A DNA stretch of 64,000 nt from Anaerolineales bacterium (GTDB lineage Bacteria > Chloroflexota > Anaerolineae > Anaerolineales > UBA11858), in NCBI GenBank assembly GCA_028278545.1, contig JANQED010000132.1, forward strand, positions 1 through 64,000. Reading direction: 5' to 3'. The translations under genes were made by a program, and so were the position numbers. The notes under the pieces were generated by a model. That model was not told where the DNA came from. It did no database searches and saw nothing but the letters and a program-made list of their open reading frames with translations. Position 1 is the stretch's first letter, and each line of letters starts with the position of its first letter. Of the stretch, positions 1 through 64,000 are shown piece after piece.

Positions 1-21
1 AATAACTAAGTATGGGCCAAA

Positions 22-51
22 AACAAAAATACCCCTACAAATAGGGGTATT
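22..51 (-). terminator. Rho-independent terminator downstream of tRNA-Arg
   Basis: Minus strand reads ATACCCCTATTTGTAGGGGTATTTTTGTTTTT: GC-containing stem followed by a T-rich tract. Confidence 0.75.
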
Positions 52-57
52 TCTCTG

Positions 58-130
58 CGCCCCCGGTGCGATTCGAACGCACAACCGTCGGCTTAGAAGG
101 CCGGTGCTCTATCCATTGAGCTACGGGGGC
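58..130 (-). tRNA. tRNA-Arg(TCT)
   Basis: Minus strand GCCCCCGTAGCTCAATGGATAGAGCACCGGCCTTCTAAGCCGGCGGTTGTGCGTTCGAATCGCACCGGGGGCG: cloverleaf, anticodon loop CTTCTAA, T-loop GTTCGAATC, 7-bp acceptor stem. Confidence 0.95.
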
Positions 131-138
131 AATTTAGG

Positions 139-633
139 CTAACACTCAGGACACGGGCGAATACCCTTATAGACTCGCACGCCCGATACAGTCCGCAAGA
201 TCGTCGTCGCTGGTCTGTTGAGGCGTTCACCCAACTCCCTCGGCGTCATATGCAAATTGCCATTTGCCAGAAACGTCCGAAAAATCGCTTCGACGATGGA
301 GGTACGTCCTGTGATGAAATCTTCCGTTTGGGCGCAATGACGGATCAGGATATTTTGCAAGCCATCTACTTGTTGAACTTCAGCCGTCTCAGGATCGATC
401 CAATCGACTTTATCATCACCCAGCACATCGGCGAATTTCTCCTGGTGTTCAGGGCAGAGAGAACTGCGTAAGTGTACACGCCACTCATGGTCATTTTGAC
501 GCCACCATTCAAAATCAATATGAAAGGGAGTATCTAATGTCGGCGTGACGAGGCTATATCGTTTGGTTTCAGTCACTTTAGAACTCCTGGGTTCGATAAG
601 TCGACTTGAGTTTTCGGGTAAATGCCCGGCCAC
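139..633 (-). CDS. hypothetical protein
   Basis: 164-aa ORF; C-terminal HTH-like segment (MTPRELGERLNRPATTILRTV). Confidence 0.6.
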   Translation of the reverse strand: MAGHLPENSSRLIEPRSSKVTETKRYSLVTPTLDTPFHIDFEWWRQNDHEWRVHLRSSLCPEHQEKFADVLGDDKVDWIDPETAEVQQVDGLQNILIRHCAQTEDFITGRTSIVEAIFRTFLANGNLHMTPRELGERLNRPATTILRTVSGVRVYKGIRPCPEC

Positions 634-700
634 GAATTTGAAGGCCCGAAAAGGGATCCAATATCATTGTCGGGCTGAATAGAAACAATGATGGGTTTAT

Positions 701-2293
701 TTACGAGCCCGCCGAATCGTCAAAACGGAAATGTAGATCACCAACATGAACAAACCAGGGACGCGATGCCAAGAGAGCCATGATCGGCCCAGGGGGGACG
801 CGTCTCACCAAGTTCACAGCAGCATATAGTTCCGTCACATGAACATGGTTTTGCGGATTCAATTTGGTAAGCTCACGAGCTACATCAGCCACAACACGCT
901 CGAAGGGAGGCGGTTGTTTCCGCCGTTGGGCCCAGACATCATCCATCGCGCTGACATCAGGTACCATGATACCCATACGTTCATCATAGACAGCCGAGAC
1001 CACCTGTTTCAAAGTCGCGAAGACAACACCACCATCAGCGCCAACCAAGACCGTGCGAACCCAATCCCGGCGTGATCGTTGGGCTTCAACTTTGACCACC
1101 ACTTCGCCTGGTCGCTTCCCCGGTTGAACCCAAACAGTGCTCCCTGGCATTAGTTGGTATTTTCGATAATATTCCTCTAAACCATATATATAGCCGCCTC
1201 TACGCACGACCCAACCTGGGAACTTTTCTCCACTCTCGCCATCGACGAGCGCGAAGAGGATGCGGGGGGCCTCATATGCGGTAGGGAAGAACGGCCGTAC
1301 ACGGTGCGTAAGTGGCAGGGTTCCAAGACGCCAGTGGGGATAAAGCAGTTGGATCGCCACAGCTTCATCACCTGGGGCCGGTTCACCCACAGGGGACAGC
1401 TCATCATCTAGCCGAAGTTCTAAATCCAACATCTCAGGTGTCAGGACGTCACGATCATGTTCCTGCTCCCCATAGCGTAGCTGCACTGGGGTCTCACGCA
1501 CACCTTCGGGCTCTAATCGCCGCAGATACCACACTACTTTACCAGCAGAACCAACTTCGTCAAAACGGGGATCATCTTGAAGGGCCAAATCGAACGAAAA
1601 CTCGACCAATTTGGGGTTCTCATTGGAAGTCAATTCGACCTGTTTCAAGAGTTCAACGGTTGGCAGCGGCCCGCCGCCTGACATATCCAACAGGGCTTCA
1701 GCCAAATTCAAATGCCCGGTGTTGACATCCACCAAAAGGGCCCTAGGAAACCACCGTCCAGCGATATAGACAAAATCATCGTTCTCCTGCAGATTTCTTT
1801 CCAAGCGTCGCACCAGGACATCTTCATAGGTTTCCATAATCGATTGAAGATTGGGACCGTCATCCTCGGCTTGCTCATAAGGGTTATTCAGGGGATGGTC
1901 TTCTAAGCCGGCAGCAAACTCTCGCTCTTCACCATTTTCGAAGCGTACTTTGACCACAGAAAACTCACCCACCTCTGGGTTGTGCCCCTCCCTCGATCCT
2001 ACAACTTCAGCCTGTCGCCAATCCAAAGCAGGAAAAACGACCGCCTGTTCAAGAGCATACTGCTCTTGGGGTAAATATATGCTGCCCCCGGCTAAACGCT
2101 TCTCCTCGACCTGTTTCTGTTCTCGTTGAATGCGATCTTCTACTAAAGCAACAGTCAATTCCTGCGGTGTTAGCGGAGTTTCAGTTTCGAGTAAATGTGC
2201 ATAAAGGAATTCTATATCGTCATCTAGGAGTTCGAAATCCTCCCAATAGTCTTCCCTTAATGATGTTGATGCGAGAACCATACAAAGCCTCAA
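701..2293 (-). CDS. conserved hypothetical protein
   Basis: 530-aa uninterrupted ORF; no family recognised by eye. Confidence 0.75.
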   Translation of the reverse strand: MRLCMVLASTSLREDYWEDFELLDDDIEFLYAHLLETETPLTPQELTVALVEDRIQREQKQVEEKRLAGGSIYLPQEQYALEQAVVFPALDWRQAEVVGSREGHNPEVGEFSVVKVRFENGEEREFAAGLEDHPLNNPYEQAEDDGPNLQSIMETYEDVLVRRLERNLQENDDFVYIAGRWFPRALLVDVNTGHLNLAEALLDMSGGGPLPTVELLKQVELTSNENPKLVEFSFDLALQDDPRFDEVGSAGKVVWYLRRLEPEGVRETPVQLRYGEQEHDRDVLTPEMLDLELRLDDELSPVGEPAPGDEAVAIQLLYPHWRLGTLPLTHRVRPFFPTAYEAPRILFALVDGESGEKFPGWVVRRGGYIYGLEEYYRKYQLMPGSTVWVQPGKRPGEVVVKVEAQRSRRDWVRTVLVGADGGVVFATLKQVVSAVYDERMGIMVPDVSAMDDVWAQRRKQPPPFERVVADVARELTKLNPQNHVHVTELYAAVNLVRRVPPGPIMALLASRPWFVHVGDLHFRFDDSAGS

Positions 2294-2500
2294 CTTACAT
2301 GAAGAAATCGCTTCGTCAAGAGCGAAAATTGCATTTTTAAGCGGCTACTATTATACTCTACCCTGAACGTGAAACAAGTATCACGCCCTCTCAGCACACA
2401 AATTTACGAAATTGCTCCTATTAATGACATGACCATTTGCAGTACAATCCCTTATCAGCACGCCCTTCGAGAAATTAGAACTTTGTTTGGAGATTGAATA

Positions 2501-2743
2501 ATGAGTAAGCAAAAATGGGTTGTCGCCGCTAAAGTGGCGGGCGAATTGCAAGGCGAGTTAATGCGCGGTCTATTGGAAGCCCAAGGAGTCCGTGTTTATC
2601 TGGCCGTGGAAGGGGCTGCTCGTGCCATTGGGATCACCGCCGGACCATTGGGTGAAGTTGATATTATGGTGCCCGAGGAGGACCTGGAAGAAGCCTTGGA
2701 CATCATCAACAGCTACCGCGCTGGCGAATTCGAAGAACCCTAG
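2501..2743 (+). CDS. DUF2007-like putative signal-transducing protein
   Basis: 80 aa; 'WVVAAKVAGELQGELMRGLLEAQGVRVYLA...VPEEDLEEALDIIN' resembles the DUF2007 family. Confidence 0.75.
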   Translation: MSKQKWVVAAKVAGELQGELMRGLLEAQGVRVYLAVEGAARAIGITAGPLGEVDIMVPEEDLEEALDIINSYRAGEFEEP

Positions 2744-2767
2744 ATTGATATCATCGTTTTGTTTGAA

Positions 2768-4171
2768 CTATGGATAAGCCTGGGAAAGCCAATACATAGG
2801 ATCAACCTGAACGCCCCCGACGATCACTTCCCAATGCAAATGCGGTCCTGTGACGCGCCCGGTCTCACCGACCAACCCGATCACCTGGCCTGTCTCGACC
2901 CAATCTCCCTCGGAAACATGCCCCTCTGTCTGATGGGCATAGGCCGTGTACACCCCCCAGCCGTGATCGATCACTGTGGCGTTACCTCTCACAGTCAGTG
3001 GCCCTGTAAAAACCACCCTTCCCGGAGCCGGAGCAAAGATCTCAACCCCTGGTCTACCGCAAAAGTCTAAGCCGGTGTGGAAAAAGAAATAGCCACTCTG
3101 ATTATATGAACGTCGATTACCAAACTTCGATGGGAAACAATCGCTCAGGTGTTCAGGTACGGGACTCTGGAACACGCCATCCCAGTATTTTTCCATTGTG
3201 ACCGGTTCAACAATTGCAAACCAGAGTTCGTTCTCTGTTTCATTATTTTGAATGTCCGTGGTTTCTGAATCGACCACCAGGGGAGGGTCATAGGGATAGC
3301 CCCCATCCTGAACGTAAACTTGCTGTGAAAAACCTAGCGGGGTGCCGTCAGGCAATACCCCCTCCAAAGTGAGCGGGTAAGCCCCTGATTCCAGCATGGC
3401 ATGGATACCCTGTAAAGCCACATAGCTGCCATCCGCCATTGGGAAGAAATTCAACCCCCGGTCGTAGAACCGTCCCGTCAGAGAAGTTGCTTCCGGCACA
3501 TCCACCCGAAGCACCAAGGTATGCCCCTGGATCAAAGGGGAAGGGTTCACCTCGAAGTCTGCAAACCCTTCAGGCAGTGCTCCCAGATCGAGCCCACCAT
3601 TGCCGGGAAGATAGATATTTTCACCGGGGAGGAGGTCCCACGCCCCCCGCAGTTGATTATCTTTCACGATGGCCCATGGACTGACCCCCTGGGTGATGGC
3701 TGCTTCCATCAGGGACTGGCCCGCCTTCAATGTGGCACGCCTCACCGAGGGAGTCGGCTCATCCCCCTCCCCTTGGATGACGATCAACTGGGAACCGGCA
3801 TAGGCCTCATCAGGGCTTGTAAACTGATTCAAGCGCAGCAACGCCTCCTTGGGCAAATTATAGAGGTAGCTCAGGCTCTCGATGTTCTCACCGAAAGGGA
3901 CCGTTTCAAAGATCAGGGCACCGCTCAAACCTTCGAAGCCCGGGATCACCAAACGCGCACCGATCGCCAGTTGCCCGGGGTCAGTGATCCCATTTTCAGC
4001 CACCAAAGCGTCCATAGAGATGCCAAAACGCGCCGCGATGTCCCAAAGCGTATCCCCGGCCTGAACGATATAGACTGGGCCAGCGGGTAGCTCTTCCTGC
4101 GCTTCCACAGAGCTAAGCGGAAAGGCAACCAGCAAGACCAGAAGGAAGCTAACCAGCTTTTGTCTCTTCAA
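2768..4171 (-). CDS. secreted LysM / M23 family metallopeptidase
   Basis: Signal peptide, LysM (YIVQAGDTLWDIAARFGISMDAL), C-terminal M23 motifs (HTGLDF...TVIDHGWGVYTAYAHQ...GPHLHWEV). Confidence 0.9.
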   Translation of the reverse strand: MKRQKLVSFLLVLLVAFPLSSVEAQEELPAGPVYIVQAGDTLWDIAARFGISMDALVAENGITDPGQLAIGARLVIPGFEGLSGALIFETVPFGENIESLSYLYNLPKEALLRLNQFTSPDEAYAGSQLIVIQGEGDEPTPSVRRATLKAGQSLMEAAITQGVSPWAIVKDNQLRGAWDLLPGENIYLPGNGGLDLGALPEGFADFEVNPSPLIQGHTLVLRVDVPEATSLTGRFYDRGLNFFPMADGSYVALQGIHAMLESGAYPLTLEGVLPDGTPLGFSQQVYVQDGGYPYDPPLVVDSETTDIQNNETENELWFAIVEPVTMEKYWDGVFQSPVPEHLSDCFPSKFGNRRSYNQSGYFFFHTGLDFCGRPGVEIFAPAPGRVVFTGPLTVRGNATVIDHGWGVYTAYAHQTEGHVSEGDWVETGQVIGLVGETGRVTGPHLHWEVIVGGVQVDPMYWLSQAYP

Positions 4172-4526
4172 ACCTGATTTGATCTCCTATAGCGAAATTT
4201 CCCAACCAAGCGGGAGACAATTCCAACACAAAACTAGCCGGAGCTTGGGGCATATAGAAAAGTCGCCATCTACGAGCCAGGCGAATATCCACAACCCTTT
4301 TTTGTCCATCCAACCAGATCACCGCAATATCCATCCCCATGAAGAGCATATGAATGGCGGCATCCAAACGGCTTTCTCGGCTCTGAACGAGCAGCAAACC
4401 TTCGTCAGCAGAAAGAGAACGGCGAAAGGTAAGCCCCCGCAACCGGCAAAGGAATGTATCACAATACCTAACTTGCAGAGCAGGAAACGCAGCTTGGTTC
4501 AAGTTGCGAATATTTACTTTTCGCAT
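4149..4526 (-). CDS. DUF192 family protein
   Basis: 125 aa; 'CRLRGLTFR...GLLLVQSRESRLDAAIHMLFMGMDIAVIWLD' DUF192 pattern. Confidence 0.8.
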   Translation of the reverse strand: MRKVNIRNLNQAAFPALQVRYCDTFLCRLRGLTFRRSLSADEGLLLVQSRESRLDAAIHMLFMGMDIAVIWLDGQKRVVDIRLARRWRLFYMPQAPASFVLELSPAWLGNFAIGDQIRFEETKAG

Positions 4527-4635
4527 AAAGCACTCGTATCATAAAGAGAGGACGACATGTGCGCTAAACCTTTGAAATAGATAGCGCCTAAGCCGTCCCT
4601 CTTGGTTGCTCTTTTTGGAGGATTCGAAATTGAAA

Positions 4636-5025
4636 TCAGGCTTGTTGTTTTTCGAGAAACTTCTCCACACTCTCGACTAGATCTTCTGGCTTGAATGGCT
4701 TGGTGATGTAATCCTCCACTTTGGCGATATGCAAGCCGAGCACACGGTCAATGTTCTGCGCTTTTGCTGTGATCACGATAACCGGGATATCTTTGGTCGT
4801 TTCTTCATCGCGCATCATTTGATAAACTTCCCAGCCATCCACATCAGGCATCATCAAATCAAGCAAGACCAAGTCTGGGAGCTGGGACTTGATCAATTCC
4901 CACCCCTCCTGACCGCCAGAAGCGCCGCTAACCTGATATCCCTTGCGCTCGAGGATCAACTTCACCAAATCGATCATCTCTTCGTCGTCTTCAACGTAGA
5001 CAATATGACGACCTGGCTCAGCCAT
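4636..5025 (-). CDS. response regulator, receiver domain only
   Basis: VYVEDDEEMIDLV, LPDLVLLDLMMPDVDGWEV, VIVITAKA, YITKPFKPEDL. Confidence 0.93.
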   Translation of the reverse strand: MAEPGRHIVYVEDDEEMIDLVKLILERKGYQVSGASGGQEGWELIKSQLPDLVLLDLMMPDVDGWEVYQMMRDEETTKDIPVIVITAKAQNIDRVLGLHIAKVEDYITKPFKPEDLVESVEKFLEKQQA

Positions 5026-5080
5026 TTTTTCCTCCTGTCAGACTCTTCATGGGGGAAAGTTTACCACAAGCCTCACCCTC

Positions 5081-5109
5081 TTGCCACGCTATATGGGCTG
5101 GACTATAAT
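5081..5109 (+). promoter_or_regulatory. sigma70-type promoter of efp
   Basis: TTGCCA (5081-5086), 17-bp spacer, TATAAT (5104-5109), 67 nt upstream of the efp ATG. Confidence 0.75.
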
Positions 5110-5175
5110 CCAACGTCGGGTGTGGGGCGAAAGCTCACACGGCTACAAGATACCAATAACTGACGAGGCTGAGAA

Positions 5176-5733
5176 ATGATCGACGTAAATGAACTTCGCA
5201 AAGGTGTGACCTTCGAGCTTGATGATAAATTGTATAAAGTTTTAGAGTATACCCACCACAAACCCGGGCGCGGTAAGGCAACGATCCGCATCAAAGCGCG
5301 TGATCTACGCAACGGAAAAATCATTGATCTGAGCTTCATCTCTGGAGATCGAGTTCAGGATGTCCGCCTGGATCATCACGATGTGGAATACCTGTACAGC
5401 GATGACGAATTCTATTACTTCATGGATTTGGAAACTTACGAGCAGCCAGCCATTCTAAAAGAGGTACTCGAAGAAGTCGCCCCCTACTTGCTAGAAAATA
5501 TGCAGGTAAAACTGACCTTCTACGAGAGCGAACCCATCGATATCGACCTGCCCACGACAGTTGATCTGGAGGTCACCAAAGCCGATCCGGCCGTGCGCGG
5601 CGATACCGCCACAGGCCTGACCAAGAAAGTCACCGTGCAAACCGGCATCCAGGTGGAAGTGCCCGCTTTCATCGAAGTTGGCAATGTAATCCGCGTGGAT
5701 ACTCGCAACGGAACATACGTAACCCGGGTATAA
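5176..5733 (+). CDS. efp: elongation factor P
   Basis: MIDVNELRKGVTFELDDKLYKVLEYTHHKPGRGKATIRIKARDLRNG; full-length EF-P. Confidence 0.97.
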   Translation: MIDVNELRKGVTFELDDKLYKVLEYTHHKPGRGKATIRIKARDLRNGKIIDLSFISGDRVQDVRLDHHDVEYLYSDDEFYYFMDLETYEQPAILKEVLEEVAPYLLENMQVKLTFYESEPIDIDLPTTVDLEVTKADPAVRGDTATGLTKKVTVQTGIQVEVPAFIEVGNVIRVDTRNGTYVTRV

Positions 5734-5930
5734 CCCTTTCGACACCCCCCAGCAGCACAAAACAACCAGACAACCCAAGCACAGGATCGGGCGAAAACGA
5801 TCTTGTCATTCCCCATGTGAAACAACTGCGGGCGAGCCGGTGCAAAGCGCCTCTCGTTCCTGTTTTTTCAAGATTTATTTGTCATGCATCTCCAAAATGC
5901 TCTTCCACGTACCCTGCCCATGCTATAATC

Positions 5931-6290
5931 ATGACCATGCGTACACCTGCTGGAAAAGAATGTGAATACTTTTATGGGGACTACTATCGTGGTAGAGAAC
6001 GCGAAGAATGCCGACTGCTCAAGAATTCCAACCCATCTCAGAACTGGCAGCCCAAACTTTGCTTCACCTGTCCAGTACCAGGGATTTTACAGGCCAATGC
6101 TTGTGAAGACATGCGTCTCAACGCCCGAATTCAACGTCTCTTCTTCATCCTTTCTCCAGAAGTGGTCGTCTCTGCCCATTGCTCGAAATCTAATCAAAAC
6201 GTACAAGAACCTCATGTAGGCTGCGGACAATGTCACTCCCTGCCGCCCGTCTTCACCGGAGAAGCCCGTGACCCTGACACTCCTGATTGA
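5931..6290 (+). CDS. small Cys-rich hypothetical protein
   Basis: In-frame ATG at 5931/5937 just after TATAAT; CxxC-type cysteines (CFTCPVPGI; GCGQC). Confidence 0.65.
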   Translation: MTMRTPAGKECEYFYGDYYRGREREECRLLKNSNPSQNWQPKLCFTCPVPGILQANACEDMRLNARIQRLFFILSPEVVVSAHCSKSNQNVQEPHVGCGQCHSLPPVFTGEARDPDTPD

Positions 6291-7494
6291 CCTCGATGAC
6301 ACCCTGTTGGGCAACAGCATGGATACCTTCATCCCTGCTTATCTCAATGCCCTGGGGGACCAGCTTGCCGATCACACAGCGCCTGAGAAAATGGCCAAAA
6401 CCATGATGGTCGCCACCCAGCGCATGTTCGACAACAACTGTCCCTGCAAAACGCTGGAGGAGGCGTTTGATCCCTACTTCTATTCTCCACTGGGTTTGCA
6501 AAAATCTCAAATCCAGGAAAAACTCACCTCCTTCTACGCTGAGGTCTTTCCCAGCCTGAGAAGCCTCACCCAACCCTTGCCTCAGGCCGTCGAACTCATC
6601 AAAGAAGCCCTTGGGCGCGGATATCGCATTGGAATTGCAACCAACCCTCTCTTCCCCCGCACGGCCATCCTTCAGCGTCTCGCCTGGGCTGGCCTTCCCC
6701 CGGATCAATATCCCTTCGATTTGATCCCCTCATACGAAACGTTTCACTTCGCCAAGCCCAATCCAGCATATTTCGCCGAATTCTTGGGACGAATGGGCTG
6801 GCCCGAGGGACCGGTGCTGATGATCGGCAATGACTCTGACCATGACGTACTTGGTGCCCAGGGCATGGGGCTGCCCGTTTTCTGGATTTCAGGGGGGGAC
6901 GGCAAACTGTCACCCGGAGTCCTGCCCCCAAACAAATCCGGTGCCCTCGAAGAAGTGCTCCCTTGGATCGATAACATATCTCCCGAAGAGCTAGAACCGG
7001 ATTACTCCTCCACCAGCGCCCAGACCGCCACCCTGCGCGGCTGCGCGGCTGCCCTGAGAGGCATGGCTAATGCATTCCCCACCTACCTTTGGAACGAATG
7101 CCCTGAACCGGAGGAATGGTGTCTCACATCTATTTTCTGCCACCTTCGGGATGTAGAACGAGAAGTCAATTTGCCCCGCTTACAGGCCATCACCACAGAG
7201 GAGAATCCCTTTATCATCGGCATCGACACTGACGCCTGGGCTGATGAGCGCGAATACAAGGATCAAAATGGCCCCGCCGCTCTGATAGATTTTATCAGCG
7301 CCCGCTCCAAAACCCTGGAACTACTCGATCACCTCAGCGAAAGCGATTGGCAGCGGCCCGCCCAGCACGCCATTTTTGGCCCCACCGACCTGAAAGAGAT
7401 GGTCGGGATCATGGCCGAGCACGACCGCCTGCACACGCGGCAGGTTTACGAGACCATAGACACAATACAAGACACCGCTAAACGTGAAATCTGA
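6268..7494 (+). CDS. HAD family hydrolase fused to a DinB-like domain
   Basis: N-terminal HAD motifs (LLIDLDDTLLGN...IGIATNPL...MIGNDSDHDVLGA); C-terminal DinB-like helices with H/D residues (CHLRDVERE...AEHDRLHTRQV). Confidence 0.85.
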   Translation: MTLTLLIDLDDTLLGNSMDTFIPAYLNALGDQLADHTAPEKMAKTMMVATQRMFDNNCPCKTLEEAFDPYFYSPLGLQKSQIQEKLTSFYAEVFPSLRSLTQPLPQAVELIKEALGRGYRIGIATNPLFPRTAILQRLAWAGLPPDQYPFDLIPSYETFHFAKPNPAYFAEFLGRMGWPEGPVLMIGNDSDHDVLGAQGMGLPVFWISGGDGKLSPGVLPPNKSGALEEVLPWIDNISPEELEPDYSSTSAQTATLRGCAAALRGMANAFPTYLWNECPEPEEWCLTSIFCHLRDVEREVNLPRLQAITTEENPFIIGIDTDAWADEREYKDQNGPAALIDFISARSKTLELLDHLSESDWQRPAQHAIFGPTDLKEMVGIMAEHDRLHTRQVYETIDTIQDTAKREI

Positions 7495-8347
7495 CCCCCC
7501 ATTCCAAAACAAAATCGCATTAGTCACCGGCTCTGGGCGCGGTATCGGCCGGGCCATCGCCCTGCACTTCGCTCAACATGGCGCTGATGTGGTGATCAAC
7601 TTCTTTCGCAACCGGGAGCCCGCCGAGGAGACCGCAGCCCAGGTTGAAACCTTAGGGCGTCAAGCTCTGGTGGTCAAAGCCAACCTCGGTGATCTCGACG
7701 ATCTCCAGCGCCTCTTCGACGAGGCCGAGATGGCGTTTGGCGGCCTGGATATCTTCGTTCACAATGCCGCCTCGGGGTTCAACCGCCCCGTCATGGAGCA
7801 ACGCCCCAAAGGCTGGGACTGGTCGATGAATATCAACGCCCGACCGCTGCTCTTCGGTGCCCAACGGGCTGCACCGCTGATGGCGGCACGCGGCGGCGGG
7901 CATATCGTAGCCATCACCAGCCCCGGTGCCCGGCGCGTATTACCTGATTATGTCAGCGTGGGGGCCAGCAAGGCCGCCCTCGAGGCGGTAACGCGCTATC
8001 TGGCTATCGAATTAGCCCCCAAAAATATCGTTGTAAACGCCGTTTCCCCGGGAATGGTGCTGACCGAGGCCTTGCAGCACTTCGACGTGATTCGCAAAGA
8101 TCAAGACTTGATCGAACGCGCCACCTCTCTGACCCCTGCGGGACGGCTGGTCACCCCCAAAGATGTGGCCGAGGTAGTAAGTTTTTTATGCTCACCGGCG
8201 GCGGAGATGATCCGCGGCCAGGTGATCGTGGTGGATGGTGGCTATACGCTGCCTGTGCCTGGGGTGGTGGACAGTGAAACAAAAATCAGAACACTGGGTG
8301 AAATGAATCAAGATCGATCATTTATCAGTGAAGAAAACACAAAATAA
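7484..8347 (+). CDS. SDR family oxidoreductase (FabL/enoyl-ACP reductase-like)
   Basis: ALVTGSGRGIGRAIALHFA; S...YVSVGASKAALE; VVDGGYT. Confidence 0.92.
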   Translation: MKSDPPFQNKIALVTGSGRGIGRAIALHFAQHGADVVINFFRNREPAEETAAQVETLGRQALVVKANLGDLDDLQRLFDEAEMAFGGLDIFVHNAASGFNRPVMEQRPKGWDWSMNINARPLLFGAQRAAPLMAARGGGHIVAITSPGARRVLPDYVSVGASKAALEAVTRYLAIELAPKNIVVNAVSPGMVLTEALQHFDVIRKDQDLIERATSLTPAGRLVTPKDVAEVVSFLCSPAAEMIRGQVIVVDGGYTLPVPGVVDSETKIRTLGEMNQDRSFISEENTK

Positions 8348-8735
8348 ACCCGATTGCGCGGGGAAACTGCCCATAGAAGCCGTGCGCGGGTTGAAACTTT
8401 TCAACGACGGTGAATATTGGAAAGCCCATGAAGCTTTGGAAGAGGCCTGGCTGGCCGAAAGCGCCCCGGTGGGCAATTTGTATAAGGGAATCTTGCAGGC
8501 GGGTGTGACTTACCTGCATATCGAGCGGGAGAATTACCGCGGGGCGATCAAAGTATACCGTCGGGCGATGCGTTGGCTGGAAAAATACCCGGCTACCTGT
8601 AAGGGGATAGAGGTCGCTCAACTTCGGGCGGATTTGAGCGCGGCCATCGCCGCAGTAAAAAGGTTAGGCCCTGATAGGATGGCCCAGTTCGACCCGCAAT
8701 TATTCAAGCCTGTGATTTGGGCACCCTCCGAATAA
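8328..8735 (+). CDS. DUF309 domain protein
   Basis: 'GLKLFNDGEYWKAHEALEEAWL...LYKGILQAGVTYLHIERENYRGAIKVYRRA' DUF309 signature. Confidence 0.88.
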   Translation: MKKTQNKPDCAGKLPIEAVRGLKLFNDGEYWKAHEALEEAWLAESAPVGNLYKGILQAGVTYLHIERENYRGAIKVYRRAMRWLEKYPATCKGIEVAQLRADLSAAIAAVKRLGPDRMAQFDPQLFKPVIWAPSE

Positions 8736-8742
8736 TCACTAT

Positions 8743-10236
8743 CTACTGTTCCAGCACCACCATAAGCCCGGTCATCAAATCCGCCGTAGAGGGCTGGCGG
8801 CCACCCTCCGCAGCACAGCGTGTTTGGATGGCATCGGTGATGGCTCTGCACATCGCCCCGGCCTTAGTCTCATCCATCCCTGGGAAGCCGAAAGCCAGTA
8901 CGGCGCGTGAATCTTCGGGGTGCAGGCCGCCGTGGATGCCGGTGATGGGCGCGCCGAAGTAAAAGCCCTCGGCATAGTTGCTGATGAGCAGCAAATCACC
9001 CGTCATGGGGCCAGCCAGATTGTTCAGGCGGTGGACAGGATCGCTGTAGAGACGTTCCGGTGGAACGTCTCTACAGGTGACGAACCATTCTTCTAATGAG
9101 GCCATTTCACCTTCTGGCGTCAGCGCGCGATAAGGGGCGTACCAACCATCATTTTCGACATCCCGAATCAGCACCCCTGCTAAAGCACCCTGGACTTCCT
9201 CAGCGTATTTCCCAGTAGTATGAGCTTCCCAAAAAGCACGCCCCACCGAAAGCACGTCCCGTTCAAAATCGGGGACAGCAGCCCATCGCCCCTGGCGGTT
9301 CCGCAGGTAAACATAAGCCAAGCCCCCATTGGAAGCGACCACCGCATCACAATTGGGGTCTTCACCAGGGTAATCGTGGACATCTAATCCCAGCGCATCG
9401 AAAAGATGACCCAGCTCGCGTTCATAGGGAAAAGCCAATCGCAGGGAGTGGCGGTCGTCGGGGATGACTTCGATTTGACCATGGTCGGAGAAGAGGGCAA
9501 CTAGCACGGAGCGATCAGTGGTTAGCGACGCTATCGCATCCCACAGTGCGCCGATCATCGGGTCAACATAGTCAACGAGATAATCCATTTGCGCACCGGG
9601 GCCGTGGATGTGTGACTCGTGGTCCAGGCCCAAGAAGTGGATGGTCAGGATATCAGGCATACCGTGCTTATCCAGGTGATTGAGCGCATCGTCCAAAATA
9701 CGGCGGTCGTATTCTGCGGAACTGAGGCCGAAGAGGTTCCCACCTTTCGTAAAGCGGGCCAGATCGGTCAGCGAGGGCTTAAGCCAGGTTCCCGCGCCGG
9801 CAGCGTACATGTTGCCAGCCACCACTGAACGCCAGCCTCGTTCAGCCAGGTGTTGGTATAGGGTCGGCCTTTGCAGACAGCGGGCTGCCAGGCCATCGGT
9901 AAAGACACGCACAGCGTCATCGACGGCAAGCGTGTCCCCAACGTCGAAGGCGTAGTGCCGCGGCACACCATTGCTGTGAGTCCCGAAACGATCAAAGAAC
10001 TGATTCCCAGGGATGCCATGCTGTGAGGGATGAGCCCCGGTAAAGAGAGAGGCCTGGGAGCAGAAGGTGATGCTGGGAGCGGTCGCCAACACAGGGATTT
10101 GCGCGCGGCACGCAACTTCAGGCCCGCCCAGCAATCGAGAGATATGGGGAATACGATCTTCAGTTAGAGCGCTCTCGAACACATCCCGGCGCAGGCCGTC
10201 TATGTCGATCAAAAGAAGCGCAGGAGAAGATGGCAT
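8743..10236 (-). CDS. alkaline phosphatase superfamily / type I phosphodiesterase-nucleotide pyrophosphatase
   Basis: LLLIDIDGLRRDVF...SLFTGAHPSQHGIPGN...LTIHFLGLDHESHIHGP...ALFSDHGQ. Confidence 0.87.
   Translation of the reverse strand: MPSSPALLLIDIDGLRRDVFESALTEDRIPHISRLLGGPEVACRAQIPVLATAPSITFCSQASLFTGAHPSQHGIPGNQFFDRFGTHSNGVPRHYAFDVGDTLAVDDAVRVFTDGLAARCLQRPTLYQHLAERGWRSVVAGNMYAAGAGTWLKPSLTDLARFTKGGNLFGLSSAEYDRRILDDALNHLDKHGMPDILTIHFLGLDHESHIHGPGAQMDYLVDYVDPMIGALWDAIASLTTDRSVLVALFSDHGQIEVIPDDRHSLRLAFPYERELGHLFDALGLDVHDYPGEDPNCDAVVASNGGLAYVYLRNRQGRWAAVPDFERDVLSVGRAFWEAHTTGKYAEEVQGALAGVLIRDVENDGWYAPYRALTPEGEMASLEEWFVTCRDVPPERLYSDPVHRLNNLAGPMTGDLLLISNYAEGFYFGAPITGIHGGLHPEDSRAVLAFGFPGMDETKAGAMCRAITDAIQTRCAAEGGRQPSTADLMTGLMVVLEQ
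9044..9076. repeat. 33-nt palindromic element inside the CDS
   Basis: CTGTAGAGACGTTCC-GGT-GGAACGTCTCTACAG: perfect 15-bp stem, 3-nt loop. Confidence 0.9.
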
Positions 10237-10242
10237 TACGTC

Positions 10243-10878
10243 TTACTCGACCAAGATCGCTCGCGCAGGGGCGCCATCGCTGCCCTGAATCTTGAGCGGC
10301 AAACAGTAAAGAGCATACTCCCCCTGCTCAACTGCGGAAAGATCGAGGCCCTCCACAGCGATGACCCCGGCGCCTAGCAAAATGCGATGCGTGGGGACGC
10401 CATCTCGGAAAGGCGCGACGGAGAGATAATCCACACCGACGAGCTTGATACCGCGCTTCACCAGCCACTCAGCCGCCCCGGCATCGAGGGCGACGAAATC
10501 CTCCTGGAAGGCCTTCTCCCCCGCGGCCCACCAAGCGGAATTGCGCGTCTTGAGCAACAAGCGCGTGGTCCCGGCGGGGATGTCAGCGGCCTGCAGATCA
10601 GCAGCAGTGATATCCACGCCGACATCTGGCAGATGCACGACCAGGGCCGGGCCAGTCAGCACCTCGAGGGGCAGGGATTCCACTGTTTTCGCCTCCCCAC
10701 CCAAGAAGTGGTAAGGGGCATCCACATGCGTGCCAATGTGCACTGCCGCAGAAAGGTGAGTGACATTGGCATCCGCCCCATCTTCCATCTTGCTGATCCT
10801 TTTGAGTTGAATCTTAGGATCACCCGGCCAAGTGGGCAGATCGGGGCTAATTGTCAAAGAAATATCGTGAATTTGCAT
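10243..10878 (-). CDS. cyclase family protein (kynurenine formamidase-like)
   Basis: MQIHDISLTISPDLPTWPGDP...HIGTHVDAPYHFLGGEAKTVESLPLE. Confidence 0.9.
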   Translation of the reverse strand: MQIHDISLTISPDLPTWPGDPKIQLKRISKMEDGADANVTHLSAAVHIGTHVDAPYHFLGGEAKTVESLPLEVLTGPALVVHLPDVGVDITAADLQAADIPAGTTRLLLKTRNSAWWAAGEKAFQEDFVALDAGAAEWLVKRGIKLVGVDYLSVAPFRDGVPTHRILLGAGVIAVEGLDLSAVEQGEYALYCLPLKIQGSDGAPARAILVE

Positions 10879-10910
10879 GGGCTTCTTTTCCTGAAAGTTG
10901 AAATATTGGG

Positions 10911-12020
10911 CTAACTCCCCAATGTGAGATGTTTCAATGTGAAGCATTCCAACGCCTCGCGGTCGATGGTCACACCCAAGCCGGGGCCTTCGGGGACATT
11001 GATGGTGCTGTCGGGGTTGAGGGAAAACCGCTCATGGGTGATATCTTGGGCATAATAGCGTTCTGTGGCTGAGATATCGCCGGGGAGAGTGAAATTCGGC
11101 AAGGAAGCTAAAGCCAGGTTGGCCGCCCGCCCAATGCCGGTTTCGAGCATCCCGCCGCACCAGACCGGCACATCCTGAGCCTGGCACAAATCATGAATAG
11201 CGACGCCCTGGCTGATCCCGCCGACCCGGCCTTGTTTGATATTGACAATCCGGCAGGCGCCCATCTCCAGAGCCTGGCGGGCGTGCCGAGGCGCGGTGAT
11301 GCTCTCGTCCAGGCACAAGGGTGTGCGGAATCCCTCCTGCAATTTGGCGTGATCCCAGAGATCATCCTCCGCCAGGGGCTGCTCAATGAGCAGCAGGTCA
11401 TAGTCATCCAACGGCAGCAGAGAGGCAGCGGTGTCCAGCGTGTATGCGGAGTTAGCATCCACCTGCAAGCGCAAATCGGGGTATCGCTCCCGAACAGCCT
11501 GCACCTCACTGACATCTCGTCCGGGTTTGATTTTGAGTTTGACGCGCCGGTATCCTTGAGAGAGATAGGCATCGACGGTTCGGACGAGCGCTTCGGGAGA
11601 TTCTTGCAATCCTACCGAGACTCCAACGTCTACGCGGGTGCGACTGCCCCCCAGGAGTTGGTAGAGCGGACTCCCTTGAGCCTGGCCCTGCAAATCCCAG
11701 AGGGCCATCTCTACCCCGGCTTTGGCCATTTGATGACCACGCACATGAGCAACACGCTGCTGAAACTCCGCTGCGTCTCGAATTTCCTTCCCTAGGATTT
11801 CGGGGAGGAGGAACTCAGTCAAGATGTGCCAGGCAGTTCCACAGGTTTCCCAGGCATAACCAGGATCCCGGTCAGCGACACACTCGCCCCAGCCGACCAA
11901 TCCTTCCGCTTTCGCTTCGATCAGAATGCAGTCGCGAGTATCAACGCGCCCGAAAGAGGTCTCGAAAGGGGCAACCAGAGGCATGCGCAGGTAGTAGAGG
12001 GTGATTTGATCGATTTTCAT
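10911..12020 (-). CDS. menC: o-succinylbenzoate synthase / N-succinylamino acid racemase family (enolase superfamily)
   Basis: PLVAPFETSFGRV...GWGECVA...VKLKIKPGRD...LLIEQPL...CLDESI...NIKQGRVGG...GGMLETGIGRAANLALA. Confidence 0.88.
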   Translation of the reverse strand: MKIDQITLYYLRMPLVAPFETSFGRVDTRDCILIEAKAEGLVGWGECVADRDPGYAWETCGTAWHILTEFLLPEILGKEIRDAAEFQQRVAHVRGHQMAKAGVEMALWDLQGQAQGSPLYQLLGGSRTRVDVGVSVGLQESPEALVRTVDAYLSQGYRRVKLKIKPGRDVSEVQAVRERYPDLRLQVDANSAYTLDTAASLLPLDDYDLLLIEQPLAEDDLWDHAKLQEGFRTPLCLDESITAPRHARQALEMGACRIVNIKQGRVGGISQGVAIHDLCQAQDVPVWCGGMLETGIGRAANLALASLPNFTLPGDISATERYYAQDITHERFSLNPDSTINVPEGPGLGVTIDREALECFTLKHLTLGS

Positions 12021-12030
12021 GGTTTTTGTT

Positions 12031-12092
12031 GGAGGTTGAGATTGGAAGTTAGAGATTGGAGGTTAGAAGTTAGAGGTTGGAGAGGAGAGAGG
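12031..12092. repeat. degenerate heptanucleotide tandem repeat (ARRTTRG)n
   Basis: AGATTGG AAGTTAG AGATTGG AGGTTAG AAGTTAG AGGTTGG contiguous 7-mers. Confidence 0.85.
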
Positions 12093-12096
12093 TCGC

Positions 12097-12969
12097 CTAT
12101 AACTGGGCCTCTCCGTGACTGAGAACATAATAGCTGCGCGACCGAGCTCCGGGCACGAAGACGAAGTCAGAGGCGATATAGCCACCAGCGAATGATCCTT
12201 CAAATATCTCCCGGGTATGCAAACGCCAGGCTAAGGCCAAGTCAGGTGAGGCTTCTTTGAGCGCCAGGAAGTCGGGGGGGATCTCAACCAAAAATTGGGG
12301 CACAGGGGATTGGGGCAGCGGGGGAGAATCAGCAAGAGGCTCCAAAAAGCCATCTTCACGAATCTTGGCCGGGTAGAGCACTACTGCCCCGGCACCTGTG
12401 AAATGGTCCAAACTCAGGCGACGGCGTTTCTTTTGGTCTAATCGTTCCTCTACGCGTGGGGTATTCAGCCACCAGTCCACCTTGAAACGGTCAGATGGCA
12501 GGCCGACGTTTAGACCGTCGCGCATCTCACCATAGTATTCTCGGATATAAGTGTTGCAAACTGCGCCCAACTTGGCGATATTCAAATTTGCATTTCTACT
12601 TTGTAATGGATCATACGTCCAGTTGATGTGCTCGAGGCCCTGGCCGCGCACGATTCGCCGTTGAGCGCACTTGAGGGTATATCCAAGACCGCGGTCGCGA
12701 TAATCTGGGTGGATACTGGCCATGTGGGAAGCGTGTTTCAGGCGAGGCTGCCCTGATGTCACTTCTATCCCCGGAAAACCGAACACAAACCCGACCAACT
12801 GATCTCCATCAAAAGCCCCAATCAACAACCCGCCATTATTCGTAACCGCCCGAAGCATATGCACGGGTACGATTTCTGTTTCATCCCCCGGCCATACCAG
12901 CCGTTCCAACTCCTCCACGGCAGCCATTTCATCAGGGGTATCTAGAACACGGATATCTAACGCTGCCAT
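12097..12969 (-). CDS. GNAT family N-acyltransferase
   Basis: GGLLIGAFDGDQLVGFVFGFPG...HASHMASIHPDYRDRGLGYTLKCAQRR; start set at ATG 12969. Confidence 0.82.
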   Translation of the reverse strand: MAALDIRVLDTPDEMAAVEELERLVWPGDETEIVPVHMLRAVTNNGGLLIGAFDGDQLVGFVFGFPGIEVTSGQPRLKHASHMASIHPDYRDRGLGYTLKCAQRRIVRGQGLEHINWTYDPLQSRNANLNIAKLGAVCNTYIREYYGEMRDGLNVGLPSDRFKVDWWLNTPRVEERLDQKKRRRLSLDHFTGAGAVVLYPAKIREDGFLEPLADSPPLPQSPVPQFLVEIPPDFLALKEASPDLALAWRLHTREIFEGSFAGGYIASDFVFVPGARSRSYYVLSHGEAQL

Positions 12970-12970
12970 A

Positions 12971-13909
12971 TCAATTTCGCCGACGAAAAGCAGTGCGCAA
13001 GAAATGTAAACGCCAGTCTCGCCCTTCAAGGTAAGCCAGCCGATGAGAGAAGCGCGAGGGCATCAGATTAAATACGCGCGGGATGGTGTCTAGCTGGCAG
13101 GTACGATTGGCGGCCATATAATCGATCCAATAGACGGATGCAGGCGATGCAGGCAACACATACTCGAGAAGCACCGTCAAAGCCCGTAAATAGGGAGGGG
13201 AAACCGACAGGATCGTCCGTCTGCTGCCAAGCACCCCCATAATGATCATCACCACCTCACGCAAGGGCAGATATTCCGGGCCTCCGATCTCATAAACCTG
13301 ACGACGGGTATCATCATCTTCCAACGCCCAGGCCAGACAGGTAACTAAGTCTTCTACCCACAGCGGCTGAATGAGGGTATCACCATCTCCAGGGACAAAG
13401 AAAACAAAGGGGGTCGATGACAATAATTGGGCCAGGCTGATCGAAAAGCCATCATCAGGGCCAAAGACAACCGCGGTGCGCATGATGGTGTAATCGATCT
13501 CGCTGCGGCGGAGTTGCTCTTCAGCAATCGCTTTGGCTTTGAAGATCGGGTATGCAGAAGCCCGATCTGCACCTAAATGGCTGAGATAAAAGAAACGATC
13601 TACGCCGGCATCCAGGGCGGCATTCAGCACAGTTTGAGTCCCCCTGACATCGACATCCAAGAGATCAGCTTCCGCCCCTCTGCGCTCCACACCGGCCAGG
13701 TGATAGATCGTATCTACCCCGACCATCGCGGCTCGCAAACCGCGTTCATCTCCCAGACCGGCAACCGCTACTTCTACTGGGACACCGAGCGGAAGGCGCG
13801 GCGATCTCCGTGATGGCCGGATCAGAGTGCGCACTTGATGACCAGCCTCCACGAGATGGCGGATCAACGCCTGGCCGATGAAACCAGTCCCACCGGTAAC
13901 AAGGATCAT
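12971..13909 (-). CDS. NAD(P)-dependent sugar epimerase-like protein (atypical SDR)
   Basis: MILVTGGTGFIGQALIRHLVEAGHQVRTLIR...IYHLAGVE...RTAVVFGP. Confidence 0.9.
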   Translation of the reverse strand: MILVTGGTGFIGQALIRHLVEAGHQVRTLIRPSRRSPRLPLGVPVEVAVAGLGDERGLRAAMVGVDTIYHLAGVERRGAEADLLDVDVRGTQTVLNAALDAGVDRFFYLSHLGADRASAYPIFKAKAIAEEQLRRSEIDYTIMRTAVVFGPDDGFSISLAQLLSSTPFVFFVPGDGDTLIQPLWVEDLVTCLAWALEDDDTRRQVYEIGGPEYLPLREVVMIIMGVLGSRRTILSVSPPYLRALTVLLEYVLPASPASVYWIDYMAANRTCQLDTIPRVFNLMPSRFSHRLAYLEGRDWRLHFLRTAFRRRN

Positions 13910-14046
13910 GGCCGAGATTATAGCATGTCGGGCCTGGCATGGGCCTTGCAACACATCATTGGGCAGGTCAATAGCTTGGAAGCTGCACAATCTAACTTCC
14001 AAGCCGAATAGCCACTAAATTTACAGTACGATCAAACGCTACTACC

Positions 14047-15285
14047 ATGAACCGTATCGGATTTCACTATTTTCCCGACTTCCACCACTACCAGCAAAGC
14101 GACCTTGAAACCTGGCTGCCCAGACTGAAAAATCTAGGCGCCAGTTGGCTGGTCTTGCACACGCCAGTCACACGAGCGCTCCCAGAAAGCTTCATCCAAG
14201 GGCTGCTCGAGGCAGATATCGAGCCAATTCTGGATTTCCAGTTCTCTCCTGAAAAGATGCCTTCATTGGAAGATTTCGAACTGTTCTTCAGGATATACGC
14301 TCGATGGGGTATCAAATACACGGTCTGGCTGGATCGGCCTAATATGCAAAACACCTGGGGGGGGTCATCCTGGGCTCAGAGCGACCTAGTGGAACGCTTT
14401 CTCGATCTACACCTGCCATTGGGGGAAGCCTGTGTTAAAGCCGGGCTGACCCCCATTTTGTCTCCCTTGCAGCCCGGCGGTGATTATTGGGACACGTCCT
14501 TCCTCAAAGCCGCTTTAGAGGGCATACAGAGACGCGGACATCAGGCTCTCATCGACAAACTCATCCTGGGAGCTTATGCCTGGGATGCTGATCACTCGCT
14601 CAACTATGGCAAGGGAGGTCCCGAAAGCTGGCCGGGGGCGCGTCCATATTTCACACCCAAGGGCGAGCAAGATCAGCTTGGTTTTCGCATCTTCGATTGG
14701 TATGACGCCATCGTTAAATCGGTGCTGCTCGAGTCGCGGCCAATTTTCTTGTTTGGATTGGGAAGCCCTACAGAAACACAGAAGACCTTGCACATCGCCC
14801 AGTTGTTGAGCGGGGAGAAGGCCGAGGGGTTAGAGCCTATCCCGGAATTTGTGTTGGGAGGCGCGTTTTGGCTGCTGTCTGCCCCCGAGGGGAGTCAACA
14901 TGCCCCCCAAGCCTGGTATCAGCCCAACGGAGAGACACTGCCGATTGTCGAAGAGATGCTTCACTGGCAGGGAAGCCATCCAAAACAGGTCCCACCCTCC
15001 CCGAGGGAGTCCCATCTCATCTCTCATTATGTATTGCTGCCGTCTTACGAATGGGGCGTCCCCGATTACCATCTAGATGCCCTGCGCCCATATATCAAAG
15101 CCCACCAACCGACCGTCGGATTTTCGATGCAGGAGGCGGCAAAAGCCCGTAGGGTGACCGTAATCGGATCGCCAGCAGAGTACCCCGAAAAAGCAATCCG
15201 GCAGCTACGTTCCAATGGCTGCGTCGTGGAACGGGTCGAGGGCGATGGCATAACTCTTGCATCAAAAATAGCCAAGCTGACTTAG
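14047..15285 (+). CDS. conserved hypothetical protein, TIM-barrel/glycoside-hydrolase-like
   Basis: 412-aa ORF; 'IGFHYFPDFHHYQQSDLETWLPRLKNLGASWLVLHTP' resembles the start of GH-type barrels. Confidence 0.65.
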   Translation: MNRIGFHYFPDFHHYQQSDLETWLPRLKNLGASWLVLHTPVTRALPESFIQGLLEADIEPILDFQFSPEKMPSLEDFELFFRIYARWGIKYTVWLDRPNMQNTWGGSSWAQSDLVERFLDLHLPLGEACVKAGLTPILSPLQPGGDYWDTSFLKAALEGIQRRGHQALIDKLILGAYAWDADHSLNYGKGGPESWPGARPYFTPKGEQDQLGFRIFDWYDAIVKSVLLESRPIFLFGLGSPTETQKTLHIAQLLSGEKAEGLEPIPEFVLGGAFWLLSAPEGSQHAPQAWYQPNGETLPIVEEMLHWQGSHPKQVPPSPRESHLISHYVLLPSYEWGVPDYHLDALRPYIKAHQPTVGFSMQEAAKARRVTVIGSPAEYPEKAIRQLRSNGCVVERVEGDGITLASKIAKLT

Positions 15286-15306
15286 CTTGACAAGCGGAGC
15301 AAAAAC

Positions 15307-16470
15307 ATGGATACGAACTCTCATACAGCCCCAACAAAACCGACCCAAATTGCCCAGCAGATGCATCAACCGCGCATCAAAGTCCTCGGCTTAGGCGGCG
15401 GCGGCAGCAATGCTGTCGACCGCATGTTGGAGCTAGACCTGCGCGGGGTGGAATTTATCGTTGCAAACACCGACCTCCAGGCGCTCAGATACAGCAAGGC
15501 CCCTACGACGATCCAGCTTGGACCCAAATCAACGCGAGGCTTAGGCGCTGGGGGGCAGTCTTCGGTAGGGGAAGCTGCCGCCATCGAAAGCCGCAACGAG
15601 CTGGCAGATGCGCTAAAGGGGGCAGACATGGTCTTCTTGACCGCAGGCATGGGCGGAGGCACAGGCACGGGGGCGATCCCCATTGTTGCCGAGATCGCCA
15701 AAGCCCAAGATGTGGTCACGATTGCTGTTGTGACGACCCCTTTCTCCTTTGAGATGGGCCGCCGCCAACTAAACGCCATGGAGGGGCTCAAAAAATTGCA
15801 GCAGCACGCCGACACGTTGATCACAATCCCCAACGACCGCCTGCTCTATGCCACGCCCAAAGATTTGCCCCTGGATACAGCCTTCAGGCTGGCAGACGAT
15901 GTGCTCCGCCAGGCGGTGCAAAGCATCACAGAGCTGATCACCGAACCTGGCCTGATTAACGTTGATTTCGCCCACATCCGCCGTATGATGCACTTGGGCG
16001 GCGGGGCTTTGATGGCAATCGGCTATGGCAAAGGAGAAAACAAAGCTCTCAAGGCCGTCCAACAGGCCCTGGAACACCCCCTGCTCGAAACCGTTTCCCT
16101 TCATCGAGCCGCTGGCGTGATCGCTAATTTCACCGCCAGTGATGAACTGACCCTGATAGAGGTCAGCGAGGCGCTGCTTTTCTTGCAAGAGCAGGCCAAC
16201 CCGGACACGGAAGTGGTTCTAGGAACGACTCCCAAGGAGCACATGGGAGATCGGGTACAGGTCAACTTGGTAGTGACCGGCCTGGGAGCCCCCACCCTGG
16301 AAGAGGTGCTTTTGGGCGCAGAGCAGCCCCACCAGGATGTCAAAACCGTCCAGGTTCCCGATCCATCTTCCCAAAACCAGGCAGTTACGCACCCCATTCC
16401 ATCGATCATTTCATCGGATCTGGATATCCCTGCCTTTCTACGACGTCAAAGCCGCGTCATCGGCGGGTAA
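15307..16470 (+). CDS. ftsZ: cell division protein FtsZ
   Basis: VLGLGGGGSNAVDRM, GMGGGTGTGAIP tubulin signature, C-terminal conserved peptide DLDIPAFLRRQ. Confidence 0.95.
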   Translation: MDTNSHTAPTKPTQIAQQMHQPRIKVLGLGGGGSNAVDRMLELDLRGVEFIVANTDLQALRYSKAPTTIQLGPKSTRGLGAGGQSSVGEAAAIESRNELADALKGADMVFLTAGMGGGTGTGAIPIVAEIAKAQDVVTIAVVTTPFSFEMGRRQLNAMEGLKKLQQHADTLITIPNDRLLYATPKDLPLDTAFRLADDVLRQAVQSITELITEPGLINVDFAHIRRMMHLGGGALMAIGYGKGENKALKAVQQALEHPLLETVSLHRAAGVIANFTASDELTLIEVSEALLFLQEQANPDTEVVLGTTPKEHMGDRVQVNLVVTGLGAPTLEEVLLGAEQPHQDVKTVQVPDPSSQNQAVTHPIPSIISSDLDIPAFLRRQSRVIGG

Positions 16471-16493
16471 GCACCAGAGGATAGGTTCGCATT

Positions 16494-16739
16494 GTGGACG
16501 CAAAAACGATCAAAACAATCACCAAGCAGGTCTCTCGAAAATTCCCTGACGTGTCGAATATCAAACCCCAGGTGAAGAAGCAACCTCAACCAAAGAACGT
16601 CAAGGGAGATGGGCCCCCAAACTACTTGTTGCTCTATAAAACACAGAGTAAAGGGCCAAAGGGAAAGACCATCCCCCGGGTAGTGAGAGTAGTCGTCTCT
16701 CCCCAGGGGAAAGTCCTAAAAATGACAACCTCGAAATAG
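16494..16739 (+). CDS. small basic hypothetical protein
   Basis: 81 aa, GTG start, immediately downstream of ftsZ on the same strand. Confidence 0.55.
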   Translation: MDAKTIKTITKQVSRKFPDVSNIKPQVKKQPQPKNVKGDGPPNYLLLYKTQSKGPKGKTIPRVVRVVVSPQGKVLKMTTSK

Positions 16740-16749
16740 AGAATTGCTC

Positions 16750-16962
16750 ATGAGTGTATTGCAACGCATCGAACTCAGCTTTTGGCATAACGTCATCCCG
16801 CTAATCCGGAGATCGAAGCTGATCCGCATTAGCTTCCAGTTCCTGTACATCGTCTTTCGCAAGGAACTGCTGAGAAGTGTTGTGATCCCCACTGCCCTAT
16901 CGGCGGCATTGGGGTTAATGCTTGGATACCTCGGCGGCTTGATTAGCGCAATTTTGCAATAA
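16750..16962 (+). CDS. small hypothetical membrane protein
   Basis: ATG 16750; C-terminal hydrophobic segment SAALGLMLGYLGGLISAIL. Confidence 0.5.
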   Translation: MSVLQRIELSFWHNVIPLIRRSKLIRISFQFLYIVFRKELLRSVVIPTALSAALGLMLGYLGGLISAILQ

Positions 16963-16987
16963 AGATGACGCCCAAACCGAACCAGCT

Positions 16988-17740
16988 ATGAAAATCTTGC
17001 GACTATCTACATTTCTAGTCATCCTCGTCCTCTCCACGATCCATGGATTTTCATTGGGGGCCAGCCAGGGCTTTGATTTGCTCGATGGAATAACCGCTGA
17101 GGGACCCTTTGTCGAAGATGTGCTTGCAGAACCGCTTCCAAGCACACCTACAATGGATATCCTCCCGCATAGGAATATCCTCATCATCGGCGTGGATCAG
17201 GTAACCGATCCAGTCGTTCTCCTAGAAGGGGTTTGGCTACTGATCTTCCATCGCGACACCCCCGAAATCGAAATCATTCCCATCTTTCCAACCATATCTG
17301 GGGACGATCCATTGCAAGATCATAAGCTCGCAGGCCATTTCAAGCTCAACTCCGAAGGGGGGCCGGACGAGGACTTTCTGGACATATTGAGAGAGCGAGA
17401 GATCCTCTGGCACAACTATGTACTGCTCGACGAACGGGCTTTGAATGCAATTACAGACCGGATGGAACTCCCTAGAGCGCGAACCAGTGAGTATCTTCAA
17501 CACTGGAATGATGATGCACTTGTATCACTCACCGGTCAAATTGCGCTATTCGACCAGCTATGTCAGAGCTTTGCCCAGCGCGAACATTCAAAAAGCATTT
17601 CCTCTTTCATCAATAATCTGGCACCATTTCTGGTCACAGATGTGCCTCCGGAAGAGATCGCTGACGATTGGCGACTCTTGAGGACCTATGGAGAAAACCT
17701 GCGCTGCGTCTTCCCGACGCTGACTGCCCCCCAAGATTAA
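16988..17740 (+). CDS. secreted protein with weak LytR-CpsA-Psr-like N-terminal motif
   Basis: Signal peptide; 'RNILIIGVDQ...LLEGVWLLIFHRDTPEIEIIPIFPTI' resembles an LCP start; catalytic Arg motifs not seen. Confidence 0.55.
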   Translation: MKILRLSTFLVILVLSTIHGFSLGASQGFDLLDGITAEGPFVEDVLAEPLPSTPTMDILPHRNILIIGVDQVTDPVVLLEGVWLLIFHRDTPEIEIIPIFPTISGDDPLQDHKLAGHFKLNSEGGPDEDFLDILREREILWHNYVLLDERALNAITDRMELPRARTSEYLQHWNDDALVSLTGQIALFDQLCQSFAQREHSKSISSFINNLAPFLVTDVPPEEIADDWRLLRTYGENLRCVFPTLTAPQD

Positions 17741-17743
17741 AAT

Positions 17744-19537
17744 TTATTCAGTACAGTGGGGAATAAGCTTATCTGCCTCTCGCACTGCCGCGTCCCAAGT
17801 AAAATCCTGGTTATCACTGGCATAATAGTAACTCGTGCCATTGGGCATTAGCACCACGACGATGCCGCTATATCCCTGCATTTCAGTTACCCAAAACTTA
17901 CAGTCAAAACCATCACTCTCACCATAGCTGTCAGCCCAGAAGGCATTGTTGTACTGGCCTCCAGGATATGATTCCACGCCGCGGTCATCTGGGTCGCGTT
18001 GCAAAGCAACAGCCAACATGTCTGGCTGTAAGATTTGATCGTCTCCAAGGGCGCCACCGCCCACGTTGAGGAAATGGGTCATTTTCGCCAAGTCGTCTGG
18101 CACCCACCACATCCCACCCAACCCTATGGGCTGCCCACGCCAGTTATCATCCTTTGTACGCTGAGTGGAAAACACACCAGGCCCCATTTTCAACGGCTGA
18201 TAGACTTCCTCCACGACAAATTCAAACAGATCGGCCTCCGGGCCAGCCTGAGTTTTCAAATAGTTTTGCATGGCCCGTGTAACGATGAAGGTATCGGAAG
18301 AACGATAGACCCACTGCGTTCCCGGCGCGGCACTGTTGGGCCAATCGAATGCCGCGGCGATCATCTCGGCGTAGAATTCTTCGTTCCAGAAGGGATGATC
18401 CCACTGCTCCTCGTCCGCCATGAACCTGGAGGAGTTGTAGTTGCCGGTAGCCATATCCAGGGCGTGATCGAAGGTGACCGCGCTCCAATCGCCAGGGCTG
18501 TCGGCGGCTTCCGGCACGAAATCTTTGATCAAGAAATGCGGCAACTGGGGATCGTATTTCTGGGCCAGGCGCATCAAAGCAACGCTGGCAAAAGCAGACT
18601 TGGCCGTTGAGTATGAGGGGGAACGCATGTACTCGCAGTAAGGATATGTGCCATAGCGGGTCCGGCAGCCCCCCATGTAGTTGACCCCATCGATGACGAA
18701 GCCGTACCAGGTCATGTGCCTAGCGTTGACCCCCCTCCCGAAGGCGGTAATATCCACTCCCGGATAGTCTTCGGCCAACGCGTCTATGGGTTTGGTGGGG
18801 AAGCGATCCGCCAGTTCCTGAGCAAAGGCCTCTTTGGTCAGGTCCGCATCAGCAACGTGCCCCGGATGATAGTCGGCATCCAACAAGCCCCACATTTCAA
18901 CGCTGAGGCTAATGGTTGTCTCTTGGGTAATCTGATACCAAACTTTAGAAATGCGCTCATCATCAAACAGGAAGGTCATCGTCCCATTGAAGACCGCATT
19001 TGCCCCCTTCCAATTCAACGCGAAAGGGAAAGAAGCGCGTGAATAACCCTGGTCTGCATCTTCCTGCCAGACCCGCCCAGGCTCGATGAAGTAATTCCAG
19101 TAAGGGTGATCGGTGATGATCAAGCCGCGCTGCACTGGGATCAAATATCCGTCATGCTGCACAAACTCAAAATCGAACTCCGGGAGGTGCGACACCCCCG
19201 GTTCCAGGTTGGGATTCCCCAAGAGCACCTTTAGCGCGCCAATCGTATCTTCACCGACCAGTTCCAAACGGCCCTCGAAGACATGTTCCGGCTCAGCAGC
19301 CCCTTCAGGGATCGTGAGAGCGGTTTCATCCACGGGGGATGCATATTCAAAGCCAGTCGTCAAATCCTCATACGTCAATAGACTGCGCCGGTTGCTCTCA
19401 CCAATCTCATCTGGCGCGGGTTGGGTTGGCGTAACAGTGGCAGGTTGAATGATCTCGGTGGGAGACTCTGCTGTGCCACAACTTGAAACCAAAACTAAGA
19501 AAATGACTGCCGGAAGCGCTTTTTGGTCGGTGTTCAT
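17744..19537 (-). CDS. beta-lactamase family serine hydrolase (lipoprotein-like)
   Basis: Lipobox-like N-terminus (LVLVSSCG), SxxK in SPSYSTAKSAFASVALMRL. Confidence 0.75.
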   Translation of the reverse strand: MNTDQKALPAVIFLVLVSSCGTAESPTEIIQPATVTPTQPAPDEIGESNRRSLLTYEDLTTGFEYASPVDETALTIPEGAAEPEHVFEGRLELVGEDTIGALKVLLGNPNLEPGVSHLPEFDFEFVQHDGYLIPVQRGLIITDHPYWNYFIEPGRVWQEDADQGYSRASFPFALNWKGANAVFNGTMTFLFDDERISKVWYQITQETTISLSVEMWGLLDADYHPGHVADADLTKEAFAQELADRFPTKPIDALAEDYPGVDITAFGRGVNARHMTWYGFVIDGVNYMGGCRTRYGTYPYCEYMRSPSYSTAKSAFASVALMRLAQKYDPQLPHFLIKDFVPEAADSPGDWSAVTFDHALDMATGNYNSSRFMADEEQWDHPFWNEEFYAEMIAAAFDWPNSAAPGTQWVYRSSDTFIVTRAMQNYLKTQAGPEADLFEFVVEEVYQPLKMGPGVFSTQRTKDDNWRGQPIGLGGMWWVPDDLAKMTHFLNVGGGALGDDQILQPDMLAVALQRDPDDRGVESYPGGQYNNAFWADSYGESDGFDCKFWVTEMQGYSGIVVVLMPNGTSYYYASDNQDFTWDAAVREADKLIPHCTE

Positions 19538-19731
19538 GATCAGTTCCTTTTACAAAGTTCGTTTTTACTTGTGCTTTGTAAAGTTAATACATGCAAACTG
19601 ATCTAAAAGTTCAACTTCTTCATTGTGCCGGTTTTCATCGTAAGTATTTTGAAGACGTTGAACTACATAGTCCAAACTTTTTCCAGGACTGCCTCGATAT
19701 CCGCTTGCGGCTCCATTCATGACTCCTTCTT

Positions 19732-21153
19732 CTATTCATCAAGCAAAAATTCGAGAGCTTTACCCCTAATTTTTTCCATTGTCCCGATATCGATATTGTT
19801 CTCTACATATTCGAGAAGCAAACTGAGTTTCCCCGCACAGGTGACTGCACCCAATACCAGATTGACGCTAACCAAAGGAAAACCGCCGCCAGGTTTCATA
19901 ATCAAGCGATCAAGCTCTAATGCCCCGTACTTTCTCGGAAAATCCATCCGCGTGAGATTGGTTACGGCGGTGCCCATAAAAATATTATCGAGAGAATCCA
20001 TCTTGTCCCTTTTTAGAATCGACAAGACGACATCATCTCGCATGCTAAATTCAGATATCTTTTGATGACGGGCAAAATGCGTTGGCACGAGTCCGCCAAT
20101 CTTCTTGAAGTTTATCGACTCCACGATCGCTGGTTCGAGGTAACACCACGGTAGAAGATCTTTAAACAGATTTTTGTTGTTAATGAGTGGGGCCACTTTT
20201 CGATGAAATCGGCGAGCGTTTTCCCAGAAACCAATTTTTCTGTTGTATTTGTGATTTAGTGTTACTACCCCGGCATAAAAGCCCATAACTTCACCCACAG
20301 GCCGCCGAAGTCGATCTCTCAGACTTCCTGCAACGCCGATACTTGAATGAAAGGGTTTTTCACCTTGAACAATGATTTGCGCACCTACAAAAGCAGCAGC
20401 TAATGCTGAATTGACCGTCACCGCTTCTTTTTTACAGCGATTGACCAAGGCAGAAGTCTGAGCCTGGGACAGTTCGACAGATAACACTTGATGCTTGTAG
20501 TTCATCCAATAGGCTTCAGTGAGGTCTCTATAATCTTCTTGATCAAAGAGAATTTTGTTTTCTTCCCATTTCTTGTTGATCCGATTAATAAAGAACTGGA
20601 CAATGGCGTTTATTGAAGCGTCGTTTGGAATATTTTCCAGGTCAATTGGACTAGGGTCAGGCAGCACTTCCACTTCCCGCGTTGGATCTCCAAGATGAAC
20701 TATTAAGTCCCTGGCAAGATAGGCTAATGACAAACCATCACAAAGAATGTGGTGACATAAAATGATCAACTCAGATATATTAGGAGATTGAACCAGGACG
20801 AAACGGATCGCCGGTCGTTCATCAAACTCAAAGGGGATCTGACATGATTCCTGAACCACCTTGATCCAGTGATCATCCGATTCTCGAGATACGATCTCTA
20901 TCGGGATTTCCCCTGCTCCCTCCGAGGTGAACCAGGGTACATGGTCATTATCTTCCTTAATTCGAACCCTAAGATTTGGATGCCTCCGCCGGACTTTGGA
21001 AACAGCATCTTTTAACATGCTTTCGGATATCGTTCCCTTAATTCGAGCCACCATAGTTACGATAGCATAAGGGGATAATGCAAAAAAGCGTTCTATCGGT
21101 GTGACCATTCTTTCATATATGTTGACGTTTTGAGTTTCAGGCATGATTTTCAA
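19732..21153 (-). CDS. standalone condensation-domain / acyltransferase-like protein
   Basis: HHxxxDG motif in LCHHILCDGLSLAYLARDL; 473 aa with no adjacent adenylation or carrier domain. Confidence 0.78.
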   Translation of the reverse strand: MKIMPETQNVNIYERMVTPIERFFALSPYAIVTMVARIKGTISESMLKDAVSKVRRRHPNLRVRIKEDNDHVPWFTSEGAGEIPIEIVSRESDDHWIKVVQESCQIPFEFDERPAIRFVLVQSPNISELIILCHHILCDGLSLAYLARDLIVHLGDPTREVEVLPDPSPIDLENIPNDASINAIVQFFINRINKKWEENKILFDQEDYRDLTEAYWMNYKHQVLSVELSQAQTSALVNRCKKEAVTVNSALAAAFVGAQIIVQGEKPFHSSIGVAGSLRDRLRRPVGEVMGFYAGVVTLNHKYNRKIGFWENARRFHRKVAPLINNKNLFKDLLPWCYLEPAIVESINFKKIGGLVPTHFARHQKISEFSMRDDVVLSILKRDKMDSLDNIFMGTAVTNLTRMDFPRKYGALELDRLIMKPGGGFPLVSVNLVLGAVTCAGKLSLLLEYVENNIDIGTMEKIRGKALEFLLDE

Positions 21154-21572
21154 ACCTCATGAATATGCTTTCCTTCGTTATTGTAGATATACGATTTATT
21201 CGAGATAACGTTCCTTACCCTCCACTGTCCGGCCCAGAGCAACGAGAACCGAACAGTCGTTAATCAGGCAGAACAGGGATGGTTCCAGTCGAAGGGAGGG
21301 GATATAGAAGTGAGCATAAACAAATTATAAACCCTGTCGCAGTAAGGCGGCATCTGGGTGGGAAGGACAGCATTTAATTGAGTGCCTGACATACATTGGA
21401 CGCTGCCAGTTCATGCCAAGTCGACATGCCCCCAAGCCAATAACAATCTCTCGCGTGGTAAACTTCTCATACTTCCCAAAAGCTTCATAGACCAATAAAT
21501 ATCTAACCAACAATAACAACAATGGTGTTCAAAACACGCAATCTCATCTAGTAAAACCTTTTCACCCACTCC

Positions 21573-22550
21573 ATGTCACAGAAAACCGCTACCGCCATCG
21601 CGCATCCAAATATCGCCTTTATTAAGTATTGGGGCAACCGCCACCAAGCGCTGCGCATCCCTGCCAATGGCTCGATTTCGATGAACCTGGGTGCGCTGTT
21701 CACGCGTACACAGGTCACCTTCGACGAGTCTCTGGCAGCAGACCAACTATCGATAAACGAAGCACCGGCAACCGGCGCTGCTCATCACCGGGTGAGCGAT
21801 TTTCTTGCCTGGGTGCGACACATCTCGGCGATAGAGGAGTTCGCGCGTGTGGAAAGTGAGAACAACTTCCCCATGGGCACCGGGATCGCCTCCTCGGCGT
21901 CGGCTTTCGCCGCCCTGAGTCTGGCGGCAAGCCGCGCAGCCGGGCTGGGGCTCGATGAAAAGGACCTGTCCCGCCTGGCCCGCCGGGGCTCAGGCTCGGC
22001 CTGCCGCTCGGTGCCGGGTGGCTTCGCGGAATGGCAGGTGGGAACCGGAGATGACAACTCATACGCCTACTCCATCGCAGCGCCTGAGCACTGGGACCTC
22101 ATCGACTGTGTAGCCATCGTCGACCAGGATCACAAGACCACAACATCCATCGAAGGGCACGCCATCGCCGACACCAGCCCCTTACAGGCTATGCGCATCG
22201 AGCAAGTGCCGTCATATCTGGCTCGCTGCCGGGAGGCTATTTTGCAACGCGATTTCGAGGCCTTCGCCCAAATCACCGAACACGACTGCCTGATAATGCA
22301 CGCTGTGATGATGACCTCCTCTCCCTCACTGATCTACTGGCTGCCGCCCACCTTAGCCATCATTCGGGCTGTACGTGACTGGCGCAAAAGCGGCATCCCC
22401 GCCTGCTATACCATCGATGCCGGGCCAAATGTGCATGTGATCTCTGAAGAGTCTTACCTGAACAAAGTAAAGTCACTGCTCGAAGATATTCCCGGTGTTC
22501 ACCAAGTCATGATCTCAGGCCCAGGGGGGGCGGCACACCTGACCGATTAG
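21573..22550 (+). CDS. mvaD: diphosphomevalonate decarboxylase
   Basis: ATAIAHPNIAFIKYWGNRHQALRIPANGSISMNL...GTGIASSASAFAALSLAA...TIDAGPNVHVI. Confidence 0.93.
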   Translation: MSQKTATAIAHPNIAFIKYWGNRHQALRIPANGSISMNLGALFTRTQVTFDESLAADQLSINEAPATGAAHHRVSDFLAWVRHISAIEEFARVESENNFPMGTGIASSASAFAALSLAASRAAGLGLDEKDLSRLARRGSGSACRSVPGGFAEWQVGTGDDNSYAYSIAAPEHWDLIDCVAIVDQDHKTTTSIEGHAIADTSPLQAMRIEQVPSYLARCREAILQRDFEAFAQITEHDCLIMHAVMMTSSPSLIYWLPPTLAIIRAVRDWRKSGIPACYTIDAGPNVHVISEESYLNKVKSLLEDIPGVHQVMISGPGGAAHLTD

Positions 22551-22896
22551 TCGTTCCAAAAAGATGCCAGGGGGGATCATTCCTCTAAGCAATTACGCCC
22601 CTTTTGGCTTACATATTAGAAAGCTGTTAATCATTTCCCAGCACCTACCAAGCCCTTAAGAGACAAGATATAATCACCCTATAAACGTAGCCGTTCAGCC
22701 CGTCACTTTCTCGAAAAACATTGAACCAAGTGAGCAATGTGATGAGTGACTTCGTGTTTCTGATTGACGCGCACGGTTGAGCGGTTACTTGCAAACCAAT
22801 AAAGGTTCTCTGAGATGCCATGGCGGGGTGGAATTGCTGGATTGCCCACAATTTCCATCTCGCCACGCCAAATTCCAGAGATGAAAAGGTACCAAA

Positions 22897-23964
22897 ATGT
22901 CTATCCTATCTTCGGTCTTACAATTAGTTGTAGCCTTATCGGTCCTGATCATATTGCACGAATTCGGGCATTTCCTGGCTGCCAGGATATCGAAAGTAGA
23001 AGTCGAGGAATTCGGCCTCGGTTATCCCCCACGAGCGCTGACCCTCTTCGAAATCAGCGGCACGAAATATACTCTCAACTGGCTGCCTTTAGGCGGCTTT
23101 GTACGCTTGAAGGGTGAGGTTGATGCCGAAACACCCGGCGGGTTGCATACTGCTAACCCCTGGGCGCGTTTGTTTATTTACTCAGCCGGCCCGCTGATGA
23201 ACCTGCTGGTTGGCGTGTTGATCTTTGCCTTCATGTACACCCAGACCGGTGCACCAGACTTTACCAAAGTTGAGATCGTCGGCGTCGCGTCAGGGTCACC
23301 CGCAGAACAAGCTGGCCTCCAGGAAGGCGACATCATCACCAATGTTGCGGGGACGATTGTCGATAGCCAGCAAGTGCTCAGCGAGACGATTTACGCCAAC
23401 CTGGGGAATAACATCGACCTCTCCTTCAGGCGTGGTGAGGCGGCCTATGAAGTTTCCCTTATCCCCCGAGAAAATCCCCCTGAAGGAGAAGGGGCCATTG
23501 GGATCATCATGAGCAATGTCACTTATCCCGTCAATATCGTTGACGCCCTTCCCCTGGGCGCTCAAGCGACTTATTACCACACCATCTTCCTGGCTATGAT
23601 CCCAGGCGAAATCATCCGCGGCGCTATCGACCCTGGCCTGGCCCGACCGGTCGGTTATAAGGGCATCTACGATGCCTATCAGTACGTTCAGCAACGCGAA
23701 GAACCCCTCACCGATTCCCCCGTGAGCTTGAACGTTCTCCAGTTCTTCGCTTCGATCTCCATCTCATTGGGTGTGCTCAACCTCCTGCCCATCCCGGCAC
23801 TAGACGGTGGCCGCATTCTGTTCACATTGCCAGAGATCATCTTCCGTCGCCGCATCCCCATCGAGTGGCAGAATGTGATCAATATGATCAGCATGACTGC
23901 GCTGATTGCGCTGTTCTTGTACATCAATTTGCTCGATTTTACGAATCCGATTCAATTCCCCTGA
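22897..23964 (+). CDS. rseP: RIP metalloprotease RseP (site-2 protease)
   Basis: IILHEFGHFLAARISKVEVEEFGLGYPPR; PDZ segment; NLLPIPALDGGRI. Confidence 0.93.
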   Translation: MSILSSVLQLVVALSVLIILHEFGHFLAARISKVEVEEFGLGYPPRALTLFEISGTKYTLNWLPLGGFVRLKGEVDAETPGGLHTANPWARLFIYSAGPLMNLLVGVLIFAFMYTQTGAPDFTKVEIVGVASGSPAEQAGLQEGDIITNVAGTIVDSQQVLSETIYANLGNNIDLSFRRGEAAYEVSLIPRENPPEGEGAIGIIMSNVTYPVNIVDALPLGAQATYYHTIFLAMIPGEIIRGAIDPGLARPVGYKGIYDAYQYVQQREEPLTDSPVSLNVLQFFASISISLGVLNLLPIPALDGGRILFTLPEIIFRRRIPIEWQNVINMISMTALIALFLYINLLDFTNPIQFP

Positions 23965-24944
23965 TGCCAGACCTGAACACCGCTCCAGATACCCCTTTCC
24001 AGGCTGTCATCGAGGCGCTTCTAAACGAAGATAGCACCCTGGACCCTCAATTCCTCTATCGCCTCTCAGACCTGGAAGGTGATGATGTCGAAAACCTGCG
24101 GGCTGTCTGGTCGCGCATTCCCACCTGGCGGCGGCAAGCACTCTTAGAGGATGTCGAGGGCCTGGCGGAAGGGAGTTATTTACTCTCTTTCGAGAGCATA
24201 TGCCGGATCGCGATTGACGACCCTGACCCGCGAGTGCGTTTCTTAGCCATCCGCCCGATGTTCACCTACGAGCCTGAAGATTTGCTCACTCAAATCTCAC
24301 AAATGATGGAAGGTGATCCAGACGAGAATGTCCGGGCTGTCTGCGCCTCGACTTTGGGCAAATTTGTCTACCTGGGCGAGATCGAAGAGTTGTCAGCTCA
24401 GAAGAGAAAAGAAGTTGTCGATTGTCTGCTCAGGGTGGCAAAGAGTAAAGATAGCATTGAAGTCCGTCGGCGAGCTTTGGAAGCCCTGGGATACGCCAGC
24501 AGCAAAGAAGTACCAAAACTGATCGACAAAGCCCTGGAGAGGGAAGATATCGATTGGCTTGTCAGCGCGCTCTTTGCCATGGGACGCACCTACGACAAAC
24601 GCTGGAACCCCCAAGTCACCAGCCTATTGGATCACCAACTCCCCAGGGTGCGGTTTGAAGCCGCCCGCGCTGCCGGGGAACTCGAAATAAGCGATGCCGC
24701 CCCACAACTTATAGACCTGCTGGATGACAGCGATGACGAGGTCCGTTACGCCGCTGCCTGGTCGCTCTCACAAATTGGGGGCGAAGGCGTCAAAGAAGTG
24801 CTGGAAAAGCTACTCAAATCCACAGATGACAACGAAGAAGCCAATTTAATCCAGGACGCTCTCGACAACCTGCTCTTCAATGAAGATATGGAACTATTTG
24901 GTCTGATGGACTTTTCTGAAGAAGATGACGACGAGATAACATAA
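23964..24944 (+). CDS. HEAT-repeat protein
   Basis: Repeats such as 'AAPQLIDLLDDSDDEVRYAAAWSLSQIGGEG'; start overlaps the rseP stop (TGATG). Confidence 0.88.
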   Translation: MPDLNTAPDTPFQAVIEALLNEDSTLDPQFLYRLSDLEGDDVENLRAVWSRIPTWRRQALLEDVEGLAEGSYLLSFESICRIAIDDPDPRVRFLAIRPMFTYEPEDLLTQISQMMEGDPDENVRAVCASTLGKFVYLGEIEELSAQKRKEVVDCLLRVAKSKDSIEVRRRALEALGYASSKEVPKLIDKALEREDIDWLVSALFAMGRTYDKRWNPQVTSLLDHQLPRVRFEAARAAGELEISDAAPQLIDLLDDSDDEVRYAAAWSLSQIGGEGVKEVLEKLLKSTDDNEEANLIQDALDNLLFNEDMELFGLMDFSEEDDDEIT

Positions 24945-24968
24945 TTAAGCTCAGAGAAGAAGACAACC

Positions 24969-25880
24969 TTGAATACACTATTCCCCCTCTTCCTTAACAA
25001 CCTGTTTCCTATCCTTCTTGTAGCGGGCATTGGATATGCCTTAGGCAGATTGCTCCATGTTGACCCAAAATCCCTCTCCAGGGTAGTCTTCTATGTCTTC
25101 AGCCCCTTCCTGATCTTCGAACTATTAATAACCAGCCCGCTCAGCAACGGAGATATATTCCGCATTGCGGGATTTGCCACCCTCCAAATGCTGCTCTGTG
25201 GAGCTCTGGCATTTCTCTTGGGCAAAGTCTTGAAGCTGGAGCGCAAACACTTCGTAGCGATCATCCTCTGCTCGGTCACCGTGAATGCCGGCAATTATGG
25301 CCTTTCATTGACCCTGTTTGCCTTCGGAGAAACTGCACTGGCCCATGCCAGCCTGTACTTTGCCACTACGGCTATCCTGACTTATACCTTTGGGGTAGCT
25401 ATCGCATCAATGGGCTCGATGAGTTTTAAACAATCGATCAGGCAGCTCATCAAAATCCCCACCGTCTACGCCGTAGTTTTGGCGCTGCTGTTCACGAAGT
25501 TCGATTGGGCTCTTCCCCTTCCCTTGGAACGACCGGTGGCATTGCTGGCCGATGCGGCGATCCCTGGAATGTTAGTATTGCTGGGCTTGCAGCTTCAGCA
25601 CAGCCAACGCGCTTGGGACCTAAAGACCGTCAGCATCGCCGGTGGTATTCGTCTGCTTGGCGGGCCGCTGCTGGCGATTTCCACAGCGGGTGTCTTCGGT
25701 CTACAGGGGGTTGCTTACAAAGCTGGTATCATAGAAGCCTCTATGCCCTCCGCAGTGCTGGCCACGGTGCTGGCAACTGAGTTCGATGTAAAACCCGCTT
25801 TCGTGACCACGGTTGTCTTTATCACCACAGTTCTCAGCCCGTTGACATTGACTCCTTTATTGGCTTACTTGGGAGCATAA
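24969..25880 (+). CDS. AEC family (auxin efflux carrier-type) transporter
   Basis: About 10 hydrophobic segments; LLVAGIGYALGRLLHVDPKSLSRVVFYVFSPFLIFELL. Confidence 0.85.
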   Translation: MNTLFPLFLNNLFPILLVAGIGYALGRLLHVDPKSLSRVVFYVFSPFLIFELLITSPLSNGDIFRIAGFATLQMLLCGALAFLLGKVLKLERKHFVAIILCSVTVNAGNYGLSLTLFAFGETALAHASLYFATTAILTYTFGVAIASMGSMSFKQSIRQLIKIPTVYAVVLALLFTKFDWALPLPLERPVALLADAAIPGMLVLLGLQLQHSQRAWDLKTVSIAGGIRLLGGPLLAISTAGVFGLQGVAYKAGIIEASMPSAVLATVLATEFDVKPAFVTTVVFITTVLSPLTLTPLLAYLGA

Positions 25881-25881
25881 G

Positions 25882-27087
25882 ATGCGCTGGTTTTTTCTGG
25901 CCCTCTTGACCATTGGAATCTGCTTGGGGATCAGCGACCCTGCGCGAGGTCAGACTGAACTCCACATTGCCGAACCCCAGGTCACGTACACCTTCGGGAG
26001 CACATTGATCATCGAGACTGAGATCAATTCCGAAATCCCCATCCAGAAGGTCACTGTGCTGCTGCAACCGGAAGGAGCGACTCAGAATATCGCTGGGGAT
26101 GCATCGTTAAGCCCTCCCAACCAGGTGATCTTCACCCTAGACCTAACGAAAAACCCCATCCCTGTTTTCTCACACATTCTCTTTACCTATCAAATAGCTC
26201 TGGAAAACGGTGAAACGATCACAAGCGAAGTCTTCGAATTCGATTACGCCGACAACCGCTTTCCCTGGCAATCCCTGGCAACCGAAGAATTCGAAATCTA
26301 TTGGTACGATGGTGACACCCAGTTCGGGCAGGCGATTCTGAACGCGGCCTACGAGGGCCTGGCGCGCATAAGTGACCAGATCAGCGTACCTGACCCTGAG
26401 AAGATCACTTATTACGTATACGCCAGCGCTCAAGAGTTGCAGTCCACGTTGCAGATTTCGAGTCAAATCTCAACCTGGATTGCAGGTCATACTGATCCAT
26501 CTTCCGGCGTCATCCTGGTATCTATCCCCCCCGGCCCGGCACAATCAGTCGAGATCAAACGCCAGGTTCCTCACGAATTGACCCACGTGCTACTCTATCA
26601 AAAACTTGGCGAGGATTACGACAAGCTGCCCAATTGGCTCAACGAGGGGCTGGCCTCCACTGCGGAGGTGTTCCCCAACCCCGACTATCCCCTGCTGTTG
26701 GAGAGAGCCTACGAACAAGATATACTGATCCCCATCGCCGACCTGTGCCGCAGCTTCCCAATCGACGCAGCCAACTTCCAACTGGCTTACGCCGAGTCAG
26801 CCTCCTTCACCTGGTATCTCTTGGGGGAATTTGGGAACCCAGACATGGAGGCGCTCATTGCAGCGTATGCTGACGGTTTAGAATGCGACCGGGGGGCTGA
26901 AGTGGCGTTGGGAAACACGTTGGCCGAACTCGAGCGCGATTGGCGACGGACTAACTTCAACGAGAGTCTCCTGCGCTCGTCTGTCATGGGTGCCCTGCCC
27001 TGGATGATCGTATTGGCAGCCCTGCTGCTGCCAACATTAGGGCTGTACATCACCGATACAATCAGGCACCGTCAAGAAAAGAGATGA
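25882..27087 (+). CDS. secreted peptidase MA-like metallopeptidase
   Basis: Zinc-type motif VPHELTHVLLYQKLG...PNWLNEGLAS; signal peptide and C-terminal TM. Confidence 0.83.
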   Translation: MRWFFLALLTIGICLGISDPARGQTELHIAEPQVTYTFGSTLIIETEINSEIPIQKVTVLLQPEGATQNIAGDASLSPPNQVIFTLDLTKNPIPVFSHILFTYQIALENGETITSEVFEFDYADNRFPWQSLATEEFEIYWYDGDTQFGQAILNAAYEGLARISDQISVPDPEKITYYVYASAQELQSTLQISSQISTWIAGHTDPSSGVILVSIPPGPAQSVEIKRQVPHELTHVLLYQKLGEDYDKLPNWLNEGLASTAEVFPNPDYPLLLERAYEQDILIPIADLCRSFPIDAANFQLAYAESASFTWYLLGEFGNPDMEALIAAYADGLECDRGAEVALGNTLAELERDWRRTNFNESLLRSSVMGALPWMIVLAALLLPTLGLYITDTIRHRQEKR

Positions 27088-27122
27088 ACCAGTTGCATGG
27101 ATCAATACCGTAGGAGGCGTAA

Positions 27123-27416
27123 ATGACGGTTGAGGGTCAAGTCCGGTTACATGCCAAAGTCGAGGGGCGCGTTCAGGGAGTCGGCTTCCGCTATTTCGTG
27201 CTGGATAACGCGCAGCCTTTGGGGATCACAGGCTGGGTGCGCAACCGCTGGGACGGCTCTGTGGAAGTGTTGGCCGAGGGCGAAAAAGGGGATTTAGAGA
27301 CACTGTTAGCAGCCATTCGCCGCGGCCCGCGTCGGCACACTACAACAGGGGTCACACCTACATGGCATGACGCCACGGGGGAGTTCACTCATTTTCGGAT
27401 TCGCAGGACGGAATAG
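27123..27416 (+). CDS. acylphosphatase
   Basis: VEGRVQGVGFRYFVLDNAQPLGITGWVRNRWDGSVEVLAEG. Confidence 0.95.
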   Translation: MTVEGQVRLHAKVEGRVQGVGFRYFVLDNAQPLGITGWVRNRWDGSVEVLAEGEKGDLETLLAAIRRGPRRHTTTGVTPTWHDATGEFTHFRIRRTE

Positions 27417-27433
27417 GTGCTACGCGATTGCTC

Positions 27434-27550
27434 TGTCATTCCGAACCCCGCATGGGGTGAGGAATCCCTGTAGTGTCAGGCCAATCATCACCCTCGCTGG
27501 TATCAAACAAACCAAGGTCTCAGGGATTCCTCGCTTCGCTCGGAATGACA
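27434..27550. repeat. REP-like inverted-repeat element, copy 1
   Basis: TGTCATTCCGAA...GAGGAATCCCTG and CAGGGATTCCTCGCTTCGCTCGGAATGACA are inverted arms. Confidence 0.85.
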
Positions 27551-27555
27551 CATTG

Positions 27556-27849
27556 CTATTCACTATCAAACCAGTCGGCTGCTAGGTCTTGCCAAGTCGG
27601 GTTCAGCGTTTTTATCAGAGCAACCTTCTTGCTGCGCCTCCATCCCTTGATTTCTTTCTCACGCGCAATTGCAATACCCACATCATTTGTTTCCTCGAAA
27701 TAGGCAAGACGAGTGACATTGTACCTCTTTGTAAATCCAGGCTTGAGTTTATGTTTATGCTCGTATACGCGACGTTCAAGGTCATTGGTCATACCGGTGT
27801 AGAGCGTACCTGTGGAACTGCTCATGATATAGATATAGTATTTCAACAT
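27556..27849 (-). CDS. solo GIY-YIG endonuclease-like protein
   Basis: YYIYIMSSSTGTLYTGMTNDLERRVYEHK: GIY-YIG core motif; 97 aa. Confidence 0.93.
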   Translation of the reverse strand: MLKYYIYIMSSSTGTLYTGMTNDLERRVYEHKHKLKPGFTKRYNVTRLAYFEETNDVGIAIAREKEIKGWRRSKKVALIKTLNPTWQDLAADWFDSE

Positions 27850-27883
27850 AGCGGAGAGCTCTCCCCAATATCATGTACAAAAA

Positions 27884-27976
27884 GGTGAGAAATCCCTGTA
27901 GTGTCAGGCCAGTCGTTCCTATTGAAAGCATCATACAGACCAGATTCTCAAGGATTCTCCTTGCGAGGCACTAATT
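27884..27976. repeat. REP-like element, degenerate copy 2
   Basis: GGTGAGAAATCCCTGTAGTGTCAGGCCAGTC matches 29 of 31 nt at 27456-27486; the downstream arm is decayed. Confidence 0.75.
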
Positions 27977-28008
27977 TCATTCAGAACAGGCTTGGAACAA
28001 CGCGATAA

Positions 28009-28707
28009 CTACCCAAACCCCAACTTCCGCTCTTTCAACGAAACCCAGCGACCACTACCGATGATAATATGATCCAAAACCTGCACATCCAGCAGTTTCC
28101 CCGCCTCGATGATGGCGCGAGTAACCGCGATGTCATCAGGGCTGGGTGTGGGATCACCGCTGGGGTGGTTGTGAACCACAATCAAAGCAGCCGCATTACG
28201 GCGCACGGCTGCGCGGAACAACTCCCCGACTCTGACCTGGGACGAATTCAAAGAACCCTGATACACCTCGATGATGTCCAATACCCGGTTGCGAGTGTCC
28301 AAAAGCATCACACGTAGGTGTTCTTGCTCCAGCGCGCTCATCTCGAATTGCACCAGGGCCGCGGCATCAGCCGGGCTGCCTATCTTCGGCCGCTCCTCGG
28401 GGGATTCGAGAGCCAATCGACGACCTAACTCAATCGCTGCCTTGATCTGCGCAGCTTTGGCAGTGCCGATACCATGCTGATTGCAGACTTCTTCATAGGA
28501 GGCGCGATGCAATCCCGTAAGACCGCCGAAAATCTGCAACAACCGCTGCCCCACTTGAACAGCATTCTCTCCATGGACTCCCACTCTCAAGAGGATCGCC
28601 AACAATTCAGCAGTAGACAACGCCTGCGGCCCCAATTTAGCCAGACGCTCGCGCGGGCGTTCACTGGTTGCCAGATCTGTAATACGGTAGGTTGTGCCTT
28701 TTTCCAT
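28009..28707 (-). CDS. radC: RadC family JAB/MPN-domain protein
   Basis: [36 protein letters not shown]...[13 protein letters not shown]. Confidence 0.95.
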
Positions 28708-28857
28708 TGCAAGTACCCTATCAAGAGGAATTAACACCTAGTTATCATATAGAAGAAAGCCATCATAGTCTCCCTCTATGGTTATACAACAGGGAGCACA
28801 AAAACGCAAGCAAGAGCAAAATTAGGCTATAATTAGCCTCATATTAGGAGTGAGATT

Positions 28858-29397
28858 ATGACCTTTGACCCCTCATCTCTCAGCAATTTCATGCTCTTTC
28901 TAACCGCCTGGGGTGGTGCCTTCATCGCGGCGTTGTGGTTGAGCCTGATCGTGTGGACTTACCGTGATATCCGTGCCCGGGCACGCGATCCCCTGGGGCG
29001 TATTCTGGCGGTACTGGTTGTTGCAGTGCTCTTCTTGCCCGGCATCGTCATCTACCTGATCCTGCGCCCGCATCGCACCCTCGACGATGAGTACCAACAT
29101 ACCCTGGAAGAGGAAGCCCTGCTGCGTTCAATCGAGGATACCCCCGTCTGCCCGGGATGTGGACGTCGGACCAAAGAAAGCTGGAAAATCTGCCCGAACT
29201 GCCAGACCAAACTCAAGAAGACCTGCCGTCAATGCGGTAAGCTGATGGAATTACCCTGGAATCTATGCCCTTTTTGTGGCACTCCCACCCCAGGGATGCG
29301 GCGCGACGATCTGACCCTGGACGAGGCTCTCGAACCCCTCACGGCTACTCTTCCCGAAGAACCGCCCGATGAAGAAGAGACATTAGAAGAGGCTTAA
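28858..29397 (+). CDS. membrane-anchored double zinc-ribbon protein
   Basis: Two N-terminal hydrophobic segments; CPGCGRR...CPNCQTK...CRQCGKL...CPFCGTP. Confidence 0.85.
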   Translation: MTFDPSSLSNFMLFLTAWGGAFIAALWLSLIVWTYRDIRARARDPLGRILAVLVVAVLFLPGIVIYLILRPHRTLDDEYQHTLEEEALLRSIEDTPVCPGCGRRTKESWKICPNCQTKLKKTCRQCGKLMELPWNLCPFCGTPTPGMRRDDLTLDEALEPLTATLPEEPPDEEETLEEA

Positions 29398-29418
29398 CTT
29401 CCCCAAGTGATTTAGCAC

Positions 29419-29461
29419 AAGAACCGTGTGCTTCCAATAGAAGGCACACGGTTCTTTGTTT
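29419..29461 (+). terminator. Rho-independent terminator
   Basis: AAGAACCGTGTGC (29419-29431) pairs with GCACACGGTTCTT (29444-29456), followed by TGTTTC. Confidence 0.8.
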
Positions 29462-29515
29462 CTCTCACTAGCACCAACGCGGGTTGGCATCCTGCCAAGT
29501 CGGCAGAAGACTGAA

Positions 29516-30919
<1,404 letters not shown>

Positions 30920-30946
30920 CTATTTATAGACAATCGTGGAGATTTT

Positions 30947-30962
30947 TGTGAGATAAATCACA
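30947..30962. promoter_or_regulatory. CRP/FNR-family-like operator
   Basis: TGTGA-GATAAA-TCACA perfect half-site symmetry upstream of the plsC-like gene. Confidence 0.55.
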
Positions 30963-30977
30963 CAGCAGGAGTCCAAC

Positions 30978-31667
30978 ATGGAAAATGTCAATACGCTCCC
31001 CTCTGATCCCAGAGATCACAAACGTTATTACTTCCACGAAACGCGCACCCGCCGTGTTACCGTTGCTGTTCTGAGATGCTTCGCCTGGTTCATCATGAAG
31101 ATCGAAGCTCGAGGAGTTGAAAACCTGCCTGCGGAAGGGGGGGCGATCCTGGCCTGTAATCACGTGACAAATTTTGATATTTTCCCGATGCAGCTAGGGA
31201 TTTCTCGCCCGATCTTTTTCATGGCTAAAGAGGAACTGCTGCGCAACCCCATCGTTGAATACATTCTTCGCAAAGGGGGTGTCTTCCCGGTCTACAGAGG
31301 TCAAAAAGATGAATGGGCCAAGCGGCATACTGAAAAAGTGCTCGAACATGGGCAGGTACTGGGACTCTTCCCCGAGGGCACCCGCAGCAAAGGGCGCGGC
31401 CTGCGAACTGCGAAGACCGGGGCGGCCCGCTTCGCCATCAAGTTGGGCTGCCCGATTGTACCGATGGCGGTCGATGGCACCCACCAAGTTCTTCGGAGCT
31501 TTCCCAAACGAGGCCGGGTGACAGTTACCCTGGGTGAGCCCATCTATTTTCAGCCCGAAGAAGGGGCACTGGCGCTCACCGACCGGATGATGTTTGCCAT
31601 CGCCGATATGCTACCATCAGATTTGAAGGGCGTTTACGCAGAGAAACCGCTCGGTTACGACATTTAA
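30978..31667 (+). CDS. plsC: 1-acyl-sn-glycerol-3-phosphate acyltransferase
   Basis: AILACNHVTNFDIF (HxxxxD-type NHVTNFD), LFPEGTRSKG, PIVPMAVDG. Confidence 0.9.
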   Translation: MENVNTLPSDPRDHKRYYFHETRTRRVTVAVLRCFAWFIMKIEARGVENLPAEGGAILACNHVTNFDIFPMQLGISRPIFFMAKEELLRNPIVEYILRKGGVFPVYRGQKDEWAKRHTEKVLEHGQVLGLFPEGTRSKGRGLRTAKTGAARFAIKLGCPIVPMAVDGTHQVLRSFPKRGRVTVTLGEPIYFQPEEGALALTDRMMFAIADMLPSDLKGVYAEKPLGYDI

Positions 31668-31677
31668 GCGTGAACGT

Positions 31678-33288
31678 TCAACGTTGAACGCTTTCCTTGA
31701 CCGCTTTGACGAATCCCACGAATAAAGGATGGGGGCGCGTGGGCCGGGACAAGAACTCCGGATGGAATTGAGTTCCCAACATGAAGGGGTGGTCATCCAT
31801 TTCGGCGATTTCGACCAGCCGATCATCCGGGGAGAGGCCGGAAAACTGCATCCCTGCCTCTCGCAACACGCTCCGGTAAGCATTTTTGAACTCGAAACGA
31901 TGCCGGTGACGCTCATTGATAGAGTCACACTGGTAGGCTTCTGCCGCCTGAGAGCCCGGTTGAATCTGGCAAGGATACAGCCCCAAACGCATCGTACCGC
32001 CCATATCTGCCAGATCACGCTGATCGGGCATTAGATCGATGACCGGGTGGAGTGTGGCGGGATCGAACTCAGTTGAATTGACTTCATCGGTATTCAGAAC
32101 ATGGCGGGCGAATTCGATCACCATCACCTGCATTCCCAGGCACAGGCCCAGGTAAGGGATCTTATTCTCCCGAGCATAACGGGCAGCCTGGATTTTCCCT
32201 TCGATGCCGCGCTCGCCAAATCCTCCGGGAACAATAATGCCATCGGCTTCTCGAAGCAACTCAACCCCCCGTCCTTTCTCCAAATCCGAGGAGTGTATCC
32301 ATAGGATTTCATCATCCACCCCCAAAGACAAAGCTGCATGTCGAGTCGCTTCACGTACGCTCATGTAGGCATCGTGCAATTCAACATACTTTCCAACCAA
32401 AGCGATCTTGACCCTGGGTTTCTCCTCACGCATCGTATCGACCAACTGCTCCCAGAAATCCCAAGCAGGTTTTTGACGAGGTTTCAACTTCAAGCGTTCT
32501 AAGAGATAGCCTGCTATTCGGGTTTCTTCTAATAAGAGCGGGATTTCGTAAAGCAGTTCAGCCGTGACCATGGTCACGACAGCGCGACGATCGACATCGC
32601 AAAAAAGCGCAATCTTATCCCGTAATTCCCCATCAACAGGGTAATCCGATCGGGCAATGATCATATCCGGGGTGATGCCGATAGAGCGCAGTTCCCTGAC
32701 GGAATGTTGAGTGGGTTTGGTTTTCAATTCGCCAGTAGCGCCGATGCGCGGCATCCAGGTAACATGGATGTAGAAAGTGTTCTTTTTTCCCAAATCCCCC
32801 CGCATCTGCCGCAGCGCCTCGAGGAAGGGCAGGCCCTCGATATCGCCCACTGTTCCACCGACCTCAACCAAAACAATCTCAGCCCCGGTTGTCTTGGCTA
32901 CCATGCGGATGCGGCGCTTGATCTCATTGGTGATGTGAGGAATCACCTGGATCGTCCCACCTAGATAATCTCCCCGGCGCTCATTGGAGATCACCTCTGC
33001 ATAGACCTGCCCAGTGGTCACGTTGCAGACTTTGTTCAGGCTGATATCCACAAAACGCTCGTAATGCCCCAGATCCAGGTCCGTTTCAGCGCCATCGTCC
33101 AATACATACACCTCACCGTGCTGATAGGGGCTCATAGTACCCGGATCGACATTGATGTAAGGGTCAAGTTTTTGGATGGAAACCTCAAAGCCGCGCTCTT
33201 TTAGCAAGCGCCCAATCGCTGCGGCAGTGACACCTTTGCCAACAGAGCTTACAACACCACCAGTCAGAAAAATGTACTTTGTATTCAC
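31678..33288 (-). CDS. pyrG: CTP synthase
   Basis: KYIFLTGGVVSSVGKGVTAAAIGRLLKERG...GAT domain PYLGLCLGMQ. Confidence 0.98.
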   Translation of the reverse strand: MNTKYIFLTGGVVSSVGKGVTAAAIGRLLKERGFEVSIQKLDPYINVDPGTMSPYQHGEVYVLDDGAETDLDLGHYERFVDISLNKVCNVTTGQVYAEVISNERRGDYLGGTIQVIPHITNEIKRRIRMVAKTTGAEIVLVEVGGTVGDIEGLPFLEALRQMRGDLGKKNTFYIHVTWMPRIGATGELKTKPTQHSVRELRSIGITPDMIIARSDYPVDGELRDKIALFCDVDRRAVVTMVTAELLYEIPLLLEETRIAGYLLERLKLKPRQKPAWDFWEQLVDTMREEKPRVKIALVGKYVELHDAYMSVREATRHAALSLGVDDEILWIHSSDLEKGRGVELLREADGIIVPGGFGERGIEGKIQAARYARENKIPYLGLCLGMQVMVIEFARHVLNTDEVNSTEFDPATLHPVIDLMPDQRDLADMGGTMRLGLYPCQIQPGSQAAEAYQCDSINERHRHRFEFKNAYRSVLREAGMQFSGLSPDDRLVEIAEMDDHPFMLGTQFHPEFLSRPTRPHPLFVGFVKAVKESVQR

Positions 33289-33384
33289 TTAACCTCTCCT
33301 TCATTTCCAGTAAATCACTACCGCGAGTGGACGTCCCTGACACCGCTACATGCGGACATCACCCATTCAAGACGCCTTTTGCTT

Positions 33385-33423
33385 AAAAGAAGCGGGGAGG
33401 GCCGTTCCCGGCAGCCCTCCCCG
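33385..33423 (-). terminator. Rho-independent terminator of the roadblock gene
   Basis: CGGGGAGGGC (33393-33402) pairs with GCCCTCCCCG (33414-33423); minus strand continues GCTTCTTTT. Confidence 0.75.
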
Positions 33424-33463
33424 ATGACTGTTTCACAATTTATAGATTCCTCGAACCATGAGC

Positions 33464-33838
33464 TTATCCAACGACACGCGCTAAGTCTTCTGCTGCCCGG
33501 CGCATCTCTAGAAATATCAAGCCCAATTTCGCGCCTTCACGGGCCAGGGCGGTCAAGACAGCTTCCTCGCCGACGGCAGCCAGGAGCACATATCCCTGAT
33601 CGCCGTGAATGTAGACCTGATCAAGCATGCCCCGGTTCAACTCGCTGGCGATGCGCTCGCCCAGGCTCAACATCGCAGCCGACATGGCTGAAACCCGGTC
33701 CTCCTCGACTTCAGCGGGCAGCGCAGAAGCCATGATCAGGCCATCGACAGAAACCACCGCAGAGGCTTCGATTTCGGGAGAAGCTGCCTGCATCTCTCGC
33801 AGGCGGTCAACCATCAGTTCAGTGCGTGATTTAGTCAT
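33464..33838 (-). CDS. roadblock/LC7 domain protein
   Basis: 'MVDRLREMQAASPEIEASAVVSVDGLIMASALPAEVEEDRVSAMSAAMLSLGERIASEL'. Confidence 0.92.
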   Translation of the reverse strand: MTKSRTELMVDRLREMQAASPEIEASAVVSVDGLIMASALPAEVEEDRVSAMSAAMLSLGERIASELNRGMLDQVYIHGDQGYVLLAAVGEEAVLTALAREGAKLGLIFLEMRRAAEDLARVVG

Positions 33839-34032
33839 GGCGATTTTCCGTCTCTAACTCAGTACAAGCTGATTGTTTTGGGCTCAACTTCACGGGAAAG
33901 CTTCAAAAACGAATGTGTCTTCCCAGCGATCCTTCATTTGCAAGCTAAACCCAGTTTTTCAAAGTCTACCATATAAATTCTTGCAGAGCCAGTTGACCAC
34001 ACAAGGCCTCCATGTTAGACTGAGGGATTGGT

Positions 34033-34656
34033 ATGCGCCGAGTTCTTGTTTCTGCGCTCGTAGTGGTTTTAACCCTTGGTAGCCTCCTGAAAGTTCGCGC
34101 TCAGGAGGGAGATGAGACGCCTCAGGGGGGGATTCACGCGCCCTCAGCGGGTGAGGCCCTGCAAGGTACTGTGTCGATTCTCGGCACTACAGCCGTCGAT
34201 GGGCTGGAAAGCTGGATTTTAAGCTTTGCCTATGTGGATGACACAACAGGTACACGGTTCCTGATCAGCGAGGGGACGAAGCCTGTTGAAGAGGATATCA
34301 TCGCCCAATGGAAAACATCCACCATCACCGATGGCACCTACAACTTGCGCCTGGTCATCGATCTGGAAGACGGCGAAAACATGGTCTTCGTCGTTCCCAA
34401 TCTGCGCATCCGCAACTACACGCCCATTGAGACGAGCACGCCCACGTTAACACCGACCAAGGACCCCGCCAGCGCTTCGGCCACCCCCACGCCGACATCT
34501 ACGCCCATTCCTCCTACACCAACGCTGCTGCCCACTAATCCCGTCGAAATCTCCAACAGCGATTTCACGAACGCATTGGCGCGAGGAGGGATAACCGCCC
34601 TGGTCATCTTCCTGATCGTTGGCCTATATGCATCGATTCGAAGAACAATGCGGTAG
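34033..34656 (+). CDS. secreted hypothetical protein with Pro/Thr-rich linker and C-terminal TM anchor
   Basis: Signal peptide; TPTLTPTKDPASASATPTPTSTPIPPTPT; ALVIFLIVGLYASIRR. Confidence 0.75.
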   Translation: MRRVLVSALVVVLTLGSLLKVRAQEGDETPQGGIHAPSAGEALQGTVSILGTTAVDGLESWILSFAYVDDTTGTRFLISEGTKPVEEDIIAQWKTSTITDGTYNLRLVIDLEDGENMVFVVPNLRIRNYTPIETSTPTLTPTKDPASASATPTPTSTPIPPTPTLLPTNPVEISNSDFTNALARGGITALVIFLIVGLYASIRRTMR

Positions 34657-34658
34657 CG

Positions 34659-35288
34659 ATGAAACTCTTCAAACGAATCAAAGAAAAAACCAGGTCACAG
34701 CCAGGCGACGCATCAAATACATTCCTGATCGTCGGTCTTGGCAACCCGGGCAAGCAACATCGCGAAAACCGGCACAATATCGGCTTCATGTTGGCGGATA
34801 AATTGGCGGAACGCCTGGGGCTGACATTTTCGCGCGTACAGCACAAAGCCCTGTTAACTGATGGGCGCTATCAGGGGTTCAAGATCATCCTCGCCAAACC
34901 GCAAACATATATGAATAATTCAGGGCAAACAGTAAGCACGCTGATGCGATTTTACAAGCTGCCGTTGAGGCAGCTTCTCGTGGCGTTCGATGATGTCGAT
35001 TTGCCCTTTGAGACCATCCGCATGAAACCTTCCGGTGGATCATCAGGGCAAAAAGGCATGAAATCCATCATCCAACGACTGGGTAGCGAAGAGTTTCCCC
35101 GCCTGCGCCTGGGCATAGGCCGCCCTCCAGGGCGCATGAGCACCCCCAGCTACGTGCTGCAAGACTTCTCCGAAGCCCATGCAGAAGATCTGGCTATCTT
35201 TCTCGAACGAGCAGCCGACGCCGTCTTGTTGTTCGTCACCGAGGGGATCGAGTCTGCCATGACACAATACAACCGCAGTCATCAGTGA
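34659..35288 (+). CDS. pth: peptidyl-tRNA hydrolase
   Basis: FLIVGLGNPGKQHRENRHNIGFMLADKLA...KPQTYMNNSGQ...HAEDLAIFLERA. Confidence 0.97.
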   Translation: MKLFKRIKEKTRSQPGDASNTFLIVGLGNPGKQHRENRHNIGFMLADKLAERLGLTFSRVQHKALLTDGRYQGFKIILAKPQTYMNNSGQTVSTLMRFYKLPLRQLLVAFDDVDLPFETIRMKPSGGSSGQKGMKSIIQRLGSEEFPRLRLGIGRPPGRMSTPSYVLQDFSEAHAEDLAIFLERAADAVLLFVTEGIESAMTQYNRSHQ

Positions 35289-35365
35289 GCAGTAGATGGT
35301 AGGCAGTGGTCCCATGTTGTTCACAGGCTACTGCTACCGAGCAACTGTCCACTAGAAAAGGCACT

Positions 35366-38300
35366 ATGCTGACGAGCATTCGCAACACCATTCAGGAACT
35401 CCCTGCTTTTCAAACAATCATCAAGTCAATTCAGACGGGCACAGAGCTTCCCAACCTGACCCTGCCGCGTGCCACACGCCTGCCTGTGCTCTCTGCATTG
35501 CACCAGGCTCTTCAAATTCCCATCCTCTTTCTCACTCACCGAACCGACCACGCGCTGACTCTGTCCGACGAACTATCCCTCTGGGCGCCAAACACCACCC
35601 AGCTTTCCTTTCCCGAACCCACCCCGCTTTTCTACGAAAACGCTCCCTGGGGCGCTAACACCCGCCGCGACCGGTTAATCGTGCTCACGAAACTGGCTGC
35701 ACCTCAAATCCCAGGAAGCCAGCAACCCGTAATCGGCGACCAGTGGCCGGTCATCATCGCCCCAGCCCGCGCCGTGATGACTCGCACCCTGCCGCGCCGC
35801 GAATTCATAAAAGCCACTCAGAGGATCAAAACCGGTCAGACCATCACCCCTGATGACCTGGCACGCCAATGGGTCAGCATGGGCTATGAACCAGTCAACA
35901 CCGTCACCACGTCGGGGCAATTCGCCAAGCGCGGCGGCATCCTCGACGTCTGGCCTCCGGCCGATACATTTCCCTCCCGCCTGGAATACTTCGGGGACGA
36001 GATCGATACCCTACGGAATTTCGATCCCGCTACCCAACGCACCACAAAACAACATGAATTGCTGCTCGTTACGCCTGCCAGAGAATACATCACCAGGCTT
36101 CCGGAGTCTATGCGCAACACTCCGGGAGAGGCACACAACGAAACCCCGGAATTCCCCCAAGAAGAGCTCTCCGAATTCCACATACCCCTGCTCTACCCTC
36201 ATGCGGGCAGAATATTCGATTATCTGCCGCGAGATGCCCTGGTGATTGTCAACGATAGAGATGCCTTCCAGGAGACGGTGATCTCAATCGAAGAGCAGGC
36301 GTTGTCATCCCGGAAAGACTATGTTGAGGAAGGCATTCTCCCGGCGGATTACCCGGTCCCCTATTTGACTGCCGATGAAATCGAAGACTCGCTTCCTCCT
36401 GGCAGGGTTCTATTCCTTGGGCCATCTACTGCCTCCGATGAGTCACCCCCTCCCCTGGCTGATAGCTTCACGCCCAACCCCCGCTTTGGGGGCCGCTTGA
36501 AACCTTTGATGGAGCGAATGGCCCAAATTGTCATTCAAGGCGAGCAGGTGATTACCGTATCCCGTCAGGCTGGCCGCCTTGAAGAGTTGTGGGCAGAGAA
36601 CTACCACCCAACCTCTGAGACCGCGTCAGCAGCATTCATAAAGGGGTCACTGACCGAAGGCTGGGCGCTCACTACGAAGGATGAGAGCACCCTACACCTT
36701 TTCACAGATGGTGAGATCTTCGGCTGGCAGCCACCGCAACCACGTCGCCGCTATCGGCCTGTTGCCGAGGCCCCAGAAGCCGAGTACGCAGACTTACATA
36801 CGGGCGACTGGGTGGTGCACATCGATCATGGGGTGGGTAAATTCATCGGGTTGGTGCGTCGCGCCATCGAGGGGGCCGAACGCGAATATCTATGTGTTGA
36901 GTACGCCGAAAGAGACCGCCTCTTCGTCCCTGTTCAGCAGGCTGACCGGCTGACTCGCTACATCGGCCCAGACAGCCGTCCGCCAACACTCACCCGCCTC
37001 GGTGGCCCCCAATGGACAACCATCAAGGGGCGCGTCAAAGAAGCCGTGGAAGACATGGCCGAAGAACTGCTCGATCTTTACGCCAAACGGCAGGTAGTCA
37101 CAGGATACGCCTTCCACGCTGACACCCCCTGGCAGCGAGAACTTGAAGCCAGTTTTCCGTACATCGAGACTAAAGACCAACTGCGGGTGCTGGAAGAGGT
37201 CAAATCGGATATGGAAGCCGCGCGCCCGATGGATCGCTTGATTTGTGGGGATGTGGGCTTCGGCAAAACAGAGATCGCTTTGCGAGCAGCTTTCAAATCT
37301 GTGATGGATGGCAAACAAGTCGGCATGCTCGTGCCGACAACAGTTCTCGCCCAGCAACACTTCCAAAATTTTCGCGAACGGTTGGCGGCATTTCCTGTGG
37401 AAGTGGAGATGCTCTCTCGCTTTCGCAGCCCCCAGGAGCAGAGCAATATCCTGTTCCGTCTGTCTAAAGGGGCTATCGACATCGTCATCGGCACGCACCG
37501 GCTGATCTCAGGGGATGTCCAATTCAAAGATTTGGGCCTGCTGATTATTGACGAAGAGCAACGCTTCGGCGTCACTCACAAAGAAACCATCAAACAAATG
37601 CGCACAGAAGTCGATGTGCTCACCTTGACCGCCACCCCTATCCCCCGCACGCTGTATCTGGCAATGACCGGGCTGCGGGATATCTCCACCCTGGATACCC
37701 CGCCCGAGGAGCGCCTACCGATCATCACACATGTCGGCCCTTACTCAACCCAGTTAATCCGCCGGGCGATCCTGCGCGAATTGGAACGCGGTGGGCAGGT
37801 GTTTTTCGTTCATAACCGGGTGCAAACGATTGGAGCCATCAAGAGTCAATTGACCAGGCTGGTTCCTGAAGCGCGCATTGCCGTTGCCCACGGGCAGATG
37901 CCCGAAGCTCAGTTGGCGCAGCGCATGAACGAGTTCACCGATGCGAAGATCGACGTGCTGCTGGCCACCTCGATCATCGAGTCGGGCCTGGATATCCCTA
38001 ACGCCAACACCTTGATTGTGGATCGAGCTGATATGTTCGGACTGGCGCAGCTTTATCAACTACGCGGCCGCGTGGGACGCGGGGCGCAACGCGCTTATGC
38101 CTACTTCTTCAAACACAAGCGCAGAATACCCACCCCGGAGGGTCGGCAACGGCTGGAAACCATCGCCGAAAACGTGCAGTTAGGGGCGGGATTTAACATC
38201 GCCATGCGCGACCTTGAGATCCGCGGGGCGGGTGATATTTTGGGGACACGACAGCACGGCCATATCGCTTCGGTGGGCTTCCATCTCTACACTCGTTTGC

Positions 38301-38848
38301 TGGCCGAGGCTGTCAAGAGTAAACGTGAGAACCGCGGCCTGCCATTGGATACCAACGACCTGATGCTCAAAGCCCACCGTCCGTTGGTGAGCGTAGACCT
38401 GCCCTTGGACACCACGATCCCCGACCACTACGTCCCAGACCTCGATATGCGTTTGAATTTGTATCGCCGCATCGCGGATGTCCAAACACTCCAAGAAGTA
38501 GACACGCTAACCGAAGAATTTCACGACCGTTTTGGGCCGCTTCCCCAGCCGGTGAAAAATCTGCTCTTGCAGTTGAAGATCAAAATCCTGGCTATCGTTG
38601 CCGGAGTGACAAGTATCGGCCATGAATACGGGCAAATCGTTGTCAGATTCCCTGAGGGCACAGCACCACCCCAAACGACGGGATCCAACAAAAACGTACG
38701 CGCCGGAAAGTCCGCCCTGTGGATCGAGGCCCAGGCGCAAATCGAAGATCAACCCGATCTATTGATCGATCTGCTCGAAAACATCATATCCCTCTCAAGC
38801 GTCAAAATGCCCCTCTACACGCAGAAATCGGAAACATCTTTGACATAA
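35366..38848 (+). CDS. mfd: transcription-repair coupling factor Mfd
   Basis: CarD-like RID (GDWVVHIDHGVGKFIGL), helicase motifs (LICGDVGFGKTEIALRAAFK; IIDEEQRFGV), TRCF C-terminal domain; start set at ATG 35366. Confidence 0.97.
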   Translation: MLTSIRNTIQELPAFQTIIKSIQTGTELPNLTLPRATRLPVLSALHQALQIPILFLTHRTDHALTLSDELSLWAPNTTQLSFPEPTPLFYENAPWGANTRRDRLIVLTKLAAPQIPGSQQPVIGDQWPVIIAPARAVMTRTLPRREFIKATQRIKTGQTITPDDLARQWVSMGYEPVNTVTTSGQFAKRGGILDVWPPADTFPSRLEYFGDEIDTLRNFDPATQRTTKQHELLLVTPAREYITRLPESMRNTPGEAHNETPEFPQEELSEFHIPLLYPHAGRIFDYLPRDALVIVNDRDAFQETVISIEEQALSSRKDYVEEGILPADYPVPYLTADEIEDSLPPGRVLFLGPSTASDESPPPLADSFTPNPRFGGRLKPLMERMAQIVIQGEQVITVSRQAGRLEELWAENYHPTSETASAAFIKGSLTEGWALTTKDESTLHLFTDGEIFGWQPPQPRRRYRPVAEAPEAEYADLHTGDWVVHIDHGVGKFIGLVRRAIEGAEREYLCVEYAERDRLFVPVQQADRLTRYIGPDSRPPTLTRLGGPQWTTIKGRVKEAVEDMAEELLDLYAKRQVVTGYAFHADTPWQRELEASFPYIETKDQLRVLEEVKSDMEAARPMDRLICGDVGFGKTEIALRAAFKSVMDGKQVGMLVPTTVLAQQHFQNFRERLAAFPVEVEMLSRFRSPQEQSNILFRLSKGAIDIVIGTHRLISGDVQFKDLGLLIIDEEQRFGVTHKETIKQMRTEVDVLTLTATPIPRTLYLAMTGLRDISTLDTPPEERLPIITHVGPYSTQLIRRAILRELERGGQVFFVHNRVQTIGAIKSQLTRLVPEARIAVAHGQMPEAQLAQRMNEFTDAKIDVLLATSIIESGLDIPNANTLIVDRADMFGLAQLYQLRGRVGRGAQRAYAYFFKHKRRIPTPEGRQRLETIAENVQLGAGFNIAMRDLEIRGAGDILGTRQHGHIASVGFHLYTRLLAEAVKSKRENRGLPLDTNDLMLKAHRPLVSVDLPLDTTIPDHYVPDLDMRLNLYRRIADVQTLQEVDTLTEEFHDRFGPLPQPVKNLLLQLKIKILAIVAGVTSIGHEYGQIVVRFPEGTAPPQTTGSNKNVRAGKSALWIEAQAQIEDQPDLLIDLLENIISLSSVKMPLYTQKSETSLT

Positions 38849-38868
38849 AACCGCTTGGACGGTATAAT
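38840..38868 (+). promoter_or_regulatory. consensus sigma70-type promoter
   Basis: TTGACA-17-TATAAT, perfect consensus; the -35 lies across the last codons of mfd. Confidence 0.85.
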
Positions 38869-38914
38869 CGTCGGTCGGCTTTGTGAACAAGAAATCGTAC
38901 AGGAGAGTGGCATT

Positions 38915-39634
38915 ATGGATGCAAAACCAAAAAGCCTTGATGACCTTACCCCCAAAGAGAAGCTTAACGGTACGGTGGTCAAGACAATGCTGGCAGGCGC
39001 TGTCGTGGATATTGGCCTGGAAGTCCCCGGCGTAGTCCACATCTCTCGCATTCAAAAAGAACCTGTCAACCGGGCAGAAGATGTCGTCGAAATCGGGCAG
39101 GAAGTGGATGTCTGGGTTCGGCAAGTTTTCCCGGAGCGCAAGCGCATTGAGTTGACCATGATCGAGCCATTGGGGTTAGAGTGGCGCGAAATCAGAAAAG
39201 GTATGGTTGCAGAGGGCAAGATCACCCGTCTAGAAAAATATGGCGCTTTCGTAGACATAGGTGCTGAGAGACCGGGTCTGGTGCACATCAGCGAAATAGC
39301 TCACGGTTTCATCGACTCCCCGACGGATGTCGTCCAGGAGGGCGATGATGTCGAGGTGCAGGTTCTCAGCGTGAACCGACGACGTAAACAGATCAAGCTG
39401 AGCATGAAAGCCCTCCAGGAACCCCCACAAAAGGCGGTCAAGAAGGTCGAGCAGGTCATCGAAGAGGAACCAGAAGAACCGGTCCCCACCGCCATGGAAG
39501 CTGCACTACGGGAGGCCATGGAGCGTTCTCAGAATGGCGAAAGCAAGACCAATAACAAGAAGAGCAAGAAGCCTTCAGCGTCAAGTAATGAACTAGAGGA
39601 TATCTTTTCTCGCACATTGAATCAGGACAAGTAG
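38915..39634 (+). CDS. S1 RNA-binding domain protein
   Basis: Two S1 domains: LNGTVVKTMLAGAVVDIGLEVPGVVHISRI and AEGKITRLEKYGAFVDIGAERPGLVHISEIAHG. Confidence 0.93.
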   Translation: MDAKPKSLDDLTPKEKLNGTVVKTMLAGAVVDIGLEVPGVVHISRIQKEPVNRAEDVVEIGQEVDVWVRQVFPERKRIELTMIEPLGLEWREIRKGMVAEGKITRLEKYGAFVDIGAERPGLVHISEIAHGFIDSPTDVVQEGDDVEVQVLSVNRRRKQIKLSMKALQEPPQKAVKKVEQVIEEEPEEPVPTAMEAALREAMERSQNGESKTNNKKSKKPSASSNELEDIFSRTLNQDK

Positions 39635-39675
39635 GACCGCAACCGGTTTACTACAAACTCTCCTCTATGTGAACG

Positions 39676-39706
39676 AAACCCCGCCTGCAAGCGGGGTTTT
39701 TGTTTT
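39676..39706 (+). terminator. Rho-independent terminator
   Basis: AAACCCCGC-CTGCAA-GCGGGGTTTTTGTTTT. Confidence 0.88.
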
Positions 39707-39739
39707 GCGTAAATCTCGGCGATTGGGATAAGGATTAAA

Positions 39740-40705
39740 CTATGATGAATTTGATGAAAAAGGCAACCCAACGACTTCCCCCCGAATATCCCCCACATGA
39801 ATTTGTGTGCCTTTCTGGTCAAAAGGGCGTTTCAGCACGGCCAGAGCGATCTCGCCAAAACGCGGTGACGTGGCAACGGATGTCACCTGACCAACTGGTC
39901 TGCCATCGGCGCGCACCTGAGCACCCGCATCGACGGGAGCTGCCAACTGTAGGCCAACCAATCCCCGGGTTACCTTATCGTAATTAACCTGTCTGGCGAT
40001 GACCTCCTGTCCGGTGTAACAACCTTTGGTAAGCGATACGGCTATCTCTTGAAGGCCGACTTCAAGGGGTGTGTAATTCTCGGTCAACTCTCCCCGAGCA
40101 CCTGCCATACCCGCTTCGACGCGCAACACCTGATAGAGGTCTTCATCGATATGAGGCGCGCCAGCTTCCATAAGTGCAGAAACCAGTTTTGGACTTTCAA
40201 CTTTTGGAACCAGGAAACGATAGGCGACCTCATTAACTCCCGATTGACCAATAACCGTTGCGGGAACTCCCCCCACATCCCCCTGAGATACCGCGCCCAC
40301 CCCCAGGGGGGTCAATCCTAGAACGGTCAGCGTGTTAGCGGACCGCGGCCCTTCAATAATGATTTGATCAAAGTCTTCGCTGAGGTCATCAAGGCTGACA
40401 TCGTCGTTGAAGAATATCCGGCTGCGCAGAAATCCAGCCGTGGATGCGCCTCGCCCTGGAAGAGTCAGAATGCCAATATGCTCACCCTCATCGAGAAGTG
40501 TTAATACATCCAGGATGCGCGTGGTGGGCGACGTCAGCACACTCACCACGGCAACAGACGATACCAACTGGCTCACATCATTGGTGGTCTGACGCTGCAA
40601 GTAATCAACCCGATCACCACCACCGATACGCAGGTATCCGGGATCAGATACCTGGTGGAAAAAAGCCCCTTCCAAAGCAGCATTATAAGCCGTTAAATCA
40701 ACCAT
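39740..40705 (-). CDS. YgfZ/GcvT-like folate-binding protein
   Basis: 'YLRIGGGDRVDYLQRQTTNDV...LTKGCYTGQEVIARQVNYDKVTRGLVGLQ' includes the KGCYTGQE motif. Confidence 0.93.
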   Translation of the reverse strand: MVDLTAYNAALEGAFFHQVSDPGYLRIGGGDRVDYLQRQTTNDVSQLVSSVAVVSVLTSPTTRILDVLTLLDEGEHIGILTLPGRGASTAGFLRSRIFFNDDVSLDDLSEDFDQIIIEGPRSANTLTVLGLTPLGVGAVSQGDVGGVPATVIGQSGVNEVAYRFLVPKVESPKLVSALMEAGAPHIDEDLYQVLRVEAGMAGARGELTENYTPLEVGLQEIAVSLTKGCYTGQEVIARQVNYDKVTRGLVGLQLAAPVDAGAQVRADGRPVGQVTSVATSPRFGEIALAVLKRPFDQKGTQIHVGDIRGEVVGLPFSSNSS

Positions 40706-40815
40706 ATATTCTTCTTTGGCATTCACTCAAGCGCGTAAGGGATTCCCAGGAATCTGCTTAACAAATACCGGGGTATGCCTGGTTTTGCTGACACACCCCG
40801 GTGGATTTCCTTCGC

Positions 40816-42690
40816 TTACGCGGCCTGCGGAATCGGCGTGCCGCCGCTCTTCTCGACAGGCGGCGGGAAAATATCTTCGAATTCCTCACGCGTCAGCGTC
40901 TCGACTTCAATCAGTTTATCGGCGACTTCGTCCAGCTTTGCGCGGTATTTCGTCAGGATTTGTTTGGCTTTCTCATAGGACTCAGCCACGATCCTGCGCA
41001 CTTCGTTATCGATTTGCTCTGCCACTGACTCGGAATAATCGCGCTGCTCGGAAATCTCCCGGCCGAGGAAAATCAACTCCTCTTTTTGACCATACACCAT
41101 GGGGCCAAGGCTCTCGCTCATCCCCAAACGAGTGACCATGGTGCGGGCCATCCGAGTGACACGCTCTAGATCATTGGAAGCGCCAGAGGTGATATCACTG
41201 AAAACCAACTCTTCAGCCGCTCGTCCGCCTAACAAACCAATCATATCGGCGATGAGCTTCTTCTTCGGCATCAAGGTACGGTCGTTTTCCGGCAAGATCA
41301 GGGTATAGCCGCCGGCCTGCCCGCGGGCCGTGATCGACACCTTGTGGACAGGATCACCCTCGGGTAAAGCGTTGGTGACCACCGCGTGCCCCGCCTCGTG
41401 ATAGGCAATGATGCGTTTTTCACTGTCGCTGATCAGCCGGCTCTTGCGCTCTGGACCGGCGATAACTCGTTCAATCGCTTCCTCAAACTCGTCCTGACCG
41501 ATCACCTTTTTATCGCGGCGGGCGGCCAGAATGGCGCCTTCGTTGACCAGGTTCTCGATATCTGCACCGACGAAACCAGGCGTTGCCCGGGCCAGAACGG
41601 CCAAATCGACTTCATTGTCCAGGGGTTTGCCCCGGACATGTATCCCCAAAATAGCCTCTCGGCCGCGCACATCAGGGCGATCTAAGACCACGCGGCGATC
41701 AAAGCGGCCCGGTCGCAACAAAGCCGGGTCTAAGACATCAGGGCGGTTGGTGGCTGCAACGATGATCACGTTCGTATCGGTGTCGAAACCATCCATCTCC
41801 ACCAACATCTGGTTGAGGGTCTGCTCACGCTCGTCGTGGCTGCCGCCTAATCCGGCGCCACGTTGACGCCCAACAGCATCGATCTCATCTACGAAGACAA
41901 TACAAGGCGAGTGGCGCTTGGCCTGTTCGAATAAGTCACGCACCCGGCTGGCCCCCACTCCAACGAACATCTCTACAAACTCAGAACCGGAGATGGAGAA
42001 GAACGGCACACCAGCTTCACCTGAAACAGCTTTAGCCAGAAGCGTCTTGCCTGTCCCCGGCGGGCCAACGAGCAGCACCCCTTTGGGAATGCGCGCCCCC
42101 AATGCGATGAACTTCTCAGGTTCCTGCAAAAACTCGACCACTTCCTCTAATTCAACTTTGGCTTCTTCGACACCAGCCACATCTTCAAAGGTCACAGTTG
42201 GCTGATCCCCAGAGAACATGCGCGCCCGAGATTTACCAAATGCCATAGCGGCATTGCTGCCACCCTGCGCTTGACGGAAGATGAACCAGAACATCGCCCC
42301 CAGGAGAACAACGGGAGCCACATAGCTTAATATAGTGATCACGCCAACCCACTGGCTAGGGGGTTGTACTTCGAATTTTACATTTTGTGGGTTCAGTTCC
42401 TCCGTTGTGACACCAAAAGCCTTGAGCTGTTCCACCAAAGTTGAAGCGGGTTCTTTGTAAGCAGAACCCTCCGTGCCATCTTCATAAATAACCCGAATCT
42501 CATTATCATCGCTGACAATCCGAGTGATCTCACCCCGCTTGATCTGCATTGCCAAATCGTTGATCGTCAACACTTCTTGAGAAGTCACATTTTGACGGTA
42601 ATTGAAGAACAACAGAATCGCAATGGCGACGATAAAGAGGATGTATATAAACGACGAACGGTTTCTAGACGAATCCACAGATACCTCCAA
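40816..42690 (-). CDS. ftsH: ATP-dependent zinc metalloprotease FtsH
   Basis: [28 protein letters not shown]...[13 protein letters not shown]...YHEAGHAVV. Confidence 0.98.
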
Positions 42691-42894
42691 ATCTTTCCAA
42701 AAGCCAAAAATGGCGACCAGATTCTACCATTCAATCACCCAAGTAGGTAGTTACAGTGACAAAACCATTAAGGAATTAACATCCTTCTTACATTAAGAGG
42801 ATTGACTCCCCCTTTGAGCCTGATCTTACCCCCAAACCGGGTTATGCGGGCTTACTTTCGAGTTGATTCTACGCTTTCAAGCCGATATTTGCCC

Positions 42895-45237
42895 TTAGAG
42901 AGGCCATAATAGCGGCACCACAAGCAAAGTAACGACCATCACCAGCAAGGTTAACGGAATCCCCACCTTCAAATAATCCGAAATCCGATATCCGCCCGGG
43001 CCCAGAACCAACACGTTGGATGGATGAGCAACAGGGCTGAGGAAGGCAGCCGAGGCAGATACGGCCACGATCATCATCATTGGATAAGGGGATATCCCCA
43101 TATCCGCGGCAGCGTTCAGGGCAATCGGTGCCAACAAAACGGCCGCGGCGGCATTGGGCATAATCTGAGAAGCCAAACTGGATAGAACAAACAAGGCCGC
43201 CAGGATCGCCATCGGCCCCAAGGGGCCCACGAGATTGATGACTCCCTCGGCGATGAAGCTCGCGGTGCCCGTCTGTTCCATGGCAATCCCCAAAGGCAGC
43301 ATTCCAGCGATCAGAAAAACCGCCTTCCACTCGATGAAACGATAAGCTTCATCCATGCTCAGGCAGCCGGTCAAAACCATCAAAGCTGCCCCCGCGATGG
43401 CAGATATATAGATGGGCAGCCACCCTGCTATCGTTGGGATCAAAACCCCAGCCAGAATCGCCAATGCTATGGGAATCTTCTTACGGCGAGGTTCTTCCTG
43501 AATTTCGTCCGCTAACACCAGAAAATCTTCATCTGAGGCCAGCATCCTCAACTTACTACGCGGGCCGTGGAGCAAAAGAGCATCACCAAGGCGGAGTTTC
43601 ATATCTCGCAACCCCGAGCGGAATGGTCTGCCCCCCCGCCAGATCGCCAGGACATTCAGCCCATATTTCTCGCGGAAGTGAAGCTGATGGAGAGATTTCC
43701 CGATCAGCGTTGTATGCGGAGAAAGCACTGCCTCGACCAACCCAATTCGAGAGGATTCCAATTGAGAGGCTTCCGGGGTCTCTTCTTGAGATATCTGCAA
43801 CTCTCGCAAGTCATACAAAGTCAACAGATGATCTGTTTCGCCTCGTACGAAGATGATGTCATTGGCCTGCAATCGCTCTTCGGCCGTCGGCATCAACTGG
43901 GTAGAGTCCTCACGCAAAATCGCCAGTACCGCCAGACCAAAGGCCTCGGCCAGACGGCTCTCGGCCAGAGGCACCCCAACTAAGGTTGATTCGCTGGGGA
44001 TTCGCACAGTCATCAAATGATTGTTAAGCCAGGAAACTCGATCTTTTTTCACATCTGAGACAACAATCCCTTCAATTTCTTTCAAGGCAGCGATGCTCCC
44101 GCGAGCCCCTTGAACGAGTAAAGTGTCTCCAAGGGCCACCGGCAAGTTTTCCAAATCCTCGGAAATGACCCGATCCTGACGCCATATCGCCATCACCATG
44201 AGATCATATTTCTGGCGGAAATCTATTTGCTGCAAGGTTTGGCCAAGACGGCTATAACCAGAGTTAAGCTCAACCTCTGCAAAGATGATCTCTTTCGTCA
44301 TCACCTGATCAATGGGCAATTTCTGGCGCTCAAGCTGCAGGAGATGGTGATTTTTCATGCTAACCAATTGATCAGCGACCCCGGTGACCAAGAGTTGATC
44401 GCCCTCTTTTAGCAAATCATCAGGTTGTGGCGCCAGGTTGGGGTGACCGTCTCGTATTATGGCAACGACATTTAAGCCCAGCACCGCACCCAGCCGACAC
44501 TCCGCCAAAGTCTCGCCATCCAGATGCGAACCAGGTGGCAAGCGAAGCAAGAACAGATTTCCTTCCAGATCATACATCGCCCCTAATTCAGCCGCAGTGG
44601 CACCTTTCAAGGATTTCGCCGGGTCTCGCACCGGCAGCAGATGACGTCCAAGCAAAGCCATGAAAACCACGCCGGTCAGCAGAATAACGATTCCCAACGG
44701 TGTGTAATCAAACATCCCAAAGGCATATAAGCCATTCTCTTCCAGCGCATTGCTGATGAGGATATTAGGCGGAGTGCCGATTTGAGTCATCAAGCCACCT
44801 AAAAGGGAACCAGAGGCCAGCGGCATCAACAGTTTGGAGGGCGGTCGGCCTGTTCGCCGGGCAATATCCATGACCACCGGCAATAACAGGGCTGCCACGC
44901 CGATATTGTTCATAAACCCCGAGAGCACACCCGTCGTTAGCATGATCAGCACAATCAGGCGCACCTCCCCCGGGCCCGCCAGTCGTAAGAGCTGACGGCC
45001 GATGATAACCCCCACGCCAGTTTTCGATAGCCCACCCCCAATGATGAATACCGCCCAAATGGTGATCACCGCCGGGTTGCTGAACCCTAACAACGCTTCC
45101 GTAGGGGTGACTAGTCCCAGCAGAGCCAGGGCGCTCAGAACCAACAAAGCAATTAAATCGACGCGCAGCCGCTCGCTGACGAAAAGCACAACTGCAACAC
45201 CTAAGGTAAGGAGGGTGATTAGTATCTGAAAAGTCAT
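42895..45237 (-). CDS. SLC13-type anion permease with internal TrkA-C (RCK_C) domains
   Basis: TM-rich ends (GVGVIIGRQLLRL...LMPLASGSLLGGLMTQIGTPPN) around repeated RCK_C-like segments. Confidence 0.9.
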   Translation of the reverse strand: MTFQILITLLTLGVAVVLFVSERLRVDLIALLVLSALALLGLVTPTEALLGFSNPAVITIWAVFIIGGGLSKTGVGVIIGRQLLRLAGPGEVRLIVLIMLTTGVLSGFMNNIGVAALLLPVVMDIARRTGRPPSKLLMPLASGSLLGGLMTQIGTPPNILISNALEENGLYAFGMFDYTPLGIVILLTGVVFMALLGRHLLPVRDPAKSLKGATAAELGAMYDLEGNLFLLRLPPGSHLDGETLAECRLGAVLGLNVVAIIRDGHPNLAPQPDDLLKEGDQLLVTGVADQLVSMKNHHLLQLERQKLPIDQVMTKEIIFAEVELNSGYSRLGQTLQQIDFRQKYDLMVMAIWRQDRVISEDLENLPVALGDTLLVQGARGSIAALKEIEGIVVSDVKKDRVSWLNNHLMTVRIPSESTLVGVPLAESRLAEAFGLAVLAILREDSTQLMPTAEERLQANDIIFVRGETDHLLTLYDLRELQISQEETPEASQLESSRIGLVEAVLSPHTTLIGKSLHQLHFREKYGLNVLAIWRGGRPFRSGLRDMKLRLGDALLLHGPRSKLRMLASDEDFLVLADEIQEEPRRKKIPIALAILAGVLIPTIAGWLPIYISAIAGAALMVLTGCLSMDEAYRFIEWKAVFLIAGMLPLGIAMEQTGTASFIAEGVINLVGPLGPMAILAALFVLSSLASQIMPNAAAAVLLAPIALNAAADMGISPYPMMMIVAVSASAAFLSPVAHPSNVLVLGPGGYRISDYLKVGIPLTLLVMVVTLLVVPLLWPL

Positions 45238-45244
45238 AGACGTT

Positions 45245-46462
45245 TTATCTGTTGACCAGAGACTCCATAATCCCGGCCATCTTCATCGAAAGCTCCCGGC
45301 GGTCGAAGTGCTCTTCGATATATTTGCGCCCATTTTGTCCCAGTCGCTGCCCTTCTCGATGATCTCCTGCCAGGGCACGGATAGCCGCCGCGAGGGCGTC
45401 CGCATCTCCGGGGGGGACAAATATACCAGCATCGGCATCCTCCACGACATCGCGGATGACACCATCAATAGCCAGGATCACAGGCCTCCCAGCAGCCATA
45501 TAATCGAAAACCTTGTTAGGGTAAACCGTCTTATACATCTCGATAGGTTTGAGAATTGCGATGCAGGCATCCGCTGCCGCCAACGCCCTCCCCATCTCCG
45601 ACTTGGGCATGGGGGGAAGGAAATGCACATTGGCCAACCCCATCTTTGCAGCTCGATCCATCAAGGCAGGCTTTTCCTTTCCATCTCCGAGCAGCACGAT
45701 AGAAATATCCGTCCGGTCACGAAGTTGAGAAGCCGCATCGAGCAGCACATCCAGATCGTTGGACATCCCGTGAGCCCCAGCATACAAAGCCACGAACTTA
45801 TCTTCCAAATGATGTATCCCTCTAAACTCAGCGCCATCGGCCGCGGGATCAAACATGCTAGGATCGGCGCCGTTGGGAACCAGCGCGACATCGCTTCCAC
45901 CGCGAGAGTGGACATGCTCGATAAAGCCGGGTGAGTTGACTAAGATTCGATCAGCGCGACGATAGAGGAAACCTTCTAGCCATTGCGAAGCCCGGATGAG
46001 CAGTGGATTTTGCAGCACACCGACAGCAATGGCAAAGGCAGGCCAAAGATCACGCACCTCAAACAAAAGCGGCACCCCTTTAAGGCGCGCTATCATCCAG
46101 GCTGTCACTCCCTGGAAGATGGGCGGCGAAGTGCCCCAAACCAAATCCACATCCCGAACGCGCAAGCCGATCACAAAGGAAGAAACCATAAAACTGAGGA
46201 AACTGAAGACCCGATGGACAAAAGATCGGTGCAGGGCAGCGTAGGTGTAAGCGCGAATCACCCTCACCGCTAAACCTTCTTCCTGAGAAAGTGAGGGACG
46301 AGGCGAAAAAGACGATTTTGTCCCCGTTAAATAGCTAACTGGGCTGGCGATCACAGTTACGTGATGGCCGCTCTCTGCCAGATTGCGGGCAATCTCATGG
46401 TGCCGAGTGCCCCCAGGTTCATCAAGAGCGGCAAAAGCCTGGTGAATCAACAAGATGTGCAT
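45245..46462 (-). CDS. GT4-family glycosyltransferase (WbuB-like)
   Basis: ILLIHQAFAALDEPGGTRHHEIARNLAESGHHVTVIASP...VPNGADPSMF...PNKVFDYMAAGRPVILAIDG. Confidence 0.92.
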   Translation of the reverse strand: MHILLIHQAFAALDEPGGTRHHEIARNLAESGHHVTVIASPVSYLTGTKSSFSPRPSLSQEEGLAVRVIRAYTYAALHRSFVHRVFSFLSFMVSSFVIGLRVRDVDLVWGTSPPIFQGVTAWMIARLKGVPLLFEVRDLWPAFAIAVGVLQNPLLIRASQWLEGFLYRRADRILVNSPGFIEHVHSRGGSDVALVPNGADPSMFDPAADGAEFRGIHHLEDKFVALYAGAHGMSNDLDVLLDAASQLRDRTDISIVLLGDGKEKPALMDRAAKMGLANVHFLPPMPKSEMGRALAAADACIAILKPIEMYKTVYPNKVFDYMAAGRPVILAIDGVIRDVVEDADAGIFVPPGDADALAAAIRALAGDHREGQRLGQNGRKYIEEHFDRRELSMKMAGIMESLVNR

Positions 46463-46489
46463 GAGGCTGTCTGGTCGTTGAGCGTTTTG

Positions 46490-47173
46490 TTATTTTTCGT
46501 CGCTGCGCGAGATAATCATGGGGGAATCAATTTGATTATTATCCAAAATTACATCAGCGTGTTCTTTGGGTCGGGCATCTTCAAAGTATAACCGCTGGCC
46601 CGGCACATAGCGCTGCTGATATCTGGCGTAAATGGCTTCTTCTGCACTTCCCAGACCATTTCGAAGATCGCGCCGTACGGCACGAGGCACTGAAATCTCA
46701 AAATCAACATCAATGAAGATGTGGAAATCCCAATAGGCAACCAGCTCCGGGCGTAAAAGAAAGACTCCATCGAACAACAAGACCGCGTCAAGGGGCGCTG
46801 CGCTCGGGGGTTCAGGGGTGGGTGCATCGGCCCGATAATCAAACACCCTGCGGTGATGTTTCCTATTTCCGCCTGGCCCCAAAGGGATCAGCAACATCTT
46901 GATGACAGCCTCATAGTTGAAGGAATCCTGGTAGTATCCCCGGGGTGAGTCTGCTCCCTGGCGATAGCGAATGCTTTTCGGGTTATGAAAACCATCAATC
47001 GACGCCCGGATTACGGCTCGTCCACGTTCTTCGATTATCGGCGTCATTTCGTCAGCCAATATCGTTTTTCCGGCAGCGTCAACGCCGTCGATGGCTACCC
47101 GAATTGGATGAGGGCGCTCGATAGTCACAATGACATCCACCAGTTCTTCGATGATTTTCCTGCGTCTACTCAT
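46490..47173 (-). CDS. uridine kinase-like P-loop NTPase
   Basis: IRVAIDGVDAAGKTILADEM (degenerate Walker A), IRASIDGFHNPKSIRY, FDGVFLLRPELVAYWDFHIFIDV. Confidence 0.85.
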   Translation of the reverse strand: MSRRRKIIEELVDVIVTIERPHPIRVAIDGVDAAGKTILADEMTPIIEERGRAVIRASIDGFHNPKSIRYRQGADSPRGYYQDSFNYEAVIKMLLIPLGPGGNRKHHRRVFDYRADAPTPEPPSAAPLDAVLLFDGVFLLRPELVAYWDFHIFIDVDFEISVPRAVRRDLRNGLGSAEEAIYARYQQRYVPGQRLYFEDARPKEHADVILDNNQIDSPMIISRSDEK

Positions 47174-49175
47174 TACTTGGGAATGCCCATTCACTTGAGA
47201 AAGTAATCGGTAAAGGGCTTGCCGCTGTCACGGAAAAGGAGAGCGCGGGGGACTTATGGCCATACGTCGGAGACACCCAACCCCAGTTGGGATGGGCAGG
47301 GGCATCGCCATAGAGAACTTCACCGGCGCGAATCAGGGACGGTTGGAGGTTGGAGATCGAGGATCGGATTGACAACGATATCAAGCCATACGGAGAGAGC
47401 AATTCGATCTCCAGTCCCGAATTATCGATCGTCCATCGCCAATCTGGCAATAACCAATGCAGACGAGCGGTGTGAGAAGCCAGGTGCGGAGAATTCGAGG
47501 CTGGAATCAACTGATCTTCAACAACCCATCGATCATCATCGTGTGCCACAACAGACCTTTGATGCGTTACACCTAAACGTCGATAGCCATCGTGTTGCGC
47601 GATCACACGTTCCAATGCACCCTCGTCGGTATGCTCATCCAGCACGACTTCAGCCTGTGCCCAATCCAGGTAGAGAAATCGCCCGGCGCGGGTCATCTGC
47701 TCACAGCCATCGACCATCACCGTATTATGAACGGCTGTATGAGTCAGGGCATTCTCCCAAGGAGGGAGAGCATTGTAGAGATAGGTACCCGCATCCTGAG
47801 CAACGTTCAGACCCCGCCACCAGAGATCGAGGTGAAGTTGGTCAGCGTGACCGGGACGGTCATGAAATTCTGCAGTGCGGAGATAGGCCCAACTGCGCGC
47901 AGCCCGGAGAGTGACAGGTGAGGTATCTCGCATCGCCGCCCGCGTTTCCTGTTTAACGTCTTCCATCTGAGAAGATGAGTTCTGATCCTTGAAGCCCGGA
48001 CAGAACCACAGGCTCATTTCGTCCCACGGCCCTGGATCGAAAGCCCGTTTTCCCCAAAAAGCTTGTGAGGCAGCCTGCAAAACAGGGCGATAATCGTGAT
48101 AGGGCAACACGGTCAGGGGCAAGATGTAAGCGCCATCGTTAGGCCCCAGGTTGAGGGCGCGACCGGATTCTACATCAGTCAAAGACAGCAACCAGCGAAT
48201 TGCACGCTGCACGTTGAACGATCCACGCTCTCTGATGCCCCTATTGGGTAGGTTGTTGCCTTGCTGAATCAAATGAACCCATAACACGAGTTGCAACATC
48301 AGCCGATGATAGTTTGTGCTGTGCTGTGTGTAGGTGCCGTCTTGGGCGATCTGGGTCTCCAGGCCGCGATTGAACCATTTCCAGCCAAGGTTCGACCATC
48401 GGGAGGCATCAGGATGATCAGACAAAGCCAGAGAAGCCGTGATCAAGCCGGCAGCCTCGCTGAGCAGGTGATTATTATTTTGCGCGCGGGCGTAAAGCAA
48501 TGTGGGGGGAATGCGTGAAGCATGATCGGCGATGGTGCAAGCAATTGACGAGTTGCGGGCGGCGGTCGAATGGCGTGATGCAGCAAAAACCTGCGCCGCA
48601 AAGACAAAAGCCATCAACCGCAAAGCCACTTCTTGAGCAGAGGCCCAGTTAGGTCCCTTGTTGACAGGGTTGGCTCGCTGAAAGACCTCAAAGTAGCGCC
48701 AAAACGCTTCCGGGTAGCGCTCATCCTTTGTGAGATAGTAAGCGCGCCCTAGCGTGAAAGCCCAGCCAAAACGAGTCGGCTCCCAGGTGAATTTGGGGTC
48801 CTCAACACCCCAGGTCTGCTGCCCTAGCTCGTACTCTGTCCAATGGGGTAATTCGCCAGGCGGGGTTAGATTAAGGGGAACGGGATCACCCCCAAAAAGC
48901 CGCACTCGACCCGCTGCGATTTCGTCAGCCTCAGCCACCAGTTGAAGGAGGCCACCCTCACCTATGCTTGAAAGCAATTGATCCTGCGTGGGGAGATTGA
49001 TGATTGCTGAGGGTCGTCCATTCTCCGCGGTCCACGTTCCGCCGTCTGCGGCCATTCGTCTTCGTAAATAACCAGAGCGCAACAGACACTGGTACCACGC
49101 GTAAAGCCCCAGTTGCCTGGGGCCAAGTTCGAGCAGGGCTTTAAGGGCAAGGCGCAATCTGGAACCTTCAGGCAA
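47166..49175 (-). CDS. heparinase II/III-family (alginate lyase-like) protein
   Basis: 'AQNNNHLLSEAAGLITASLALSD', 'LGPNDGAYILPL', 'DQLHLDLWWRGLNVAQDAGTYLYN' heparinase II/III hallmarks. Confidence 0.9.
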   Translation of the reverse strand: MPEGSRLRLALKALLELGPRQLGLYAWYQCLLRSGYLRRRMAADGGTWTAENGRPSAIINLPTQDQLLSSIGEGGLLQLVAEADEIAAGRVRLFGGDPVPLNLTPPGELPHWTEYELGQQTWGVEDPKFTWEPTRFGWAFTLGRAYYLTKDERYPEAFWRYFEVFQRANPVNKGPNWASAQEVALRLMAFVFAAQVFAASRHSTAARNSSIACTIADHASRIPPTLLYARAQNNNHLLSEAAGLITASLALSDHPDASRWSNLGWKWFNRGLETQIAQDGTYTQHSTNYHRLMLQLVLWVHLIQQGNNLPNRGIRERGSFNVQRAIRWLLSLTDVESGRALNLGPNDGAYILPLTVLPYHDYRPVLQAASQAFWGKRAFDPGPWDEMSLWFCPGFKDQNSSSQMEDVKQETRAAMRDTSPVTLRAARSWAYLRTAEFHDRPGHADQLHLDLWWRGLNVAQDAGTYLYNALPPWENALTHTAVHNTVMVDGCEQMTRAGRFLYLDWAQAEVVLDEHTDEGALERVIAQHDGYRRLGVTHQRSVVAHDDDRWVVEDQLIPASNSPHLASHTARLHWLLPDWRWTIDNSGLEIELLSPYGLISLSIRSSISNLQPSLIRAGEVLYGDAPAHPNWGWVSPTYGHKSPALSFSVTAASPLPITFSSEWAFPSNE

Positions 49176-49182
49176 TCTGCTG

Positions 49183-49599
49183 TTACTCCCGTTTCCAAAG
49201 GGTCATTTTTCCGGCTTCATCCGCGTACCAGACAGTCAACTCCGGCATGGGGAAGTGACGCGGATTAGTAGTAACAAGCGGGACTTCCACATGAATAGCT
49301 GTCGCAGCTATAACTGCATCAGCATCTCCCAGAGTAATGCCTTTAGAGCGCCAGGAATAAATAGTCTCTCCTGCTAAGTCCGAGATGGCGCTATCCACCG
49401 GAATTGTCACTAGGGAATCGAACAATGCAAAGGTATCCTCTCTCTCATGCTTGCGCATCCCCCTAACAACTTCCAATCGCGTGAAAACAGAGATATAGAG
49501 CAAACCCTCTAATGCCAATCCCTTTAACATCTCGTGATACCCTGGCGACCTACGAAGATAGCGAATGAGGATACTGGTATCCAGGAGATAGTCACTCAT
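49183..49599 (-). CDS. PIN-domain ribonuclease toxin (VapC-like)
   Basis: MSDYLLDTSILIRYLRR...GDADAVIAATAIHVEVPLVTTNPRHFPM. Confidence 0.9.
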   Translation of the reverse strand: MSDYLLDTSILIRYLRRSPGYHEMLKGLALEGLLYISVFTRLEVVRGMRKHEREDTFALFDSLVTIPVDSAISDLAGETIYSWRSKGITLGDADAVIAATAIHVEVPLVTTNPRHFPMPELTVWYADEAGKMTLWKRE

Positions 49600-49915
49600 C
49601 GCGCCCCCATTCATCGGACCAGTCTCGAGTTCCTAGTCTCCGACTTTCTTCGATCCAGCGATCGATATCTTCTGGTGTAGCCAACTCGGGGTGATCCTCA
49701 TCCTTCCAAGCACCATACGACTGCTCCAAAGCCTTTAACAATCGCCGGCGACGAAGCTCGCGCTCCAATACCTTCGTGATAAACTTCGTCCGCCCTCGCG
49801 CCGGGATGAGCATACGCAATTCATCCACTAACGATTTAGGAAGATACAGGTTCAAACGCTCTTTTTCAACTTTGTAGGTCGCTGATACCTCAGAAATCTT
49901 TTTGCGCCCTGTCAT
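49592..49915 (-). CDS. VapB-like antitoxin
   Basis: Overlaps the PIN gene; RHH-like 'ERLNLYLPKSLVDELRMLIPARGRTKFITKVLERELRRRRLLKALE'. Confidence 0.75.
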   Translation of the reverse strand: MTGRKKISEVSATYKVEKERLNLYLPKSLVDELRMLIPARGRTKFITKVLERELRRRRLLKALEQSYGAWKDEDHPELATPEDIDRWIEESRRLGTRDWSDEWGRDE

Positions 49916-49953
49916 GGTGTATTCCTTTTGCACTATATCTTTACACCATTCTA

Positions 49954-52140
49954 TCACCCAGAAAGACCTTCGTCAATTGAGATTTGCTCACCCTTGCTCA
50001 GTGCTTCGACCGCAGCGAAGGTGGCATTGGTCACACCGAATAGCTGGTCGTAGGGAATCGGAGGTGGGCCTCCGCCGAGGATTGAACTTGCAAAGGCCTC
50101 CCACGCAGCACGGTGACCTTTATCCTGGCGCAATCGAGAGCGAACCAGCTTTCGCCGCCCATTATGCACCATCTCCAACATACGGAAGTCATCCAGCACA
50201 GCCACCATACCACCGGCAAAAGCTTCGATGCGTTCCTTTGGGAAAGCCTTATCGCCATTCGCCAGGTATGTGACAGTTCCCAGGGACCCATCTGGGAAAG
50301 TAAAAGTGAGCACGACATTGTCCTCGTGGTAGACCCGCGCGTCAGGGAGGGCATGCGCAGTGACTGAATCGGGAGCCTCACCAACCAGGAATGTCAAGAA
50401 ATCAACAAAGTGACAGCCTTCGCCGATAATCCGTCCGCCACCTTCGGCAGGATCGTGCAGCCAGTGGGTGAGGGGAATAAATCCGGCATTGACCCTGTAA
50501 TGAATCACGAAGGGTTCCACGCGCTTAGAGAAGAAAGCGTGCATTTTCTGGGCTAAAGGGGCAAAGCGGCGATTGAAGCCGACGGTCAAAAGCTGGGAGC
50601 TGTTAGCAGTTAACGCTTCCTCGACAAGGATTAATGGCTCTCGGTTAACGGCCAATGGCTTCTCTACGAACACATGTTTGCCTGCTCGTAAAGCTGCGAT
50701 AGCCTGATCTGAGTGCAAATTGTGTCGGGTCAGGATGGCAACAGTATTGATTTTGGGATCATCAATGATTTGGGAAGCATCGCTGGCAACGTATTGAAAG
50801 CCGAATTTCTTCCCCGCATGCTGGGCACTCAACCCTGAACCAGAAACAACCCCCAATAGATCGATTGATGGTATCTTGCTGACTGCAGGAAGCATAACCG
50901 CGGTGGCGAAGTTGCCAGCCCCAAGAACTCCCAGCGATACACGTTCAGACGTCTGCACATTTATACGCTGACTCACCCCCAAATCCAGACGCTCAAACTT
51001 ATCAGTTCTTTCTTGGAGATCACCTTCAGGATATGTCAGCAGAACGCCCAAGAAGGGCTCATCTTTCTTGCCCGTGATGAGTTCGTAGGCTTCAGGTGCT
51101 CTTTCAATGGGGAATCGATGCGTGATCAAAGATGAGACATCCAGACGGCCCGAACCCATCAAATCCACGACTGACTCGACATTGCGGCCTTCAGTCCAGC
51201 GCACGTAGCCAATGGGATAGTCATGACCGAACTCTTCGTAATTCGGATCGTAGCGCCCGGGGCCGTAGGAACGTGAGTTGACGAAATTGAGCTCTTTCTG
51301 GAAGTATTCCCTGCGGGGAATATTTAGCCCCACAGCTCCGACGGCAACGATATTGGCCCTATCCCGGGCAATGGCGCCAGCCAGAACAACAGGATCATCT
51401 GAGGGGGTACCGGCGCATATCAAAACCGCGTCGACTCCCCGGCCGCGTGAAAAAGCCAGGGATGCATCCTCGGCCTGGTCGCGAAGAACAGCTTCGGCCC
51501 CCATACGACAGGCCAGTTCGACCCGGCTTGGGTCGAGGTCCACCCCAAAAACGTGACATCCTGCCGAGTGGGCAATGCACACCGTCAATAATCCCAATAA
51601 GCCTAAGCCGATCACCGCCACGCTCTCGCCGACCTGGGGTTGAGCCAACCGGAAACCGTGAAGGGCAACTGCACCCAGGGTGGCAAAGGCAGCAGACTCA
51701 AAATCGAGGTGGGGGGGAAGATGGGCAAGCAGATTTTTGGGTACAACGACATACTCCGCGTGCACCGCATATCCACCACCCGCGCAGGCCACACGGTCAC
51801 CCACCTTGAAACCCTGCAACCCCTCACCCACCGCAACAATGACCCCGGCGGACGAATATCCCAAAGGCAGGGGCTGATCAAGGCGATTGAGGGCGGCTTC
51901 CGCAGTCGTCAAGACGCCTTCTCGGCGAGCTTTATCCACCGCCTGGCGAACCAAATCCGGGCGAGAGCGAGCTTTGCCCACCAAGTTCTTTTCGGCAAAC
52001 TCTACAACCATGCGCTCAGTGCCAGCAGACACCAACGAGGCAACGTTTTTGACTAGCGCAGTCCCTGGTTTAGGCACAGGTATTGGAACATCGCCAACGG
52101 TAGTTTCGCCCGTACGGAGATTTTGTAATAGTTGTTTCAT
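49954..52140 (-). CDS. bi-domain oxidoreductase (Zn-dependent dehydrogenase + Gfo/Idh/MocA)
   Basis: GYSSAGVIVAVGEGLQGFKVGDRVACAGGGYAVHAEY...VGESVAVIGLGLLG; then VSLGVLGAGNFATAVMLPAV...HVFVEKPLAVN. Confidence 0.94.
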   Translation of the reverse strand: MKQLLQNLRTGETTVGDVPIPVPKPGTALVKNVASLVSAGTERMVVEFAEKNLVGKARSRPDLVRQAVDKARREGVLTTAEAALNRLDQPLPLGYSSAGVIVAVGEGLQGFKVGDRVACAGGGYAVHAEYVVVPKNLLAHLPPHLDFESAAFATLGAVALHGFRLAQPQVGESVAVIGLGLLGLLTVCIAHSAGCHVFGVDLDPSRVELACRMGAEAVLRDQAEDASLAFSRGRGVDAVLICAGTPSDDPVVLAGAIARDRANIVAVGAVGLNIPRREYFQKELNFVNSRSYGPGRYDPNYEEFGHDYPIGYVRWTEGRNVESVVDLMGSGRLDVSSLITHRFPIERAPEAYELITGKKDEPFLGVLLTYPEGDLQERTDKFERLDLGVSQRINVQTSERVSLGVLGAGNFATAVMLPAVSKIPSIDLLGVVSGSGLSAQHAGKKFGFQYVASDASQIIDDPKINTVAILTRHNLHSDQAIAALRAGKHVFVEKPLAVNREPLILVEEALTANSSQLLTVGFNRRFAPLAQKMHAFFSKRVEPFVIHYRVNAGFIPLTHWLHDPAEGGGRIIGEGCHFVDFLTFLVGEAPDSVTAHALPDARVYHEDNVVLTFTFPDGSLGTVTYLANGDKAFPKERIEAFAGGMVAVLDDFRMLEMVHNGRRKLVRSRLRQDKGHRAAWEAFASSILGGGPPPIPYDQLFGVTNATFAAVEALSKGEQISIDEGLSG

Positions 52141-52525
52141 AAATCGGGTCGAAAAGCTTTGTAGTCGAGCAGTTTAACTCTTTGACTTCGAATTAGGCGC
52201 GGGAAAACCTTTTGTTGATCAACAAAAATTCATCTTGAACAAAGCTCAGTATACCGCGACTTGCACTATCCCGGTACGAGGTCGCGGCAAAGATCACAAA
52301 CTTTAAAATCGACCGCTTTATCGGTCATATTCTCTTCGATGAAAAAATCGCGGCCTGAACAAAAGCATCATCCACAGGCATATGATCTGCGATCTGCGCG
52401 AAGATTCAGTGATTCTCGTAGATGGAGAGTTGATCTATAAAAACGGGGATTTTGCGATCTAAATTGGTGAAGCGTATTGCGCAAACCGGGGAATATTGAC
52501 CTGCCCCACGCTTTACATTGTTAAA

Positions 52526-53053
52526 TCACGCCCGCCAGAAACCACGCCGGACGGAACGGATTTCTGAAGCGGTGATAAACGCATCCCCATCGACTTCGTA
52601 AATTAGACTTTCGATTTCGGTAACCTGCTTGCGGCGCACATTGCAATTGAGCATGGTCACCATGCCGTCTTTCCCCCGAGCTGGGACTTCGGTCACGGCA
52701 AAGCCTTCCGCGCGCAAGCGTTCGCCAAGCGCATTCCCATACCGTGGGCTGATGATTTGCAGATGAACAAAACCAATCGCTAAGCGCTCTTCGATGTAGA
52801 TGCCCACCACATTGCCAGTAGCGAATCCCGCTGCGTAGCCAACAATATTGAGGGGGTTTTCTAGATTGCTGAGCACGGAGGTTATGGCGATGACGAAGAT
52901 CGCTGACTGGCAAAAGCCCAGTCCCCAGGCGATTGGTTTTCGACCACGCATGACGAACAAGACTCGCAGCGTATCGAACGTCATATCGGTGACGCGCAGC
53001 CCAAAGATCAACAGCGCGCCCAGCAAAGCATGAATAGAAAGGTCTAAATCCAC
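52526..53053 (-). CDS. DUF5698/DUF2179 (UPF0316-like) membrane protein
   Basis: 'IFGLRVTDMTFDTLRVLFVMRGRKPIAWGLGFCQSAIFVIAITSVLSNLENPLNIVGYAAGFATGNVVGI'. Confidence 0.88.
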   Translation of the reverse strand: MDLDLSIHALLGALLIFGLRVTDMTFDTLRVLFVMRGRKPIAWGLGFCQSAIFVIAITSVLSNLENPLNIVGYAAGFATGNVVGIYIEERLAIGFVHLQIISPRYGNALGERLRAEGFAVTEVPARGKDGMVTMLNCNVRRKQVTEIESLIYEVDGDAFITASEIRSVRRGFWRA

Positions 53054-53062
53054 AGTTTTGTC

Positions 53063-54094
53063 CTATGATGATAATTCAGAAAGCGGCCAGGTTGGTAGCG
53101 CATCCATATCTAGCCCATCGCGTTGACCTGCGCTGAAACGATAACACCCCGCACCTGCAATCATAGCAGCGTTATCAGTACACAAACTTATCGGTGGGAT
53201 GTGAACCGTCAGCCTGGACTCAGCCAATATCTTTTTGCGCAAGGCTTCGTTAGCGGAAACACCACCGACAACAAGAATCTCTTTTGCCTTGAACTCTTTG
53301 GCTGCTTCTATCGTTTTAGCGACCAACACATCAACAACCGAGGCCTGAAAGCTGGCTGCCAAATCAGTGACCGGCAATGTTTCTCCGCCTTTTTCAAGCG
53401 CCCGGACTTCTCGTAGCACTGCTGTTTTGAGCCCGCTAAATGAGAAATCCCAGGTCCCGGGCAGCTTGGCCCTCGGGAATTCCATTGCCATAGGATTCCC
53501 CTCTTCTGCAGCCTTTTGTATAGCCGGCCCCCCGGGATAAGACAAGCCAATCAGACGACCGACCTTGTCAAACGCCTCTCCAGCGGCATCATCCAATGTG
53601 CCACCTAAACGCTGGTAAACACAGTGATCTTCCATGAGAACCAATTCCGTGTGGCCGCCTGAGACGATCAACCCCAACAGAGGGAAAGACGGCTCTGAGG
53701 GTAATTCTCCGCTAGATTCATGCAGCCAGGCCGAATACAAGTGTCCTTCGAGGTGGTTGATTCCTAAAAGAGGCAAGCCACTTCCCAACGCCAAACCTTT
53801 GGCAGCGTTGATGCCGACAACCAACGAGCCCGGCAACCCCGGCCCGCGGGTGACTGCTATGGCATCCACCTCGCTCAAATTCATGTGGGCCCGGTGTAAA
53901 GCCTCTTCGATGACAGGTGAAATATGGAGAGTGTGCTGGCGCGAAGCCACCTCCGGGAAGACACCGCCAAACTGCGCGTGCAAATCCACCTGGGAGGCCA
54001 CCACACTCGACAGGATCACCCGCCCATCTTCTACAACCGCAGCGGCGGTTTCATCGCACGAAGTCTCAATACCTAGAACTCGAACGTTTTCCAT
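53063..54094 (-). CDS. tsaD: tRNA N6-adenosine threonylcarbamoyltransferase TsaD
   Basis: [19 protein letters not shown]...[14 protein letters not shown]...[13 protein letters not shown]. Confidence 0.98.
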
Positions 54095-54261
54095 TCCGTT
54101 TCACACAAATATATATTCTGCGCCTGGTTCATCATTCAGTCGCAGCTATAACAAAATAATCGGACCTAAGCCAACAACCAGGTTTCGGGAAATACATCGT
54201 TTTTCGACGCATGCTAGCAATCTGTCCTCGGGCATATTGAGCAAAGTCATGCCAGGATGAA

Positions 54262-55497
54262 TTACTGGATCGGTAAGACCAAATCCATAGGATATTCAGC
54301 CAAAATTTCCATCTCCCCATCCGGGGTCACCCAAACGGTATCCTCAAGCCGGCAGCCCATACCCTTCTCGGGATAATAGAGACCGGGCTCAATCGTCACA
54401 ACGACCCCAGGCTCCAAAATATCGTCTTGGGCGGCAGAACTGCCTGACCAGGGGCGTTCATGAACATGTAATCCCAAACCATGACCAAGGCTATGAACGT
54501 AACCTTCTTGAAGAGCGGGATTCTCTCTGAGAGTTGGGTGCCCTTGAGCTTCGAAGAGTTCACAAGTGCGTTTTTGATAGTCTTTGAAGGGCATTCCCAC
54601 CTTGAGCTCAGCCATGATCGTTTGATAAACGCTGTAGACGTCATCATACAAAGCCTGAACCTCATCCGGAGCATATCCCAAACACCAGGTGCGGGTGAAA
54701 TCGTAAAAATAGCCTCCCCCCGCTTCACAAGGGAAGATATCAAATATGATCGTCTGGCCGAGACGTAGCAAATCTTCTGGATTCCCCGAACTGTGCGGCA
54801 CCCCGGCATCCCGCCCGATAGCGAATATCGTACCCTCAGGGTTTTCAGCCCCTTCCATCGCCAGCCACAGATTGATACGCCGTTTTATATCGCCAATGGT
54901 GAGCGCTTCTCCTTTCCTATCCACCAAAACACCATTTTTGGCCTGGTGAGATGTCAGGAAATCGGCAACGTTGCCGACCACGGTCGTCGTAATCTTCCCC
55001 ATGCGGCGCATGTGCTCGACCTCAGCTTCGTCTTTCGCAGCCATGGCTTCCAGCAACATGGATTCGCGCGTCGGCTCTCCAACGATTTCCAGATCAGGCA
55101 TCAACTCCTGTAAAGCCGAAAACACAGCGTATCCAGCGCCCACTTCCACTTTTCCATAGATAGCCATGCGGCCGGAGGTGATCTCCTGCTCCGCGAGCAT
55201 CTTCTGATATCGCAGTGCCAATGCCTTGATTGCATCACCATTTGCTTGCTTGAGCAAGTCATCGAGGCCATATTCAACGAGGTTCTGGGTTTGAAGACCC
55301 GTAGCAGCGGCTTCATCGCGCTCCATAGGGCTGTAATAGAGCACAGGGTCGTTCCCACGCGCTTTGATCAAATCGGCATTGGTCAAATGACCCCCGCCGG
55401 TCAGATAATACATGGCGGGATTGTGCTGGGCCGGGCCGGTCACCAGAATCGCATCCAGGTTATGTTTTTTCATCAATCTGTCAAGATCAGATTTCAT
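54262..55497 (-). CDS. M24 family Xaa-Pro aminopeptidase-like metallopeptidase
   Basis: IIFDIFPCEAGGGYFYDFTRTWCLG...YVHSLGHGLGLHVHERP...GVVVTIEPGLYYPEKG. Confidence 0.92.
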   Translation of the reverse strand: MKSDLDRLMKKHNLDAILVTGPAQHNPAMYYLTGGGHLTNADLIKARGNDPVLYYSPMERDEAAATGLQTQNLVEYGLDDLLKQANGDAIKALALRYQKMLAEQEITSGRMAIYGKVEVGAGYAVFSALQELMPDLEIVGEPTRESMLLEAMAAKDEAEVEHMRRMGKITTTVVGNVADFLTSHQAKNGVLVDRKGEALTIGDIKRRINLWLAMEGAENPEGTIFAIGRDAGVPHSSGNPEDLLRLGQTIIFDIFPCEAGGGYFYDFTRTWCLGYAPDEVQALYDDVYSVYQTIMAELKVGMPFKDYQKRTCELFEAQGHPTLRENPALQEGYVHSLGHGLGLHVHERPWSGSSAAQDDILEPGVVVTIEPGLYYPEKGMGCRLEDTVWVTPDGEMEILAEYPMDLVLPIQ

Positions 55498-55582
55498 GTT
55501 TTTTCACCTCAACGGGTTTGTGATGATGTTTTCAATTCTAACGCGAATACCGCCATCAGAAAAAGTGTTTGTGTAATTCGCT

Positions 55583-56935
55583 TCAATCAATGCACTTCTG
55601 CACGCCCTCAAGCAAGATTTCATCTTGCTCGGGCAGTACGGTCCGGGGATCGAAAACCGCCAGTCCATCCTGGATGCGGCCAATAATAGGGGGATTATTT
55701 TCGCGCAGAAGATTCAAGAATCGATCTGGGTGAGGGAGATCAAGGGCCAGCGAGGAAGTCGGCAAGGTTTCTCCAGGAAGACTGCCGCCACCCACTGTCG
55801 ACTCGCCAGGAATCACTTCCCCAGATTTGAGGGTGGTCATCCAACCTTGAGCGCGAGCCTGTATTTCATCCTGGTTCGCTGAAATCATCCGCCAGACCGG
55901 TATCTCGCTCACGGCCTCGTCTTTCAAATAATGTAATAACGTGGCCGATAATGCCGCCAAGGCCAACTTATCTGATCGAACGGCGCGGGCAAGGGGATGT
56001 TTTTTTAGTTTCGATATCAGCTCACTCCTTCCAAGGATGATCCCTGCTTGCGGGCCACCTAACAACTTGTCCCCGGAGAAGCAAACCAAATCAGCCCCGG
56101 CTGCGAGTGACTCCTGCACCATGGGTTCATGAGCTAATCCAAATTGTGCGGTACCCAACAGCGTACCGGAGCCGAGATCATCCAACACCGGAATATCGGA
56201 AGCGTGCGCGGCAGCGACGATCTCGTCCAAAGCGGGTTCTGTGGTAAACCCGATGATGGCAAAGTTCGACCGATGGGCGCGCATCACCAGCTTGACAGGC
56301 TGTTCGTTGATGACCTTCTGGTAATCTCGGAGGTGAACGCGGTTCGTCGTACCGATTTCCACCAGTATAGCCCCAGACTGCTTCATTACATCCGGGATAC
56401 GGAAACCACCCCCAATCTCTACCAACTGGGAGCGAGCAATAACCACCCGCCTCCGACGAGCCAGCGCTGTCAGAGCAAGCAAAACGGCCGCGGCGTTGTT
56501 GTTGACCACCAGAGCATCCTCTGCACCGGTCAACCGAGTCAGCAGGGCTTCCGCATGGAGCAAACGCGTGCCCCGTTTCCCCTCAGCCAAATCATATTCC
56601 AGATTGGAGTAGCCTGCCGATACCCAACTCGCCGCCCGAAGGGCAGACGGGCTCATCGGAGCGCGGCCCAAGTTCGTATGAATGATCACCCCAGAGGCAT
56701 TAACCACAGGTCGGAGCGTGGGCGCTACCCAGGCTTCGAGTTTATCAACAACTTTGACGAGCAATTCAGCTTGGGACGGCAATGATTCCCCCATCTCGTA
56801 ACCAGCACGCACATCATCCAACGTGGCGCGGACCGCCTCAACAGTCAGCGGACGACCATAGCCCGCAATCCACTCGCTGCCTCGAGAAGTATTGATCAGC
56901 TTGTCAACAGATGGGAGACTGCGCAAATCAGACAT
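55583..56935 (-). CDS. selA: L-seryl-tRNA(Sec) selenium transferase
   Basis: SLPSVDKLINT...VINASGVIIHTNLGRAP-type segment (NASGVIIHTNLGRAPMS), NNNAAAVLL, CFSGDKLLGGPQAGIILG. Confidence 0.95.
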   Translation of the reverse strand: MSDLRSLPSVDKLINTSRGSEWIAGYGRPLTVEAVRATLDDVRAGYEMGESLPSQAELLVKVVDKLEAWVAPTLRPVVNASGVIIHTNLGRAPMSPSALRAASWVSAGYSNLEYDLAEGKRGTRLLHAEALLTRLTGAEDALVVNNNAAAVLLALTALARRRRVVIARSQLVEIGGGFRIPDVMKQSGAILVEIGTTNRVHLRDYQKVINEQPVKLVMRAHRSNFAIIGFTTEPALDEIVAAAHASDIPVLDDLGSGTLLGTAQFGLAHEPMVQESLAAGADLVCFSGDKLLGGPQAGIILGRSELISKLKKHPLARAVRSDKLALAALSATLLHYLKDEAVSEIPVWRMISANQDEIQARAQGWMTTLKSGEVIPGESTVGGGSLPGETLPTSSLALDLPHPDRFLNLLRENNPPIIGRIQDGLAVFDPRTVLPEQDEILLEGVQKCID

Positions 56936-56957
56936 AACGGTTTCAACAGGTAACGTG

Positions 56958-57350
56958 CTAAGGTTCCCAGCGGCTACCCTCCCACAGCCTGATCATCCAT
57001 TCCACAAACACGATCCCAATTGCCAGCAACAAAATCAAAGCCGGGGTCAGAACACGCCACAGTTGAAGCCACGTCAGCGTCGAAACAAAAAAGCCAATGA
57101 TCATGGCTTCTCGAAGCACCGTCGTTCGTTTGGCAGGCGGCGATGTCGGAAAACGGCGGTTCAAGAAAGCTGTTATCGGCAGCGTCGTGCCTGTAATCGC
57201 CAGAACCAATAAGAAGAAAAACAACCAGCGCGGGCCCAGCGTAGGTAAAGTTTGAAAAACAAGGGCTATCAAACCTATCCACCCAATGAGGGCAAGGAAA
57301 AATGCCGTAAACAGAAAGTCTTTAACAGGATGAGAATTTGTCGATTTCAT
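56958..57350 (-). CDS. hypothetical membrane protein
   Basis: 130 aa, several hydrophobic segments. Confidence 0.6.
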   Translation of the reverse strand: MKSTNSHPVKDFLFTAFFLALIGWIGLIALVFQTLPTLGPRWLFFFLLVLAITGTTLPITAFLNRRFPTSPPAKRTTVLREAMIIGFFVSTLTWLQLWRVLTPALILLLAIGIVFVEWMIRLWEGSRWEP

Positions 57351-57895
57351 CAGTGAGTGCAGTTCTAATACGTTAAGATTCTATCACAAGTGTAATTCCG
57401 CTGAATTTACTATCTCAGCAAAGTTCCTGATTCATATTTTGGTGTTTCAAACCTTTGGACATAGTTCCGCCAGTCAGTGAATTTTTTAAGATTTTCCTCC
57501 CCTAACCCTGGGGCTATAGAGCCAACAAGACCATACTTGCCCACATATGGGGGGATTCCTTTACAAGCTCCCAGTATCTGGGGGACATCAACCTGTTACT
57601 ATCTGACGGGCATTGAGGATATTGCCTGGCTCCCTCGCGGGTTTTCTTTAAGGTTCAAAATCTTAAAACATTGATTATTTTTAGGCTGGCGTAGGGTAAG
57701 CGTCTTGCAATACACGCCCACCCTCTGGTATCATCATGCCACTTTCAAAGCTGCATTTCGTCGTGAGTGGGGTGCAAGCCCTCACATTTGAACACCAGTT
57801 GAATATTTTACTCGAAGGATCTCATCTAACAGTGCAAGGATGAGACACGGTTCGATTACGTCAATTTTATACGCCATGGAGGAGGAACGCCAACG

Positions 57896-59212
57896 ATGAA
57901 AGCCGCCCAAGCCTGGCAAGCTGCACTCGGTCAATTACAATTGGAAATGCCCAAAGCCGCCTTTGATACGTGGGTTCGCGGTTCAGAATTGATCACGTAC
58001 GAAGACGGGGCGTTCACAATCGGGGTTAAAAATGCCTACGCCCGCGACTGGCTGGAAGATCGCCTTTCGAGCACCGTCGCAAAGCTCCTTTCTGGGATCA
58101 TGAACCGCACCGTAGCAGTCCGGTTCACTGTCTGGCAGATTTCCGAATCACCCCCCAAAGAGCAGCAGATTGAGAATGACAGCACCACCAGGAAAACCAG
58201 CAACCCGACGCTAAACACCCGCTACAATTTCACCAGCTTCGTTGTGGGGCCAAGTAACCGCCTGGCCCATGCAGCCTCACTGGCCGTGGCCGAAAGGCCA
58301 GCCCTGGCTTATAACCCCTTATTCCTATATGGCGGCGTAGGATTGGGGAAAACGCACCTGCTGCATGCCATTGGCAATCATTGTGCTCAGACAGACCAAA
58401 ATGTCTTATACGTTTCCTCCGAGGAATTCACCAACGATCTGATCAACGCCATTCGGTCGCACACCACTCAAGCCTTTCGCGAAAAGTATCGGCGCATCGA
58501 TATCCTATTAATTGACGATATTCAGTTCATCGCAGGGAAAGAATCCACCCAGGAAGAATTCTTCCATACATTTAACACGCTTCATGGGCAGAATAAACAG
58601 ATCGTGATGACCTCCGACCGGCCTCCTAAAGCAATGGTCACCTTAGAAGAGCGTCTGCGTTCAAGATTCGAATGGGGGCTCACCGCGGATATCCAACCCC
58701 CGGACTTTGAGACCCGCATGGCTATTCTCCACTCGAAAGCTGATCGTGCGGGCTACGTCATCCCCGATGACATCATCGCTATCATTGCTCGTAAATTCCA
58801 ATCCAACATCCGCGAGCTGGAGGGCGCCCTCACCCGCATCGTGGCCTATGCTGATCTGCGCGGCATGCCCATCGATTCAGAACTAATCGACTCGACCCTG
58901 GCCGACCTGCTCCCCCATCGCACGCAACTTCAACCTGAACACATCATCGACACGGTCGCAGATGTGTACGGAGTAGCCGTAGACCGCATCCTGGGGCGCG
59001 AACGCACGCAAACGGTCGCCCGTCCTCGGCAAATCGCCATGTACCTGATGCGCGAAGAAACCGATATATCCTTGCCACAAATTGGCGAAGTACTGGGCGG
59101 GCGCGATCACACCACGGTGATGTACGGCCACGAAAAAATTTCTGATTTGCTGGAAAGGGACGACAAAGTCCGCCGTCAAGTTATGGATATCAAAGAGAAG
59201 CTGTACAACTGA
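57896..59212 (+). CDS. dnaA: chromosomal replication initiator protein DnaA
   Basis: NPLFLYGGVGLGKTHLLHAIGNH...LLIDDIQFIAGKESTQEEFFHTFN...GGRDHTTVMYGHEKI; GGAGGAGG upstream. Confidence 0.98.
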   Translation: MKAAQAWQAALGQLQLEMPKAAFDTWVRGSELITYEDGAFTIGVKNAYARDWLEDRLSSTVAKLLSGIMNRTVAVRFTVWQISESPPKEQQIENDSTTRKTSNPTLNTRYNFTSFVVGPSNRLAHAASLAVAERPALAYNPLFLYGGVGLGKTHLLHAIGNHCAQTDQNVLYVSSEEFTNDLINAIRSHTTQAFREKYRRIDILLIDDIQFIAGKESTQEEFFHTFNTLHGQNKQIVMTSDRPPKAMVTLEERLRSRFEWGLTADIQPPDFETRMAILHSKADRAGYVIPDDIIAIIARKFQSNIRELEGALTRIVAYADLRGMPIDSELIDSTLADLLPHRTQLQPEHIIDTVADVYGVAVDRILGRERTQTVARPRQIAMYLMREETDISLPQIGEVLGGRDHTTVMYGHEKISDLLERDDKVRRQVMDIKEKLYN

Positions 59213-59242
59213 CCCCCACAAATTTTTGGAAGGCATAAATTT

Positions 59243-59278
59243 GACCCTAAAGGCAGATGTCTTTAGGGTCGAGTTTTT
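59243..59278 (+). terminator. Rho-independent terminator of dnaA
   Basis: GACCCTAAAG-GCAGATGT-CTTTAGGGTC-GAGTTTTT. Confidence 0.88.
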
Positions 59279-59364
59279 AACTTGAGACCTATGCTTGTTG
59301 CATTTGTGCAGCTTGATCGTCGAGCGAAGGCGCGCCTGTGACAAAGCTGTAGTCAAAACCGCGT

Positions 59365-60597
59365 TCATTTACGTTTCAACCGTTGTAGGAGGACACGCGC
59401 CCAGCCACGAACCTTTTCAACCAACTTCATCCAGGGATACTGCATGGGTTCGGGCTCTTTTTCAGGTTCAGGCCAGGGGTCCAGGCTCAGCATCTTGCGA
59501 GATACGTATCGGCCAACCAGGGTGAGAGTTGCCAACGCAGGCGCCGCCAATACAACGCCCAACAAACCTAATAAATTAGCCGCCATAATTGCTGCCACCA
59601 ATACCGCAGCAGGATGAACCCCCAGCGTTTGTCCCAAGACGCGCGGGGCAAGGATGCTGTCGAATATCTGATCCACAATGATAGCGATCACGAACACCAA
59701 CAACATGTATTGTAACGGTTCGAGGTTGAAATAATTGCTCTTCTGAAAAAGGGTCACAAGAACGATGACGATCCAGGTCACCCATTGACCCACATAGGGT
59801 ACAAAGCGAGCAAAACCTGCCAAAACTGCTATTGCCAAGACGTTTCGTACACCTAATACCGCCAGTAAAACCGTATACACCAGGATTGTCAAAGTAAATA
59901 AGATCACCTGGCCCCTGAGAAAAGCATTCCAGATTCGCCCCAATTCACGTGCCATCCTGCGCAGATCATTGTCATACCCTGGCGGCAGTTCAATATCCAC
60001 CAGCTTCTCAGGCACTTGGCCCATATCCGCCAGAAGAAAATAGGATAGCAAGATGATGAAAAATCCCCACATCAACGTCGAAGCCGTCCCAGCAGCGACT
60101 GTGCCTAACAGACCCCCAGCCTGCCCCAACACGGGCCTGACGAGGGAAATCACTTCTTGTATCCAGGCTTCGAGATTGGATGCCGATAGATACTGCGACA
60201 TATCTATTTGGAATGGCCCGATTCTATAAACTGCCGTCGACCAGGTCGCAACCAGATCTGGAAGAGTGTTTATGAACCGTTCGATAACGCCAATCAGACT
60301 CTGCAACTGCTGCACCAGGGCCAATCCGGTCATGGTAAATGAGAGCACCAACAGCACAACGAAAACCAGGTACACCACATTCACCGACATTCGCCATGAA
60401 AGGCGTGTGGCTTTGGACAATCTCGTGATCAGAGGGTGCAGCAAATAAGTGAGGATAAAAGTGAGCAGCAGCGGCGCGATGATATTCTGAAAGCGGACGA
60501 AAAAAGCCGCTACAATAGCCACAATGGTCAAGCCGACAACCAGCTTTATGTTGCCCCCCCAAGGCGGGGATTGCTGAGTTGATTCAGGAGTGGTCAT
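59365..60597 (-). CDS. AI-2E family transporter (UPF0118)
   Basis: TM-rich; 'FLRGQVILFTLTILVYTVLLAVLGVRNVLAIAVLAGFARFVPYVGQWV', 'VLGQTLGVHPAAVLVAAIMAANLLGLLGVVLAAP'. Confidence 0.93.
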   Translation of the reverse strand: MTTPESTQQSPPWGGNIKLVVGLTIVAIVAAFFVRFQNIIAPLLLTFILTYLLHPLITRLSKATRLSWRMSVNVVYLVFVVLLVLSFTMTGLALVQQLQSLIGVIERFINTLPDLVATWSTAVYRIGPFQIDMSQYLSASNLEAWIQEVISLVRPVLGQAGGLLGTVAAGTASTLMWGFFIILLSYFLLADMGQVPEKLVDIELPPGYDNDLRRMARELGRIWNAFLRGQVILFTLTILVYTVLLAVLGVRNVLAIAVLAGFARFVPYVGQWVTWIVIVLVTLFQKSNYFNLEPLQYMLLVFVIAIIVDQIFDSILAPRVLGQTLGVHPAAVLVAAIMAANLLGLLGVVLAAPALATLTLVGRYVSRKMLSLDPWPEPEKEPEPMQYPWMKLVEKVRGWARVLLQRLKRK

Positions 60598-60876
60598 GTT
60601 CCTCCTCTTGATTTTCGTCTGAGGATTTACCCCCCGAAAGCCCACCAACGCGGGTCTGGAGGGGGCAAAGGGGATGATGTGATATCAGGGAAGGGATCGG
60701 TGTCGCGCAAGTTGGCGAAGATATAGCGTCCAATCACCCGGGCGGAAGCGACCGTTGGGGCAGCCAAGGACGGCGAGTTTCAGTCATCGGACTCGTTTCC
60801 TTCTATTCCCATTTACGATGGCAAGCCCGATAGGTTCCATACCTCCTCGCTCGGTAGTGAGAAACCATAATGAACT

Positions 60877-61779
60877 TTAACCACCACCGCTTTTTAGTTG
60901 TGCCTGCACTATAATGCGTTGATCATCGACAAGATAAGGATAACAAGAGATCAAAGTGGTGATCGGCTTCGCAGTTTGATCCATGAACTCTACCTGGGTA
61001 GGCTCGACGATTTCCTTGTTGAAGATCACATAGGTATAGACACGCTGCTGAGTATGAATGATGATCTCGTCGCCAGGTTCAAGTTCTTCCAGATAACGGA
61101 AAATCTCACCAAATATATCATTGTGGGCCGATAAGACGATATTTCCGTTTTCACCAGGATTCGCGGACCCGATATGCTGACCGACCCCCTTCTTTAACTG
61201 CTCCCAGCCATCCCCTTGGACAATCGAAGCATCGACGCCAATCGCCGGGATTTGAATTCTGCGCGCCTGCGCCGGGCCTGGGGTCGGGATGGGCACATTG
61301 GCCAATGACTGCACCAAAGGCCTCAAATGTTCGGGGATTTCGGCTTCGTTAGGCTGCGCGACCCCCTCAATCGGCGGGGTGTGGCCCGAAGGCAGAACCA
61401 CTGCCCGGATCAAAGGTGTGGGGGTTAGCGTTGGTTGTTCCAGGGCGCGGGCCACTTCCTGGTTCAACTCTTGAATGACCTCCAAACCATTGAACAGCAC
61501 AAACACCAGGCCCAGCACCGCCAAGATCTCAATCGCTAACAGGAAATAGTCCAACACTCTGCGGCGAGTTGATGGAGAATCCTCAGAATCCGCATCGGAT
61601 AGCGGCCCAGAACGCAGATCATCTAAGGATGGCGTTTCCACATCCGACGCCAACGTGACCACACGCCCGGTTTTGCGGAATCGCTCCAGGCGATCCTGGC
61701 GGGCAGCGCGCTGTTTCTCCACCAATAAGCGGCGCAGTTCTTCAACGGAGAGATCTTTTGATGATTTTCTTCGAACCAC
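60877..61779 (-). CDS. sortase (class D/E-like)
   Basis: IQIPAIGVDASIVQG...NIVLSAHNDIFGEIFRYLEELEPGDEIIIHTQQRVYTY...TLISCYPY; likely GTG start at 61779. Confidence 0.9.
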   Translation of the reverse strand: MVRRKSSKDLSVEELRRLLVEKQRAARQDRLERFRKTGRVVTLASDVETPSLDDLRSGPLSDADSEDSPSTRRRVLDYFLLAIEILAVLGLVFVLFNGLEVIQELNQEVARALEQPTLTPTPLIRAVVLPSGHTPPIEGVAQPNEAEIPEHLRPLVQSLANVPIPTPGPAQARRIQIPAIGVDASIVQGDGWEQLKKGVGQHIGSANPGENGNIVLSAHNDIFGEIFRYLEELEPGDEIIIHTQQRVYTYVIFNKEIVEPTQVEFMDQTAKPITTLISCYPYLVDDQRIIVQAQLKSGGG

Positions 61780-61985
61780 AGCATGATTATACCAGGATTG
61801 GAGACGGGAATGTCGGCCCCCCGTTTGGGGTGGCAGCCGAAAAAAGGCAACTTGACTCGCCTCCAAAGCTTATCTATACTGAAACTACACAACAACGTCG
61901 CTCAAGTGCATGAGGGATGCCCCAGACACCTTCTCTCATCACCAGAAGAGCTTCGTGCCAATACCCATACCCGAGGGAGATCGTC

Positions 61986-63632
61986 ATGAAATCTAAACTA
62001 CTCCTTTTCTTGATCCTGCTTACAGGATGTGCTGGACTGCAAGACAGTACCCCCAAACCTATCTCAGGGATAGATTATCCCATCAGCATCGCTGAGGCCG
62101 AACTCACTGTGCTCGACGCGCGCATCCGCAACAGCATGCAAACCCACTACATGATGAGCTACCCGGGGCCCTCACAGGTATTCTATGTTGTTACGCTAAG
62201 CTTGGAAGGCATAGATGAGGACCCAGATTTGACCCTGGATTGGGGAACCACCAATCTCAAGCTCGCTGACGAGACCAATATCATCGAGCCGACCGAATCT
62301 CAGCGCACCATTGCAGATGAGCATGTCGAATACAAGGTCAGTGAGAATGTCACCTTCATATACTTATACTATTTTGAAGTCTCCAAAGATGCCGACTTTG
62401 AGAATTACTCCCTTCTCCTCCCCAACGGTCAGACAGTCGCTCTGGGCTCAATCGTGTCTATCGCGGCACCCCCTGAGACCCGTTCCGTGGAGATCGACCT
62501 GAACAATGTGGTGGACGGCGGCTCTGGCAACCAGGCAGATGCCTTTCATGCCACGGTCAGCGGTGGACAAATGAATATTGCCAGTGCCTCCCATGCTACC
62601 GTCGGCGGAGGAAGGCAAAATACTGCCAGCTATTTCTACGCCACGATCGGAGGCGGCTACGCCAATACCGCCACTGGCCGTGATACCGTCATCGGGGGCG
62701 GCAGCCGCAACACAGCCGACGATGCCCGGGCTACGATTGGCGGAGGAATCCAAAATAGTGCCAGCGCTCCTGACACAACCATCGCCGGGGGGGCGTACAA
62801 CCTCGCCTCAGATGACTACGCCTCCGTAGGTGGGGGCACGCGAAATTCCGCGGCTGGCTTCAGTTCGACTATTTCCGGGGGAGTCGGCAACACCACCAGC
62901 GCCGACCAGGCTACCATAGGCGGGGGGTTAGGCAATCAAGCCACAGCTTCTTATGCCACGATCAGCGGTGGGCACGGGAACATCGCCAGCGGCGCTTACG
63001 CAGCCATCCCCGGAGGACTGCTAAATATCGCAGCAGGGGACTTCAGCATTGCATCAGGGCATCGTGCTCAGGTAGATGCCGACCACCCAGGCGTATTCCT
63101 TTATGCCGACTCCAGTGATTTTGCCTTCTACTCCGAAATAGCCAATGAGTTTGCTGTCCGGGCCACCGGTGGCGTGCGTTTTGTGACCAGCATCGATGAG
63201 CAAGGCAACCCCATCACCGGGATAAACTTACCCGCGGGCAGCGGGGCCTGGTCAACGCTGAGCGACCGCGATACGAAAGCGGATATCTCCCCAGTGGATC
63301 AAGATCAAATCCTGGCGTCATTGGCAGAGATGCCCATCTCAACCTGGCACTACGCTGGGCAAGACCCCTCCATCCAACACATCGGCCCCATGGCGCAGGA
63401 TTTCTATGCCAGCTTTGGCCTGGGCGAGGACGACCGTCACATCAGCACAGTAGACGCTGATGGTATCTCCCTGGCTGCCATCCAGGGTTTGTATTCAATG
63501 GCACAGGATCAAGAAGCCAGAATCAATGCTCTTGAAACTCAAATTAAAATCCTGCACATTGCCCTGCTATGCTTCATTTTCATGTTCGCCATCCTGATAC
63601 GGAAGCAGATTTCCTCTCAGGAAGTGAGCTAA
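61986..63632 (+). CDS. lipoprotein with YadA-head-like 15-aa repeats and Peptidase_S74-like chaperone domain
   Basis: Lipobox LLFLILLTGCAG; 11 x 15-aa ATIGGGxxNxAsxxy repeats; 'WSTLSDRDTKADISPVD...ISTWHYAGQDPSIQHIGPMAQDFYASFGLG...DADGISLAAIQGL'; C-terminal TM. Confidence 0.88.
   Translation: MKSKLLLFLILLTGCAGLQDSTPKPISGIDYPISIAEAELTVLDARIRNSMQTHYMMSYPGPSQVFYVVTLSLEGIDEDPDLTLDWGTTNLKLADETNIIEPTESQRTIADEHVEYKVSENVTFIYLYYFEVSKDADFENYSLLLPNGQTVALGSIVSIAAPPETRSVEIDLNNVVDGGSGNQADAFHATVSGGQMNIASASHATVGGGRQNTASYFYATIGGGYANTATGRDTVIGGGSRNTADDARATIGGGIQNSASAPDTTIAGGAYNLASDDYASVGGGTRNSAAGFSSTISGGVGNTTSADQATIGGGLGNQATASYATISGGHGNIASGAYAAIPGGLLNIAAGDFSIASGHRAQVDADHPGVFLYADSSDFAFYSEIANEFAVRATGGVRFVTSIDEQGNPITGINLPAGSGAWSTLSDRDTKADISPVDQDQILASLAEMPISTWHYAGQDPSIQHIGPMAQDFYASFGLGEDDRHISTVDADGISLAAIQGLYSMAQDQEARINALETQIKILHIALLCFIFMFAILIRKQISSQEVS
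62550..63044 (+). repeat. 11 x 45-bp in-frame tandem repeats
   Basis: 11 consecutive 15-aa units from ATVSGGQMNIASASH to AAIPGGLLNIAAGDF. Confidence 0.88.
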
Positions 63633-63846
63633 TAAGAGCCTCATCCTCAAGAGTGACATTTATTTTATAAATAGTATTACCTATATCACTTTTTTCGCTA
63701 AAATCGGATATCTGCGGTTGACTTTTTCACATCCCACGATATACTGACAAATGACCATTTACGATCAACTGAAGACTCCTTATCCTGGCATGGCGAAATG
63801 CTAAGGGAAGGCGTCCTTTTCCACGTACCTCGAAAGGAAAAGTGCT

Positions 63847-64000
63847 ATGGCGATTTTCTCCCCTCCCCGATACCAGGCCCCTTTCAAGCCTTTTAACCGC
63901 GAAGATATCTCGCCTTCCATGAAGGTCTTCACCGCGGGCGAAGGCTTGGTCAAGGGTATTCTTTTCGGCTGCCGTATGTGTGGGAACTGCATCCTGCAAG
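63847..64000 (+). CDS. MTHFR C-terminal-domain protein, truncated by window end
   Basis: MAIFSPPRYQAPFKPFNREDISPSMKVFTAGEGLVKGILFGCRMCGNCILQ...; FGCRMCGxCIL matches the MTHFR_C cysteine motif. Absent from the supplied ORF track because it runs off the end. Confidence 0.75.
   Translation, partial: MAIFSPPRYQAPFKPFNREDISPSMKVFTAGEGLVKGILFGCRMCGNCILQ

Follow-up and report, generated by a model that had tools for sequence, protein, structure and literature searches.

A probable double-foot GTAG REP translated in frame within a phosphodiesterase gene of an Anaerolineales bacterium

Introduction

A phosphodiesterase gene in the genome of an Anaerolineales bacterium contains a perfect hairpin that is translated together with the rest of the gene, and the locus raises the question of where such a palindrome came from and what it has added to the protein. 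The window analysed here is the whole stretch of 64,000 nucleotides in which the gene lies. Both the element class that we consider and its in-frame insertion are already published. GTAG REPs, a superfamily of 24 numbered families, are known from Chloroflexi and Cyanobacteria, where the foot of the repeat gives TAG stops to neighbouring genes and where intragenic copies are translated (Di Nocera et al. 2013, PMC3733652). Double-foot REPs have been linked to subclass 2.4 of the TnpA_REP transposases, with in-frame copies within the tnpA_REP genes themselves (Quentin et al. 2018, PMC6006769). A literature search for the literal GTAGAGACG, the arm of the hairpin core, returned only unrelated papers among the matches listed.

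Results

A perfect hairpin is read through in a phosphodiesterase gene

The features of the locus are as follows.

9044 to 9076, no strand assigned: perfect hairpin with a 15-bp stem and a GGT loop, made up of a 29-nt core and a CT/AG extension on each side
9046 to 9074, no strand assigned: 29-nt core, GTAGAGACG-TTCC-GGT-GGAA-CGTCTCTAC, a pattern shared with 12 further loci in the host and with many related genomes
8743 to 10236, minus strand: type I phosphodiesterase/nucleotide pyrophosphatase gene, 497 aa, frame unbroken, Pfam PF01663
9046 to 9075, minus strand: codons for CRDVPPERLY read from the hairpin, the final LY (CTC TAC) being the ancestral Leu-Tyr codons of orthologs

The two arms, CTGTAGAGACGTTCC at 9044-9058 and GGAACGTCTCTACAG at 9062-9076, enclose the loop at 9059-9061, and both this structure and its reading as CRDVPPERLY without a frame break, with codons running from 9075 down to 9046, are exactly as the initial annotation had described them. 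The PF01663 match of the phosphodiesterase (E 3.3e-27) covers residues 7-370. The core has GTAG at the 5' foot on both strands, that is, a double foot. No other perfect small-loop stem in the window is as long. An arithmetic estimate gives about 8e-4 perfect 15-bp stems with a loop of at most 12 nt per 64 kb of random DNA, and the stretch folds as single-stranded DNA at −18.3 kcal/mol as compared with −6.4 ± 2.0 kcal/mol in shuffled sequences (z −5.9); the initial annotation had judged such a stem very unlikely from coding sequence by itself. A half-site with two mismatches at position 41964 is within chance. By inspection no direct repeats were seen at the flanks, where a target duplication is also not expected. 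A classical MITE, with the TIRs of a DDE insertion sequence and a target-site duplication, was rejected, as the locus has neither flanking direct repeats nor a longer element body.

Two further perfect hairpins in the window look like terminators: an 11-bp stem at 27-52 (AAATACCCCTA/TAGGGGTATTT) beside a tRNA-like sequence, and a 13-bp stem at 29419-29456 (AAGAACCGTGTGC/GCACACGGTTCTT) with a 12-nt loop that is followed by T-rich sequence.

The hairpin belongs to a dispersed family

Searching the 3.95 Mb host genome for the core with free inner bases, GTAGAGACG-NNNN-NNN-NNNN-CGTCTCTAC, gave 13 loci, namely 12 places with both arms and one further diverged copy; these counts come from pattern searches, which overlook copies that are spaced differently or have more than 3 mismatches. 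The copy count proposed in the initial annotation therefore yields a family, though the exact 13-nt arm has no second occurrence in the host genome. L003 and L004 show a longer spacing or a composite form. The flanks differ between loci, except that L008 and L009 resemble a segmental duplication. Judged from the ORF layout, 12 loci are intergenic and only the window copy lies inside a gene, so that in-frame insertion, as had been envisaged, would be the exception in this genome (1 of 13). The 12 other copies adjoin unrelated genes, and the foot supplies the TAG stop of both convergent genes at L007 and of one gene each at L014 and L060. The family is thus dispersed and multi-copy, albeit modestly at 13 loci; REPs often exceed 100 copies per genome. 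A palindrome that arose by chance in coding sequence could appeal to the partial counterparts of the peptide (RD..E.LY) in the same-genus genome G016, but it is refuted by the family copies, with no match in the host genome for a reversed control pattern, and sits badly with a perfect 15-bp stem of such folding energy; we give it practically no credence.

To see what the family conserves, we compared 79 distinct copies from about 20 genomes, allowing no more than one outer-arm mismatch; the search itself fixes the outer arms, which leaves the inner pairs as the informative ones. Here the stem differs between copies (CG/TA/AT/GC), and its positions pair in 95-99% of copies counting G-T: pair 10/20 is CG in 39, TA in 25, AT in 5 and TG in 6 copies, pair 11/19 is CG in 42, TA in 26 and AT in 5, and pair 12/18 is CG in 64 and GC in 10. 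The conserved feature of the family is its structure, with inner pairs that change together. Of 158 flank halves, 76 have a T just before the foot, against 22% expected; as both halves of a locus are not independent of each other, the p-value of this excess is optimistic.

The hairpin was found in 25 of 250 genomes of the order and in 37 of 397 of the class, as well as on cyanobacterial plasmids of Kovacikia and Nostoc (97% and 86-87% identity), in agreement with the likeness to cyanobacterial and Chloroflexota palindromes that the initial annotation had pointed out. Its presence is patchy, with no copy in five of six same-genus genomes and two diverged ones in G016. The 67 hairpins from other genomes include several that are embedded in Pfam-supported genes, where a domain flanks or surrounds them, and the window case is thus one of a class that includes the following.

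L195: in-frame hairpin in an E2 acyltransferase linker
L181: in-frame hairpin in a CO-dehydrogenase flavoprotein
L176: in-frame hairpin in an OppC-type permease
L179: in-frame hairpin in a heparinase II/III protein
L183: in-frame hairpin in an HMG-CoA reductase

In the genome G003, the palindrome is extended at six loci (L069, L017, L019, L021, L022 and L070) by 5-12 paired bases that differ between copies, several of which have direct repeats of the half-element in front of them.

Relatives carry the hairpin inside RAYT transposase genes

In G001, G003, G148 and G123, the latter two found by searching the 250 order genomes with the RAYT protein, the hairpin lies in frame inside an ORF for RAYT/TnpA_REP, a HUH Y1 transposase, and always in the loop after the HUH motif (MPNHxH). 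A RAYT gene in G199 is split over two contigs at the hairpin, and G003 has a second hairpin cluster just upstream of the RAYT start. The NHxH, WQ and YIxNNP motifs of these enzymes match TnpA_REP subclass 2.4, which is characterised by NH[IFV]H, WQ and YIxNNP (PMC6006769). Copies beside and in frame inside a subclass 2.4 tnpA_REP gene were thus found in these four relatives and not in the host assembly.

Of 30 RAYT loci across the order, 20 hold a palindrome with a score of 11 or more in this loop, the best score elsewhere in those genes being 9; among these palindromes are other sequences (GTAGGGGCG types), and two reading frames are represented. Among named genomes 9 of 14 have a palindrome in the RAYT loop, three of the nine being the G001, G003 and G148 records again, and the cases include MAGs of Bacteroidota, Melioribacteraceae and Cloacimonadota. 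In the records L118-L147 and L208-L222, most such RAYT genes have an in-frame palindrome after the HUH motif, in several sequence families and two frames, and in L217 the RAYT gene contains a tandem array (ETHGRASRGRASRGRAS...). In the main texts of PMC6006769, PMC3733652 and PMC8266576 we found no mention of a fixed RAYT loop that uses two reading frames, and we claim no priority. A fixed loop that holds several sequences (GTAGAGACG, GTAGGGGCG, GTCGGGGCG and GCAGGGGCG) in at least two frames is not what selection on a peptide would give, and we raise as a tentative idea that the hairpin might contribute in cis to RAYT function, as DNA or as RNA, and that re-insertion or template-switch correction may repeatedly renew copies like that of the window.

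The host assembly, 85% complete, gave no match to a subclass 2.4-type RAYT at E≤1e-3, and its Y1 genes are of other types. Most hairpin-bearing genomes of the order yielded RAYT homologs and the host (G000), G022 and G023 yielded none, so that the proposal that hairpin-bearing genomes always have a close RAYT was rejected. Since REPs have been reported in genomes that lost their REPtron (PMC3733652), the apparent absence of a host RAYT bears on current mobility and not on the class of the repeat.

Orthologs indicate a small net gain at an apparently tolerant site

The segment from Trp-Phe to Asp-Pro that holds the hairpin has 13 codons in the window phosphodiesterase and 8 or 9 codons in the orthologs of G014 and of three order-level relatives (L073, L074 and L075), which are 65-74% identical to it; it has 13 codons in G016 (same genus, 78% identity) and 16, three more than the window gene, in G019. 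Alignment of orthologs, which the initial annotation had suggested, thus shows that those outside the nearest relative lack the peptide and that most are shorter at this point. The ortholog of L073 reads GAG GAG GGT CTC TAC GTT GAT, with CTC TAC at the end of the 3' arm. The LY of the peptide is therefore ancestral, and the net gain is 4-5 codons and not 11: the protein would have gained a peptide, as had been proposed, but a shorter one. Judged from these alignments, the hairpin site is not a clean 33-nt insertion, the net length change being +12 to +15 nt and not 29-33, and no clean empty-site allele was found among the phosphodiesterase orthologs compared. The ancestral codons at the arm end and the small net change would also be expected if the palindrome had been made in place by a template-switch (quasi-palindrome) mutation around the ancestral CTCTAC codons, with no element inserted, and templated correction would moreover explain stems that vary between copies yet remain paired. 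The 9-nt arms and the C-NNN-G core, however, match the dispersed family letter for letter, which a mutation in place would not give, and we regard such an origin as improbable.

The ortholog in G016 reads ATAGAGATGGGCTGAGCGAGAGTCTCTAT, with TAGAGA and TCTCTA 15 nt apart in the register of the window gene. The site looks like an eroded copy or relic of the hairpin, to be read with the caution that a chance 6-nt match is not negligible; the same genome has a perfect ATAG...CTAT variant at another site (L058). If it is a relic, the insertion would precede the split of the window lineage from G016, and the stem of the window, still perfect at a silent-site divergence (dS) of about 1.8 between the two genes, would hint weakly that the hairpin has been renewed since. 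The same perfect stem, together with the apparent relic, could be taken to mean that selection maintains the hairpin where it is, as an RNA or DNA signal for the phosphodiesterase operon (an attenuator, an mRNA stability element or a protein site), but the orthologs of G014, G038, G181 and G025 are without it and the remaining host copies accompany unrelated genes, making a local signal very improbable.

Single-sequence structure prediction of the phosphodiesterase was uninformative (mean pLDDT 36), and its PDB relatives span the core and not the insertion site. It is thus from the orthologs and the Pfam limits that the hairpin appears to lie in a length-tolerant segment downstream of the Pfam domain. 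In the same-genus genome G015 another small repeat, NTGCAAAC in three copies with an 8-nt period, occupies the same spot of the orthologous phosphodiesterase (L027, G015:C256, about 2660-2720), after which the frame breaks into another ORF; the repeat is found at one other site in G015 and at one in G019. The segment therefore seems prone to the insertion of small repeats.

Discussion

The hairpin is shown to belong to a family with paired stems, it lies in frame, the gene differs from its orthologs in length at this point, and relatives link the family to RAYT; we therefore consider it highly probable that the window copy is a double-foot GTAG REP, tied to RAYT/TnpA_REP, that was inserted in frame in the phosphodiesterase gene and is translated. 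Against this we count the missing subclass 2.4 RAYT of the incomplete host assembly, the want of a clean empty site and the longer segment of G019. The REP/MITE-like insertion that had been proposed is largely supported, as a REP of a particular kind and not as a generic MITE.

The window hairpin resembles double-foot REPs (PMC6006769) in its long stem, with GT[AG]G at the 5' foot and the complement, C[TC]AC, at the 3' end; unlike the subclass 2.4 REPs described there, it lies in an unrelated gene and its host assembly shows no subclass 2.4 enzyme. The host repeat shares with GTAG REPs (PMC3733652) the GTAG foot, the short hairpin, the location at gene ends, the TAG stops and the translated intragenic copies, whereas typical GTAG REPs have one unpaired foot and in the window the foot is part of the perfect palindrome. 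Rickettsia palindromic elements are likewise small palindromes that lie in frame within protein-coding genes; RPE-4 and RPE-6 of R. conorii have been assigned to intragenic CGTC-class REPs and RPE-1 to longer insertions (PMC3733652). The CGTC repeats are without a RAYT link, unlike the GTAG hairpin family.

A REP would be a tiny non-autonomous element moved by TnpA_REP/RAYT, a HUH single-tyrosine enzyme acting on single-stranded hairpins, a mechanism that we assume because TnpA_REP enzymes bind GTAG hairpins as single-stranded DNA and cleave at CT dinucleotides (PMC8266576, Corneloup-type biochemistry). Copies are normally found between genes, and that of the window would have entered the length-tolerant, open-frame segment of the phosphodiesterase, where translation of the insert would account for the few residues gained. 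The mobilising enzyme was presumably a RAYT of the subclass 2.4 type that acted in trans or has since been lost, the insertion probably being older than the split from G016 and near-neutral for the enzyme.

The window case is thus a well-documented example of how a mobile hairpin turns into coding sequence, a sister species having a probable relic of it, and it widens the range over which double-foot REPs are recorded in Chloroflexota. The hairpin fixed at one site of the RAYT genes in more than one frame offers a clean test of whether an embedded REP regulates or feeds its own transposase.
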